The notes beneath the pieces were generated by a model. That model worked only from the letters and a program-made list of their open reading frames with translations, had not been told where the DNA came from and searched no databases. Made by a program: the position numbers and the translations under genes. A stretch of 47,803 nt of DNA from a virus: IMG/VR virus record IMGVR_UViG_3300034375_010407, positions 1-47,803 of that record, one strand, 5' to 3'. Below, in pieces: positions 1-47,803 of the stretch; within the stretch, counting starts at the first letter, position 1, and every line of letters begins with the position of its first letter.

Positions 1-756
1 TGAATCCTTTGGGATAATTTGTAATTCTTCCATTCGAATATCCAGAAGATTTGCGTCGATACGTTCGGCGATACGTTCTTCGGCCATTTCCAAAGTAATG
101 TATAAAACATTATAACCTGCCATCATATTGGCAGCGGCACAATGACACATAAACAAAGATTTACCAGCGCCAGTTCCTGCCATTATAATGTTAAGTGTTT
201 TCTTTGGTAGGCCGCCGTTTGTAATTCGATTCATATAATCTAAATCAAATGGAATACGATCTTCTTTCTTTCTATAAAACTCAAACCGTTCTTCTGCATC
301 ATCAATAAAGTCGTGGCCGACATGAGTATCGAAGGTGACGCCCAAAGCATCTTGTAGAATTTTGGGAATAGAACCTTTTGATTGTTTACCATTTTTATCG
401 TCAATGATTTGAATAGAATTCATTATGGCATTATAGATTGCTTTCTCTTGACAGAATTCTTCAGTCTTATCAAGTAGCCATTCTATTTTAGTATCCGGAT
501 CATGTTCAATATTAGATAAAACATTTTTGCAGTTCTCAAACGTTTCCTGATTGATATTAGATTTGTTGGCCAAATCAATGGCCAACGCTTCTTTTGATGG
601 GAAGTTATTATATTTCTTTACATATTCGTCAATAAGACCGAAAATAACCTTATCTTCATATCCAGAGAAATATTCTTCTTTTAAAAATGGAATTACCTTT
701 CTAGCATAATCTTCATTATATAGTAAATTATTGAAAATAATTTGTTCAATAGACAT
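1..756 (-). CDS. 41: gp41 replicative DNA helicase (DnaB-like), C-terminal part beyond window
   Basis: The first 252 residues are present, reading from an ATG at 754-756 off the left edge with no stop. The protein starts MSIEQIIFNNLLYNEDY and carries a Walker A GTGAGKS followed by the DnaB-type segment ITLEMAEERIAERID. In T4, gp41 is the hexameric 5'-3' helicase that unwinds the fork and works with primase gp61, which is also in this window. The N-terminal DnaB-like domain and the start of the RecA-like motor domain are seen; the rest lies outside. The start is 4 bases beyond the uvsX stop, so the two are co-transcribed. The identity rests on the motifs and on being next to uvsX, as in T4. 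Confidence 0.93.
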   Translation of the reverse strand, partial: MSIEQIIFNNLLYNEDYARKVIPFLKEEYFSGYEDKVIFGLIDEYVKKYNNFPSKEALAIDLANKSNINQETFENCKNVLSNIEHDPDTKIEWLLDKTEEFCQEKAIYNAIMNSIQIIDDKNGKQSKGSIPKILQDALGVTFDTHVGHDFIDDAEERFEFYRKKEDRIPFDLDYMNRITNGGLPKKTLNIIMAGTGAGKSLFMCHCAAANMMAGYNVLYITLEMAEERIAERIDANLLDIRMEELQIIPKDS

Positions 757-760
757 TATA

Positions 761-1849
761 TTATGCTGCTTCCATTTTTTCTAGTTCTTCTTCAACTTCT
801 TTATCCGATTCTTCCATATCATCTTCTAAGATTGAATCAACTGCCATTTTATATTTACGTTCGATAAATCCAGCTAAATCAGTTTCTTTTAAAACTTCTA
901 TCCAAAATTCTTTATTATTTTGAATTTCTTTGGCTCGATAGTTTTTGGATAAAACTTCTCCAGTTTCTGGATCAACTCGACAATACCAACCAACTTTTGG
1001 CTTTTGTATATATCCTGCTTCCAATGCAATATCTAATAGGCCGGACCATCTATTAATTCCGCCATTAAACGAAATCGTAATTGGAATTTTACTTTTTTCT
1101 TTTACGTAACGGGATTTTTCAACGTTAATTACAAAATGGTATCCAGCTAAATCTTGGCCATCTTTATCTTGTTGACGGCCCAAAATCCAAATATTACTTG
1201 CAGAATAAATTCCGCCAGTTCCGCCGGATACAATATCCTTTGGGAACATTCCAATTTCTTTATAAGTGTGGTTGACCACTACTAATGGAATATCTTTTAA
1301 GGTTAGGTGCGGCGTTACCATACGAAACAAAGATTTAAGCTGCTTAGCTCTAGTCATATCCGCAACGGATTTTCCATCCAGGGCATCGTCAACTTCTTTC
1401 TTTGAAGCCAAATTACCAACAGAATCAATAACAATCATTACATGATCGGTTCTATCCAATTCTTTCATTTGTTGCATAATATCAAATTTTAATTGTTCAA
1501 TGTCCGTAATTGGCGTATGAACAACTGAATCTGTTGGAATATTAAAGGTTTTAAAATAATCTTGCGGAGTACCAAATTCCGAGTCATAAAATAAAATAAC
1601 ACCTTCTGGATATTTTTTCAAAAATGAAGATGCCATTAACAGAGAAAACCCTGTTTTAAAGTGTTTGGACGGCCCTGCTAGCATCAACAAACCTGGTGCA
1701 ATCCCGCCATCAATACTTCCACTTAATGCGGCATTAATCATTGGGACAGTAGTTGGAATCATATCTTGTTTGGTATAAATTTTACTATCCGTTAATGTAC
1801 TTGTAAATTCACTTGTACTGTTTTTTATCAATTTATCTTTTAATGACAT
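761..1849 (-). CDS. uvsX: UvsX RecA-like recombinase
   Basis: This is a 362-residue strand-exchange protein that forms filaments on single-stranded DNA in recombination-dependent replication. Walker A GPSKHFKT is at residues 59-66 and Walker B MIVIDS at 138-143, followed by GNLASKKE, which is characteristic of phage UvsX. The C-terminus is acidic, as in RecA and UvsX. The ATG at 1847-1849 is preceded by AGGTGA, which overlaps the stop of the upstream membrane protein gene. A TTTACT-N17-TATACT promoter lies in the 3' end of that upstream gene (1884-1912), so uvsX probably has its own early promoter. Its partner UvsY is encoded at 30229-30663. Confidence 0.97.
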   Translation of the reverse strand: MSLKDKLIKNSTSEFTSTLTDSKIYTKQDMIPTTVPMINAALSGSIDGGIAPGLLMLAGPSKHFKTGFSLLMASSFLKKYPEGVILFYDSEFGTPQDYFKTFNIPTDSVVHTPITDIEQLKFDIMQQMKELDRTDHVMIVIDSVGNLASKKEVDDALDGKSVADMTRAKQLKSLFRMVTPHLTLKDIPLVVVNHTYKEIGMFPKDIVSGGTGGIYSASNIWILGRQQDKDGQDLAGYHFVINVEKSRYVKEKSKIPITISFNGGINRWSGLLDIALEAGYIQKPKVGWYCRVDPETGEVLSKNYRAKEIQNNKEFWIEVLKETDLAGFIERKYKMAVDSILEDDMEESDKEVEEELEKMEAA

Positions 1850-1855
1850 TATAAA

Positions 1856-2701
1856 TCACCTCATATCGTTATTGTTAATTTTGAGTATACCTCTTTTATC
1901 CATAGAAGTAAAGCTTTTTTTGTTCTTACTTCCTTTCGGCCTTCCTACTTTTGATTTAGGTTTCCTTAAGCCCGTATTAGATGCAATTAATAATACAATT
2001 GCTAGTGGATCAAATACCATTACAAGAATTATAATAACAATTCTAACTGCACTTTCCAGTTGGTCATTAGTTGAATTTGAACCATAAATTAGATCAGAAA
2101 TATATTTAATTGGCCCGACTTCTGCTTCGATATTAGCTTGCTCTCTTTGAATTAACGATTTTTCATCTTGAAATTCTTGAATTTTATTAAAGGATTCATC
2201 AATTATTTTTTGAAGGGATTCCCTTTCTTCTTTTTGACTTTCCCTTACTGCTATCGAGCCGCTAGATCCCCGAATTCTTTTTGCATCAGTCAAAACTTGA
2301 ACAGCACTATCTAACTGATTAATTACTGCCTCGGAATCGGATATTCTTCTTCGTTCCCTTTCAATTCTCATATCTAGTTGTTCAACAGATATATCGTTTC
2401 CGGCCGAAGGGGCAACTTGTTCTAAGTGGGCTTTTGATAGAAATCCAAAAATGCCCATACTTGTAATAAACATTAAAATTAAAACAATGATTGTTAGGTA
2501 ATATCTAATTGCCCTGTTGGCGGTATTCCAATATTTATGTAACCAACTTGCTGTCGTAACTTTACCAACTTCCAATACAATTCCCATTACAATAACCGGA
2601 TACCACGCACCTGCAAATATTGTTGCTAGCCCAACAATTGAGTAGTAAGCAGCGACCCCAGATATACTAAGGGCCACTAGTAAAGAAATGTAATTAATCA
2701 T
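1856..2701 (-). CDS. membrane protein with coiled coil and C-terminal AT-hook
   Basis: This is a 281-residue protein of unknown function. Hydrophobic stretches at about residues 4-30, 33-55, 68-92 and 219-243 predict four membrane helices. Between the third and fourth lies a charged heptad-like region (about 105-200, rich in E, R and Q) likely to form a coiled coil. The tail contains VGRPKGSKNKK, a good match to an AT-hook (GRP core with flanking basic residues), which binds the minor groove of AT-rich DNA. With four helices, N- and C-termini would be on the same side and the coiled coil on the other. It sits between uvsX and gp43 and overlaps its upstream neighbour by 8 bases. Anchoring phage DNA or replication to the membrane is an inference only. 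Confidence 0.8.
   Translation of the reverse strand: MINYISLLVALSISGVAAYYSIVGLATIFAGAWYPVIVMGIVLEVGKVTTASWLHKYWNTANRAIRYYLTIIVLILMFITSMGIFGFLSKAHLEQVAPSAGNDISVEQLDMRIERERRRISDSEAVINQLDSAVQVLTDAKRIRGSSGSIAVRESQKEERESLQKIIDESFNKIQEFQDEKSLIQREQANIEAEVGPIKYISDLIYGSNSTNDQLESAVRIVIIILVMVFDPLAIVLLIASNTGLRKPKSKVGRPKGSKNKKSFTSMDKRGILKINNNDMR
1884..1912 (-). promoter_or_regulatory. candidate early promoter for uvsX (TTTACT-N17-TATACT)
   Basis: On the minus strand a TTTACT -35 (plus 1907-1912) is followed by exactly 17 bases and a TATACT -10 (plus 1884-1889), 35 bases upstream of the uvsX start. The same -35 hexamer and spacing recur before gp43, glutaredoxin and uvsY. T4 early promoters have a similar -35 element (GTTTACTT). 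It lies inside the coding sequence of the upstream membrane protein. Confidence 0.6.
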
Positions 2702-2963
2702 TTTCTGAACCTACATAAGAATTGATTCTATCAATAAATTCATTAATTTTTTCAACTCTATTAGGCCATAAAATATGTGTTTTTTCGGGGTCTTTTGACA
2801 AATTAATTAAAAGCGGCATTATCATATCCCTAAGGCCAAAGAGTTTATCTTTGGCACTTAGTTCAACTTCACTAATTTGTTGTTTAAGTATATTTTCTTC
2901 TTGTTTTAATTCATCCTCCGATACGAGGCTAAACCCAAAATCATACGATTCGTCTAGTTTCAT
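2694..2963 (-). CDS. small conserved-type protein of unknown function
   Basis: This is an 89-residue protein with no recognised domain. Residues about 15-45 are rich in E, K and L and could form a helix or short coiled coil; the second half contains HILWPNRVEKINEFIDRINS. Its stop overlaps the start of the membrane protein by 8 bases, and it begins 9 bases after the gp43 stop. It is therefore translated between polymerase and membrane protein, and a function linked to one of these neighbours is possible but unproven. The start ATG (2961-2963) follows AAGGAAAGTAA. Confidence 0.75.
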   Translation of the reverse strand: MKLDESYDFGFSLVSEDELKQEENILKQQISEVELSAKDKLFGLRDMIMPLLINLSKDPEKTHILWPNRVEKINEFIDRINSYVGSEND

Positions 2964-2972
2964 TTACTTTCC

Positions 2973-3938
2973 TTATGAGAAAAAATCATCCAATGAAGCC
3001 CTACGCTCAATATCCCAACCTTTAACTGCGGCAAAAGATCTTACTGGCTCTAAAAAGGTTTTATTAAACTGCTCTTCAACGTTAATATATTTATCCAAGC
3101 CGAGTTCTTTTGGAAGCTCATCTGGAGCTGCAATTACCGTATCATATGAAGGATTTGGCATTTTAAGATAAGCAAATCTAATTTTATCGCCTTCGTTAAT
3201 CATAGGTAATACATTTTCAAGTTTCTTTCTTTTTACCATATCGTTGTAAATTAAAGCGCCTTTTACATGTATAGGGGTTCCTAATTTGTAAAGTTTAACT
3301 GGATCTGAATACTTTTTAAGCCCCTTCACACCAGAAGGTTTTGCAATTTTTTCAAAGGGCATTTTACTATGCTCTTCTTTAAACTTTGAAATTGATTCAA
3401 TTAATTCTTTTTCAGTTCCTTGAAGGAAAATTTTATACATTTTTTCTAAGGCTTCTCTACAAACATGTGGAGTTGAAGAACGAATAGCCTCAACGCCTGA
3501 GATTTTAATAAGGGGTTCTGAATATCTAACACCTTCAATATCCCACGCCGCCATAATATACATTTTCTTTTTACGCCAAATTGCAGTTTCAGCAATAATT
3601 TCGCGCTTCATTTTCATTTTTTGTAGATTTGAGTTCATATATACCGAAAGGTCTTTATAACAGTTTTCAATATAAGACTCAACTTTTTGTTGAATAAATT
3701 TATCTAACGAATCTACAATTTTAGTTTTATCAGTTTGGTCAGCAAAAACCCTATCAACTAATTCTTTCATTTCAACATAAATAGAGTCAGTATCCGAGGC
3801 AATTACATAATCAACATCCTTTGTTTTTAAAAGCTTATTCATATACATGTTCATTCGGTCGCCAATCCACCGAATAGATAATTGCCCAGACGTAGTAATT
3901 GCCTCAGCTAAGTTGCGGTCGAACCACCTAAAATACAC
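2973..3938 (-). CDS. 43: gp43B DNA polymerase, C-terminal part (palm motif C, thumb, clamp-binding tail)
   Basis: These 321 residues cover the end of family B polymerase gp43. FRWFDRNLAEAITTSGQ matches the segment just after motif B, ASDTDSIYV (about residues 47-55) is catalytic motif C with its two aspartates, and the C-terminus ERRASLDDFFS matches the clamp-binding peptide of T4-type polymerases. The only start in this frame near the family position is a GTG (3936-3938) without a convincing ribosome binding site. The open frame continues to a stop at 3975-3977 and in it one reads LGNVYFRW, the natural continuation of NSAYGA, which is coded in another frame just upstream. The fragment thus lacks motif B unless ribosomes cross the break at 3945-3958. 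Joined that way, gp43B would be 371 residues. Confidence 0.9.
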   Translation of the reverse strand: MYFRWFDRNLAEAITTSGQLSIRWIGDRMNMYMNKLLKTKDVDYVIASDTDSIYVEMKELVDRVFADQTDKTKIVDSLDKFIQQKVESYIENCYKDLSVYMNSNLQKMKMKREIIAETAIWRKKKMYIMAAWDIEGVRYSEPLIKISGVEAIRSSTPHVCREALEKMYKIFLQGTEKELIESISKFKEEHSKMPFEKIAKPSGVKGLKKYSDPVKLYKLGTPIHVKGALIYNDMVKRKKLENVLPMINEGDKIRFAYLKMPNPSYDTVIAAPDELPKELGLDKYINVEEQFNKTFLEPVRSFAAVKGWDIERRASLDDFFS

Positions 3939-3944
3939 ATTACC

Positions 3945-3958
3945 CAGATTCGCTACAG
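3945..3958 (-). other. candidate translational bypass (hop) site in gp43B
   Basis: On the minus strand the reading frame for NSAYGAL ends in CTG followed at once by TAG. Eight bases (TAGCGAAT) separate that CTG from a second CTG, and reading on from the second gives GGT AAT GTG TAT TTT, that is GNVYF, the expected family sequence. CGCT-CTGT-AGCG around the first CTG and the stop can form a 4-bp hairpin with a tetraloop. Matched take-off and landing codons, a stop right after take-off and a hairpin are the hallmarks of T4 gene 60 bypassing. An 11-base insertion, or a sequencing or assembly error, would look the same. Confidence 0.45.
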
Positions 3959-4099
3959 AGCGCCATAGGCAGAATTAAGTTGAATTTTCTTCGCTTGTTG
4001 CATATTATGGTAGCGAGAAATATCATTAATTAATTGCCTACGACGCGCCAATAGCTCCTCCTTTCTTTTTGCGCTGGTTACATTTTTTTCAAATTCCAT
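3953..4099 (-). CDS. 43: gp43B DNA polymerase, middle segment with motif B (fingers helix)
   Basis: A 48-codon frame begins at ATG 4097-4099 with a purine-rich AAAGGAAAGG about 8 bases upstream, and ends at TAG 3953-3955. It encodes ISRYHNMQQAKKIQLNSAYG followed by AL. This is the second fingers helix plus motif B (Lys plus NSxYG), which binds the incoming nucleotide in family B polymerases. It starts 17 bases after the stop of the N-terminal part, so re-initiation is plausible. Taken alone it would be a 48-residue peptide ending in the middle of the catalytic motif. It makes sense only if continued into the frame at 3947 by the candidate hop, or if the break is an error or mutation. Confidence 0.8.
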   Translation of the reverse strand: MEFEKNVTSAKRKEELLARRRQLINDISRYHNMQQAKKIQLNSAYGAL

Positions 4100-4116
4100 T
4101 CCGTAGCCTTTCCTTT

Positions 4117-5571
4117 CTAACCTAATTTAGATAATTCTTCTTCAATTTGTTGAAGTTCTTGTTTGGCTTCAATCATTTTCTTTTTGTAAATAACTCGATC
4201 GTTATACATTTTTTCCATTAAAGTTGGTAGAAATCCTTTAAATGATTGATCGTACTGACAACCATTAGCTGCAACAGTATAAGATGGATCGTCCGAATAC
4301 TTGCTGTTATTATATTTCCCTGATAACAAAAATTCAAGGTCAGGAAAATTGCTTATTCTCCCTCTAAAGGTTTCTGGGGAAATATTATATTGCATAATTA
4401 AATGGGGGTATAGGGAGTTCAAGTCAAAAGATACCGCCCATTTATACTCAGCTGGGTTTGGTTCTTTTACATAACCACCAACAAACGGTTCGTCCAAACT
4501 TTTCTTTTTGAATTGTGGAATTACAATTTTATTACTTAACAAGTAATTATGAATAATAACATCCCAAGGTCTGACCGTTGACATTGTATCTTCATAGTTG
4601 ACTTTACCATCATAAGCAATAGCCATAACTTGTTGAATAAAGTTTAGTTTCTCTTCAAGTCTATCTACTAGCACACAGTCATAAATATTATATTCGATAA
4701 ATTTTTGAAAATTATTTTTATATAATTCAAGTAGATTTCCATATTCCGAATAATCAATTTTTTGCTCATTAAGTTCTATTTGAGCAATATAATCAAGCTT
4801 ATACGATTCTTGATTTCCAAAGGTAAACTTTCGATAAAGTTGGTAATAATCCAATACCGAAACTCCCATAATGTCATAACTTTGGTTTTGCTTACCTCGA
4901 AATTCAATATGTTTTTCCCTTAAAATTTTCCAAGGGGATAGTCGGCGGGCAATATCCATACCCAAAAGAGTTTTAATCCTATTAATCGTATAGGGAACGT
5001 CAAAAAATTCGATATTCCAACCAGTTAAGATATCAATATCTAGGTATTCCCATGCGTCAATAAATTTATTCAATAATTGGTATTCATCTTTACATTTAAT
5101 GTAAATAATATTTTTATCATCTGTATAAAAATCCCCACAACCAAATACATAAGACTTTTCATCCATACGTATTGTAATTGCTGTTATTTCCTTATCCGCA
5201 AGTTCAATGTCAGGAAACCCTTCATCTGCGGCACACTCAATATCAATAGTGGCCACTCTAACAATACTTTGGTCGTAATCAATATTATCTGAAAATTCAT
5301 CAAAAATGTAAGTATACGTAAAATTGGTTAGGCCGTATATTTCTAGGTTAGAAACATCTTCGTATCTTTTAATAAATTCTTTTGCTTCAGTAATACTTTC
5401 AAAGTAAATTTTATCTACAGGGTTGCCTTCTAAAGTTTTATATTCTCCATTTTTTGCGGGAATAAACATATAAGGTTTATAGTACACTACCTTTTTTTCA
5501 CGGATTCCATTTTTATATCCTTTAACATATAATTTTTCTCCACGTTGAAAAATCGAAGTATAAAAATCCAT
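4117..5571 (-). CDS. 43: gp43A DNA polymerase, N-terminal part (exonuclease and palm motif A)
   Basis: These 484 residues hold the N-terminal and 3'-5' exonuclease domains and the first part of the palm. Exo I is TIDIEC (D110, E112), Exo II is NIEFFD (D191), Exo III is YNIYDC (D298) and motif A is DLNSLYP (383-389). By comparison with T4 numbering the protein stops near the tip of the fingers domain, after EEELSKLG and a TAG at 4117-4119. The ATG at 5569-5571 follows GATGGAGAAATAA. Splitting of gp43 into two polypeptides is known in some Aeromonas T4-like phages. The stop lies in TTAGGTTAG, so loss of one 5-base repeat unit (TTAGG) would rejoin the frame; a tandem duplication is an alternative to a functional split. 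Confidence 0.93.
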   Translation of the reverse strand: MDFYTSIFQRGEKLYVKGYKNGIREKKVVYYKPYMFIPAKNGEYKTLEGNPVDKIYFESITEAKEFIKRYEDVSNLEIYGLTNFTYTYIFDEFSDNIDYDQSIVRVATIDIECAADEGFPDIELADKEITAITIRMDEKSYVFGCGDFYTDDKNIIYIKCKDEYQLLNKFIDAWEYLDIDILTGWNIEFFDVPYTINRIKTLLGMDIARRLSPWKILREKHIEFRGKQNQSYDIMGVSVLDYYQLYRKFTFGNQESYKLDYIAQIELNEQKIDYSEYGNLLELYKNNFQKFIEYNIYDCVLVDRLEEKLNFIQQVMAIAYDGKVNYEDTMSTVRPWDVIIHNYLLSNKIVIPQFKKKSLDEPFVGGYVKEPNPAEYKWAVSFDLNSLYPHLIMQYNISPETFRGRISNFPDLEFLLSGKYNNSKYSDDPSYTVAANGCQYDQSFKGFLPTLMEKMYNDRVIYKKKMIEAKQELQQIEEELSKLG

Positions 5572-5600
5572 TTATTTCTCCATCTATCATATTAAACTTT

Positions 5601-5629
5601 AGTATACTATATTTCTACTAAGAAGTAAA
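5601..5629 (-). promoter_or_regulatory. candidate early promoter for gp43 (TTTACT-N17-TATACT)
   Basis: A TTTACT (plus 5624-5629) and a TATACT (plus 5601-5606) are separated by exactly 17 bases, about 30 bases upstream of the gp43A start. It lies directly after the terminator of the preceding gene, which would let polymerase be transcribed independently. It is the same element as found before uvsX, glutaredoxin and uvsY. Confidence 0.65.
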
Positions 5630-5631
5630 GT

Positions 5632-5656
5632 AAAAAAGGCGGTCATTACGACCGCC
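5632..5656 (-). terminator. intrinsic terminator after the DUF1127 gene
   Basis: On the minus strand GGCGGTC-GTAAT-GACCGCC forms a perfect 7-bp GC-rich stem (arms 5650-5656 and 5638-5644) followed by TTTTTT. It lies 8 bases after the DUF1127 stop and directly before the gp43 promoter. Confidence 0.88.
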
Positions 5657-5663
5657 CTTTCTT

Positions 5664-5819
5664 CTACCGAATACTTTGGTAAACTGCTTCGCGGATTTCG
5701 CCGCGAGATAAACCAATGTCGTTAAGATCTCTATCTGACATTTGTTCTAATTCTTTAATTGCTCGTTCAGCAGATGATCTCTCAAATGCTTTCACGATAT
5801 TCTTGAAGAAATTCTTCAT
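5664..5819 (-). CDS. DUF1127-family small protein
   Basis: This is a 51-residue protein starting MKNFFKNIVKAFE. The segment ERAIKELEQMSDRDLNDIGL followed by SRGEIREAV is typical of the DUF1127 (YjiS-like) domain, a short basic two-helix motif abundant in Alphaproteobacteria, where some members affect RNA turnover. The ATG at 5817-5819 is preferred over an in-frame ATG at 5852 because GAGGATAAAACTA precedes it. The gene overlaps the end of the Hsp20 gene by 38 bases and ends at a strong terminator. DUF1127 is a bacterial-type domain, so acquisition from a host is likely. The role in the phage is unknown. Confidence 0.85.
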   Translation of the reverse strand: MKNFFKNIVKAFERSSAERAIKELEQMSDRDLNDIGLSRGEIREAVYQSIR

Positions 5820-6246
5820 TAGTTTTATCCTCGTTTTTTTGATTAATTTCAATTTTACGAGGCTTCAGCTCTTCTGGGATTTCAATCTTCAGTTGTACTG
5901 ACAGAATGCCATCCTGAAAGTCTGCTCCATTTACAATAACATATTCAGACAGCCTAAAGGTGCGTTTGAATTTCTTGGTGGAAATACCACGGTGAATATA
6001 CTCGCGACCCTTCGATACGTGCTCGCCAGTTACAGTTAGGATCCTATCCTCAACTTCAATGGCTAGTTCATCTTTATTAAATCCAGCAACAGCAAGCTCA
6101 ATCAGATAATTGTGATCATCAGTTTTGAGAATGTTGTGTGGAGGATAATGATCAGCAGAATGTCTGGCAGCTCGATCAAGCTCATTCATCAAGTGATCAA
6201 ATCCAATAAAAGTTGAACGTGGTAGTAAAGTTTTAACGCCTGTCAT
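5782..6246 (-). CDS. hsp20: small heat shock protein (Hsp20 / alpha-crystallin family)
   Basis: This 154-residue IbpA-like chaperone holds unfolding proteins in an ATP-independent way. The alpha-crystallin domain spans about residues 38-135: YLIELAVAGFNKDELAIEVE, then LTVTGEH and the closing strand DGILSVQLKIEIPEE. A C-terminal I-x-I (IEI) tail motif is present. The ATG at 6244-6246 has a strong AAAAGGAG site. Hsp20 genes are common in marine T4-like phages, probably supporting capsid protein folding. It is followed in an overlapping arrangement by the DUF1127 gene, and the pair is bounded by an AT-rich leader with a palindrome on one side and a terminator on the other. Confidence 0.95.
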   Translation of the reverse strand: MTGVKTLLPRSTFIGFDHLMNELDRAARHSADHYPPHNILKTDDHNYLIELAVAGFNKDELAIEVEDRILTVTGEHVSKGREYIHRGISTKKFKRTFRLSEYVIVNGADFQDGILSVQLKIEIPEELKPRKIEINQKNEDKTNEEFLQEYRESI

Positions 6247-6303
6247 AGTTTTCTCCTTTTACAAGCAAGAGTTATGACCCCGATTATTCGGCAGTCATTA
6301 TAT

Positions 6304-6325
6304 ACATAGTAGGTTTATACTATGT
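6304..6325. repeat. perfect inverted repeat in the hsp20 leader, next to a TATAAT
   Basis: ACATAGTA-GGTTTA-TACTATGT is a perfect 8-bp inverted repeat with a 6-base spacer. On the minus strand it lies directly upstream of a TATAAT (plus 6297-6302) that could be a -10 element for hsp20 and the DUF1127 gene. There is no T-run after it, so it is not a typical terminator. An operator or a transcript 5' hairpin is more likely. Confidence 0.5.
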
Positions 6326-6338
6326 TTTAAAGGGGCTG

Positions 6339-6548
6339 TTAATGTATTTTTTGACCTAAACTATCGGCATCTAATACTTCAATTTCCCAACTATTTGTAT
6401 CCAATACAAATGCGGGAGTTGACCCCAATTCTAAAAATTCGTCAGCTTTATCTAAAATCCGTTTAAATGAATTATTCGCTTCGCCTTCCTGACTCATAAA
6501 TTGCTCAGCTTCTATTACTAACTCAAAGGGAATTATTTTTTTATTCAT
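6339..6548 (-). CDS. small acidic protein of unknown function
   Basis: This 69-residue protein has no recognised domain. It starts MNKKIIPFELVIEAEQFM and is acidic, with ILDKADEFLELG in the middle. It overlaps the end of phoH by 4 bases (ATGA), so it is translationally coupled to phoH and probably belongs to the same transcript. Confidence 0.75.
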   Translation of the reverse strand: MNKKIIPFELVIEAEQFMSQEGEANNSFKRILDKADEFLELGSTPAFVLDTNSWEIEVLDADSLGQKIH

Positions 6549-7294
6549 AAACCTAATTTGGCCCTTTCAATTATGTAAGACTTAATTAGCTCACTTCGTA
6601 CAATATCATCTTCAAAGAATTCAATAAACTCAAATTCTTTTAAATGTTTTATAATTTTTAAAAAATCGGCAATACCGGATTTTTCATTAAATCTTTCGCT
6701 GGTCAAATCATCTTGGCGGATATCACCCGAAAAGATTATTCTGCAATTTTCACCAATTCTAGTCATAATAGTATGAAGTTCTATATCGCTCATATTTTGA
6801 AATTCGTCAACAATTACAACTGAATTTTCATAGGTAATACCCCTTAAGAAGGATGTACTCTCAAACTCAATTTTATGATTTCGTTTTAAGATTTCATAAG
6901 CGTCATCCCTTCCAAATAAATCAGAACAAATTGGTGGATAAGGTTTTTCGTAAACTGCTTCCTTTTGTTTTTGATTGCCTGGCAAAAAACCTTGGTTACG
7001 GGAAGAAACAGTTGAGCGTATAATTACAATTTTGTTATAAGATTGGTTGTCTAGTATAGTTTTGAGAGCAAAATATAATGCAAGGAAAGTTTTACCCGTT
7101 CCTGCGAAACCGTGTAATATTAAATTCAAGCCTTCTTCATATGCCTCAAATGCATCTATTTGAGTTTCTGTTAGGGGTTTGATTTGTTTTAAAGATAGAT
7201 TTTTAAAATTATTGTTTATAGTTTCGCTTTGATCATAATTTCTTCGAAGTTCTCTTTTTTGCTTTTTATTAAGTCTTCGATTGTAATCTCTCAT
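6545..7294 (-). CDS. phoH: PhoH-like P-loop ATPase
   Basis: This 249-residue protein has Walker A GFAGTGKT at residues 62-69 and Walker B VVIVDE at 159-164, followed by FQNMSDIELHTIMTRIGENC and FSGDIRQDD, all typical of PhoH ATPases. In bacteria PhoH-like proteins are linked to RNA metabolism and phosphate stress; the role in phages is unsettled. phoH is widespread in marine T4-like phages. The N-terminus is very basic (RRLNKKQKRELRRN), which suits nucleic acid binding. It is coupled to the small gene downstream by an ATGA overlap. Confidence 0.93.
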   Translation of the reverse strand: MRDYNRRLNKKQKRELRRNYDQSETINNNFKNLSLKQIKPLTETQIDAFEAYEEGLNLILHGFAGTGKTFLALYFALKTILDNQSYNKIVIIRSTVSSRNQGFLPGNQKQKEAVYEKPYPPICSDLFGRDDAYEILKRNHKIEFESTSFLRGITYENSVVIVDEFQNMSDIELHTIMTRIGENCRIIFSGDIRQDDLTSERFNEKSGIADFLKIIKHLKEFEFIEFFEDDIVRSELIKSYIIERAKLGL

Positions 7295-7303
7295 ATATTA
7301 CCT

Positions 7304-7543
7304 TTAGAAAGTGTTAACAGTGCTTTTACTCGTACCCTTAGAGTTTGACTTTTTAATTTCTTTCAAAAGGTCTCGGAAATTGGAATCTGGTTTACCCATA
7401 CCCCTTCCCGAGTGAATAAGAGGAGCGCCAAGACATTTTTGTAGATTGGGGTTATCTTTTAGATAATCATCTAGTTCTGATGCTTTTAACAACTCTTCAT
7501 GTTCTAAACCAGTTTCTTGGTCAATGAATTGGTATAAGGGCAT
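7304..7543 (-). CDS. FmdB-like small protein without the zinc-ribbon cysteines
   Basis: The 79-residue protein starts MPLYQFIDQETGLEHEE, the pattern of FmdB-type zinc-ribbon proteins of T4-like marine phages, and continues with LKDNPNLQKCLGAPLI and GMGKPDSNFRDLLKEIKKSN. Only one cysteine is present, so no zinc ribbon can form. It lies between phoH and a small basic protein in a close operon. The function is unknown. The family assignment is from overall pattern only. Confidence 0.65.
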   Translation of the reverse strand: MPLYQFIDQETGLEHEELLKASELDDYLKDNPNLQKCLGAPLIHSGRGMGKPDSNFRDLLKEIKKSNSKGTSKSTVNTF

Positions 7544-7547
7544 AGTA

Positions 7548-7733
7548 TCAATACCTCATATCGTAATCATCGTACAAATTATCATCAAGAAGAGTAACTA
7601 AATCTTTGGTTTTCAAAGCAGTATTAATTTTTCTTGTTTTTCTCTTATTTTGTACGATAGGTTTACTACGAGGAGAGTAATCATCATCCTTGTAGAATTC
7701 TTCTTTACGTGCTTTACTATTACGCTTCGACAT
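7548..7733 (-). CDS. small basic protein of unknown function
   Basis: This 61-residue protein is highly charged: a basic N-terminal half with KPIVQNKRKTRK and an acidic end with LLDDNLYDDYDMRY. It overlaps the 3' end of the upstream 147-residue gene by 14 bases and precedes the FmdB-like gene by 4 bases. The charge pattern suggests nucleic acid or protein binding, but no family is recognised. Confidence 0.65.
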   Translation of the reverse strand: MSKRNSKARKEEFYKDDDYSPRSKPIVQNKRKTRKINTALKTKDLVTLLDDNLYDDYDMRY

Positions 7734-8163
7734 TTTCTGGAATCAAACCTGGAAATGCTTCATTAATATGATTTAAAGTAATACCCTTTACTTTTATTTT
7801 ATCTTTAGCTTGAACTAGCATTTCTGCATCCTCTGGGGCAAGTCGTTCCAAAAATTGAACAAACATATATTCCCGTTTAGTTTGTGTCAAGTTAGGATGA
7901 AAGCCTTTGATAAAATAAGTTACATAATTCGCTTCCTTTAGAAAAATATGTTCTTGGTCAACAAGTTCATTTTTTTTATATGGAGGAGCTCCTTCCGGAA
8001 GAAGAAATTCTACATTTGAATCATAAGCTGCTTGAAGCATAATTCGAATTCCCAACGAATCAGCTTTCTTAAGAGCTTCAATTTTATCTTTAGTGGTTTT
8101 CTTTTTACCAATTTTTGTAAGCGTTTCCGCAACACCATTTACCATTATTTTAAAATTCTCCAA
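7720..8163 (-). CDS. T4-like marine phage conserved protein (DUF6433-like)
   Basis: The 147-residue protein starts MENFKIMVNGVAETLTKIGK and contains ALKKADSLGIRIMLQAAYD and LERLAPEDAEMLVQAKDK. I recognise the pattern of a protein repeatedly found beside RNase H in marine T4-like phages (likely DUF6433). Its biochemical role is not known. It overlaps the end of rnh by 14 bases and is in the same operon. Confidence 0.75.
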   Translation of the reverse strand: MENFKIMVNGVAETLTKIGKKKTTKDKIEALKKADSLGIRIMLQAAYDSNVEFLLPEGAPPYKKNELVDQEHIFLKEANYVTYFIKGFHPNLTQTKREYMFVQFLERLAPEDAEMLVQAKDKIKVKGITLNHINEAFPGLIPENVEA

Positions 8164-9007
8164 TACATTCTGTTAGATTACGTAGTTTATATTCTATAAA
8201 GTAATTTAGCATTTTTGATTTATCTTTACCTTCTTGCTCATTATATGAATCCATAATTTTTTCTTTAATTTCATCAGGTACTTTAGACAAATCAATTAAT
8301 GTTTCATTACGAAAATAATTCCTATCAACGGGCGATTCCATTTGCTCAGGAAACAGCGCCAAATATTTCTGCATTCGTTTTGACGTAACAGGCGTTTGGC
8401 GTTCTCCAATAACAAAACAATTATCCGGTGAAAGAATATTTGGTACTCCGTCACCAGAGTCACCTTTAATTATATGCTCCATAAGGTATTGTTTCGGATC
8501 ATTATGAGATAGCCAACGTTTTCGAATTGGATCCCATTGTTTTACATTTGCATATATTTGAAGTTGAATAAAATCTTTATCCGCAGATACAACTAAAATT
8601 TGCTCTCCCATATTGAGTTCAGTACCAAATTTATGACATAAAGTTCCTATAGTGTCATCAGCTTCTGCTGATTCGATATCAATAACTCGATATGGAAGGT
8701 AATCTTTAATTTCCTGACGAATTTTATTTAATATATCATAAACATGTTTCCAATCAGTTTTTGATTCTTTTTGAGCTTTTTTTCGATGAGCTTTATAATA
8801 TGGAAAATACTGTTTACGCCAATAGTTAGAGTTATCAGTAGCAATAATTAGTTCACCATATTCGCTTTTAAATTTAACATTAATAGAACGAATTGTATTT
8901 AAAATCATATGACGAACCATATTTTCATCAATCTTATGACCCTTACTGACACTTCCATCAGCCAAAAGATTTGATAGAATAATTTGATTCAAATCAACAA
9001 TAATCAC
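8150..9007 (-). CDS. rnh: RNase H / 5'-3' exonuclease (T4 Rnh, flap endonuclease family)
   Basis: This FEN-like nuclease removes RNA primers from Okazaki fragments. Acidic metal-binding motifs are spread as in T4 RNase H: IIVDLNQI at the N-terminus, IATDNSNYWRKQYFPYYKAH, ESAEADDTIG, LVVSADKDFIQLQ, and the helix-hairpin-like IIKGDSGDGVPNI. The open frame begins with a TTG at 9037, but a GTG at 9005-9007 is preferred: it follows AAAGGG by 6 bases and sits right after the upstream stop TGA at 9009-9011. That gives 285 residues, close to T4 Rnh. Confidence 0.92.
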   Translation of the reverse strand: MIIVDLNQIILSNLLADGSVSKGHKIDENMVRHMILNTIRSINVKFKSEYGELIIATDNSNYWRKQYFPYYKAHRKKAQKESKTDWKHVYDILNKIRQEIKDYLPYRVIDIESAEADDTIGTLCHKFGTELNMGEQILVVSADKDFIQLQIYANVKQWDPIRKRWLSHNDPKQYLMEHIIKGDSGDGVPNILSPDNCFVIGERQTPVTSKRMQKYLALFPEQMESPVDRNYFRNETLIDLSKVPDEIKEKIMDSYNEQEGKDKSKMLNYFIEYKLRNLTECIGEF

Positions 9008-9008
9008 A

Positions 9009-9389
9009 TCATACCCTTTCAGTATTTTTAAAATCAATATTCAATTTTTGAGTTATTTTTAACATTCCAGATTCTACTTCACCCTCAAAAATATTTTCAA
9101 TCACCTTTTGTATAGGATGATCGATATCATAATATTTGCATAATATTGCTCTCAATGTTTCTACTATGAAAACACTATCTTTGATATCAAACTTATCATT
9201 TTCTTCATCAATAGGAAATCCTGATATTTCTAACTGTGCAAATAAAATGGGAATAACCGTGGAAATAGTTTCTTGTATATGGAAATGTTTTATCATTTCA
9301 ATATTAGTTTTGATATCTTCTTTGGTATTCCCATTTACTCTAGGGCCACTGTAGGGTTTAGGAAAATGTACGACATTGTTAGTCTGCAT
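9009..9389 (-). CDS. conserved-type phage protein of unknown function
   Basis: The 126-residue protein starts MQTNNVVHFPKPYSG and then PRVNGNTKEDIKTNIEMIKH. It is mostly predicted helical and has no catalytic motif I can identify. It is followed after one base by the GTG start of rnh, so both genes share a transcript. A perfect TATAAATA late promoter box lies 52 bases upstream of its start. Confidence 0.7.
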   Translation of the reverse strand: MQTNNVVHFPKPYSGPRVNGNTKEDIKTNIEMIKHFHIQETISTVIPILFAQLEISGFPIDEENDKFDIKDSVFIVETLRAILCKYYDIDHPIQKVIENIFEGEVESGMLKITQKLNIDFKNTERV

Positions 9390-9440
9390 GTCTCTTTTAA
9401 CCCTTTATTTTAATTATGTTTTTTCGGTCCTTTGTACATG

Positions 9441-9448
9441 TATTTATA
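9441..9448 (-). promoter_or_regulatory. late promoter box TATAAATA upstream of the rnh operon
   Basis: This is an exact match to the T4 late promoter consensus recognised by RNA polymerase carrying gp55. It lies in the 64-base gap between the glycosyltransferase gene stop and the 126-residue gene. Late expression of rnh and its neighbours would follow if it is used. Confidence 0.6.
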
Positions 9449-9453
9449 ATATC

Positions 9454-10446
9454 TTAGGTTTTATATACAAATTCATCTTTGGGAAAGGCACGAGATTCTT
9501 TAGTGGGGTATCGCGCTTCCAAGTCAAGAAGCATTCCTTCCCACTGTCTAGCGATACGTTCTGCATTATAACGAGTATCTGCATAGGTTTTTACAAAGGC
9601 CAAATAGTTTGATGCTGATTCTTTATGAACCTGACCAATAGCATGATCCAGGTATTGCATAAACAGATGAGCGTGTTTATTATGATCATCGAAGTATTGG
9701 TACATAGAAGTCAGTCCACCTGACGTTTCGGGCAAGGCCGCCAGATTAGGGTGAACGCACATAAGTCCAGCTGACATTGATTCCATCAGAACCCGACAAC
9801 TTGTTTCTTGCCAAATACTTGGATATGCCAGGATATGCATCTCTTTGAGTTTTTCTCTCAGTATTTCATTAGGAACTGCTCCGTGATAAGTCATCTGAGG
9901 ATGCTGTTCAATTCTATTAAACAACGGCTCAAAGGCTTTATCAGAATCTTCCCATCCATAAATCTTAAAACTTGAGAATACGTGCAAATGAATATTATCA
10001 TGTTTCTTGGCTAGTTCTTCAAACACAGGAACCAGAATATCCAGACCACGTTGAGGCGTTGAAAAATATACCAAATTGACTACATCTTTTGGCTTCACGT
10101 GAGCCTCCAGTGGATCAATCGGGTTCTCAATTACCTGACATTTTTCATCTTGGGGGAATTTAAGTTTATCCACAAAATCGTTCAATTGCCAATTAGAGAC
10201 AAAACAGAATTTATGGAATTGGTTTCGACTATTAGGATCGGCCAGATGACTAACTTCTGGATCCATGGCTAGATCGTGCTGCCAATAAAGTCGAATCTTA
10301 TCCTCTTTAAGATCTCGTACTCGAGAAGGGATAATTTGAAATTCGTGCAATAGCTCATCCGGAATAAGATGAGCTAGTTTGCGTTTTGATAGTTCCGTGC
10401 CGCCATTGGCGTTTTCGGAAATTTCGTTTTCTTCAAATCCAATCAT
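9454..10446 (-). CDS. GT4-like (GT-B fold) glycosyltransferase
   Basis: This 330-residue protein resembles group 1 glycosyltransferases. NANGGTELSKRKLA near the N-terminus is the G-G-T-E loop, VYFSTPQRGLDILVP is the start of the C-terminal Rossmann domain, and LAYPSIWQETSCRVLMESMS with the E-x7-E pattern binds the donor nucleotide sugar. Possible acceptors are modified DNA bases, host surface glycans or virion proteins. By eye its third-codon positions are richer in G and C than those of its neighbours, which hints at separate acquisition. The ATG overlaps the stop of the DUF2693-like gene. It may work with the oxygenase and kinase at 21497-23412, but it is distant from them. Confidence 0.85.
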   Translation of the reverse strand: MIGFEENEISENANGGTELSKRKLAHLIPDELLHEFQIIPSRVRDLKEDKIRLYWQHDLAMDPEVSHLADPNSRNQFHKFCFVSNWQLNDFVDKLKFPQDEKCQVIENPIDPLEAHVKPKDVVNLVYFSTPQRGLDILVPVFEELAKKHDNIHLHVFSSFKIYGWEDSDKAFEPLFNRIEQHPQMTYHGAVPNEILREKLKEMHILAYPSIWQETSCRVLMESMSAGLMCVHPNLAALPETSGGLTSMYQYFDDHNKHAHLFMQYLDHAIGQVHKESASNYLAFVKTYADTRYNAERIARQWEGMLLDLEARYPTKESRAFPKDEFVYKT

Positions 10447-10727
10447 TAATTATAGCCATCCTTGGCTTGAACATATTCCACGCTATCAATTCGGAAAGAG
10501 CGCCAACCGCCTTTTTGAACATCCCAACAAGCGATTGATTCTTTATATTCTTGATGAAAATCTTTTTCTTCTTTTTTCTCAGCTTCTGAGTTTCGGAAGG
10601 ATTCGGGCAACATATCTTCCCGAAGGGTGGCGAGCATTACCCGCTTTTCACCGTTGACCTTAGTAAAGCCAACTTCAATCACATTACCACGTAGATCATT
10701 AATCAAAGCATCGCGATTAACATTCAT
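10446..10727 (-). CDS. DUF2693-like phage protein
   Basis: The 93-residue protein has a beta-rich N-terminal part with VIEVGFTKVNGEKRVMLATL and a C-terminal CWDVQKGGWRSFRIDSVEYV, the pattern of the DUF2693 family of T4-like phages. It has no catalytic residues I can name. It lies between glutaredoxin and a glycosyltransferase, with direct coupling to the latter (TAATG). Confidence 0.8.
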   Translation of the reverse strand: MNVNRDALINDLRGNVIEVGFTKVNGEKRVMLATLREDMLPESFRNSEAEKKEEKDFHQEYKESIACWDVQKGGWRSFRIDSVEYVQAKDGYN

Positions 10728-10729
10728 TA

Positions 10730-10999
10730 TTATTTACTCTCCATCAATAGTTTTTCATGAGTTTGTTTGTAAGATTCTTCATTTAGTTTCATTAACAATT
10801 CATTATATCCTCCGATATCAAATCCATCAATTACCACAACCGGATAAGTAGACGCATCTGGATAACGTTCAAGAAGAAATTCTTTAGTGAAATCAGAACC
10901 TAATACTTGTTCAGAAAAGGGCAAGTTTTTAACATTCAAAAGAAGCTTAGCCTTTTCGCAAAAAGAACAATTTGGTTTTGTATATAAAACAATATTCAT
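10730..10999 (-). CDS. nrdC: glutaredoxin / thioredoxin NrdC-like
   Basis: This 89-residue redox protein has the active site CSFC at residues 11-14 (KPNCSFCEKA), the cis-proline STYPVVVIDG and the GGYNEL helix cap, all typical of glutaredoxins. In T4, NrdC reduces the phage ribonucleotide reductase, whose genes nrdA and nrdB lie just upstream here. The early-type promoter at 11024-11052 would drive it. The four-residue C-x-x-C with S-F differs from the usual C-P-Y-C. Confidence 0.9.
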   Translation of the reverse strand: MNIVLYTKPNCSFCEKAKLLLNVKNLPFSEQVLGSDFTKEFLLERYPDASTYPVVVIDGFDIGGYNELLMKLNEESYKQTHEKLLMESK

Positions 11000-11023
11000 T
11001 TTTTTCCTTTCATTTTATACAAT

Positions 11024-11052
11024 ATTATACTATTTTTTTAAAGCAAAGTAAA
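11024..11052 (-). promoter_or_regulatory. candidate early promoter for glutaredoxin (TTTACT-N17-TATAAT)
   Basis: A TTTACT (plus 11047-11052) and a perfect TATAAT (plus 11024-11029) are 17 bases apart. They lie in the 58-base gap between the GIY-YIG-like gene and glutaredoxin, 25 bases before its start. It is the best -10 match of the four similar sites. Confidence 0.7.
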
Positions 11053-11057
11053 GCTTT

Positions 11058-11462
11058 TTATTTAGGATTAATATGTTTTTTATGAACCCTAACCCATATA
11101 TGTCCATTATACCAATCATCGTTTTCTAAAACTTCGTTTACGAATTGATGTTTCGCTTCAAAGTAATTACACTCACCTTTAGTTTTACATAAGTTTAGTA
11201 TTTTTCTTTGAAAATTTGATTCGCCGAGTTTTTTTACATCTTCTTTAAGTTCTTCATTAGAACCCCAATATTTTTTCCAATCAGTTTCTTTGATGACTCG
11301 TTTTCTACGGGTCTTTCCTTTAACTTTTTTTGATCTTGTACTCTTAAAAAGCTTTTTTCCAATATATTTTTTATTATTGGTAAGGTTTGTTATTATATAG
11401 ACGAATCCAATATAATCATCTATAAGAGATTCGTCTAATTCTTTTTCATCATATATCCACAT
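11058..11462 (-). CDS. GIY-YIG-like nuclease of the T4-like phage family
   Basis: The 134-residue protein has GFVYIITNLTNNKKYIGKK at about residues 18-36, matching the GIY-YIG core, followed by a lysine- and arginine-rich stretch and WKKYWGSNEELKEDVKKLG. Similar stand-alone putative endonucleases are common in T4-like marine phages. They may be homing-type or host-DNA-degrading enzymes; the small size and lack of a DNA-binding NUMOD module argue against a classical homing endonuclease. It lies downstream of the nrdB and zinc ribbon genes. Confidence 0.75.
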   Translation of the reverse strand: MWIYDEKELDESLIDDYIGFVYIITNLTNNKKYIGKKLFKSTRSKKVKGKTRRKRVIKETDWKKYWGSNEELKEDVKKLGESNFQRKILNLCKTKGECNYFEAKHQFVNEVLENDDWYNGHIWVRVHKKHINPK

Positions 11463-11511
11463 TGATAACTCTATAATTTATTTAAGCTATCAATATTTAT
11501 TATAGAATTAT

Positions 11512-11667
11512 TTAATAATCCTCGTCATCATAATCCTCTTCGATATCATCAATCAATACCGCTGAACAAAATGGACAATATTCAGGGTCTCCGACATTAT
11601 CATGCTGAACAAAAAATTCAGCTTCGCACTCAGGACACGTTGTATATTTTTCGTTTATATTTGTCAT
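11512..11667 (-). CDS. small zinc-ribbon protein with acidic tail
   Basis: This 51-residue protein starts MTNINEKYTTCPECEAEFF, with a second knuckle EYCPFC. The four cysteines (positions 11, 14, 31, 34) can bind one zinc. It ends in an acidic EEDYDDEDY tail. The ATG overlaps the nrdB stop (ATGA), so it is coupled to nrdB. The function is unknown; DNA or RNA polymerase contacts are possible for such ribbons. Confidence 0.8.
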   Translation of the reverse strand: MTNINEKYTTCPECEAEFFVQHDNVGDPEYCPFCSAVLIDDIEEDYDDEDY

Positions 11668-12758
11668 AAGCTAAATCCTTTAAAGGAATCAGTTGTTACG
11701 TCCTTTTTAACACCACCAATAACATATGAAGTTATTTCCGTTTCTTGAGGCGCGACTTGAACTTCAGATCCACTAATCCATTTTTGCGTCCATGGTAAAG
11801 GATTTGCGCCGCCTTTATATTTTGTTGGTAGTCCAATAGCAGTCATTCGTTTATTTGCAATCCACTCTATATAGTCTGAAAGGACTTTCTCGTTCAAACC
11901 AATCATTGAACCATCTTTAAACAAATACTTAGCCCATTGTTTTTCTTGGTCTACTGCTTGCTCAAAAAGATGTACGCATTCTTCCTTTGTTTCTTCCGCA
12001 ATTTTCTCAAAAATAGGATCGTCTTTCTTAAGAACTTTTAGAAGTTGTTGAGTTCCTGCCAAGTGTAGGTTCTCATCGCGGGCGATCAATTTAATAATTT
12101 TGGCATTACCTTCCATCTTTTTAAGCTCGGCAAAGGCCCAACTACAAGCAAATGAAACATAAAATCGGACGCCTTCAAGAATATTCACTGACATCAATGT
12201 TAGCCACAAAAGTTTCTTATGTTCATATAATTCATGTTCTGGATGATCTTTATCTGAATAAAAATTATTCATTTTGATAAGTTGGTCATAATATTCACTA
12301 ATATCATCTGCACAATCAACAATTTCTTCAATATCCATAATACCATCAAAAACAATTGAAGGATTTGAATAGATATTACGAATAATATGTGTATATGACC
12401 TTGAGTGAATAGTTTCGCTAAATGTCCAAGTTGTAATCCAGTTTTCTAGTTCTGGTAATGAACAAATAGGCGCAAAGGCCGCTGTTGGAGCACGACCCTG
12501 AACTGAATCCAAAAGAATTTGTCGTTTTAGATTACTAGTAAAAATATGTTGTTCGTGTTCAGTCAAAGACTTAAAATCTTTGGCATCATTATAGATATCA
12601 ACTTCTTCCGGTCGCCAAAAGAAACCAAGTTGCTTATCAGTCAACTTTTCTAAAAATGAATATTTTACTTTATCATACCTAGCAATAGTTGGAGCGTCAT
12701 CAAAAAACGCACGGGCTTGTGTATGATCTTTTTTATTTGTTGAATCAAATACTTTCAT
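11664..12758 (-). CDS. nrdB: NrdB, class I ribonucleotide reductase beta subunit
   Basis: This 364-residue protein generates the radical used by NrdA to make deoxyribonucleotides. All di-iron ligands are visible: D84 (ILLDSVQGR), E115 and H118 (TFSETIHSRSY), E195 (NILEGVRFY), E229 and H232 (ARDENLH). The radical tyrosine is Y122, in the same numbering as E. coli NrdB. The C-terminal tail that docks to NrdA ends DSFKGFSL. It lies 36 bases after nrdA and in one operon with it. Confidence 0.97.
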   Translation of the reverse strand: MKVFDSTNKKDHTQARAFFDDAPTIARYDKVKYSFLEKLTDKQLGFFWRPEEVDIYNDAKDFKSLTEHEQHIFTSNLKRQILLDSVQGRAPTAAFAPICSLPELENWITTWTFSETIHSRSYTHIIRNIYSNPSIVFDGIMDIEEIVDCADDISEYYDQLIKMNNFYSDKDHPEHELYEHKKLLWLTLMSVNILEGVRFYVSFACSWAFAELKKMEGNAKIIKLIARDENLHLAGTQQLLKVLKKDDPIFEKIAEETKEECVHLFEQAVDQEKQWAKYLFKDGSMIGLNEKVLSDYIEWIANKRMTAIGLPTKYKGGANPLPWTQKWISGSEVQVAPQETEITSYVIGGVKKDVTTDSFKGFSL

Positions 12759-12794
12759 TTACTATCCTTAAATTTTACAAGTGTATTTTACAAG

Positions 12795-15077
12795 CTAAAT
12801 AGTGCAAGAATCACAACTCGTATCATCTTCTACTTCACCTTCCTTTAATTTCGGAAGTTCCATCTCTCCGGCACCATCATTGGTATTAAAATAATATAAT
12901 TGTTTACCCCCGTATTTGTAAAACATTAATATATGTTGAATCATCTCAGACATTGGAATCTTTTCTTCTTCATAAAATCTAGGATTATACGAAGTATTAA
13001 CTGAAATGCCTTGATCTATAAATTTCTGCAACACAGAAACAATTTTCAAATATCCAACCGGCGATTTCTGATCCCATAACAGGTCATATTTGTTCTTGAG
13101 TTTACGAACCTGTGGAACAACCTGCTTAAGAATACCATCCTTACTTTGTTTAACCGAAACCAAAGAACGAGGCGGTTCAATACCATTTGTGGCATTGGCG
13201 ATTTGAGAAGAAGTTTCTGATGGCATAAGTGCCATCAGCGTGGAGTTTTTAATTCCGTGCTCTTTAAGCTCCGTTCTTAGTCCATCCCAATCCATATTAT
13301 AAACGGGTTTGACTATTTCATCAAGCTCTTTTTTATACGTATCAATTGGAACAATACCTTGCGAATATTTTGTTTCTTTTAGCTTGGAAATTTTATTACT
13401 TTCTTTTGCTAAATCCAATGATGCTTTAATCAAATAATAAGACCAAGCCTCTGCGTATTCATGAATCAATTGAAGGCCAGCTTCATCAATATATTGATAA
13501 TTCAAATCATTTTTAGCCATCCAATATGCGAAATTAATAATACCAATTCCAATAGGACGACGTGCTTTTGTTGAGTATTCGGCGGCATATACCGGATAAT
13601 CTTGATAGTCAATCAAAGCATCCAAAGCTCGAACTGCTAAGGTGCAAGATTTTTCAAAATCTTCTGGTTTGTTTATAAGACCCCAGTTAATTGCCGAAAG
13701 AATACAGAGTGCGATTTCTCCATCCGGATCATTGATATTATTCAAAGGTTTGCACGGAAGTGTGATTTCGGTACAAAGGTTACTTTGACGGATTGGGGCT
13801 AGTTCTGGAACAAAAGAACCATGACTATTAGCATGGTCTACGTTCATCAAATAAATTCTACCAGTATCTTTACGTTCTTGCATAAATGAAGAGAATAATT
13901 CAATTGCAGAAACTTTCTTTTTACGAATATTGGAACTGTTTTCATATTTTGTATACAGTTGCTCAAACTTATCATTATCCTCAAAGAAAGCATCATAAAG
14001 GCCAGGAACGTCGCTTGGAGAGAATAACGTAATTTCTCCGCCCGACAACAAACGCTCATACATTAATTTGTTAAACTGAACACCATAATCCATATGTCGA
14101 ACACGGTTATCTTCCGTACCTTTATTGTTTTTAAGTACCAAAAGATCTTCTACTTCTAGGTGCCAAATCGGATAATAAAGAGTGGCGGCGCCACCGCGAA
14201 CGCCTCCCTGTGAACATGATTTTACGGCAGATTGAAAATGTTTATAGAATGGGATAACACCTGTATGGCTGGTATCTCCATTACGGATTGGTGAACCCTT
14301 TGCCCTAATACGCCCGCCATTAATTCCAATACCGGCTTTTTGTGAAACATATTTTACAACTGCCGCAGAAGTTGCATTAATAGAATCTAACGAATCACCG
14401 CTTTCGACCAATACACAAGAGGCAAACTGTCGTTGAGGAGTTCTTAGGCCTGCCATGATTGGAGTTGGTAGAGAAATATAGAATTGGGAAATTGCATTAT
14501 AAAATTCCTTTACCCATTTAATTCTATCGATTTTATAATTATGAAATAATGTCATAGCAATCAAAACATAAGCCATTTGAGGCGTTTCATAAACTTGACC
14601 CGTAACACGGTTTTTAACTAGATATTTACCGCGAAATTGTTCCATTCCGACATAAGCAATATTAAAGTCTAGTTCATGATCAACAAATTTATCAATCTCT
14701 TCAATCTCTTCTTCAGTATACCATTCTAAGATTTTTGGTTCGTAAAACCCCAAATCCACAACTTTCTTAATATGATCAATTAATTTAGGCGGTTCATATT
14801 GTTCATAAACCAATTTACGAAGATGATAGTTAATTAATCTACCCGCAACATACTGGTAGTTTGGAGTATCTTCACTAATTAATTCTGCCGCAGCTTTAAT
14901 CAAGGTTTCTTGAATATCAGAAGTTTTCATTCCATTGTAAAATTGAATATGAGAACGAATTTCAATTTCTGATTCAAATACACCTGTGATATTTTCACAG
15001 GCCCATTCAACAACTTTATGAAACTTAGATAGGTTTAATTCTTCTTTTGTTCCATTTCTTTTTATTACTTTTAACAT
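12795..15077 (-). CDS. nrdA: NrdA, class I ribonucleotide reductase alpha subunit
   Basis: This 760-residue catalytic subunit has an N-terminal ATP-cone (VIKRNGTKEELNLSKFHKVV), the active-site cysteine C221 (RQFASCVL), the N-x-C-x-E radical centre NLCTEITLPC, the tyrosine pair in QLYYFNTNDG and a C-terminal reducible DTSCDSCTI. The ATP-cone implies overall allosteric control by ATP and dATP. With nrdB, glutaredoxin and ThyX nearby it forms a deoxynucleotide supply module. Confidence 0.97.
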   Translation of the reverse strand: MLKVIKRNGTKEELNLSKFHKVVEWACENITGVFESEIEIRSHIQFYNGMKTSDIQETLIKAAAELISEDTPNYQYVAGRLINYHLRKLVYEQYEPPKLIDHIKKVVDLGFYEPKILEWYTEEEIEEIDKFVDHELDFNIAYVGMEQFRGKYLVKNRVTGQVYETPQMAYVLIAMTLFHNYKIDRIKWVKEFYNAISQFYISLPTPIMAGLRTPQRQFASCVLVESGDSLDSINATSAAVVKYVSQKAGIGINGGRIRAKGSPIRNGDTSHTGVIPFYKHFQSAVKSCSQGGVRGGAATLYYPIWHLEVEDLLVLKNNKGTEDNRVRHMDYGVQFNKLMYERLLSGGEITLFSPSDVPGLYDAFFEDNDKFEQLYTKYENSSNIRKKKVSAIELFSSFMQERKDTGRIYLMNVDHANSHGSFVPELAPIRQSNLCTEITLPCKPLNNINDPDGEIALCILSAINWGLINKPEDFEKSCTLAVRALDALIDYQDYPVYAAEYSTKARRPIGIGIINFAYWMAKNDLNYQYIDEAGLQLIHEYAEAWSYYLIKASLDLAKESNKISKLKETKYSQGIVPIDTYKKELDEIVKPVYNMDWDGLRTELKEHGIKNSTLMALMPSETSSQIANATNGIEPPRSLVSVKQSKDGILKQVVPQVRKLKNKYDLLWDQKSPVGYLKIVSVLQKFIDQGISVNTSYNPRFYEEEKIPMSEMIQHILMFYKYGGKQLYYFNTNDGAGEMELPKLKEGEVEDDTSCDSCTI

Positions 15078-15111
15078 CGAACCCTCTTATTGAACATTAT
15101 TGAATATGTAA

Positions 15112-15768
15112 TTAGTGTTTAAAATTTTCCACCATAGGAAAGATTTTACTAATTGCTTCAGCACAAGCCTTGGCAATTAATCTATGTTCAAGTTGAGTTT
15201 CTTCTCCGGTACGAATATCAATATAATGAATCCAACTGCGAATAGAACCTTTCATATACATTCTTGACATAGTATTACCTTCGGGTAGAACACAACGTGC
15301 TTGCTCTTTGGCAATACCATTTTCAATGGCCCAACGATAAGCATCTCGGGCGGCATTAATAACTTCTTGTTGTTTATCTTGCCATTCAGATTCTAGTCGC
15401 GGATCATTTACCTTAATACTATTTTGGCGGTTTTTAGGATCTTGGAGTCTGGCTTCACGATAAACAAAGATCATGTCTTTTGTTGGATCGGCATAACGTT
15501 GACTAAATTCCTGGAAACGAAAGGAAGCGTGTCGGAGAATTTGACGACCAATATCACGAGTACATTCGATTTCTAAATTTGCATCAGCCATCTCAAATGG
15601 TGACCAGTGTTTATGATTGATTAGATAAGCCAATAACCTATCGCTTGTTTCTGTGTTATATTGGTTAGATGGGTTTGATACCCTTGCGCAAAAGGCAATA
15701 AATTCCTGCATATCACTAATATCTGTATTATCAACAGGTTGCGTGTATGCCTTCAAAGTTACTTTCAT
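15112..15768 (-). CDS. thyX: ThyX, flavin-dependent thymidylate synthase
   Basis: This 218-residue protein makes dTMP from dUMP using FAD and methylenetetrahydrofolate. The signature RHASFRFQEFSQRY is the ThyX motif in which residues contact FAD and dUMP, and WSPFEMADANLEIECTRDIG precedes it. A longer open frame begins with a TTG at 15780. The ATG at 15766-15768 is preferred because it overlaps the primase stop (ATGA) and follows GGAG by 6 bases. T4 itself uses ThyA (td); ThyX is usual in marine T4-like phages. Confidence 0.95.
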   Translation of the reverse strand: MKVTLKAYTQPVDNTDISDMQEFIAFCARVSNPSNQYNTETSDRLLAYLINHKHWSPFEMADANLEIECTRDIGRQILRHASFRFQEFSQRYADPTKDMIFVYREARLQDPKNRQNSIKVNDPRLESEWQDKQQEVINAARDAYRWAIENGIAKEQARCVLPEGNTMSRMYMKGSIRSWIHYIDIRTGEETQLEHRLIAKACAEAISKIFPMVENFKH

Positions 15769-16796
15769 CAAATTCTCCAATTTGCTAGTGCTAGTTTAGC
15801 TTGCAGGTCACTAAACGTATTATGATCAATTGTGTGTTTGATAAATTCCGGAGTCATTCCTGCCATGACCATATCATTCACATCTTTATGTTCTAGGTTT
15901 TTGGGCCAGATACATACTTTATATCCGTTGTATATCGCCTTTTCAATTTTGGAAGCAGTTTCTTTTGATCTTGGTTCATTATCATAAATTAATACCAGAT
16001 TATCTTTGTTAAAACCTTTTAGAGCAGAAACCATCTGGCCACCAGCGACTGCTATTGAGTTCTCCACAAACATAGAATCAATTGGACCTTCAAGAACATA
16101 TGTTGTTTCTTTTTTATCAACTGTATCTAAGCCATAAATTTTAGGAACAGTTTCGTCCAAGACAATGGTGATATATTTCACACCTCTATCACCGGTTCGA
16201 AACGATCTACCTTGGTAAGCATGTAAATCTTTATTTTCATTAAAGAATGGTATTAGTAACCTACGCTCATCGTACTTTAAAGCATCTTTATTAAATTTAT
16301 TTGGAATAAATCTATTTGTAAATTCCATAAAATTTGGACATGCAAATAGTTTCGCATGATACTTATTCGGTATCTTACGTTTGATAATATATTTTTTTAT
16401 AGAATCGTCTGGTGAAAGTTGACTTACTTTCTTAAGACCTTTTAACGGTTCCGATTTAAGGAATTTTGGTTTTTTCATTTTTTCAAAGAATTCTTCCCTT
16501 TTCAATTCCTCGGGAGTTTTATTTTCTTTGATATTTTCTAGTTGCATCTCATTAAATAGGTTTAAGTCAACTGTTTTAATAAGATTAACTGCTGACATAC
16601 TCGCACCGCAATTATGACAGTGATAGGCCCATTTACCTTTAGTTTGATAAATGTAGCCCCTTGCTCTATTTTTATTTGTTTCCGAATCCCCGCAAATTGG
16701 GCAACGAAAATTATATAGCGTAGAACTTTTCTTTTGAAATTTATCTAGTCGGGTTGACAACAACCCAATATATTTTTGTATAATCCAAGTATTCAT
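15768..16796 (-). CDS. 61: gp61 DNA primase
   Basis: The 342-residue protein makes RNA primers for lagging-strand synthesis and partners gp41. An N-terminal zinc-binding domain has CPICGDSE (C32, C35) and HCHNCG (C60, C63). The TOPRIM domain shows YVLEGPIDSMF with the catalytic glutamate and NLVLIYDNEP with the metal-binding aspartate. It is coupled to thyX by an ATGA overlap. Confidence 0.95.
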   Translation of the reverse strand: MNTWIIQKYIGLLSTRLDKFQKKSSTLYNFRCPICGDSETNKNRARGYIYQTKGKWAYHCHNCGASMSAVNLIKTVDLNLFNEMQLENIKENKTPEELKREEFFEKMKKPKFLKSEPLKGLKKVSQLSPDDSIKKYIIKRKIPNKYHAKLFACPNFMEFTNRFIPNKFNKDALKYDERRLLIPFFNENKDLHAYQGRSFRTGDRGVKYITIVLDETVPKIYGLDTVDKKETTYVLEGPIDSMFVENSIAVAGGQMVSALKGFNKDNLVLIYDNEPRSKETASKIEKAIYNGYKVCIWPKNLEHKDVNDMVMAGMTPEFIKHTIDHNTFSDLQAKLALANWRI

Positions 16797-16813
16797 AATA
16801 TAATTATAGCTTA

Positions 16814-17185
16814 TTAAAGTTCTTCAGTATATAAGTTTTCTTCTTTTTCTTGTGATTCTAAATTTGATACCATTAAATATTGAGCTTCTTTATGAATAAC
16901 TTCATTTGCATTTAACAGTTGTTTAACTTTAAATAACCGTTCAGAAACTTTCCTAATGGTATCTTGAGTGACTTTATCATTTGAATCTTCCATTAAATCA
17001 TACAAAGCCGCATCAAGATTACAATCAACAGAATAGTCAATACTTATCTTAACTGTATTCCCGTCTTTTTCTGTAATTGTTTCAAGTTTTAAGGGCGGAA
17101 ATAATATTTCTTTAATTTCTGCCAGCAACTTTTGTGCTTGGTCGGGGGTTGGTTCCGGTTTTTTTCTCCAAGGAAACAAATTCAT
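16814..17185 (-). CDS. conserved-type protein of unknown function
   Basis: The 123-residue protein starts MNLFPWRKKPEPTPDQAQKL. A central beta part (TVKISIDYSVDCNLDAALYD) is followed by a long helical part with VSERLFKVKQLLNANEV. No family is recognised. It lies between primase and RegA. The ATG is chosen because it gives a complete domain; its first 74 bases overlap the next small frame. Confidence 0.7.
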   Translation of the reverse strand: MNLFPWRKKPEPTPDQAQKLLAEIKEILFPPLKLETITEKDGNTVKISIDYSVDCNLDAALYDLMEDSNDKVTQDTIRKVSERLFKVKQLLNANEVIHKEAQYLMVSNLESQEKEENLYTEEL

Positions 17186-17297
17186 TTTCTAATTCACCTT
17201 TCATTTTATTAATTGGTCGGTCAAAGAAATCGTCTTTAGTCCTAAGCCTTTTTTGAATTTTTTTAATTTCAATTTCGATTTCTTTGGTCGTTCTCAT
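17112..17297 (-). CDS. possible small gene overlapping its downstream neighbour
   Basis: This 61-codon frame starts exactly at the regA stop (TAATG) and reads MRTTKEIEIEIKKIQKRL, a plausible charged helix. It fills the 112 bases between regA and the 123-residue gene, then overlaps that gene by 74 bases. Coupling to regA supports it; the long overlap and weak ribosome binding site argue for caution. Confidence 0.45.
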   Translation of the reverse strand: MRTTKEIEIEIKKIQKRLRTKDDFFDRPINKMKGELENEFVSLEKKTGTNPRPSTKVAGRN

Positions 17298-17701
17298 TAG
17301 TTTTTCTTTCTACCTATGTTGTATTTTGATTCTAAATCCCAGTCATATTTTTCTTTATAGCTAATGATTTTAATTTGACTTATTGAGGCCATTGGCGTTT
17401 CAATTTTAGAAGGGTTAACAACTTCAATTAAATCCCAATCTTCCAGTAAACTAATAATCTTATTTCTTCTACCAATATCTTCGTCGGTATAATTAGACTC
17501 TTTACCATCTACTAAAAACATTTCTTTAAAATGTACAATGTAATATTTTCCTTGTTTATGAAAAATATGACATGATTGATATAAAGTTTTATTCTTACGG
17601 GAAGCAACACCGATTCGTGTTAATGTTTCTTTAATTTTTAAAAAGTTTTCTTCTTTTTTAATTCTCACTTCAACTAAAGTATCTAACAATTCATCCATCA
17701 T
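17297..17701 (-). CDS. regA: RegA translational repressor
   Basis: This 134-residue RNA-binding protein represses translation of early phage mRNAs at their start regions. RIGVASRKNKTLYQSCHIF and YYIVHFKEMFLVDG are nearly the same as in T4 RegA, as are SLLEDWDLIEVV and the final KYNIG. The gene lies in the conserved order regA-62-44-45 (transcription 45, 44, 62, regA). It begins 1 base after the gp62 stop. Likely targets include clamp and clamp loader mRNAs by analogy with T4. Confidence 0.97.
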   Translation of the reverse strand: MMDELLDTLVEVRIKKEENFLKIKETLTRIGVASRKNKTLYQSCHIFHKQGKYYIVHFKEMFLVDGKESNYTDEDIGRRNKIISLLEDWDLIEVVNPSKIETPMASISQIKIISYKEKYDWDLESKYNIGRKKN

Positions 17702-17702
17702 T

Positions 17703-18158
17703 CTACCTTTGCAATTTATTTTTTATTTCTTTTATTTGTTCACCAGTCAAAACGCGCAAAGCCGCTTTTGCTTTAACTTTATTGTATTTATAAAAATCGC
17801 AAATTACGTTAATGTTATCTTGTTCTTCTTTAGCTAGTTTTTCATTTTGCTTATCCTGTTCAGTCTTCCTTTTACCATATCTTTTTGACTTTCTGATAGA
17901 ATAAAACAAATAATCGTAATGCATCTGATCAGTTACATTATAATTCATATTCATTTGGTTAGAATAAAAAATAGTGTCAACAAAGTTAGATAAAGAACTA
18001 ATAGTTCTCCATTTCTCATATTTAAATTCTTGTTGAGAAACATCTAAATGTTCTTTACCTGTATTGATACTATTCTCAAAAAGCCAATTGTAGGTAGGTT
18101 TCTTTGTTTTTACTTCTACCTTTTCCGGTTCACGTTTTTGTAAAGTTACATCTAACAT
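17703..18158 (-). CDS. 62: gp62 clamp loader small subunit
   Basis: The 151-residue protein matches the pattern of gp62 of T4-like marine phages: NSINTGKEHLDV, DQMHYDYLFYSIRKSKRYGK and a C-terminal helix VKAKAALRVLTGEQIKEIKN. With four gp44 subunits it loads the clamp gp45. The sequence is divergent, as usual for gp62, so position next to regA is part of the evidence. Its start overlaps the stop of the DexA-like gene (TAATG). Confidence 0.88.
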   Translation of the reverse strand: MLDVTLQKREPEKVEVKTKKPTYNWLFENSINTGKEHLDVSQQEFKYEKWRTISSLSNFVDTIFYSNQMNMNYNVTDQMHYDYLFYSIRKSKRYGKRKTEQDKQNEKLAKEEQDNINVICDFYKYNKVKAKAALRVLTGEQIKEIKNKLQR

Positions 18159-18748
18159 TATTTGGTTGCCTGTGCTAAAGTTTGAAGTCGCATAATATCA
18201 AGGGCAACGTCATGCGCTGGATCGTGTTTTACATATCCTTCGCAATTAGGTGGGATGAATGAATCTTTAATATTGTGATGCCACGTTAGGCCATCAATTG
18301 TACTTTTGGTATCACGGATCGCCCACCATGGATATGGGAATTTATGTCCCGTAATTTCACAAATCATTTTCAATATAACTGGATCAAATGTATTATTACG
18401 GGTGTACACAACTCTGACATCATTAAGATCAATTTGAGAATTAAACCAAGGAATCATCTTATTAATACTTACATCTTCAGAACTTGGTTTGATAAGAGCC
18501 CGTGCTTCTTTGGATTGTTCTCTCCACCAATCAAGGGTTTCTGGATCAATTTCAAGATTATATACCTCGACTTGTTCCTGAACTTTGAATTTAATATTTT
18601 GAATTTGTTTAACGAGTTTATCAAACGTGTAATAACCTTCTCCGAGACGTTCGCGGCTGAATGTTGTCATTGCACAAGAAACCACCACACATTTGGATGC
18701 ATTTTGTGATAAAGTTTCAAAATCATAAATTACTGCATCGTTTTTCAT
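18158..18748 (-). CDS. dexA: DexA-like 3'-5' exonuclease (DEDD family)
   Basis: This 196-residue protein has the DEDD motif I IYDFETLSQ (D9, E11), a central TRNNTFDPVIL with the second aspartate and a C-terminal HDPAHDVALDIMRLQ with the remaining ligand and histidine. The pattern fits T4 DexA exonuclease and related 3'-5' exoribonucleases. It is placed between gp44 and gp62, within the clamp loader operon, and both junctions are direct TAATG overlaps. T4 has dexA elsewhere. Confidence 0.85.
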   Translation of the reverse strand: MKNDAVIYDFETLSQNASKCVVVSCAMTTFSRERLGEGYYTFDKLVKQIQNIKFKVQEQVEVYNLEIDPETLDWWREQSKEARALIKPSSEDVSINKMIPWFNSQIDLNDVRVVYTRNNTFDPVILKMICEITGHKFPYPWWAIRDTKSTIDGLTWHHNIKDSFIPPNCEGYVKHDPAHDVALDIMRLQTLAQATK

Positions 18749-19686
18749 TATTTAAACTCCGTTTCAATCATAACTTCTGCACAGAAAGCGGCAAAGTTAA
18801 TTTCTGGATTTGCCGAAAATGCATTTTGATATTGGTATTTGGCCACTGTAACAACCAATAGTGGAATTGATCTTGGGGTAAAATATTCTGAAGCTGATGA
18901 GTAAAACTCGTTATACAATACATCAACATCAGTATCAATATTATTTTTTACCCATTTACGAATTTCCGTATAGTTTTTATCCTTCATATATCCAATCAAT
19001 TCTTTGATGGAAGTTTCCTGAAGGTTTACCAGAATACCACTGTCAATACTACCTGTTACTGAATATCGTTGAATCTCATTTAACGTGCGACGCCAGTCTG
19101 GGAAATATTTAGAAATCAATTCAGCAATTACTGCTTTGTCGAATTTGATACCTTCATTATCCAGAATAAAGACCAATCGCTTCATAAACTTAGTGGCAAG
19201 TTTGGCCATATCTTTTTTACTGATTTTAAAATCAACCAAAGAGCAACGGGAATGTAACGGTTCAATAATTTTATTTTTGAAGTTACAAGTCAGAATAAAT
19301 CCGCAATTTTTTGAAAATTCTTCCATAAAATTACGTAATGCAGGTTGGGTAGAATTTGCATTAAGGTAGTCTGCTTCGTCCAAAATAACATATTTACGAC
19401 CGCCGCTTAAAGAAACTGACGATGCAAAATTAAGGATTTCATTTCTCAACGTATCAATATTACCATTCATAGATCCGTTTATTACAATATAGTCACATCC
19501 AAGTTCTTCAAGCATAGCTCGGGCAACAGTTGTTTTACCAACACCAGCTGTACCAGACAAAATCAAATTAGGAATATTCTTTTGGTCTATAAATTTCTGA
19601 AATACTTGTTTCAGGTCAGCTGGAAGAATTGTTTCTTCAATAGTTTTTGGACGGTACTTTTCCACAAACAAAAATTCGTCGTTCAC
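18748..19686 (-). CDS. 44: gp44 clamp loader ATPase subunit
   Basis: This AAA+ protein has Walker A GTAGVGKT (residues 45-52), Walker B ILDEAD (about 102-107) and the SRC motif (146-148), which senses nucleotide in neighbouring subunits. It forms the loader with gp62. An ATG at 19705-19707 opens the frame but has no ribosome binding site and lies in the terminator T-run. The GTG at 19684-19686 follows AAAGGATTTAAGC and gives 312 residues beginning VNDEFLFVEKYRPK, close to T4 gp44. Confidence 0.93.
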   Translation of the reverse strand: MNDEFLFVEKYRPKTIEETILPADLKQVFQKFIDQKNIPNLILSGTAGVGKTTVARAMLEELGCDYIVINGSMNGNIDTLRNEILNFASSVSLSGGRKYVILDEADYLNANSTQPALRNFMEEFSKNCGFILTCNFKNKIIEPLHSRCSLVDFKISKKDMAKLATKFMKRLVFILDNEGIKFDKAVIAELISKYFPDWRRTLNEIQRYSVTGSIDSGILVNLQETSIKELIGYMKDKNYTEIRKWVKNNIDTDVDVLYNEFYSSASEYFTPRSIPLLVVTVAKYQYQNAFSANPEINFAAFCAEVMIETEFK

Positions 19687-19710
19687 GCTTAAATCCTTTA
19701 TTATCATTAT

Positions 19711-19739
19711 AAAAATAGAAAGGGGGATTTACTCCCCCT
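19711..19739 (-). terminator. intrinsic terminator between gp45 and gp44
   Basis: On the minus strand AGGGGGA-GTAAA-TCCCCCT is a perfect 7-bp stem (arms 19733-19739 and 19721-19727) followed by TTCTATTTTT. It lies 4 bases after the gp45 stop. Partial termination here would make clamp transcripts more abundant than clamp loader transcripts. Confidence 0.85.
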
Positions 19740-19742
19740 AAT

Positions 19743-20402
19743 TTAGAAAGTTGAGTTATGTTCAACTGCAATCCAATAATCAACCAATTCGCTTGAGAAC
19801 TGGGAAATACCTTTAGAACTAATACTAACTTCGTATGTTGTCCCCGAAAGAATTTTATTAATATTTTCCAGTTTAAAAATAGCGTTAAACTCTTGAGTTG
19901 TTTCACCAATTTCAATTGAATAAATATCTCCCGAAGGATTTTTTGAATCAATAGATTTTAGATAAATGGAAGAACCATCACCAGTAATTGAAATTTCAGG
20001 CAACCCCAAAACCCCGGCAGCCCTTTCAATTTCTTTAAACTGGTCATATGTCATTTCAAAATTAGCATCTACTGAAGGTAAACTAATAGTTTTATCTGGA
20101 GCCTTTTTCAAAGTAGATTCATCAGCATATGTATAATTTGATTTAGTTTTTCCATCAGAAATTTCAACATAATTATCTTTAAATTCCAAAGTGGGCATAC
20201 TAAACAAGCTTAGCGTTGAAATAAAACGATCAATATTATAAATTGCAAAGTTTTTTGGAAAATTGGTATCTACTTTAGCTTTAGCCATAATAGTTCTGGA
20301 AGATGAAATAGTTTTTAATACATCGCCAGAATCAATACAAATAGATGCATTAATTTTAGAAAAGTTTTTCAAAATGTTTAAAGTATCTGTTGTGATATGC
20401 AT
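19743..20402 (-). CDS. 45: gp45 sliding clamp
   Basis: The 219-residue protein forms the trimeric ring that holds polymerase on DNA and, in T4, also activates late transcription with gp55 and gp33. It starts MHITTDTLNILKNFSKINA and contains PKNFAIYNIDRFISTLSLF and the C-terminal QFSSELVDYWIAVEHNSTF, as in T4 gp45. Two polypeptides of this window, gp43 and the 2OG dioxygenase, carry C-terminal peptides likely to bind it. It follows a 73-residue gene and the modification cassette on the same strand and ends at a strong hairpin. Confidence 0.95.
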   Translation of the reverse strand: MHITTDTLNILKNFSKINASICIDSGDVLKTISSSRTIMAKAKVDTNFPKNFAIYNIDRFISTLSLFSMPTLEFKDNYVEISDGKTKSNYTYADESTLKKAPDKTISLPSVDANFEMTYDQFKEIERAAGVLGLPEISITGDGSSIYLKSIDSKNPSGDIYSIEIGETTQEFNAIFKLENINKILSGTTYEVSISSKGISQFSSELVDYWIAVEHNSTF

Positions 20403-20419
20403 AATATAACTCCTATTTA

Positions 20420-20641
20420 CTAATTAACTGCATTTGCCATAATTTTAAAAATCTGAGCTGGCGTTTCTTTACAAGACATAACCCTTCCATTTTTCATAAC
20501 CATGGCTGTAACTGAAGGTTTATCACCATCAGGATTAATTAGAATTGTTTTTGGTTTATTGTACCGTTCTAATGCAGAAATTTCATCAGCATCAATCCAA
20601 AATTCATAATTATCTTCTGGGTGAGTCAATTCAATTAACAT
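20420..20641 (-). CDS. small protein of unknown function upstream of the clamp
   Basis: The 73-residue protein starts MLIELTHPEDNYEFWIDADE and is mostly beta in pattern, with TAMVMKNGRVMSCKETPAQI near the C-terminus, resembling short one-domain regulators of the FlbD type. No firm family is recognised. It lies 1 base after the glycosyltransferase stop and 17 bases before gp45. Confidence 0.7.
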   Translation of the reverse strand: MLIELTHPEDNYEFWIDADEISALERYNKPKTILINPDGDKPSVTAMVMKNGRVMSCKETPAQIFKIMANAVN

Positions 20642-20642
20642 A

Positions 20643-21497
20643 TTATTTACCTTTCTGTTTTTTCAATTTACTTGGATCAGCTGTGGCTGCCACTCCAACT
20701 GAAGCTAGATCAGCTAGCGAACCACCAAAAATATAAGAACCTACGTGTTGCAAACGCATCCATGGACAAAACCAAGTTTTAAGTCCGATTTCTTGAGCAC
20801 GTTGACAGAACCAATAATCTTCCGACAAATACCGTTTAGTCTTGGGATCAATTTCAGCCTGGAAGAATTGCATAATTTCACGAGAACCGTCAAATGCTTC
20901 TGTACGAACATGATCTGGTTTGTACATATATTGTGGAAAAGAATCTGTGTATTTCTGAAGTGCTGACTTAGCAACCATCATAAATCCAGTACCGATTTCC
21001 ATAACTTCCACCGGTTCGTCGATTTTAATAGAAGTCGTTCCGGCTTTGGGATTGAATACATAATCACCCACAAAGTTTTCCAGTACATTTGGATCTTCAT
21101 CAGCCACACCTTTGTCTACTGCTGCTTTAATCTTTTCCCAGGCAATAGTTTTCTTTGGATATGGACCGCCAATAATTTGATATTTATCTTCATCCATTGC
21201 TTGAAGTGCCATCAAAGCAATTACATCTTGAGGATTAAATCCAATGTCCGAGTCAATAAACATCATATGTTCTGATTCGCTACGCATAAACTCGTCAACG
21301 CAATAATTGCGAGCTCGCGTTACCAACGATTCGTTGAATAGAAAATATACCTGAAGAGGAATATTATGTTTGGCACAAAATGCCGAAAGATCAGCTACCG
21401 AACGAGTAAACATACCCGCGCATTGGCCGCCATACATCGGGGTAGCCAAAAATAAACCACGCTTACGAAGTTTTTCCACATCAATTTTAATTTCCAT
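20643..21497 (-). CDS. GT-A type glycosyltransferase
   Basis: The 284-residue protein has a GT-A (family 2 or Anp1-like) layout: LFLATPMYGG at the first strand, LFNESLVTRARNYCVDEFM, the DxD-type motif MMFIDSDIGF which binds metal and nucleotide sugar, and YLSEDYWFCQRAQEIGLKTW with the E-D catalytic base region. It overlaps the kinase gene stop by 1 base and belongs to the block oxygenase-kinase-glycosyltransferase. By eye its codons are richer in G and C than those of the neighbours. A role in glycosylating modified DNA bases is inferred from context; cell-surface or virion glycosylation is the alternative. Confidence 0.85.
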   Translation of the reverse strand: MEIKIDVEKLRKRGLFLATPMYGGQCAGMFTRSVADLSAFCAKHNIPLQVYFLFNESLVTRARNYCVDEFMRSESEHMMFIDSDIGFNPQDVIALMALQAMDEDKYQIIGGPYPKKTIAWEKIKAAVDKGVADEDPNVLENFVGDYVFNPKAGTTSIKIDEPVEVMEIGTGFMMVAKSALQKYTDSFPQYMYKPDHVRTEAFDGSREIMQFFQAEIDPKTKRYLSEDYWFCQRAQEIGLKTWFCPWMRLQHVGSYIFGGSLADLASVGVAATADPSKLKKQKGK

Positions 21498-22033
21498 TAG
21501 TTTACCATCTCCTTAGTAATTGCTTCAAATACTACTTCTTGTTCTTTTAAATTATTATTTTGATACCTAGAAACATTAAGCATCAAAAACATGTTAGATA
21601 AAATATTAAGAATTTTAGTTTCACGGCCTTGTAGCCATTGTTCGTTTTGGTCACTACCCCGTTCCTCGCACCGTTTATCACGAACTTCCCGTTCGGTTTC
21701 TAAATAAACGATTTTAAGGTCATAATGTTCCATACAATATTCAAGAAACGAAGTAGTAAATAATCTATCGCCTTCATAAATTACAATAGAATCATCGCTT
21801 AATGTATTTAGAAATTTTATAGCTTCCGGTTGAACCGCCATACTCATGCGATCAGTTCCGGAAAATACCTCACCTTCTTCATATTTTCCTAGAATATAAA
21901 TGTTTCCTCTTTGTAAATAAGGCACAAGTTTATATTCTTGATATTTGGGTTCCATTTCAAATTCATTAATAATACGTTTCATTAAAGTTGATTTTCCGGA
22001 ACCTGGCTCACCGCCAATTGCAATTATTCTCAT
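21497..22033 (-). CDS. P-loop kinase (AAA_33-like), possible modified-base kinase
   Basis: The 178-residue protein starts MRIIAIGGEPGSGKSTLMKR with a perfect P-loop (GEPGSGKST). SIVIYEGDRLFTTSFLEYC contains the second acidic motif and VYLETEREVRDKRCEERG the lid arginines typical of small nucleotide or polynucleotide kinases. In known hypermodified phages a P-loop kinase phosphorylates 5-hydroxymethyl pyrimidines in DNA before further substitution. The position between a TET/JBP-like oxygenase and a glycosyltransferase fits this. A free nucleotide kinase is the main alternative. Confidence 0.8.
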   Translation of the reverse strand: MRIIAIGGEPGSGKSTLMKRIINEFEMEPKYQEYKLVPYLQRGNIYILGKYEEGEVFSGTDRMSMAVQPEAIKFLNTLSDDSIVIYEGDRLFTTSFLEYCMEHYDLKIVYLETEREVRDKRCEERGSDQNEQWLQGRETKILNILSNMFLMLNVSRYQNNNLKEQEVVFEAITKEMVN

Positions 22034-22050
22034 TTTATATTTCCATTCAT

Positions 22051-23412
22051 TTAAAAGAAATTATCTAGACTAGCAGATTTTTCAACTTCATAAGGATTAG
22101 GAATGTTATGTTTTCTCAAATAATCATACCATTCTTCCTCGTACCACATATTTGGACTAACCCCATTCCATAAAGGTTTCCATAGTTTATGGTCTTTATT
22201 TAAACGGCGTTCATCAACATATTGACGCCTTAGTGATTCATATTCGTAAGATTTAAGGTCAAGCATTTTTTCCCTAAAATAACAAACCAAAGAAATACGG
22301 TGAGAATTTTTATCTTTTGGCTTAATTTCAGTATTACCATGAATAATTTCATGATTATTGACAAGAAGCAAATCACCTGGTCTTGGATTAACTGCCACAC
22401 GATATTCTGGAAATACTAAGTATCCGCCTTCGAAATCACCTTTAGCTAAAACCAAAAGGTTAGAAAGACCTTCGTCTAAATCACCAGCATCCCTATGACA
22501 AGCAGTTCGAAAACCTTTATTTACTGTAATAGTAGTAAATACAGTTTCAGGAACTACAAATTTTGAGTCAATTTTATCAACCGCAGCTTTTTGATTTGAC
22601 CACCTCCAAGGCATCAATTCTTTAAATCCATTATTTAATGTTTGAAGAAACGGATAGGATTTCTTAAATAAATCGAAATGTTTTTCGGTATAAGAAGTTG
22701 GCCTTCCATAAGGAATACGTGGATAACGATCAAACCAACCGGCAACCCCAGAAAATACTGTTCTGGCATAGTTAGTAGTTGAAATCCATTCATAAGCAAT
22801 TTTATGAGCTTCTTCTTTAATCATTTCCGGCGGTTTATTACTTAGGCCAGCAACCCATAAATCAAACCATCCATTATAATCAGGATATTCTTCTTCAACT
22901 TTACTACGAAGCCATACAGTTCCACGAACTTCATCTTCAGCACTATATTTTGGATTTTTGTATTTTTCTTTAATGGACTCTAAATTATTATCTTCAAAAA
23001 GTTTTCCACTTTCGTCTAAAAGAAAACTTAAAACTTCTTGTTGATATGGTGTAACCCAATCCCTTCCAACACCAGTTTCATCCAAAGCCAAACGACCACC
23101 ACGCGGGCCAGCGGCAATACCTCGATTTTGACTTCCAGTAGCTGCTTTAACAAGCCCTTCGTAAGCCATCTTTTGCTCTTCTTCACTAAAATAATTTTTA
23201 CGAAATTTAAATGCAATACGTCTTTCGTCAGTCCCTTTTTCGCAAGTAGAACAATCATCGTTACAATTTGACCTTTCAAGCAAATTGCACGTTGCTGGCA
23301 TATAACAATCAGTATCTTCTTCTACTAAAATGTCATAATGACTTTCATCTACGTATGTGCCTAATAAATGTTCACAATCAATTTTATCTTTAGCTACAAT
23401 TACCTTTACCAT
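22051..23412 (-). CDS. TET/JBP-like 2-oxoglutarate and Fe(II) dioxygenase with clamp-binding-like tail
   Basis: The 453-residue protein has the iron-binding triad HRD (H306, D308) in RTACHRDAGDL and H358 in EIIHGN, and the 2OG-binding arginine R372 in SHRISLVCYF. The pattern H-R-D-A-G-D-L with SNLLVLAKGDFEGGYLVFPE resembles the TET/JBP family that oxidises thymine or 5-methylcytosine in DNA. An N-terminal cysteine cluster (C42, C50, C54, C57) may bind zinc. The last residues SASLDNFF copy the polymerase tail RASLDDFFS. The second ATG (23410-23412) is preferred, with GAGG 8 bases upstream; an ATG two codons earlier is also open. It heads the cassette with kinase and glycosyltransferase and is followed downstream by the clamp gene. 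Confidence 0.85.
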   Translation of the reverse strand: MVKVIVAKDKIDCEHLLGTYVDESHYDILVEEDTDCYMPATCNLLERSNCNDDCSTCEKGTDERRIAFKFRKNYFSEEEQKMAYEGLVKAATGSQNRGIAAGPRGGRLALDETGVGRDWVTPYQQEVLSFLLDESGKLFEDNNLESIKEKYKNPKYSAEDEVRGTVWLRSKVEEEYPDYNGWFDLWVAGLSNKPPEMIKEEAHKIAYEWISTTNYARTVFSGVAGWFDRYPRIPYGRPTSYTEKHFDLFKKSYPFLQTLNNGFKELMPWRWSNQKAAVDKIDSKFVVPETVFTTITVNKGFRTACHRDAGDLDEGLSNLLVLAKGDFEGGYLVFPEYRVAVNPRPGDLLLVNNHEIIHGNTEIKPKDKNSHRISLVCYFREKMLDLKSYEYESLRRQYVDERRLNKDHKLWKPLWNGVSPNMWYEEEWYDYLRKHNIPNPYEVEKSASLDNFF

Positions 23413-23456
23413 TTGCATTACCTCTTTTTTAATAATTCTTGCAAGTATATAGGCGA

Positions 23457-23894
23457 TTATTTTTCGACGTAATTAACTAGTTGCGGAGGTGTCCAGTCTT
23501 TTGGTTTTAAAACCTTTCCGTCATCACGTTTACGAACCTTACCAGTTTCTTCATCAATTTTAGCAAAGTTAGTTCGCATTACTTCATTCCAAGCACCTTC
23601 AGCATTTGCACCAAGACTATGAATAGCCCCAATTGTAACAACAATAATGTCAATAAGAGCATCGAGCTGTTCGACTTTATCTTTAAGGTGATATGCTGCA
23701 AATAATTCTTCATATTCTTCTTTAATTAAATTCAAATACATTTTATACTGTTTTTCATTATAATCGACCGTTGTTTGATCGCAAGCTTCCATAAAGATTC
23801 GTTGATCATCAAATGGCATACACATTGATTCTGACAATTCTTTATAAAATTCATCCATATCTTTTTGAGCTTGTTCGTATTTTTGTTCATCCAT
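23457..23894 (-). CDS. MazG-like nucleotide pyrophosphohydrolase
   Basis: This 145-residue protein has the helical all-alpha NTP pyrophosphatase pattern: LIKEEYEELFAAYHLKD with the E-E-x-x-E metal site, QLDALIDIIVVTIGAIHSLG with the D-x-x-D pair, and a C-terminal MRTNFAKIDEETGKVRKRDD. Such enzymes hydrolyse (d)NTPs or ppGpp-like nucleotides and are common in marine phages. The ATG at 23892-23894 follows AAGGAG by 7 bases; an upstream in-frame ATG at 24020 would overlap the neighbouring gene and is rejected. It may adjust the nucleotide pool beside the base-modification block. Confidence 0.88.
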   Translation of the reverse strand: MDEQKYEQAQKDMDEFYKELSESMCMPFDDQRIFMEACDQTTVDYNEKQYKMYLNLIKEEYEELFAAYHLKDKVEQLDALIDIIVVTIGAIHSLGANAEGAWNEVMRTNFAKIDEETGKVRKRDDGKVLKPKDWTPPQLVNYVEK

Positions 23895-23904
23895 AATATT
23901 CTCC

Positions 23905-24456
23905 TTAGATAATCCACTCTGGTGGTGTTCGTTTTTTCCAAGAATGAAGGTGTGATTTACCATTCTTGTAATAATTTCTATAGTTGTCGATAGGATTTTT
24001 TGATACGATATATTTCTCATCCATACAACTCGGCATTTCTGTCATATCCCAGTTAGTTAGTTTGTGTGGAGGAGATTGCAAAGTAGCACTAATTGCACCG
24101 AAGCATTTATGAACTTTATCGTAACGGTAAGTATACTCTGCCATAATTGCAAAAAAGTGATCCACTAGCCAGTTATAATTCTCAACCGATTCCCTGGCCC
24201 AAATAGCCGAAGGGTGATTAACATGAGTTGCAGAATAAATAACTGAATCTCGCGAATCACTTAGTAAGTATGCTTTACATTTTCTTGTTTTGCCGGTCTC
24301 TGGATTAACTTTAATACCTTCAACCATTTCACCATCCAGAACACGGTGTGCTGTAGATAACAACTGAGCCGATTCCAGAATCATTTTGACGACATGCTTA
24401 TCAACTAACCATTCGGCTGATTGAAATGGGGACTCGTCAATATAAAAGATATTCAT
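23905..24456 (-). CDS. conserved-type phage protein, function not recognised
   Basis: The 183-residue protein starts MNIFYIDESPFQSAEWLVDK and continues with HVVKMILESAQLLSTAHRVL and NHPSAIWARESVENYNWLVD. I recognise it as a widespread phage family with a conserved D-K-H-V-V-K-M-I-L-E-S-A-Q pattern but cannot name an activity. Conserved histidines, aspartates and a W-A-R motif suggest an enzyme. It is coupled to the deformylase-like gene by an ATGA overlap. Confidence 0.7.
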   Translation of the reverse strand: MNIFYIDESPFQSAEWLVDKHVVKMILESAQLLSTAHRVLDGEMVEGIKVNPETGKTRKCKAYLLSDSRDSVIYSATHVNHPSAIWARESVENYNWLVDHFFAIMAEYTYRYDKVHKCFGAISATLQSPPHKLTNWDMTEMPSCMDEKYIVSKNPIDNYRNYYKNGKSHLHSWKKRTPPEWII

Positions 24457-24938
24457 TTTTTCCTTTTCTTCAACGCTTGTTTTTTATGAAAATAATTTGC
24501 TTTATTGTAAAATATTTCACCGTTCAAATAATCCATCTGCTGTTGAAATATTCTGGCAGTCATTCCAGTATATTTTTTCGTAACTAGTTCTCCATTAGGC
24601 ATATTATATCTAACCCGAATATGCTGCGAACGCTTTATTTTAACTAAAATTCCCGGCGAAGTAAAGGATTTTTCTTCTAATAATATTTTTGCATCGCTTT
24701 CCCATACTATTTTTGGATTATATGCTACAATATTTTCAGGCGAACCCCTAAGGGCAATTACCTTGTATTCATTTCCCACTTGATTTGATGAAAGGCCAAA
24801 ACTTCCAACACTATACATAGTTTCAACTAAATCCCTAGCATATTGAATTGGTTCAAATGGTTGATTGTCAAAATCGTATTCTTTACATGGAGTCGTAAGA
24901 ATTGGATCATTTTCATCTACAAGCTTTAATTTATTCAT
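24453..24938 (-). CDS. peptide deformylase homologue lacking active-site residues
   Basis: The 161-residue protein has the deformylase fold pattern: motif I-like GSFGLSSNQVG (for GxGLAAxQ), motif II position LEEKSFTSPGI (for EGCLSxPG) and motif III position QQQMDYLNG (for HExDHLxG). The metal ligands cysteine and both histidines are replaced by S, Q and Y, and the catalytic glutamate by Q. It therefore cannot be a normal metal-dependent deformylase. It may be a binding protein acting on ribosomes or nascent chains, or a decaying gene. It overlaps gp46 by 8 bases and is coupled to the downstream gene. Confidence 0.8.
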   Translation of the reverse strand: MNKLKLVDENDPILTTPCKEYDFDNQPFEPIQYARDLVETMYSVGSFGLSSNQVGNEYKVIALRGSPENIVAYNPKIVWESDAKILLEEKSFTSPGILVKIKRSQHIRVRYNMPNGELVTKKYTGMTARIFQQQMDYLNGEIFYNKANYFHKKQALKKRKK

Positions 24939-26643
24939 TTACATTCCTACTGAAATTTCTATATTTTTCAAATTTTATAACCTTATCAAATTTATCTATC
25001 AATTGATCAGTTTTATGAGATATTATAAACGTATTTGTATCAATTGTCAAGTTTTTTATTATCTTCAGGAACTCTTCAGTTCCATTAGAATCTAATGAGC
25101 TATCAAACACTTCATCCATAATTAACAAATTAGTGTTTATCGAATTTCTCATTTTAGCAATTGAACGCCAAGCAAATAAAATAGCCAAGTTTATTCTCAT
25201 CTTTTCCCCTTCAGAAAATGAAGAATATGAAAAAATATCCCTATGGCGAGATTTTATTGTCTCGTTAAAGTTTTCATCAAGTTCAAAGTGAGCCATAAAT
25301 TCCATGGAAGCCAGATACTTATTAATCAACTTGTTCATAATAGGTATATACTGTTTAATGATTTTGGATTTAATTCCTCCGTCCTTTAACAGTACTCCAG
25401 CCGCCGAAAGAACATTTTTTTCTTCTGACAATTCAGTATAAAGTTTATCAATATTTTTCAATTCTTTTTTAAGTTGAGGAATTTTGTCCGTACTTTTATC
25501 CACCGAAGTTTTCTTCAGTTTTTCAATTTCTTTTCTTAAATTGCTAATATAGTCCGATAAATGCGAAATACTACTGACGATATTGTTCACTTTAAGTTTA
25601 TTATCTGCAATAGCGCTATTGACTAATAATATTTCTTCTAACCGTTTGTTAGTATTATTATATTCCTCTGCAAGCTTCTCCAATCCATCTTTAATACTAA
25701 ATGCTTCTTTTTCTTTATTTTTAATGGTTACGGCCTTAAACTCGGTTTCAATTGCTTGTTTACAAGTAGGGCAGTTATCATGTTTATTAAAAAATTCAAT
25801 ATCTTTATCAATTAAAGCAAGATTAGCTTCAATCTTATGTTTAAGCGAATCTAATTTCTTTAATTTTCTTTGAATAGCATTTTCATCTTTTAATTTAGAT
25901 TTATCTATTTCAATTAACTTTTCAAGTTTAGTTCTTTCGGATTGTTGCTTATCAATCCGCTCATTAGTTTCATCAATAATACTTTCTTTTTCAAAAATCA
26001 ATTTATCTGTATTTGATTTAAATTCATCAATATGATCTTTGATCAATTCTATATTATTTTCTAATACTCGTTTTTCGGTCAGTATTTGTTTTAGCTTATC
26101 AGAATTATTTAAAGTTTTATCCTTTAGTAAGGAATTCATGGTAGTGAATATCTGCAAATCTAAAAGGTTTTCAATAATTTCTCTACGCTGATTTGCTCCC
26201 AGTTGCATAAAAGGCTGGAATGTAGCTGACCCCAAAACCACAACTTGACAAAAAGATTTATGGTTTACTTTAAGGATTTGCTTTTCAAGAATTTCTTGAT
26301 AATCTCTAGAAACAGCAGATTGATTCAATAAATCATTATTATGATACACTTCAAAAATATTAGGTTTAACACCTCTTATGATTTTATATTGATTGCGGCC
26401 AATATCAAACTCCACTTCAACAAGCATATTCTTTTTGGTTATAGAATTGACCAATTGTGGCTTGTTAATTTTACGAAATGGTTTTCCAAATAAAACAAAT
26501 GAAAGGGCATCCAATACTGTTGACTTACCCGCCCCATTTTCTCCAATAATTAATGTATTATTTACTTTGTTTAAATCTAATTCAGTTATATAATTTCCAG
26601 TAGATAAAAAGTTTTTCCATTTTATTTTTTTAAACATTATCAT
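24931..26643 (-). CDS. 46: gp46 recombination nuclease ATPase subunit (Rad50/SbcC-like)
   Basis: The 570-residue protein forms with gp47 the complex that resects DNA ends for recombination-dependent replication. Walker A GENGAGKST is at residues 34-42, the Q-loop region at QVVVLGSATFQPFM, a zinc hook CPTC at 301-304 between two coiled coils, the ABC signature SFSEGEKMRINLA and Walker B LLIMDEVFDSS. The start overlaps the gp47 stop. A second ATG two codons downstream is equally possible. Confidence 0.96.
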   Translation of the reverse strand: MIMFKKIKWKNFLSTGNYITELDLNKVNNTLIIGENGAGKSTVLDALSFVLFGKPFRKINKPQLVNSITKKNMLVEVEFDIGRNQYKIIRGVKPNIFEVYHNNDLLNQSAVSRDYQEILEKQILKVNHKSFCQVVVLGSATFQPFMQLGANQRREIIENLLDLQIFTTMNSLLKDKTLNNSDKLKQILTEKRVLENNIELIKDHIDEFKSNTDKLIFEKESIIDETNERIDKQQSERTKLEKLIEIDKSKLKDENAIQRKLKKLDSLKHKIEANLALIDKDIEFFNKHDNCPTCKQAIETEFKAVTIKNKEKEAFSIKDGLEKLAEEYNNTNKRLEEILLVNSAIADNKLKVNNIVSSISHLSDYISNLRKEIEKLKKTSVDKSTDKIPQLKKELKNIDKLYTELSEEKNVLSAAGVLLKDGGIKSKIIKQYIPIMNKLINKYLASMEFMAHFELDENFNETIKSRHRDIFSYSSFSEGEKMRINLAILFAWRSIAKMRNSINTNLLIMDEVFDSSLDSNGTEEFLKIIKNLTIDTNTFIISHKTDQLIDKFDKVIKFEKYRNFSRNVNE

Positions 26644-27710
26644 TCTAAACTAATTGCCTCATTATATAACTCTGTAATCTTATTCTTTAAACTTTTCTTA
26701 TTGATCGTATCGTTTTCATAACCATCAATAAATTTCTTAAAAATATCTAATGTCGATTCAGCTTCATTGATAAGATCTTCTTCATCTTCAACTTCGAAAT
26801 TAAGATGATCTTCAATAATTTGTAATTGTAATGGATTCGAATTTTCTAATTTTTCAATAAACTTATCAAACCAATACGCATTACTTTTATTTTGAACAAT
26901 AACTTTAACCATCGTTTCTGTGTATTCTTCGTAATCAAAATCATCAATATTAAAACCTTCCACCGTATCGTCATACCATATTTTTTTAAACATTTTGTAT
27001 GGGTTTTCAATAAAATCTATTTCACCAGTTTCCGTATCGAAGATGTGAAAGCCTCTAGGGTCGTCGTAATCAGACCAAGTGAACTCAGCGTGAGAACCCA
27101 AATAATATATAGAACCATCAGTACTACGATGATGGTAATGCCCAGAGAATACATAACTAAAACGATCAAAAATGTTCCTATCAAATCCGTGAGAGATAAT
27201 AGAGCCTTTATACATTTCAAACCCAGAGATTTCAAGGTGTCCCATAGCCACTGAAGATTTAGATTCTTTAATTGCATTTAAACTTTCCTCTTTATTAGCG
27301 TCACATATCCAAGGAATGAATAGTATAGGCAATCCATCAAATTTCACTTCAGTTGCAACATCATCATATAGTGTAATATTTGTATATGTTTCTGGACGAA
27401 CCAACTCACGAGCAGAATTAACTTCATTTGTATTTTTATAATAGGTATCATGATTACCAATGATCAAATGAAGCTTTAAATTATTTTTAAACAACGGGTC
27501 TAGAAAATCTTGACGTAAACGGTTAGCAGTGTTAATATTTATGAATTTTCTTCGGTCAACTATGTCACCCAAATGAATAACCGTATCAATATTATTTTCT
27601 TTAATATACGGAAAAAAGATATTATCCAAAAACTTTTTGGTATTATCTATAAACTGTATACTGTCGTTACGAACACCCCAATGCGTATCAGTTATCAGTG
27701 CCAACTTCAT
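26640..27710 (-). CDS. 47: gp47 recombination nuclease subunit (Mre11/SbcD-like)
   Basis: The 356-residue metallophosphoesterase has the motifs DTHWGV (with D8 and H10), GDIVDRR, IGNHDTYY, and YVFSGHYHHRS with the last metal-binding histidines. It partners gp46 in end resection. The gene overlaps the gp55 3' end by 23 bases, and the gp46 start overlaps its stop, so 55-47-46 form one operon. Confidence 0.96.
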   Translation of the reverse strand: MKLALITDTHWGVRNDSIQFIDNTKKFLDNIFFPYIKENNIDTVIHLGDIVDRRKFININTANRLRQDFLDPLFKNNLKLHLIIGNHDTYYKNTNEVNSARELVRPETYTNITLYDDVATEVKFDGLPILFIPWICDANKEESLNAIKESKSSVAMGHLEISGFEMYKGSIISHGFDRNIFDRFSYVFSGHYHHRSTDGSIYYLGSHAEFTWSDYDDPRGFHIFDTETGEIDFIENPYKMFKKIWYDDTVEGFNIDDFDYEEYTETMVKVIVQNKSNAYWFDKFIEKLENSNPLQLQIIEDHLNFEVEDEEDLINEAESTLDIFKKFIDGYENDTINKKSLKNKITELYNEAISLE

Positions 27711-28263
27711 CTAATTTATCCTCTAAAAACGCCTCAACTCCAACTACTCTTATTTTAGCTGAATTTTTAGCTTTAGTAAAGGATTTATTTTCTCGGAGTT
27801 TTTCCTCAAAACTATTAATAATTTCTTCGGAAGCTTCGTGCAATTTAACTTGTTGAATTTGATACCTTTGAGAAGATGTTGCTGTTAGCATAGATAATTC
27901 ATAATTTTTATGTTTAATATAAGTTTGTTTTTTCTCTTTATGAATTCTTCTGATAAAAGCGTTTTTTGCAATTTGAGTAAAATAACCAAAGGGGTTGTTT
28001 GATCGTTCAGGTTTAAAATTGTCAACGGCGGCAAGGCAATCAGTAATCCCGTCACTTATCATTTCTTGTTTATATGTGTAGCCTGAGAAGTTTGGTTTTT
28101 TCGCTAAGTTGTTATTTATGAGCAAAATTGATTCACCAATATATTTTGTAACCTTCGGTTTGGCTTCGCCAGTTTCAATTGCAATATTTAATTTATCTTT
28201 ATATTCAACCATTGCCTCATAAAGCGAACGGTTGTTAATGTAATTTCTTTTACGGGCCATCAT
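27688..28263 (-). CDS. 55: gp55 late promoter sigma factor
   Basis: The 191-residue protein redirects host RNA polymerase to TATAAATA late promoters. The segments YKQEMISDGITDCLAAVDNF, NPFGYFTQIAKNAFIRRI and KEKKQTYIKHKN match T4 gp55 region 2-like helices. Six exact TATAAATA boxes in this window are its probable targets. Two adjacent ATG codons (28258-28263) follow AAAGGATAA; the first is given. Confidence 0.95.
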   Translation of the reverse strand: MMARKRNYINNRSLYEAMVEYKDKLNIAIETGEAKPKVTKYIGESILLINNNLAKKPNFSGYTYKQEMISDGITDCLAAVDNFKPERSNNPFGYFTQIAKNAFIRRIHKEKKQTYIKHKNYELSMLTATSSQRYQIQQVKLHEASEEIINSFEEKLRENKSFTKAKNSAKIRVVGVEAFLEDKLDEVGTDN

Positions 28264-28319
28264 TTTATCCTTTACTTTTTTTCAAATCATAGTATAATAA
28301 GAGTGTTGTCTTTGAAACT

Positions 28320-29777
28320 CTATAAGGTTACTTTATAGATCTTATAGCTGAATTGCTCTTCGTTATAGGTTTTTATTCGTTCCATAAATTGTCTCAATAA
28401 TATATTCTTGTTTTCTAATGATTTGCCTGTTGATAAGTCATCAGTAATATCAAACAAAGTAGCTGACGTTTTCGTCGTGGACTTTCTTAGTCCACGACCT
28501 ATTGACTGAAGATTACGTACTTTTGATTTGTATGATGTTGCAAAAATGATATTTTGAATACTAGGAATATTTATTCCAGTACTGAACGTACCAAAACTTG
28601 CACATATCACACTTTTAGGTAACTGTTCTACTATTTCTCTAATTTTATCCCTTTCGGAGCCTTCTACGCCACCATGAACAAAAAATGTCTTACAGTCAGC
28701 TTCATCTGTTATCATATTATGAAGTTCTTTTCCATGTTTAACGTATTGAAAAAGAACCAATGTATTACCCTCAAGGGAAAGCGCAAGGTTTTTGATAAAT
28801 TTATTTCTTTTCGTATTTTGTACGATATAATCCATTTCGGTTTGATATCGTTTATCGCCTTTAACTTTCTTAAATGCATCCTTTACTTCTTTAGGATGAT
28901 CAAGTACAATAGCTTTAATTTTAAATTGAGAAACGTGTTTTTGTTCAATAAGCTCAGCTGTTGTAATTACTTTTTGAACAGGACCAAACAATCCTTCCAA
29001 CACCAATTTATGAGTTTGGGTTCCATCAAGAGTTCCTGTAAATCCAAATCTGTATTTACATTCCTCAAGATTTGTCATAATAGATGTTAATGATTTAGCC
29101 TTAAAGGTATGAGCCTCGTCCCCTATAACTACATCGAATTGATCAAACCATTCTTTAGGCATTTTATAGATGCTTTGCCAGGTAGTTACTGTAATATCTT
29201 CTTCAGTATCTTTAGTTTGTCCAGAATATATTTTATGGATGTTTTTATCATACCCATAATCTTCAAAATCCGTTGTCATTTGATGAACCAAAGTTGTTGT
29301 CGGCACAATAACTAAAGTTTTCTTTGAATAGTAACGAATTAAAAGATAAATGATAAAAGATTTACCGGAAGCAGTAGGAGATAATAATACTGCTCTTTTT
29401 GAGCGAATAGCATGTACCAAGGCATCAATTTGATAATCCCTTGGCACAAATTTTTCCGGTAAATTTAAAGATTTAATGTACTTTTTTGCTTCATTTATAG
29501 AAAAATTATCATAAGAAAATTCAGATCCGTACTCTATACGATATTTTCTTTTTTCGCAAAAATCTTCAACATACGGCAAAAGACCGCCGTATAAAGTTGA
29601 AGTCATTAAATTGTAAAGGCGTATTTTTCCATCCCATACTTTATTTTTATAGGCTGGCATGAATTTGGCACCAGGAACTTCAAATGTAAAGAAATCGTTT
29701 AACTCGTAACCTATTCCTGGTTCACATTCAATTTTATTATATACTTCATTAAGTTTTGTTACTTTTATAATTTCCAC
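28320..29777 (-). CDS. uvsW: UvsW superfamily 2 helicase
   Basis: The 485-residue helicase unwinds recombination intermediates and R-loops. Motif I SPTASGKS is at about 133-140, motif II DEAH at 220-223, motif III FTGTL, and the second RecA-like domain has SIGRGLRK (motif VI). The N-terminal part with KNKVWDGKIRLYN is the DNA-binding arm typical of T4 UvsW. In T4, uvsW switches replication from origin-dependent to recombination-dependent late in infection. Confidence 0.96.
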   Translation of the reverse strand: MEIIKVTKLNEVYNKIECEPGIGYELNDFFTFEVPGAKFMPAYKNKVWDGKIRLYNLMTSTLYGGLLPYVEDFCEKRKYRIEYGSEFSYDNFSINEAKKYIKSLNLPEKFVPRDYQIDALVHAIRSKRAVLLSPTASGKSFIIYLLIRYYSKKTLVIVPTTTLVHQMTTDFEDYGYDKNIHKIYSGQTKDTEEDITVTTWQSIYKMPKEWFDQFDVVIGDEAHTFKAKSLTSIMTNLEECKYRFGFTGTLDGTQTHKLVLEGLFGPVQKVITTAELIEQKHVSQFKIKAIVLDHPKEVKDAFKKVKGDKRYQTEMDYIVQNTKRNKFIKNLALSLEGNTLVLFQYVKHGKELHNMITDEADCKTFFVHGGVEGSERDKIREIVEQLPKSVICASFGTFSTGINIPSIQNIIFATSYKSKVRNLQSIGRGLRKSTTKTSATLFDITDDLSTGKSLENKNILLRQFMERIKTYNEEQFSYKIYKVTL

Positions 29778-29841
29778 TATACACCATTAATAATTTTTTG
29801 TCAGTATACTTCACTATTCGCCAATAATACTCTATTATAAC

Positions 29842-30201
29842 TTAATTAAAAGGCCCACGGAATTGATCTTCCTTAGCTCTTTGTTTTTCTTTCATTTTTA
29901 GATACCGTTCTGCTGGACTACCTAGGGATTTTGTGTCTTTAATTCCTGTAACAGCTGCGTGCATATCATTAACGGCTTCTATATGGGCTTGTTTATCTCC
30001 GTCGGAAGATCCAATTTTTATTTTTTTATGTTTTTTTTCTAAACCGGAAATAGTTTTTTTTAAATCGTCTATTTTTCTTCCGGCTTCGCCTAAAATATCC
30101 TGAGAATCATTTTCTTGAATATCTTCATTTGTTCTAAAGATATTACGACGTGCTTGTTCAGTGATATATTTAGCATAAGATTCTTGTAAATATCTGCTCA
30201 T
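29842..30201 (-). CDS. paralogue of the gene after gp23; possible internal head protein
   Basis: The 119-residue protein starts MSRYLQESYAKYITEQARRN followed by IFRT, nearly identical to the N-terminus of the protein at 31333-31755, while the rest differs (lysine-rich, helical, KKTISGLEKKHKKIKIG). A shared short N-terminus with a divergent remainder is the pattern of T4 internal proteins, whose N-terminal capsid targeting peptide is removed by gp21. I-T-E followed by Q fits the gp21 consensus (hydrophobic, any, Glu). The capsid role is inferred. Confidence 0.75.
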   Translation of the reverse strand: MSRYLQESYAKYITEQARRNIFRTNEDIQENDSQDILGEAGRKIDDLKKTISGLEKKHKKIKIGSSDGDKQAHIEAVNDMHAAVTGIKDTKSLGSPAERYLKMKEKQRAKEDQFRGPFN

Positions 30202-30228
30202 TATTTTGTTCCTTATGAAATAAATTCT

Positions 30229-30663
30229 TTATGTGCCATTAATAAATTTCTGCCAGTCTACTGCTGACTTCAAATTATAACCTCTATTAGTCAGGCTTTT
30301 AATGATAGAAACCAAAAATTCTATCTTTTCTTGCTGTAATCCAATTTTCAACGATAGCTTTATAATATCTTGATCAGCATCCATATACATAGGTAGATCA
30401 GCTTTTAAAACCATTCCCTTTGGAGGCAATTTCCAACCAAGTTTTTCCGTTTCTTCATTTGGGCCTTGCGTAAAAAACTCATACTTATCGAGTTTAAGTT
30501 GCTTCATTTTAGTTTCATAAGATTTCAATAATAACCGTTCGGACGATAAAATTTTATAATACTTATTATGAAGAATAGGAATTTTAATTAATTCATCACC
30601 CAATTCGGTTTTATCAATTTTTACATCATTATTCCATTCATCAAATATTTCTTCTAATTTCAT
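30229..30663 (-). CDS. uvsY: UvsY recombination mediator
   Basis: The 144-residue protein loads UvsX onto gp32-coated single-stranded DNA. It starts MKLEEIFDEWNNDVKIDKTE, as in T4 UvsY, and has the central LPMYMDADQDIIKLSLKIG and the final SLTNRGYNLKSAVDWQKFIN helix. It lies close to uvsW as in related phages. A TTTACT-N17-TACAAT promoter lies upstream at 30689-30717, giving it an early start apart from the neighbouring virion genes. Confidence 0.93.
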   Translation of the reverse strand: MKLEEIFDEWNNDVKIDKTELGDELIKIPILHNKYYKILSSERLLLKSYETKMKQLKLDKYEFFTQGPNEETEKLGWKLPPKGMVLKADLPMYMDADQDIIKLSLKIGLQQEKIEFLVSIIKSLTNRGYNLKSAVDWQKFINGT

Positions 30664-30688
30664 ACCGCCCTCCTAGAATTATTTAATG

Positions 30689-30717
30689 ATTGTAACTTAT
30701 TATAGAAGAAAAGTAAA
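30689..30717 (-). promoter_or_regulatory. candidate early promoter for uvsY (TTTACT-N17-TACAAT)
   Basis: A TTTACT (plus 30712-30717) and a TACAAT (plus 30689-30694) are 17 bases apart, 26 bases upstream of the uvsY start. The -35 context CTTTACTT is shared with the sites before uvsX, gp43 and glutaredoxin. Confidence 0.5.
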
Positions 30718-30730
30718 GAATTAATTTGAC

Positions 30731-31258
30731 TTAACTAGAAATTTGTCTCATAGTAAAATTGGTATATTTAAAAGTCGCGGATGAAGTAATAAAATGAACA
30801 TCATCTTCATCTGTATTGAACTTTATATCCCCGACTGCAATTGGATATGCGTCAGTAAAAGTAATTTCAAAATGGGGAATATGACTGGAGCGATAAGCTA
30901 ATATTGATAAATCCGAATAAATCGTATCTCCAGTATAAATTGGATTATCTTGAAGGTCTTTGTATTGTTGAAAATTCTCAGGCTTACCTAAAGCAATTAA
31001 CCAATTATAAAGTTCTTGATAATTTTGAAAATCTTCATCAACTTTATATTTAATTGTTAAGTTTTCAAATTTTAAATGTTCACCGTGATTTGGTATATCA
31101 ACAAACGGAGTTGGGGTCATTGCAGCGTTCATCGAAATAGGAGGAAGGTTCACTCCTTGAATGAAAAAGTTTACATGAGGAGTCTTTTTAATGAGAAACC
31201 CAAATTTTAAAGGGGATAAGAAATTTTTATTTTCTGGTGTATTGTCTACTGCGCTCAT
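30731..31258 (-). CDS. tail-tube-like virion structural protein
   Basis: The 175-residue protein has FGFLIKKTPHVNFFIQGVNL then PPISM, VDIPNHGEHLKFENLTIKY and KVDEDFQNYQELYNWLIALG, a pattern seen in tail tube or tube-initiator proteins of contractile phages. It is encoded between UvsY and the head genes and is driven by its own TATAAATA box, so it is a late protein. It is distinct from the gp19 tail tube at 39321-39935. A baseplate or tube-end role is inferred; gp3 is an alternative by gene position and length. Confidence 0.65.
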   Translation of the reverse strand: MSAVDNTPENKNFLSPLKFGFLIKKTPHVNFFIQGVNLPPISMNAAMTPTPFVDIPNHGEHLKFENLTIKYKVDEDFQNYQELYNWLIALGKPENFQQYKDLQDNPIYTGDTIYSDLSILAYRSSHIPHFEITFTDAYPIAVGDIKFNTDEDDVHFITSSATFKYTNFTMRQISS

Positions 31259-31284
31259 AATATTATCCTCAAAATACTTTTATG

Positions 31285-31292
31285 TATTTATA
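31285..31292 (-). promoter_or_regulatory. late promoter box TATAAATA
   Basis: An exact late promoter consensus lies 27 bases upstream of the tail-tube-like gene, directly after the terminator hairpin of the preceding gene. The terminator-then-promoter layout makes this a clean transcription unit boundary. Confidence 0.75.
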
Positions 31293-31294
31293 TG

Positions 31295-31320
31295 AAAAAA
31301 AGGAGCTTGTGACTCCTTTT
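31295..31320 (-). terminator. intrinsic terminator
   Basis: On the minus strand AAAAGGAG-TCACAAG-CTCCTTTT (arms 31313-31320 and 31298-31305) forms an 8-bp stem running into TTTTTTT. It lies 12 bases after the stop of the gene at 31333-31755. Confidence 0.85.
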
Positions 31321-31332
31321 CTCATCATTAAA

Positions 31333-31755
31333 CTATCCCTTTGCTTTGTCCCTAAGGGCTTGAGATTTTGCATTATCTGCTCTAGTTCGGTCTACTTCAG
31401 TCGGACCTGCTGGGCTATCCATATACTGTTGGTGTTGATTATAAATCTTACCAACAGCGTTTGATATTTTAAAAGCATTTTCAGTATGTGCATCCTTGGT
31501 AGCAATAGAGGCGTCAGAACTGCCATCTTTATTATATATTTTTGTATGGGTTTCTTCGGCTTTTGATAAGTGATCATGTAAAACGCCGCTTGTGATTCCC
31601 ATATCATTCATTTTTTTTCTGGCGCTATCTAAATTACCTTGAGCGTATTGCATTCCCTTAATATCTTCGTTTAAAACAACAGTAGTTCTGAAAGAATTAT
31701 GACGTGCTTGTTCAGTAATATATTTAGCATAAGATTCTTTTAAATATCTGCTCAT
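31333..31755 (-). CDS. possible internal head protein next to gp23, paralogue of 29842-30201
   Basis: The 140-residue protein starts MSRYLKESYAKYITEQARHN followed by SFRT. These first 24 residues are shared with the protein at 29842-30201; the remainder (helical, D-, K- and N-rich) is not. The I-T-E|Q sequence at residues 14-17 fits the gp21 protease cleavage rule. It lies between two terminators, directly downstream of the major capsid gene, so it is expressed late with gp23 by read-through. An internal or core protein is the favoured reading. Confidence 0.75.
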   Translation of the reverse strand: MSRYLKESYAKYITEQARHNSFRTTVVLNEDIKGMQYAQGNLDSARKKMNDMGITSGVLHDHLSKAEETHTKIYNKDGSSDASIATKDAHTENAFKISNAVGKIYNQHQQYMDSPAGPTEVDRTRADNAKSQALRDKAKG

Positions 31756-31777
31756 TATTTTGTTCCTTTATATTATT

Positions 31778-31807
31778 AAAAAAGGGGATGGGATTAATCC
31801 CACCCCC
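31778..31807 (-). terminator. intrinsic terminator after gp23
   Basis: On the minus strand GGGGGTGGGA-TTAA-TCCCATCCCC is an almost perfect stem (arms 31798-31807 and 31784-31793) followed by TTTTTT. It lies 27 bases after the gp23 stop. Confidence 0.85.
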
Positions 31808-31834
31808 GAAATAAAGCCGGTTTGCCCGATCTTA

Positions 31835-33193
31835 TTATTGTAGGTTGTTAACAATAACTTTACGGTAGTAAACATTAGAGTTAATTGCAAGACCATCGTC
31901 AGTAAAGGCAGTAGCACCTTTTGCGAATGGGTTAGCAACGATGCCATAACGGGTTTTGAAGCCGATTTTAGGCTGGAAGCTGTTATGGTCAACCGCACGA
32001 ACCATTTGCAATGGAACGTATGGGCAGTAGAACAATCCGGCGTCAAAGGCAGAAGAACCTTTATAACCGATAGTGAAGTAATCACCACCAACCGCATATG
32101 GGTCGATGTAAACACGTAGACGACCGTTCAATACACCGGCAAAGGTATTACCAGTATCATCTACGTTCAACTTATTAGAGTTAAGAGCAGGGGTGTAGTC
32201 AAGAACACCAGCCATTTGCAATGCAGAAGCAACGTCTGAAGAACAAAGGACGATGTTACCCTTCCCTCTACGAGTCTCTTTAGCAATCTTGTTGGCTTCG
32301 CGCTCAAGCTGGAACATCATACCCTTGAACTTTTCTACAGACCAACGACCGTTAGAGTCTGTATCCAAGTCGAATACACCAGCAGTGGTAGTATCTACTT
32401 CAGCACCAGTTTTAGCGGTGATGTTAATAGTACGGATAACTTGACGGTTAATTTCAGCAAGAATCTCAGATGACAAGATATTTGACAACTCAGATTCAGC
32501 ATCAAGACCATGAACTGCTTTCAAGTCTTGCGCAAGTTCCATGGTGTATTCTGCTTTCAACGCACGAGACTTGGCTTCAACGGCCAATTTCTCGATGCTG
32601 AACGCCATTTCAGGCCATGCAGTATTTGAGTCAGTACCCAAAGCTTCCGCTTGAGCAGTTGACATACCAGCACCAGTGTTATAAGTGTTAACAGCGGTCA
32701 AAGGAGAAGTGTTAGTTGCACCAGGGATAGTACCAACATGCTTATCACCAAGAGTGTTAGCGCCAGCAGTAACAGAAGAGAACTGAGTGTTAACTTCGTT
32801 ATAGAATGTTTCAGTACCTTCTTGGTTAGCATAGCGAGAACGCATTGCAAAGATCAAACCAGTTGGGCCTGACATTGGCTGAACGCCAGCGATGTCATAA
32901 GCAACAAGGTTAGGCATTGCACGGCGAACAAGAGAAATCAATACAGGGTCGAAGGTGTCAACAGCACCATCACCAGCTGTAGAAGATGAAGCTCCCATTG
33001 CGTTTGCTGGAATTGGAGATGCTTCCGTCAAAGACTGGTATGAACCATTACGGTGTGATTCATTAAGGGCCTTCTCGGTGTTCTCCAAAACAACAGCCGT
33101 TACCGAACGTCTGTGTTGGTCTTGAATTTTATCAAGACTTGGGTGGTCCAATACGTCAGACCACTTATTTTGTAGTTCCTCAGCTAGATACAT
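31835..33193 (-). CDS. 23: gp23 major capsid protein precursor
   Basis: The 452-residue protein is the hexamer-forming HK97-fold capsid protein. LISLVRRAMPNLVAYDIAGV followed by QPMSGPTGLIFAMRSRY is the diagnostic gp23 block. SLTEASPIP near residues 54-62 fits gp21 cleavage after Glu (L-T-E|A), which would remove the N-terminal scaffold-binding segment. The ATG at 33191-33193 follows AGAAAGGAAAACTA, and a late promoter lies at 33230-33237. By eye codon use is more G/C-ending than in other genes, as expected for a highly expressed protein. Confidence 0.97.
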   Translation of the reverse strand: MYLAEELQNKWSDVLDHPSLDKIQDQHRRSVTAVVLENTEKALNESHRNGSYQSLTEASPIPANAMGASSSTAGDGAVDTFDPVLISLVRRAMPNLVAYDIAGVQPMSGPTGLIFAMRSRYANQEGTETFYNEVNTQFSSVTAGANTLGDKHVGTIPGATNTSPLTAVNTYNTGAGMSTAQAEALGTDSNTAWPEMAFSIEKLAVEAKSRALKAEYTMELAQDLKAVHGLDAESELSNILSSEILAEINRQVIRTINITAKTGAEVDTTTAGVFDLDTDSNGRWSVEKFKGMMFQLEREANKIAKETRRGKGNIVLCSSDVASALQMAGVLDYTPALNSNKLNVDDTGNTFAGVLNGRLRVYIDPYAVGGDYFTIGYKGSSAFDAGLFYCPYVPLQMVRAVDHNSFQPKIGFKTRYGIVANPFAKGATAFTDDGLAINSNVYYRKVIVNNLQ

Positions 33194-33229
33194 TAGTTTT
33201 CCTTTCTAAGAGAAATTATTATCTTTATT

Positions 33230-33237
33230 TATTTATA
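33230..33237 (-). promoter_or_regulatory. late promoter box TATAAATA for gp23
   Basis: An exact TATAAATA on the minus strand lies 37 bases upstream of the gp23 start, in the 52-base gap after gp22. T4 gene 23 has the same kind of strong late promoter. Confidence 0.85.
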
Positions 33238-33245
33238 TAAATTGG

Positions 33246-34253
33246 TTATTTAAAGCTTTTAGTCATTGCTTCGGCGTATCTACGAACTGCTGGATCTTGA
33301 CCCTTAAATGGAGATTCAACCGCTTCGTTCAATTCTTCGCCTTCGTAAGATTCTTCCATAATGTTAGAATCTTGATTAGAAGTTTCGGAGAAATAACTTT
33401 CTTTAATACTCAAAAGCTTTTCCGCATAAACTTCAAAATCACCTTCAAATTCAATATCTTCTGCAATCTGCAAAAACTTTTCTTGTTGTGTTAGTGCCAT
33501 ACCAGAAGCAACTTCTTGCTGGATTTCAGAGATAGTATTTTCGATGATAATAGAACGCAATTCATCATTGTTAGAAATAGATTCATCTAACATTGATTCC
33601 AATTCCTCAACCTTTTCGGCAAGACTTTCGACAACATCAACTTGCTCAGTTGGAATATCAATATAATGTTCTTGGAATAGATTACGTAGACCTTCCATGA
33701 AATCTTTATTGATTTCAGTTTGAAGGGTAGATTCAATTGCAACTTCGTTTTCTGTCATCCATTGCTCAACAACATAATCCATATAAGAATTAAGTTTATT
33801 GGTTAACTCTTCAGTTAAAGCTTCAACTTGTTCGTTGATTTGTTCTTCAGCTTCTTCTTCTAAACGAGCAACCTCCATTCCAACACGTGCGCTAATAGCA
33901 GCTTCGAATAGATTAGTTGCCTTTGATTTAAAATCTTCTGAAAGATCTTCGCCCTCAAATGCAATTTCCAAATCTTCTTTAACTGCTGCTCCGGTGGCAG
34001 CAGAAGGCTTCATTGCAATTGTTGCAGCGTTTTTGGCAGAATTATCGCCAACGCCATAATCTTTATTTGGACCGAATTGAGATAATACTTCCGAAAGTTT
34101 ATTAATGTCATCTTTGCCCATAGAAGCAATTTGAGCCATAATATTTACTTTAGAAGCATCGCCTTTCATTTTAATAGAATCAGAAGCAGCTGTTTCTTGA
34201 AGATCATCTGAATTTTCTAATTCTAGTTCATCATTTTGATAATTTTCGCTCAT
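33246..34253 (-). CDS. 22: gp22 major prohead scaffold protein
   Basis: The 335-residue protein is very acidic and largely helical, with coiled-coil stretches (EVARLEEEAEEQINEQVEAL; VVESLAEKVEELESMLDES). It ends in VESPFKGQDPAVRRYAEAMT, a conserved type of scaffold C-terminus that contacts the capsid protein. It forms the prohead core and is degraded by gp21. It lies between gp21 and gp23 in the T4 order and has its own late promoter. Confidence 0.93.
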   Translation of the reverse strand: MSENYQNDELELENSDDLQETAASDSIKMKGDASKVNIMAQIASMGKDDINKLSEVLSQFGPNKDYGVGDNSAKNAATIAMKPSAATGAAVKEDLEIAFEGEDLSEDFKSKATNLFEAAISARVGMEVARLEEEAEEQINEQVEALTEELTNKLNSYMDYVVEQWMTENEVAIESTLQTEINKDFMEGLRNLFQEHYIDIPTEQVDVVESLAEKVEELESMLDESISNNDELRSIIIENTISEIQQEVASGMALTQQEKFLQIAEDIEFEGDFEVYAEKLLSIKESYFSETSNQDSNIMEESYEGEELNEAVESPFKGQDPAVRRYAEAMTKSFK

Positions 34254-34282
34254 AAGAAAATTTCCTTTTATTGAATTTTAGA

Positions 34283-34290
34283 TATTTATA
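34283..34290 (-). promoter_or_regulatory. late promoter box TATAAATA for gp22
   Basis: An exact TATAAATA on the minus strand lies 30 bases upstream of the gp22 start, in the 55-base gap after gp21. Confidence 0.82.
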
Positions 34291-34308
34291 ATATTTCTAT
34301 TTTTAATG

Positions 34309-34974
34309 TCAAAGACTAATTAAAGAATTAATATAATCTTCAAAAATAGCCATTTGTTTTGCTTCGCGTTCATTCTTTGACAAACCATGGATTTGACCCT
34401 TTAAGCTTTCTGCTTTTTGTTCCATCCAAGTATTTTTGATCGGATCAAAAATCCATTCAACATTTTCCATAAGGCCGTTAACAAATGCATCGGGAGCAGA
34501 AGGATCTGCAACGATATCAGCGGCAGTTGAGATCTTAAGATCATCTTGTACGACCATAGAACCGTTTTGTTCTCTCAATGAACCCATAGCCCTTGAAGAA
34601 ACACCTAAACGACCGCCTGATTCCATAATACCGCGTGCAATTTCTCCCATTGGAGTATTGGCAATTTTAGCTTTACCAATATAGTTATTACCGTCTTTAC
34701 GTAATTCGGTAATAATATGAGAAACTCTATCAAGGTTAATGGTTGGACCAGAAGGATGTCCTAATTCACCGAATGCATTCCCACCTTTAACTTTTTCTTT
34801 AAGGTACTTATTTACTGCATTTTCCATAACATGGATTGGATAAATTCTACCGTTGCGATTTTTAATTTCCGCCTGTAGAAAAATACCTTCGATAAATTGA
34901 AGCTTTTTACCGTCTTTTTCGTTAGTTTCAGTAATTAATTGTACATCTTCATTTAATTCTGTGAAGAGTTTCAT
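34309..34974 (-). CDS. 21: gp21 prohead core protease
   Basis: The 221-residue serine protease of the herpesvirus assemblin-like family cleaves capsid and core proteins after Glu during head maturation. GELGHPSGP holds the catalytic His (about H73) and GVSSRAMGS the Ser (about 126-127). An earlier in-frame ATG at 34995 is less likely; the ATG at 34972-34974 follows AAGGATAAACCA. Probable substrates here are gp23, gp22 and the proteins sharing the YITEQAR N-terminus. Confidence 0.95.
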   Translation of the reverse strand: MKLFTELNEDVQLITETNEKDGKKLQFIEGIFLQAEIKNRNGRIYPIHVMENAVNKYLKEKVKGGNAFGELGHPSGPTINLDRVSHIITELRKDGNNYIGKAKIANTPMGEIARGIMESGGRLGVSSRAMGSLREQNGSMVVQDDLKISTAADIVADPSAPDAFVNGLMENVEWIFDPIKNTWMEQKAESLKGQIHGLSKNEREAKQMAIFEDYINSLISL

Positions 34975-34978
34975 TGGT

Positions 34979-35206
34979 TTATCCTTTGTATGCAACAGGA
35001 GCAGCTAGCATTCCTGTTCCAGTTAATGTGTCTGATGGTGATTTTTCAACAATGATCGAATCCGCAGATGCAATAGTTACATTACCAACAGAACCAATAT
35101 TTAAAACTGCTGCAGATCCCCCATTATAAACTCTAACCAAAGAAGCGTCAGAAACTGTATTAGCGGACCCAATCCCAATTTCTGGGCCTAAAATTTTAAT
35201 AATCAT
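34979..35206 (-). CDS. small conserved head-module protein
   Basis: The 75-residue protein starts MIIKILGPEIGIGSANTVSD and is a predicted beta-sandwich: VRVYNGGSAAVLNIGSVGN then VTIASADSIIVEKSPSDTLT and APVAYKG. Proteins of this pattern recur between prohead genes in marine T4-like phages. A head decoration or fibre-like role is possible. ATG 35204-35206 overlaps the stop of the upstream gene; an ATG two codons earlier is also open. Confidence 0.72.
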   Translation of the reverse strand: MIIKILGPEIGIGSANTVSDASLVRVYNGGSAAVLNIGSVGNVTIASADSIIVEKSPSDTLTGTGMLAAPVAYKG

Positions 35207-35886
35207 TACCATTTAACCTTATTTGCCCAATACGCCGCCGAAGATTTTCCTTTGGCAATATTTTTTGAATGTCTCGCTTTAAACGATTTTCTTCTATTTT
35301 TGTATGATTCGGATTCTCCTTCTTTTTTTGGAGAACCGCTCACCCCTTGTTGTCCGAATCTAATAGTCTTTGGTTTACCATTAACCTTAGTGACAACTAC
35401 GTGCGATTTAGAAGGATGGTTCGGAGTTCTTTTAGGTTTATTGAAACCAGATACACCAGCCCTTTCTAAAGCTGCATCTTTTTCTTCGGAAATTTTATTT
35501 TTTTGTTCTTCTTCTTTTTGTTTTAACTTTTTCTTTTCCTGAACATTTTTCATAAATGTTTCACGGGCGTCAGCAGTTTCAGATCTTTTTTCGGATTCAA
35601 CAATTTTTCTTAAAGGCTTTCCAGTTTTCTTTTTTGGCAAGTCTTTAGGTTGAATTTCCGGGTCCCCTTCGCCGCAATTTTCATTAAGAACTTCTGAACT
35701 TAGTTTTTTATATTTAGAGTAACCATGCTTTTCTATCATTTTAGCAAGCCAATCGTGATAACTAGCGGAACTGTTATGTTTGGAGGCATTAACGGCGCTT
35801 GTATTCTGGGCTAGATACCTATGCCTATCTGCCAAATCTTTATGTTTATTGATTATTTCTAAAGATTTAGATGCCATATTTATCAA
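35206..35886 (-). CDS. head-module protein with a C-terminal basic domain
   Basis: The 226-residue protein has an N-terminal helical part (KHKDLADRHRYLAQNTSAVN), a lysine- and glutamate-rich middle, and a basic C-terminal domain with KTIRFGQQGVSG, then RRKSFKARH and AAYWANKVKW. This C-terminal pattern (I-R-F-G, R-R-K-S-F-x-A-R-H, Y-W-A-x-K-V-K-W) recurs in other large phages and viruses. Its function is not known to me. It overlaps the upstream gene by 20 bases. The first ATG is used; MASKSLEI three codons on is an alternative. Confidence 0.72.
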   Translation of the reverse strand: MINMASKSLEIINKHKDLADRHRYLAQNTSAVNASKHNSSASYHDWLAKMIEKHGYSKYKKLSSEVLNENCGEGDPEIQPKDLPKKKTGKPLRKIVESEKRSETADARETFMKNVQEKKKLKQKEEEQKNKISEEKDAALERAGVSGFNKPKRTPNHPSKSHVVVTKVNGKPKTIRFGQQGVSGSPKKEGESESYKNRRKSFKARHSKNIAKGKSSAAYWANKVKW

Positions 35887-36508
35887 CTTGTTCTTTTAAA
35901 AAATTGTTAGATTTATTAATATCTACAGATGCAAAATCTCTAATAGTATTAAACTTAGGACTAGGGACTTTTCCGCCAGCAAACTCTTTTTTAAGATTTT
36001 CATAGTGATTAATATGTTTGTCGTGAGCCGAAGCTAACCCATAATGATACCTAGCATCACCTGAAAACATTTTACCGCCCCGATCAAGCTTTTTATATGC
36101 TTTTTGGTGTTGAGATTTTAGTTCGTTATGCTTATCAATTTCTTTATCAATATCATCATGTTTAGTATGATGAGGATCGTAAACTCCGGTAAATTCTCCG
36201 ACTGCTCGTCCAATTCCACCAAGAATACCTTCGTCAATTTCTTCTTCGTTTACTTTGGTCGAGTGTTTAGGATACTTATAAGGTTTAACAGATTTTGCAT
36301 ATTGAGAAGATGAATGAGGGTTATCCTCATAATCATCAATTTCCTCAACATCATGCATAGCCACGAAATCGCGTTCATCTTTCATCTTAGGTGCATAGTC
36401 AACGCCAGGATTTTTACCCAGTGATAACTTTTTATGTTTCGAACCCCTAGTGCCTTTTAGGTCCGTGACCTTTGAAAGGTCAACAATTTGTGATAATTTT
36501 TTTGCCAT
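35867..36508 (-). CDS. head-module protein of unknown function
   Basis: The 213-residue hydrophilic protein starts MAKKLSQIVDLSKVTDLKGT and is rich in H, K and D (DPHHTKHDDIDKEIDKHNEL). EEIDEGILGGIGRAVGEFTG is a small glycine-rich hydrophobic patch that could be a cleavage-activated or membrane-active piece. It is located among prohead core genes, so it is probably packed in or cleaved with the core. No family is recognised. The start overlaps the upstream stop. Confidence 0.65.
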   Translation of the reverse strand: MAKKLSQIVDLSKVTDLKGTRGSKHKKLSLGKNPGVDYAPKMKDERDFVAMHDVEEIDDYEDNPHSSSQYAKSVKPYKYPKHSTKVNEEEIDEGILGGIGRAVGEFTGVYDPHHTKHDDIDKEIDKHNELKSQHQKAYKKLDRGGKMFSGDARYHYGLASAHDKHINHYENLKKEFAGGKVPSPKFNTIRDFASVDINKSNNFLKEQVDKYGI

Positions 36509-36849
36509 TATTCCTCACCTTCTATTTTTTTAATCAAATTACCAATTTGATCTTCTTTTTTCATATTGGCAATTCTTTTGGGTTTTTTTTGTGGTTTAGG
36601 AGGGGAAGGTGGTATATCTTTAGGATCGACAGCCTCTTCTTTATCTTTATCGGTCACGGGAGGTCTTGTACCTTCTCTACGGTATGGAGTATTTTCTTCT
36701 CCAAATAAATTGCCTACCATCTCTAACTTTTTATCTTCAACTGCAGTTTGTAGACGATCTTGAATTAAAGATTCAAATGCTGCGGAAAATTCTGAAGGTT
36801 TTTCTTCTGAAGCATGTACGATTAAATCTGATACGTTATAATTTGTCAT
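36508..36849 (-). CDS. prohead-core-like protein, paralogue of 36859-37443
   Basis: The 113-residue protein starts MTNYNVSDLIVHASEEKPSE and continues FSAAFESLIQDRLQTAVEDK. These 45 residues match the start of the next gene. The rest is short and rich in P and K (PPSPPKPQKKPK). The position right after portal gp20 equals that of T4 genes 67 and 68, which encode small prohead core proteins. The identification rests on position, charge and duplication, not on a clear sequence match. Confidence 0.65.
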   Translation of the reverse strand: MTNYNVSDLIVHASEEKPSEFSAAFESLIQDRLQTAVEDKKLEMVGNLFGEENTPYRREGTRPPVTDKDKEEAVDPKDIPPSPPKPQKKPKRIANMKKEDQIGNLIKKIEGEE

Positions 36850-36858
36850 TTTATTTCC

Positions 36859-37443
36859 TTAATCGTTGCCATATTTACTGGCAGGTGGATAATAATCTTG
36901 TTTATTTTTAGGAATATTTAGTTTTGGTTTCTTTTTGGGTTTTGGGGGAGTTTGTTTTTCGTCCTTGATATAAGGGTCCACTGATCCCCAATCAGATTCT
37001 AAATTTTCTTCTTTTAAATGTTTATCGCTCGCTTTTACTAAAGTGCTGACAGATTCCGGGGTTTGGTGTGTATAAGATCCATCAACCTCATTTCCTTCAT
37101 TCTTGTCCATAGTTTTAATAACATGATCAAACTTTTTAGCGAAATTTAGGTGGGTTACTCTATCTGTCCCCCGATTTGATGATTTTGCTAATTCTGAGTG
37201 TTTATCGCGTCGTTCTTCGGCTTCTTTTCTAGTAATTGGTAGATTAGTATTATGAGCTGCTAATGCTGATAATTTTTCTCTCCAATCTTCATTAAATTGA
37301 CTAATAGATAATTCAACCTTTTTATTTTCCACCGCTTCAAATAATTTGTCTTTTAATATATCTTCAAATACAGCGTTAAATTCCAAAGCTTTATTCTCAG
37401 CTGCATGAATAATAAGATCGGATGTATTATATTCTGACATCAT
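36859..37443 (-). CDS. prohead-core-like protein (gp67/gp68 position)
   Basis: The 194-residue protein starts MMSEYNTSDLIIHAAENKAL and continues EFNAVFEDILKDKLFEAVEN. A charged middle is followed by a proline-lysine tail (TPPKPKKKPKLNIPKNK) like that of its paralogue downstream. It overlaps the gp20 stop by one base. A core or scaffold accessory role is inferred from being between gp20 and gp21. Confidence 0.65.
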   Translation of the reverse strand: MMSEYNTSDLIIHAAENKALEFNAVFEDILKDKLFEAVENKKVELSISQFNEDWREKLSALAAHNTNLPITRKEAEERRDKHSELAKSSNRGTDRVTHLNFAKKFDHVIKTMDKNEGNEVDGSYTHQTPESVSTLVKASDKHLKEENLESDWGSVDPYIKDEKQTPPKPKKKPKLNIPKNKQDYYPPASKYGND

Positions 37444-39269
37444 TAATTTCCTTTTGTTGGATTTACAGTTCCTAATTTCTGGACGATATCTGGATTTTTA
37501 GCAACAATTTGTACTGCCCGCTTATATTTTGACTGATCTTGAGGGCTTCTATTATCAACTCCACGTTGCTTCATCTGCTTTATGAATACGATAGCTTGTT
37601 GTATTTCAGACATTTTTCTAGACTCTTCATCTTTGGCTGCGTTTGAAGCATCTTGAGCATCTTGAGATTGACCGCCTGAAATACCGCCACCTTCATCTTG
37701 TGGGGCTTGTTGTTGACTTTGTTGTTCTTGTTGCATTTGCTCATTTTGAGCTACAACAGGATTTACCCAACGCGGATCTTGCGACTGATTTTCTTCATCA
37801 ATTAGTGAATCTTGTTGTGCAATTTCATCTTCAGATTGCATCAAAATATTCTTTCTGACCCAATCGTGAGAATAATATTTTCCAGCCATATCTTGATAAT
37901 CACGGGCTTGCGTAATTCTTTGCTGACGTATTTCAGATTCTTTCAATTCAGCGAAATAATTATCTTTCGCAAAATCAAAACGAATAAAGTTTTTAATATC
38001 ATTCCAGTCATTAACAGTAGTAATATTTTTTAATACTAGTTGATGCCGCAACATTTCCATAAATAAATTTGAAAACCTCGAACGAAGCCTTACTATAAAT
38101 CTTGAAAATTTTACTTCATCCCTAGTAATTTCAGTCGCCCTACCCAACGAAAATACTGAATCTGAATTTAATCTAGTTGTCGGAACGTTTAATGCTTGAA
38201 GGAATTTCTTTTGGAAATAGAGAACATCATCCATTTCCCCAAGATTTTGTCCACCAGGTAATGTAGTTACCTCAGTTCCGCGACCGCCTTCTCTACGTGG
38301 AAGCCAATAATCTTCAAGCATTGTCATAAATTTACGGTCGTCTCTAATTTGACCAGTTGCTGCATCATAAATTAAACGGTTTTTATGTTTAACCATAATA
38401 TCCCGAACGTGTTGCTCGGCTTTCATTTTTGGTAAGTTACCAACATCAATATACCAAATTCTACGTTCTGGAGCGCGGGCTAAACGATAAATTACAAGAG
38501 CATCTTCTAGTGTTTTTAATTGATTTAAAGGTTTAATGGCTTTATGTAAATAAGAAAGAACCATTTGACCTTGATTATCCGTAATACCGGATACTATGTG
38601 GATAATAGAATCTTTTGCGACCTTTAAACCGCTTACTCCTCCACCACCTAGGTTTTTATTTCCTAAATGAAACCCTTTATCATTATAAATGTAATATTCA
38701 TTTACAGTTTTTGAAATAGAAACTTCTGCTGGAGATGATGAACCTATTTCATTCTTTTTTGATTTTTGAACTTCCCTAATTTTACGTATTTTTCTGGGAT
38801 CAATAAAACGAAGTTCTTTCAAGCCTTCTTGGGGATTTTTCTCGTCAATAATTGCATGATAATACAAACGCCCATCAATATACCATCTTCTAAAAATTTC
38901 ATAAGCATATTTTTGAAAGCTGATAAGATTTAAACAATAATCAAATTCTTTACGAATAATATCTTTTGTTTTTGGATCTACTTTTAAATTGTCAAGGTTT
39001 ATTGTGACTAATTTTTGTTCATCAATTGCAATTGTTTCGTTTACAATTTCATCAATTGCCGAATCACATTCAGCATTTAATGACATTTCCCTGTAGCGGG
39101 AAACTAATTCAGCCTCAGTTCGTACAGTTCCATCAAGATCTACATATGTGCCAAATGCGCCGCCTGTTGAAATTTCAACAGCGCCGTCGTCATCTACCTT
39201 TGGTGTAAAGGATTTATATTCTTCCTTTTCCTCAACCGGTTCAAAAAAACTGTAACCAAATAACTTCAT
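37443..39269 (-). CDS. 20: gp20 portal vertex protein
   Basis: The 608-residue protein forms the dodecameric DNA portal. Recognisable blocks are GLKELRFIDPRKIRKIREVQ, SYLHKAIKPLNQLKTLEDAL then VIYRLARAPERRIWYIDVGN, EDYWLPRREGGRGTEV and TTLPGGQNLGEMDDVLYFQK. The C-terminus is glutamine-rich and disordered. A longer frame starts at 39317, but the ATG at 39267-39269 is preferred: it follows TTTGGAGAAAATA and gives MKLFGYSFFEP, like T4 gp20. Confidence 0.96.
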   Translation of the reverse strand: MKLFGYSFFEPVEEKEEYKSFTPKVDDDGAVEISTGGAFGTYVDLDGTVRTEAELVSRYREMSLNAECDSAIDEIVNETIAIDEQKLVTINLDNLKVDPKTKDIIRKEFDYCLNLISFQKYAYEIFRRWYIDGRLYYHAIIDEKNPQEGLKELRFIDPRKIRKIREVQKSKKNEIGSSSPAEVSISKTVNEYYIYNDKGFHLGNKNLGGGGVSGLKVAKDSIIHIVSGITDNQGQMVLSYLHKAIKPLNQLKTLEDALVIYRLARAPERRIWYIDVGNLPKMKAEQHVRDIMVKHKNRLIYDAATGQIRDDRKFMTMLEDYWLPRREGGRGTEVTTLPGGQNLGEMDDVLYFQKKFLQALNVPTTRLNSDSVFSLGRATEITRDEVKFSRFIVRLRSRFSNLFMEMLRHQLVLKNITTVNDWNDIKNFIRFDFAKDNYFAELKESEIRQQRITQARDYQDMAGKYYSHDWVRKNILMQSEDEIAQQDSLIDEENQSQDPRWVNPVVAQNEQMQQEQQSQQQAPQDEGGGISGGQSQDAQDASNAAKDEESRKMSEIQQAIVFIKQMKQRGVDNRSPQDQSKYKRAVQIVAKNPDIVQKLGTVNPTKGN

Positions 39270-39283
39270 TATTTTCTCCAAAA

Positions 39284-39307
39284 TTAGGGGTGGAAATTTT
39301 CCACCCC
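39284..39307 (-). terminator. hairpin terminator between gp19 and gp20
   Basis: On the minus strand GGGGTGGAAA-A-TTTCCACCCC (arms 39298-39307 and 39287-39296) is a perfect 10-bp palindromic stem followed by TAATTTT. It lies 14 bases after the gp19 stop. The late promoter at 39318-39325 is just upstream, so the hairpin would also be the first element of the gp20 leader. Confidence 0.75.
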
Positions 39308-39317
39308 GTTTATACAT

Positions 39318-39325
39318 TATTTATA
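39318..39325 (-). promoter_or_regulatory. late promoter box TATAAATA for gp20
   Basis: An exact TATAAATA on the minus strand overlaps the last codons of gp19. Transcription would begin only a few bases before the terminator-like hairpin at 39284-39307 and then enter gp20 and the prohead genes. Confidence 0.65.
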
Positions 39326-39935
39326 ATTCAACTAAACTATTTACTGCCGTGGTTTTATCGCCATAAACATTAGTTCCGCCAGCCTTTTTAGCAGACTGTT
39401 CAACTTCAGGAACCCAAAGATCGTATGAAAAGGTAACACCAAATTCTTCAATTTGGTTTGCAGAACTCCAATCCAGACCAATAGGAGAAATCATAGTGGG
39501 GAAAGCCCCTTCTAATTTATATGAACGAATAATGCTTCCGTCTTTACCATATTGTTCGACTACTAGATCAACTTTATATTGTTCTTCATCAACTAACGAA
39601 TCTCTCAAGTTTGAAACGTGACGGTTTAGTGAATTCGACCAGGCCTCAAATAATGCACGAACAGAAAAATCTTCGTCGTTGATTACGCTAACCGACCAAT
39701 CTTGGAAATCCCTTTGTCCGGCAACTTTAATAGATCTTCCGAAATATGGAATTGGAACGGAAGAAACCATAGAACCTGGTAATTCTGCTGATTTACAGGT
39801 AAATTCAAATTTCTTTTTTGAATCTGGAGATAATGCAAGACCTTCAGGTGTATTTAGTGTGACCTTGAATAACGAAGGTCTTGCTCCACCGTACACTACG
39901 CCGTTTGCTTTAAAATTATTAATGTTAAACGCCAT
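39321..39935 (-). CDS. 19: gp19 tail tube protein
   Basis: The 204-residue protein starts MAFNINNFKANGVVYGGARP and has FEFTCKSAELPGSMVSSVPI then PYFGRSIKVAGQRDFQDW and TFSYDLWVPEV, the pattern of the T4 tail tube protein that polymerises into the inner tube. It lies between sheath gp18 and portal gp20 in the T4 order. The ATG at 39933-39935 follows AAAGGAATAAAATTA. Confidence 0.95.
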   Translation of the reverse strand: MAFNINNFKANGVVYGGARPSLFKVTLNTPEGLALSPDSKKKFEFTCKSAELPGSMVSSVPIPYFGRSIKVAGQRDFQDWSVSVINDEDFSVRALFEAWSNSLNRHVSNLRDSLVDEEQYKVDLVVEQYGKDGSIIRSYKLEGAFPTMISPIGLDWSSANQIEEFGVTFSYDLWVPEVEQSAKKAGGTNVYGDKTTAVNSLVEL

Positions 39936-40019
39936 TAATTTTATTCCTTTAATGTTTATTAATATTTAGGGTTTCTGACATCAGGTGGAACCTAAAAATG
40001 TACATTTACCATTCACTTG

Positions 40020-40050
40020 ATATTCCCTTTGATATTATCTCGGGGAATAT
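40020..40050. repeat. inverted repeat between gp18 and gp19
   Basis: ATATTCCC (40020-40027) and GGGAATAT (40043-40050) are perfect 8-bp inverted arms with a 15-base loop in the 132-base gap between gp18 and gp19. There is no T-run downstream on the minus strand, so a transcript-processing or weak pausing hairpin is more likely than a terminator. I see no promoter consensus in the rest of this gap. Confidence 0.45.
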
Positions 40051-40067
40051 TCAGATAGAACAGTTTA

Positions 40068-42647
40068 CTAGAACTTACCAACAACTTCAGAGAACTGGAC
40101 ACCAGTTCCAACGGCCACAAAGTTTAATTGAATGAAGTTGATAGAACGCGCAGGTTTAATATAGATATCACCAACAAATTGGTTAGAATCAATAATAAAC
40201 GGAGTGTTGTTAGTTTCGTCACAAACTACCAAGAAGTCGTAAATACCACGGCGGCCTTGGATGTTTCTTAGGTAAGGATTAATCAAGTTTTTAAACTGTG
40301 CTCTAGTAAACGCATCGTTAAATTCGAATAAGAAATATTGAGACGATTTAGAAATAGCCTTTTCCAGCGTAATAAACAATCTACGAACGTTAATTCTGTC
40401 GAATGCAGAAGGTTTAGCTTGTAGAGTTTTATCACCGAATAGAACAGTACCCTGACCTGGGAAAGAAACTACTGGGTTAACACCGTTAGGATATAGAATA
40501 TCACGCTCTGCTTTTCTTGGGTTCCAAGCAAGCTTTACGAAATTCTTAATGTTACCACGGTTAAATCCAGCAGGCGACCACCAAGAATCGTTAGTTTGGT
40601 CAGTTCTAGCGCATAAACCAGCAATATCGCCATTTAAAGGAACCCAGCGATACACATCATTATATCTATCGTATTGATACTTATAACCCGAATCCATTAC
40701 TGCATAAGAAGTATTTCTTACTGCACCTCTCCAGTTTTTAACAGAAGTAGCTTCGCGGCCAATATTATTAATTACAGCTGTTTTGTCAGGAGATACAAAT
40801 CCAACACAATCTTTTCTGGCATCACAGATATTGTCAATAATATAATTTGCTAATTGATAATCAACAATAGTTTCGCCATTAACAACTGTACTTCCTCCGA
40901 CTGGCCTTCCTTGCATTACCAAAGAAATATCAATATCTTCAGCAGAAGCAAATAAATCATATGCATCGCCAAGGATAGAAAGTGTTGCATTTTCTTCATC
41001 CAATCCGTCAGAACCGAATCTAAAACGAGTATTTAATGAAGAAGCGCTAGATGATGAAGTTACATTCAACGCAGTATTTGAATAAGCCGTAGTTCTGTCA
41101 TTAACTACCCATACATATTCTGAAGATTCGTTGATTAAATCAACATAATAATTTACTGTTCCGTTAGAATTCTTTGAATCAGTTGCTCTTGAAACGGCGG
41201 CAAATACTTCAAGGATTGTTCCTGGAGTTCCGGTGAAATCACCACCTTCGTCTACCACAACAACGTGCATTTCATCTTGAGCAGAAGTATTTCCGTTATA
41301 CAAAACATAATCAGATTGCCCTGGAGCAGTATCTACTACATTAAAATACTCCCAGAACCTTGAAGCTGTATTAGAAGAATAGTTTTCATTTAATCTAAAC
41401 GGATCTTGAATAGTAAATGTAACTTTCTTCATATCAGCAGTAAATGAGTGTTCTGTTCCCCCAGCGGCGGCAGTAACAGCAGAAACACCGTCTCTGGTTG
41501 AAGAAAGAATTAAACCAGAACTGTTTGAACTAATTACATAATAATTAGAACCAGAAGAAAGACCGCCAGTTGAGTCACCAGTTGTATTTGCATAAGTTAC
41601 AATATCGCCAACTTGAAAAACTAAATCGCCGTTAATTGTATTTGCTAAGTTGTTTAAACTAATAAATCCATTCGTGGTATTCACAGCTCCATTCGAACCA
41701 GAACTTCCAAATACAACATTTGATGAAGTATCTTCGGCATATGATTTAGATTCTACTAAACAATATTGTTCCCTTGAAGTAAATGTTCCGGCTTTTAAGT
41801 AATCTTTAACTGCAATTGAAGTAAATGCTAAATTCGCGGCAGTGTTAGAAGCAGTATTAGAAACCACATAAACTTCAGAAGAACCTACAATAAATTCAAT
41901 TCTGGCAGAAGCACCTAAATCCAAATCCTGCGTATAGCTATTTGCGTTATCACAAACAGAAACCCTTAAAGAATTTCCCATTTTACCAGGATATTTTGCA
42001 ATATATAGAAGATCGCTATCGAAATTACCCTGTTTTGATTCAAATTCACCAACATTTCTTACAATCTGATGAACTAAGTTTGCAACAATAACTGCATCCG
42101 AATCAGCTTCAGCTCCTACTGCAGTATATGTAGCGTCTTTTCTGGCGAAACTTAATTCAGTAGTTCCTGCAGTACCAGTTATAGTTTGATTAAGAGTAAT
42201 TGCTGATGAATTTGCAGAAATAATTTCATAATCTTCACCTGTTTGATCGCCGGAAATTACAGTAGTGTTAGAAGTTTGAGTAATATACATTCCCGGAACA
42301 ACTTGACTTATATCAGCTGTTGTGGTTAGGATGTTATTACTTGTTCCGGTGAGCGTAAATTCAATTCCGCCCGGAGTGAAACCTGAAGTTTTACCAGCAC
42401 GAGAAATCCATAATCTTTCGCCGTAATTTAAAAAATTCGATCCGGTAAAAAACGTTTCCGCATTTAAATTTGTTGGCTTTCCGAAGTATTGTGCCAGTTT
42501 ATCTTGAGAGTCTACCAGTATTGTTTCTCCAATTGGTCCCCAACGAAATACACCCGCAAGAGCGCCATCTGTAGTGGCAACTGAAGGTACAATCGTAGTA
42601 AGATCAATTTCTCTAATTGAAACGCCTGGGCTTAATTGAAACGCCAT
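40068..42647 (-). CDS. 18: gp18 contractile tail sheath protein
   Basis: The 859-residue protein starts MAFQLSPGVSIREIDLTTIV and then PSVATTDGALAGVFRWGPIG, the classic T4 sheath N-terminus. The C-terminal polymerising domain has AFDRINVRRLFITLEKAISK and YFLFEFNDAFTRAQFKNLIN. The middle is long, repetitive and rich in S, T and N (surface-exposed domains), making it larger than T4 gp18 (659 residues). The ATG at 42645-42647 follows TAGGAGCTAAAT. Confidence 0.96.
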   Translation of the reverse strand: MAFQLSPGVSIREIDLTTIVPSVATTDGALAGVFRWGPIGETILVDSQDKLAQYFGKPTNLNAETFFTGSNFLNYGERLWISRAGKTSGFTPGGIEFTLTGTSNNILTTTADISQVVPGMYITQTSNTTVISGDQTGEDYEIISANSSAITLNQTITGTAGTTELSFARKDATYTAVGAEADSDAVIVANLVHQIVRNVGEFESKQGNFDSDLLYIAKYPGKMGNSLRVSVCDNANSYTQDLDLGASARIEFIVGSSEVYVVSNTASNTAANLAFTSIAVKDYLKAGTFTSREQYCLVESKSYAEDTSSNVVFGSSGSNGAVNTTNGFISLNNLANTINGDLVFQVGDIVTYANTTGDSTGGLSSGSNYYVISSNSSGLILSSTRDGVSAVTAAAGGTEHSFTADMKKVTFTIQDPFRLNENYSSNTASRFWEYFNVVDTAPGQSDYVLYNGNTSAQDEMHVVVVDEGGDFTGTPGTILEVFAAVSRATDSKNSNGTVNYYVDLINESSEYVWVVNDRTTAYSNTALNVTSSSSASSLNTRFRFGSDGLDEENATLSILGDAYDLFASAEDIDISLVMQGRPVGGSTVVNGETIVDYQLANYIIDNICDARKDCVGFVSPDKTAVINNIGREATSVKNWRGAVRNTSYAVMDSGYKYQYDRYNDVYRWVPLNGDIAGLCARTDQTNDSWWSPAGFNRGNIKNFVKLAWNPRKAERDILYPNGVNPVVSFPGQGTVLFGDKTLQAKPSAFDRINVRRLFITLEKAISKSSQYFLFEFNDAFTRAQFKNLINPYLRNIQGRRGIYDFLVVCDETNNTPFIIDSNQFVGDIYIKPARSINFIQLNFVAVGTGVQFSEVVGKF

Positions 42648-42723
42648 ATTTAGCTCCTATAATGAGGTAAGGAAATTAATTCTTTTTTGTTATTTATTAA
42701 AAAAGCTTTCTTAGTATTTCAAA

Positions 42724-44439
42724 TTACCAATAACCATTATCGTCCCTTTCGTTTTCAAAATCGACCTGAGAAGCTGCCCAAAACCAATCATTTTCAACAA
42801 ATTTCTCATACCTTTCATCCATAAATTCTTCCCTACCATTTTCAACAAAACCAAACGGGGATAAGTCTTGCTCAATTTGTTCTTCAGTTTTATCCCTTAA
42901 CAAATTTAAGGTATTTATGTTTGTATAGTCTTTAAAATATTGTTGATCAGAAATCCAAGCAAATAACACTAAGCACATAACTAAGTCGTCATGTTTTCCA
43001 GGCTCAGCTTCGTAGGAATTTCCTTTTTTAGAAAAAGTAGATAATTCGTTAATAGTATGAAAATCGTTAATTATTAATTGATTTTGTTCAACTAACAGTT
43101 TTAACATAGAACAACCGGTAGATTTTACAATTTTAGTTGTTCGTATCCCCATGTCGGCGGTTTTTCCTCCAAAACCGCTAGTAATACGTTTTCCGCTTCT
43201 ACCCGCATTTTCAGTAAATAAAACATGATCGTATCCAAAATCATAATGTAAAGAATTTGATACCTGTTCGCCAATATCATTAATTTCCACAAGAACAGAT
43301 GCATTGTTATAATGTTTTGCAGTTCGATAAATTATATCAGCATAATCAATGGGGGTAACATTATTATTCCTATAGACACAAACTTCCTCATATGGCATTT
43401 TTGTAACATCAATTAACTGAAAGGCGGAATAGTCCAATCCTTTACCGCGAGAGACATCGCAGACTGTCATATAAACATGATCTTTTTCCGGTTCTTTATA
43501 TTGTATCAAACCTTCTTGTTGAACCACTGGTGACTGGTGTACTAATTCTTTAAGTTTCCAACCAGCAATAAGCGTTCCGGAACTTCCTAGGAATTCGCAC
43601 TCATATTCTTGATTGAACTTTTCTATATCAAAGTTCATACCAGAAAGAGTATCTTCTTTCCATTTATCATCACGACCAGGAACTTCTTTCCAGTTTACTT
43701 CAATGGCATTGTATCCATTACGTTTTTCTCTGGCGTTTACCCAAGTAGAATAAAAGTGATTTAGACCGTTTGGAGTAGAAACTAAAATAATTTTGGATTC
43801 AGTACCGGATGAAATTGTTGGATAAACGGATGTAAAAAATTCGTCCCAATTATCAATGTGGGCGGCTTCGTCAATAAACAAAAGATTAATTGTATATCCA
43901 CGAATAGCACTGGCGGATGTTGCAGTTGCAATTACTCGACTATCATTTTCAAGCTCAAAGGAACCTTTGTTCCATTCTTTCATACCTTGTTGTAGCCACA
44001 TAGGTAAATGTTGATATGCAAGCTGAACACGGCTCAGAATTTCTCTTGCGGTTTCGCCTTTGTTTGCCAATAAAGCAACAGTTTTTGCATCGTGGAATAG
44101 GATATACCAAAGAATAAAACCACAGGTAGTGGTCGATTTTCCAGCCTGCCTGGCAGTGGTTACAATCGTGTATCTATTTTCCCTAAATGAATTAATCATA
44201 TTTTTCTGATAATCCCAAGGTTCAAATTTCTTTAAACCTTCGTTCAGGGTAATAATTTTCATATAATTTGAGACAAAATATACAGGGTCTTCAGAACATT
44301 TTAACCATTCTTCAATCAGTTCAGGTGTCCAATCAACCTTTTGATTGACCCTTTTAAGTAACATATTACCATTATAACCACGAGCATTTGTATAATCGGT
44401 AAAGTCAACTATCTCATTTTTCTTCGGATTGGTTTCCAA
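42724..44439 (-). CDS. 17: gp17 terminase large subunit
   Basis: The 571-residue packaging motor has Walker A ARQAGKST (96-103), Walker B LLFIDEAAHI (185-194), the coupling motif VSTPNGLNHFYSTW and a C-terminal RNase H-like nuclease with metal aspartates in MTVCDVSRGKGLDYSAF and the late GKHDDLVMCLVLF. The only start in frame before the conserved region is a TTG (44437-44439) inside gp16, with a 26-base overlap. No ATG fits, so start use is uncertain. Confidence 0.95.
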   Translation of the reverse strand: METNPKKNEIVDFTDYTNARGYNGNMLLKRVNQKVDWTPELIEEWLKCSEDPVYFVSNYMKIITLNEGLKKFEPWDYQKNMINSFRENRYTIVTTARQAGKSTTTCGFILWYILFHDAKTVALLANKGETAREILSRVQLAYQHLPMWLQQGMKEWNKGSFELENDSRVIATATSASAIRGYTINLLFIDEAAHIDNWDEFFTSVYPTISSGTESKIILVSTPNGLNHFYSTWVNAREKRNGYNAIEVNWKEVPGRDDKWKEDTLSGMNFDIEKFNQEYECEFLGSSGTLIAGWKLKELVHQSPVVQQEGLIQYKEPEKDHVYMTVCDVSRGKGLDYSAFQLIDVTKMPYEEVCVYRNNNVTPIDYADIIYRTAKHYNNASVLVEINDIGEQVSNSLHYDFGYDHVLFTENAGRSGKRITSGFGGKTADMGIRTTKIVKSTGCSMLKLLVEQNQLIINDFHTINELSTFSKKGNSYEAEPGKHDDLVMCLVLFAWISDQQYFKDYTNINTLNLLRDKTEEQIEQDLSPFGFVENGREEFMDERYEKFVENDWFWAASQVDFENERDDNGYW

Positions 44440-44866
44440 ACTTTAGTTCCTTCACAATTTTCTGTAATTCTGCAGTCGAGCCAACAAATAAATTTTGAGT
44501 TACGTTCTTTGCATTTTCACCAACTGGAGCATCGGAATGATCAATTTTTCTGATTTTTTCTTGTAGATCTAATAATTCTTTATTGGCTGAAACTAACGTA
44601 TCCATTAGTTTTGCTACAACTTCAAATGCTCTTGGATGTTGAGACTTTCCTGCTAATTCTGTAAGGGTTATTAATGCCTCTTTACCAGTTTCAATAACTC
44701 CATGCACGTTTGCACGGGCCATTTCAAAATCTTGACTTGCACTATTATCGTATATTTTATTTTTTAATTTATCAACAAATCCATTAGCAACTTCAATTTT
44801 TTCTTCAGGTGGAAGTCCTAGGGCCTTTCCAATAGGGTCTTTATCTTTTTTATTCTCATCACTCAT
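44414..44866 (-). CDS. 16: gp16 terminase small subunit
   Basis: The 150-residue mostly helical protein starts MSDENKKDKDPIGKALGLPP and has a central helical hairpin (GVIETGKEALITLTELAGKS, then QHPRAFEVVAKLMDTLVSAN) typical of T4-like small terminases that recognise DNA and stimulate gp17. It overlaps both neighbours: gp15 by 8 bases and gp17 by 26 bases. Confidence 0.93.
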   Translation of the reverse strand: MSDENKKDKDPIGKALGLPPEEKIEVANGFVDKLKNKIYDNSASQDFEMARANVHGVIETGKEALITLTELAGKSQHPRAFEVVAKLMDTLVSANKELLDLQEKIRKIDHSDAPVGENAKNVTQNLFVGSTAELQKIVKELKFGNQSEEK

Positions 44867-45704
44867 TTAATAAATCTTCTTGATTATAAATTTGGGTAAT
44901 ATACCCGTAATCATCGTCAACATTAATTTCGGTATAAGCAACAGTATTATTAATATTCGAAGTTGGTTCTCCATTTGCAGTCAAACCAGGTTGAACAGTA
45001 ATTTTTTCTGTTATTTCACTAACCCCAATTGCATCGTTAAGATCAGTATATTGCGGATCAGGTATATAAAAATTAACATTAACAAACTTAATAACACCAG
45101 ATTGTTTTACTGGACCGTACAAATACCCTTTAAGGGTTAAATCCAATGTCCAAATAATAGCTCTTCTTTTTGTAAAATCTCCATCATAATTATCCGTAAA
45201 GGAAATATCCCTGAGAATTACAGGAATATCTTTAGTTTCTTCCATTTCTGGAATTAATTCAATTGTAGTTGTCCAATCGGGCGTAAAAAATGGTAACACT
45301 TGCTCAATAATTTTATTACCATCTTCAATTTGTTTTGCATAGATATAAACTTTAAAATCTATATTATATGGTACAGGATTATATTGATACTTATATTCAT
45401 CATTAGAATTTTTAATTGTAGACCTTCCGATAGTTTTTAGTTTTCTATCGGCATCATAATACATTTTTCCCATTTCAAATGTAATTGCTGGTAATGGAAT
45501 AGTTGCTGTTTGCCGGTCGATATTTGGGTCTTGAAGAACACGGGTCAACATCTTATCTTTTGGTGCGTACATAATAGGCACACGAATTAAGGAAGTTTCG
45601 TTTCCGTCAGAATCCGACCTTGTTATATGAATATTGTTAAAAAGAGTTCCAACAAGTATTACATATTTTCTTAATAAACTGTGATAAAATGGCGTACTAA
45701 ACAT
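44859..45704 (-). CDS. 15: gp15 tail sheath stabiliser / tail completion protein
   Basis: The 281-residue protein starts MFSTPFYHSLLRKYVILVGT, then LFNNIHITRSDSDGN and IRVPIMYAPKDKMLTRVLQD, very close to T4 gp15, which caps the tail and joins it to the neck. DISFTDNYDGDFTKRRAIIW and TLDLTLKGYLYGPV are further conserved segments. It is 2 bases from the homing endonuclease stop, which separates it from gp14, its usual neighbour. Confidence 0.95.
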   Translation of the reverse strand: MFSTPFYHSLLRKYVILVGTLFNNIHITRSDSDGNETSLIRVPIMYAPKDKMLTRVLQDPNIDRQTATIPLPAITFEMGKMYYDADRKLKTIGRSTIKNSNDEYKYQYNPVPYNIDFKVYIYAKQIEDGNKIIEQVLPFFTPDWTTTIELIPEMEETKDIPVILRDISFTDNYDGDFTKRRAIIWTLDLTLKGYLYGPVKQSGVIKFVNVNFYIPDPQYTDLNDAIGVSEITEKITVQPGLTANGEPTSNINNTVAYTEINVDDDYGYITQIYNQEDLLNE

Positions 45705-45706
45705 CT

Positions 45707-46426
45707 TTACATTACCTCAAACCCAGATTGTAAAAGCATTTCATATTTATCTGTACCAGGAACTGCCATTTTTCTTGTTTCTCCATTTTTTAACCATTTT
45801 ATTCCTTGTTTAGAAGCTTTTACCTTTGCCCTATGTATTGGATTATTCATGGCATTATTTTCTGACATTTTCTTTAAAGTTTCTTGCGAGTGTTTCGTGC
45901 CATAAGTACCGATTTTTTTCTCTTTGTGTAATCTTTTAGTATTTTCGCTTATCTTTTTTCTAGTTTCATCGGTCCTTGGATTTTCTTTATAATATTTTTT
46001 CATAGCCTTAGAAGTAGAAATAGATATTTTTTTCTTAGTTTCTTCTGATAAAACCTTTCCCTTTGCCCATTTGCCCATATTAGGATTGGATTTATGCGAT
46101 TTAGAAATTTTTTGGCCCACCGTTAATCTAGAATTTTCTTCATTCCACCAATAATTATTATGTGTAGTAAATACTAAATTATAATATCTTTCCTTTTTAT
46201 TTTCTGCTAATTGTAGCCATTTTTCTTCTAAACCCAGCAATAAAGATCTTTCATCTGTTTTTTCTATTATTTTTCTTTTAAAATCATCAGGCCTTCTTCG
46301 ATACGCATTTCTCATTCTATTGGAAGAACAAATATACCCATCATGTTCCAAGCCCCAATGGGAACCAATATAGTACATATTCCTTTTACGATCATACCAT
46401 ATATAAACGAATCCATATTTTTCCAT
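45707..46426 (-). CDS. GIY-YIG homing endonuclease between gp14 and gp15
   Basis: The 239-residue protein has an N-terminal GIY-YIG nuclease core (YGFVYIWYDRKRNMYYIGSH), several NUMOD3-type helix repeats (SEETKKKIS, TDETRKKIS, SQETLKKMS) for DNA contact, and a C-terminal GIKWLKNGETRKMAVPGTDK. This matches phage Seg-type free-standing homing endonucleases. An upstream TTG opens the frame, but the ATG at 46424-46426 follows GGAGGTAATT, a strong site. It has its own late promoter box. It is a selfish insertion between two genes that normally adjoin. Confidence 0.92.
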   Translation of the reverse strand: MEKYGFVYIWYDRKRNMYYIGSHWGLEHDGYICSSNRMRNAYRRRPDDFKRKIIEKTDERSLLLGLEEKWLQLAENKKERYYNLVFTTHNNYWWNEENSRLTVGQKISKSHKSNPNMGKWAKGKVLSEETKKKISISTSKAMKKYYKENPRTDETRKKISENTKRLHKEKKIGTYGTKHSQETLKKMSENNAMNNPIHRAKVKASKQGIKWLKNGETRKMAVPGTDKYEMLLQSGFEVM

Positions 46427-46453
46427 AATTACCTCCAAAATTTTATATAATTG

Positions 46454-46461
46454 TATTTATA
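46454..46461 (-). promoter_or_regulatory. late promoter box TATAAATA upstream of the homing endonuclease
   Basis: An exact TATAAATA on the minus strand lies 28 bases before the homing endonuclease start and 14 bases after the gp14 stop. It would drive the endonuclease and read on into gp15, gp16 and gp17. Confidence 0.75.
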
Positions 46462-46474
46462 TAAAACGGTCGTT

Positions 46475-47200
46475 TCAGATAGTCCCTTCACTAAAAGGAT
46501 CAATGGAAGAAAAATCAACAAAAAGATCTGATTGTTCTTGAATAATATCGTTTTCTTCATAATATTTAAAGTTATCCGCATCAGCCTCAAGTAAAATCAA
46601 ATTACCGTTTTCGTCGAGAATAGGACCAAGGCTTTCATCGTTTAATGCAGAAGAATAGAGGTTTGTTCCGAATTTATCTTGTAAACTATCAATAGATTCA
46701 ATACCGGTATCCATATTTTCACCGGAATACTCGAATAGCTCACAAGTCATTTCCCAAGTATATAATTTGCCCAAAGGATAAAACATTTCAAACTTATTTA
46801 CATATTTAATTTGAAAACATTTATTATTTAATGGAAAATAGATCAAGTCGCCTTCCATCGGTCTTGGTAAATCTGCTAATTCAGCGTTTCCAACTTCATT
46901 ATCAAAGCTTTTTCTTGCAACACTAAAAATAACTTGGTCATGAATTTCAATACCAAACTTAGACATAAAATCGCCATCGCCAGAAAATCCGTTAACAGAT
47001 TTAATATACATTTCAACTGAATACGGCGTTTCGTAACTTGAATTATCATCCGAACCGTATAAAGAATCATAATTGTTTAAAACACGCGGTATATAATACA
47101 TATCTTGTCCATAAATTTTAATGGATTCAATAATTAATTTCTCAAGCGTGTCTTGTTGAGTTGCTGAATTGTAATTGTTAAATAACGGATTAGTCGCCAT
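46475..47200 (-). CDS. 14: gp14 neck protein
   Basis: The 241-residue protein has TLEKLIIESIKIYGQDMYYI then PRVLNNYDSLYGSDD, FGIEIHDQVIFSVARKSFDN, LPRPMEGDLIYFPLNNKCFQ and YPLGKLYTWEMTCELFEYSG, which match T4 gp14, a head completion and neck protein. The start overlaps the previous gene by 11 bases. Confidence 0.95.
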   Translation of the reverse strand: MATNPLFNNYNSATQQDTLEKLIIESIKIYGQDMYYIPRVLNNYDSLYGSDDNSSYETPYSVEMYIKSVNGFSGDGDFMSKFGIEIHDQVIFSVARKSFDNEVGNAELADLPRPMEGDLIYFPLNNKCFQIKYVNKFEMFYPLGKLYTWEMTCELFEYSGENMDTGIESIDSLQDKFGTNLYSSALNDESLGPILDENGNLILLEADADNFKYYEENDIIQEQSDLFVDFSSIDPFSEGTI

Positions 47201-47759
47201 ACGTATCCTCTTGGCGTTTCGAAAGAACTATACCTTTCATTCCAACGTTTTTTCTTATATTTTTATCCTTTTCGTCTTGAGAAGCATATACATTTTCATT
47301 TTTACCGACTTCAGTTCCATCTTCATGAGAAACTTTTAATTCCGGATCTTCTCTAAAACGATCCCACATTTTTTTAGCTCCCGGGGAATGACCAGTGGCT
47401 GCAAATTCATAACCATGATCCTTCACCATACTCGAATAAACTTGGCCCATCCTAACTGGAGAATTACTTCTACCGTGGGCACTCAAATATTTTAATCTAG
47501 TATTCCCTTCGGGGGTTTTAGTTTGCTCAACTGAATGAATGACGTGGTGTATTAAATTATCTTGCGGACTCCAAGTAAAATGCGTTGTACCACTTTTATA
47601 TAAATGCAAATCCCCAACTTCTCCGACTTTTTCTGCATCTTTTTTAAATGTAGTTGGTGAGGCATATTTTTTATCGGTTGTGACTGATCCTTCCTTAGAA
47701 CCCTGACCGATTCTATTTAGCCACACTTCATTAAGTTGAAAGTCCTTGAACGATATCAT
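47190..47759 (-). CDS. phage protein with a GNAT-like segment, neck region
   Basis: The 189-residue protein starts MISFKDFQLNEVWLNRIGQG. The central THFTWSPQDNLIHHVIHSVE and the C-terminal RSNSPVRMGQVYSSMVKDHG, then GYEFAATGHSPGAKKMWDRF, resemble GNAT-like phage proteins in which a H-S-x-G-x-K-x-x-W motif closes the fold. The N-terminal SFKDFQLNE is of the type seen on phage-packaged proteins; L-N-E|V could be a gp21 cleavage site. It replaces gp13 as the immediate neighbour of gp14. Confidence 0.65.
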   Translation of the reverse strand: MISFKDFQLNEVWLNRIGQGSKEGSVTTDKKYASPTTFKKDAEKVGEVGDLHLYKSGTTHFTWSPQDNLIHHVIHSVEQTKTPEGNTRLKYLSAHGRSNSPVRMGQVYSSMVKDHGYEFAATGHSPGAKKMWDRFREDPELKVSHEDGTEVGKNENVYASQDEKDKNIRKNVGMKGIVLSKRQEDTYGD

Positions 47760-47803
47760 CCAATCATATCCGTAAGGGGTAAACTATAACTAGTAATCAT
47801 TTC
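47756..47803 (-). CDS. C-terminal end of an upstream gene (possibly gp13)
   Basis: Fifteen codons reading EMITSYSLPLTDMIG end in TGA at 47756-47758, overlapping the ATG of the next gene (ATGA). The gene continues off the right edge. Gene order in T4 would make it gp13, but the fragment is too short to judge. Confidence 0.4.
   Translation of the reverse strand, partial: EMITSYSLPLTDMIG

Follow-up and report, generated by a model that had tools for sequence, protein, structure and literature searches.

To our knowledge, efficient bypassing in phages was previously known from essentially one gene, gene 60 of T4. In work on recoding, it has long been presumed that nature should also hold shorter counterparts in which the codons match. 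In T4 gene 60, bypassing relies on a take-off hairpin and a 5' stem-loop together with the nascent peptide (PMC11194080, PMC5009743). For landing, minimal pairing can suffice according to T4 reporter work, as the title of a study in the reference list of PMC3014915 puts it. A natural in-frame stop-hop was not known as of 2016 (PMC5009743). In Aeromonas phage 25, the polymerase parts 43A and 43B co-purify and are active (PMC2988022).

Here, we analyze a T4-like phage fragment of 47.8 kb recorded in IMG/VR (hereafter, the window), which carries gp43, the gene of a family B DNA polymerase, on the minus strand. Comparison with related loci indicates that this split gp43 very probably contains a miniature translational bypass (stop-hop), the insert probably being part of a mobile homing cassette.

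The gp43 locus in the window

gp43 is broken twice in the window, by a split between 43A and 43B (4117/4099) and by a gap at 3955 (Table 1). The 43A part gives Pfam matches to DNA_pol_B_exo1 and DNA_pol_B, and its C-terminus EELSKLG-TAG corresponds to the fingers tip. 43B is read in a different frame and ends with KKIQLNSAYGAL-TAG. In the interrupted relatives described below, the distance from the 43B start to the take-off codon is 44–48 codons (41 in one case). 43C lies in the third frame, has its stop at 2973, and shares 56–58% amino acid identity with relatives. The two ORF parts are thus disjoint and separated by a non-coding gap, and uninterrupted homologues join both parts exactly.

Around the gap, the minus strand reads AAT TCT GCC TAT GGC GCT CTG, then TAGCGAAT, then CTG GGT AAT GTG TAT TTT. 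The order of CTG, 8-nt gap, and CTG is therefore as given in a preliminary description of this DNA. The same description let the polymerase frame run through NSAYGAL into TAG, which is correct for the motif and the stop, but both belong to a separate 48-codon ORF and not to the main ORF of 484 aa (5571-4117). Four things escaped it: that 43A and 43B are split, the homing endonuclease with its remnant, the family of interrupted loci as a whole, and why the insert is probably there.

Table 1 Features of the gp43 locus in the window
Feature	Position	Strand	Basis
gp43A, N-terminal gp43 part (exonuclease, palm start, first fingers half), 484 aa	4117..5571	-	ORF; Pfam; alignment with unbroken relatives
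Probable GIY-YIG homing endonuclease remnant, last 13 codons, KGKATEWNLKKM*; also contains the Shine-Dalgarno-like AAAGGAAAGG and the 43B start	4078..4116	-	Likeness to endonuclease tails
gp43B first part, 48 codons, from ATG 4099 to take-off; second fingers helix to NSAYGAL (motif B)	3956..4099	-	ORF
Take-off codon CTG (Leu)	3956..3958	-	Matches landing codon
Putative bypassed gap TAGCGAAT, UAG stop first	3948..3955	-	In three identical assemblies; absent from 53 unsplit relatives
Landing codon CTG (Leu)	3945..3947	-	Matches take-off codon
43C, C-terminal gp43 part from GGT AAT (GNVYFRW...), remaining palm with DTDS, thumb	2973..3944	-	ORF; Pfam

Just upstream of gp43, at 5661-6246 (minus strand), the window carries an Hsp20 gene followed by a short ORF, which we take to resemble bacterial DUF1127 proteins. 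Hsp20 is also found near gp43 in cyanophage relatives.

A family of interrupted polymerase loci

With the N-terminal polymerase part as query, which is blind to the break, 80 loci were found. The majority carry a single unbroken gp43 with NSAYGALGN. In the diverged loci L028, L034, L051, and L057, the same split at the fingers tip is accompanied by an interruption in the same motif, for example GCT CTT [TAG] CTC GGG AAC. We combined this search with two degenerate pattern scans and an endonuclease-profile scan and obtained, after de-duplication, 43 distinct T4-like polymerase loci interrupted at the identical motif, many of which recur in several metagenomes. All mini-gap loci lie on metagenome contigs. 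The GenBank phage matches examined at the protein and DNA level, among hundreds of weaker matches, contained only intron-bearing or uninterrupted genes and no cultured phage with a mini-gap.

As a background, the degenerate pattern was run against 257 Gb of bacterial and archaeal genomes from GTDB. It gave 13 matches, none of them in a polymerase, and these genome contig matches were set aside as chance hits. A pattern that is agnostic to stops detected 28 stretches, which comprised 27 polymerase sites and one unrelated chance match. A stop codon followed immediately in 27/27 polymerase sites; hence, the search pattern does not account for the stop. Reassignment of TAG to an amino acid was rejected, as the frame in the window would stay unrestored and TAA and TGA also occur at the site.

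Two further IMG/VR contigs, 3300007345 and 3300025671, are 100% identical to the window across the site over 6055 and 4309 bp, respectively; the three assemblies differ in their ends, and the underlying samples are possibly not independent. In view of these contigs and the 42 further distinct interrupted loci, an assembly or sequencing error was rejected. Two observations named beforehand as arguments against a hop were both absent: No relative with near-identical flanks and an intact frame was found, and neither the window record nor the 178-kb contig of L123, which has the same arrangement, contains a second polB gene.

Gap length, codon matching, and reading frame

The stop codon directly follows the take-off codon in 43/43 loci. 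Take-off and landing codons are synonymous in 40 of the 43, so the conservation of codon, gap, and codon in relatives, proposed earlier as a check, is borne out. The pairs are GGN/GGN, CTN/CTN, and one Ser pair, TCC [TAGCGAA] TCT in L202. The first two bases are common to both codons in all 40 synonymous pairs, and 18 pairs are fully identical. As the loci are related, we give no P value for this match, which could also stem in part from an origin of the inserts by tandem duplication.

The gap measures 2–8 nt (1 nt in a minority reading), and the lengths 2, 3, 4, 5, 6, 7, and 8 all occur. Insert lengths are distributed over the three frames with 19, 16, and 8 loci. There are 19 distinct gap sequences, namely TA (16 loci), TAG, TGA, TAA, TAGC, TAACT, TAATT, TAACTA, TAGATA, TAGCTA, TAGTGA, TAGTTA, TAGTTT, TAGCGAA, TGAATAA, TGACTAA, TGACTAT, TAGCGAAT, and T. 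The last one is confined to the sub-family of L028, L098, and L135, which reads CTG GGT TAGC AAC without a matched landing codon. In these three loci, the ribosome would have to land on AGC despite the mismatch or else shift by +1 and add a serine.

Frame INDIFFERENCE is evident from pairs of relatives whose gap lengths differ by 1 or 4 nt while 43C is open and constrained. L086 (TAGC) and L087 (TAG) share 89% amino acid identity in 43C, with pS of 0.79 and pN of 0.065. The identity in 43C is 77% for L106 (TAG) and L132 (TA), and 70% both for L133 (TAGTTA) and L134 (TA) and for L128 (TAGTTA) and L144 (TA). Gaps in all frames and differences of 1 or 4 nt between close relatives do not fit any single frameshift or readthrough event, whereas re-pairing at the landing codon does. 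That the codon match is kept while the gap length changes is a stronger argument than the match itself.

Under conventional recoding, the mode would depend on gap length, with a −1 frameshift for 2, 5, or 8 nt, readthrough for 3 or 6 nt, and a +1 shift for 1, 4, or 7 nt, and the product would have one to four additional residues within motif B. Taken locus by locus, a single event of this sort would in most cases lead into the 43C frame with no further stop on the way. Moreover, UAG followed by C is a weak termination context, which is present in the window and in several Leu-type loci, and L028, L098, and L135 are most simply read as cases of a +1 shift at GGU-UAG-C. For the family, we consider this explanation unlikely because three mechanisms would be required at one site, the synonymous flanking codons would remain unexplained, relatives as close as L086 and L087 differ by 1 nt, and the extra residues would fall in the near-invariant YGxxGN motif. 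In addition, TAGTGA in L092 represents two successive in-frame stops, and L113 and L129 have stops both in frame 0 and in the frame needed by a +1 or −2 shift.

A separate start of 43C was considered as well. In most loci, the first in-frame ATG, GTG, or TTG of 43C is located 50–100 nt downstream, within conserved palm sequence. In the window, none of these codons occurs in the 43C frame upstream of GTG 3938. This GTG, described earlier as poorly placed, is the sole nearby start and would lose the conserved GN. A three-piece polymerase, with 43C produced separately from 43A and 43B by termination-reinitiation near the gap and assembled in trans, could make use of this codon, and a two-piece gp43 is real in Aeromonas phage 25 (PMC2988022). 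It is nevertheless a distinctly unlikely solution: Most loci lack a start codon before the conserved residues, the landing codons GGT, CTC, and TCT are not starts, the codon matching would have no explanation, and the break would fall in the middle of motif B.

43C is under purifying selection, with dN/dS of about 0.02–0.14 in those pairs for which dS is measurable. This value bears on the question of whether gp43 is a decaying pseudogene or the product of an assembly or sequencing error. Two breaks in one gene and the long branch of the window in the 43C tree would suit such an origin. Three identical assemblies, 43 distinct loci, the low dN/dS, and the status of gp43 as the single essential polymerase make it extremely unlikely.

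RNA structure and possible stimulators

The 120 nt around the gap in the window fold no better than shuffled sequences (z = +0.68). The hairpin CGCT/AGCG proposed around the take-off codon exists on paper as a 4-bp pairing, but with this z value and without conservation in relatives it was rejected. The upstream TCGCTA, placed at about 4009-4014 in the preliminary description, is located at 4011-4016, and its 6-nt complementarity to the gap, the suggested stimulator, is not conserved either. A take-off stem-loop with the stop inside the gap does not occur, because gaps of 2–8 nt are too short for it.

One clade of 13 loci has a 9-bp hairpin (TTCARTTGG...CCAAYTGAA) whose end lies about 19 nt 5' of the take-off codon. 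Two of its pairs covary, 95.6% of cells are paired, and 4 of 500 shuffles reached the covariation score. The hairpin is found at L094:5286-5348, at L095:9716-9778, and in 11 further loci. It may be a counterpart of the T4 5' stem-loop in this clade but is not general, and it is absent from the window, where 3 of the 9 pairs form. With regard to a stimulatory nascent peptide, the 43B peptide is conserved, yet it is also polymerase sequence. We do not claim the distance of about 46 codons from start to take-off as a requirement for the hop because gapless endonuclease-bearing genes are split at the same place.

Association with homing endonucleases

Where the flank of an interrupted locus is long enough, the interval between 43A and 43B is in most cases filled by a GIY-YIG endonuclease ORF of about 235 aa. 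This interval often measures 716–727 nt, and 43B begins within or right next to the final endonuclease codons. The Pfam match of this endonuclease to SegE_GIY-YIG is weak and below the cut-off. The endonuclease-profile scan, which is blind to the interruption, yielded 45 full-length loci, and 45/45 are at the 43A/43B joint. The gap is present in 28 of them, and the site is uninterrupted in 17. Among the analyzed loci, 39/39 interrupted ones are split, and 0/53 unsplit ones are interrupted.

YGA[LIMV] is encoded in all 53 unsplit and all 39 analyzed interrupted genes but in 0/15 distinct uninterrupted endonuclease-bearing genes, which have YGS or YGAC instead. Fisher's P for this contrast is 2e-15, a value that overstates independence because most of the 15 genes cluster together in the tree. 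Judged by these sequences, a gene that carries the endonuclease shows the gap or altered codons at the putative target, and an intact target never occurs.

The insert also appears at the end of conversion tracts. Over the roughly 930 nt that precede the gap, L034 and L057 share 97% identity, which falls to about 74% on the far side. L094 and L120 show 97–100% identity up to the gap and then drop to about 75%, and L160 and L161 behave similarly. The endonuclease lies beside the insert and the tract reaches it; the window keeps only the endonuclease tail. In the 43C tree, a quick tree with long branches, the interrupted state cannot be explained with fewer than 5 changes on well-supported branches, or 10 overall. 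The window, L028, L034, L051, L057, L092, and L135 are placed among or beside unsplit relatives. Such a scattered distribution is expected from horizontal spread by homing.

L122 corresponds to L093 minus the endonuclease, with the gap retained. In the window, KGKATEWNLKKM has the same offset as the endonuclease tails KGKSKGWICKKI (L093) and KGKAKGWLCQKI* (L094), with 25/39 nt and 6–7/13 residues identical (shuffle P ≤ 0.004). Thus, the window probably represents the same case as L122, in which the endonuclease was lost and the hop site kept.

Several further arrangements were noted. At L026:6481-7053, the same fingers-tip split holds a different, HNH-like endonuclease, and motif B is uninterrupted. 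The split can be wider, with about 4 kb between 43A and 43B in L094 and matches to both parts about 6.7 kb apart on the contig of L106 (G010), where other genes have widened it. An in-frame TAG within the 43A match on the L124 contig (G005:C1:17699-17968) is perhaps a further polymerase interruption. Elsewhere in the window, a second gene resembling GIY-YIG/NUMOD3 homing endonucleases lies between two structural genes (45707-46438, minus strand), and a SegE-like GIY-YIG protein (136.9 bits) is encoded at 11058-11462 (minus strand).

In the cultured phage phiAS4, a group I intron (RF00028, 69.4 bits, E 1.9e-17) occupies the same YGA/GN site. 43B, annotated as 'DNA polymerase-like protein', ends with INSLYGAF* and is followed by the intron and then by GNNFFRFYDL; the annotation of Aes508 has the same arrangement. 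The phiAS4 record HM452125 (L154:3941-4187) has no feature for the intron, and the downstream 'split DNA polymerase' CDS starts just past the intron match. The phiAS4 intron, the mini-gaps, and the altered codons at one site suggest three ways of protection there. As an intron exists at this very position, the inserts may descend from introns, and one could imagine that they are removed at the RNA level, as degenerate introns or by editing. We give this hardly any weight: Inserts of 4–11 nt are too small for a ribozyme, no Rfam intron match was obtained in the window, and we know of no editing system in T4-like phages of this kind.

Proposed mechanism

According to our model, a GIY-YIG homing endonuclease gene would have inserted at the fingers tip, splitting gp43 into 43A and 43B. 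The extra bases about 140 nt downstream would destroy the endonuclease target in motif B, where cutting presumably takes place, and the carrier genome would be protected. In the window, the endonuclease gene would have been lost except for its tail, with the hop persisting.

During translation, the ribosome would start 43B at ATG 4099 and arrive at the Leu codon CTG, at which point UAG would occupy the A site. Once the peptidyl-tRNA(Leu) had released CUG, the mRNA would shift by 11 nt, and the tRNA would re-pair with the second CUG. Decoding would restart at GGU and give NSAYGAL-GNVYFRW with zero extra residues. We infer the hopping itself with high confidence from the comparative evidence, which strongly supports the core of the preliminary description, namely that ribosomes make a short jump across a stop from one codon to its match, in the manner of gene 60.

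For the family as a whole, it is likely that the loci form a large natural group of frame-indifferent micro-bypasses of 2–8 nt, in which the ordinary ribosomes of environmental hosts would re-pair the peptidyl-tRNA beyond the stop with an efficiency sufficient to supply the sole replicative polymerase, without a gap hairpin of the T4 type. The gaps would then serve as the immunity component of a homing cassette dispersed among T4-like phages.

Significance and comparison with known systems

If this is true, the loci are the first large natural family of such short hops. The 43 candidates at one site vary naturally in gap length, codon pair, stop type, and flanking RNA and thus offer a ready mutant series for the question of what a ribosome requires for hopping. 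Protection against a homing endonuclease is a candidate reason for the evolution of bypassing, in parallel to mobA of T4. For annotation, the loci are a warning that a polymerase in a virome may be functional even when it is split or frameshifted. No mention of short hops in gp43 was found in the open-access papers searched.

T4 gene 60 with mobA is the parallel in logic and position, and the stop directly after take-off is also found in the gp43 family. The gene is different, however, being that of the DNA polymerase, and the endonuclease is of the GIY-YIG instead of the HNH class. The gap comprises 2–8 nt in place of 50, which makes a gap hairpin impossible, and the gp43 family has dozens of mini-gap members, compared with one for gene 60. 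In the gp43 family, no counterpart of the KKYK-type nascent-peptide signal of gene 60 was identified. We do not term the gp43 insert a gene 60 element, but regard it as one that would work in a similar way, because gene, endonuclease class, and gap size differ and the take-off stem-loop is lacking.

Synthetic stop-hops in E. coli share their design, matched codons around a stop, with the loci of the type CTT-TAG-CTT, CTT-TAG-CTC, and GGT-TAG-GGA. Unlike these constructs, the gp43 gaps are natural, conserved, and situated in an essential gene, and they exceed a single stop (8 nt in the window). The mitochondrial byps of Magnusiomyces capitatus are likewise inserts in essential genes that are skipped during translation (PMC5009743). 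In contrast to byps, the gp43 gaps concern bacterial ribosomes and phage genes, are shorter, occur at one site only, and have a stop after take-off. The Aeromonas phages 25, phiAS4, and Aes508 likewise have a split gp43 with a GIY-YIG (seg43-type) endonuclease between 43A and 43B, and in phiAS4 and Aes508, a self-splicing group I intron takes the place that the mini-gap has in the gp43 family described here.
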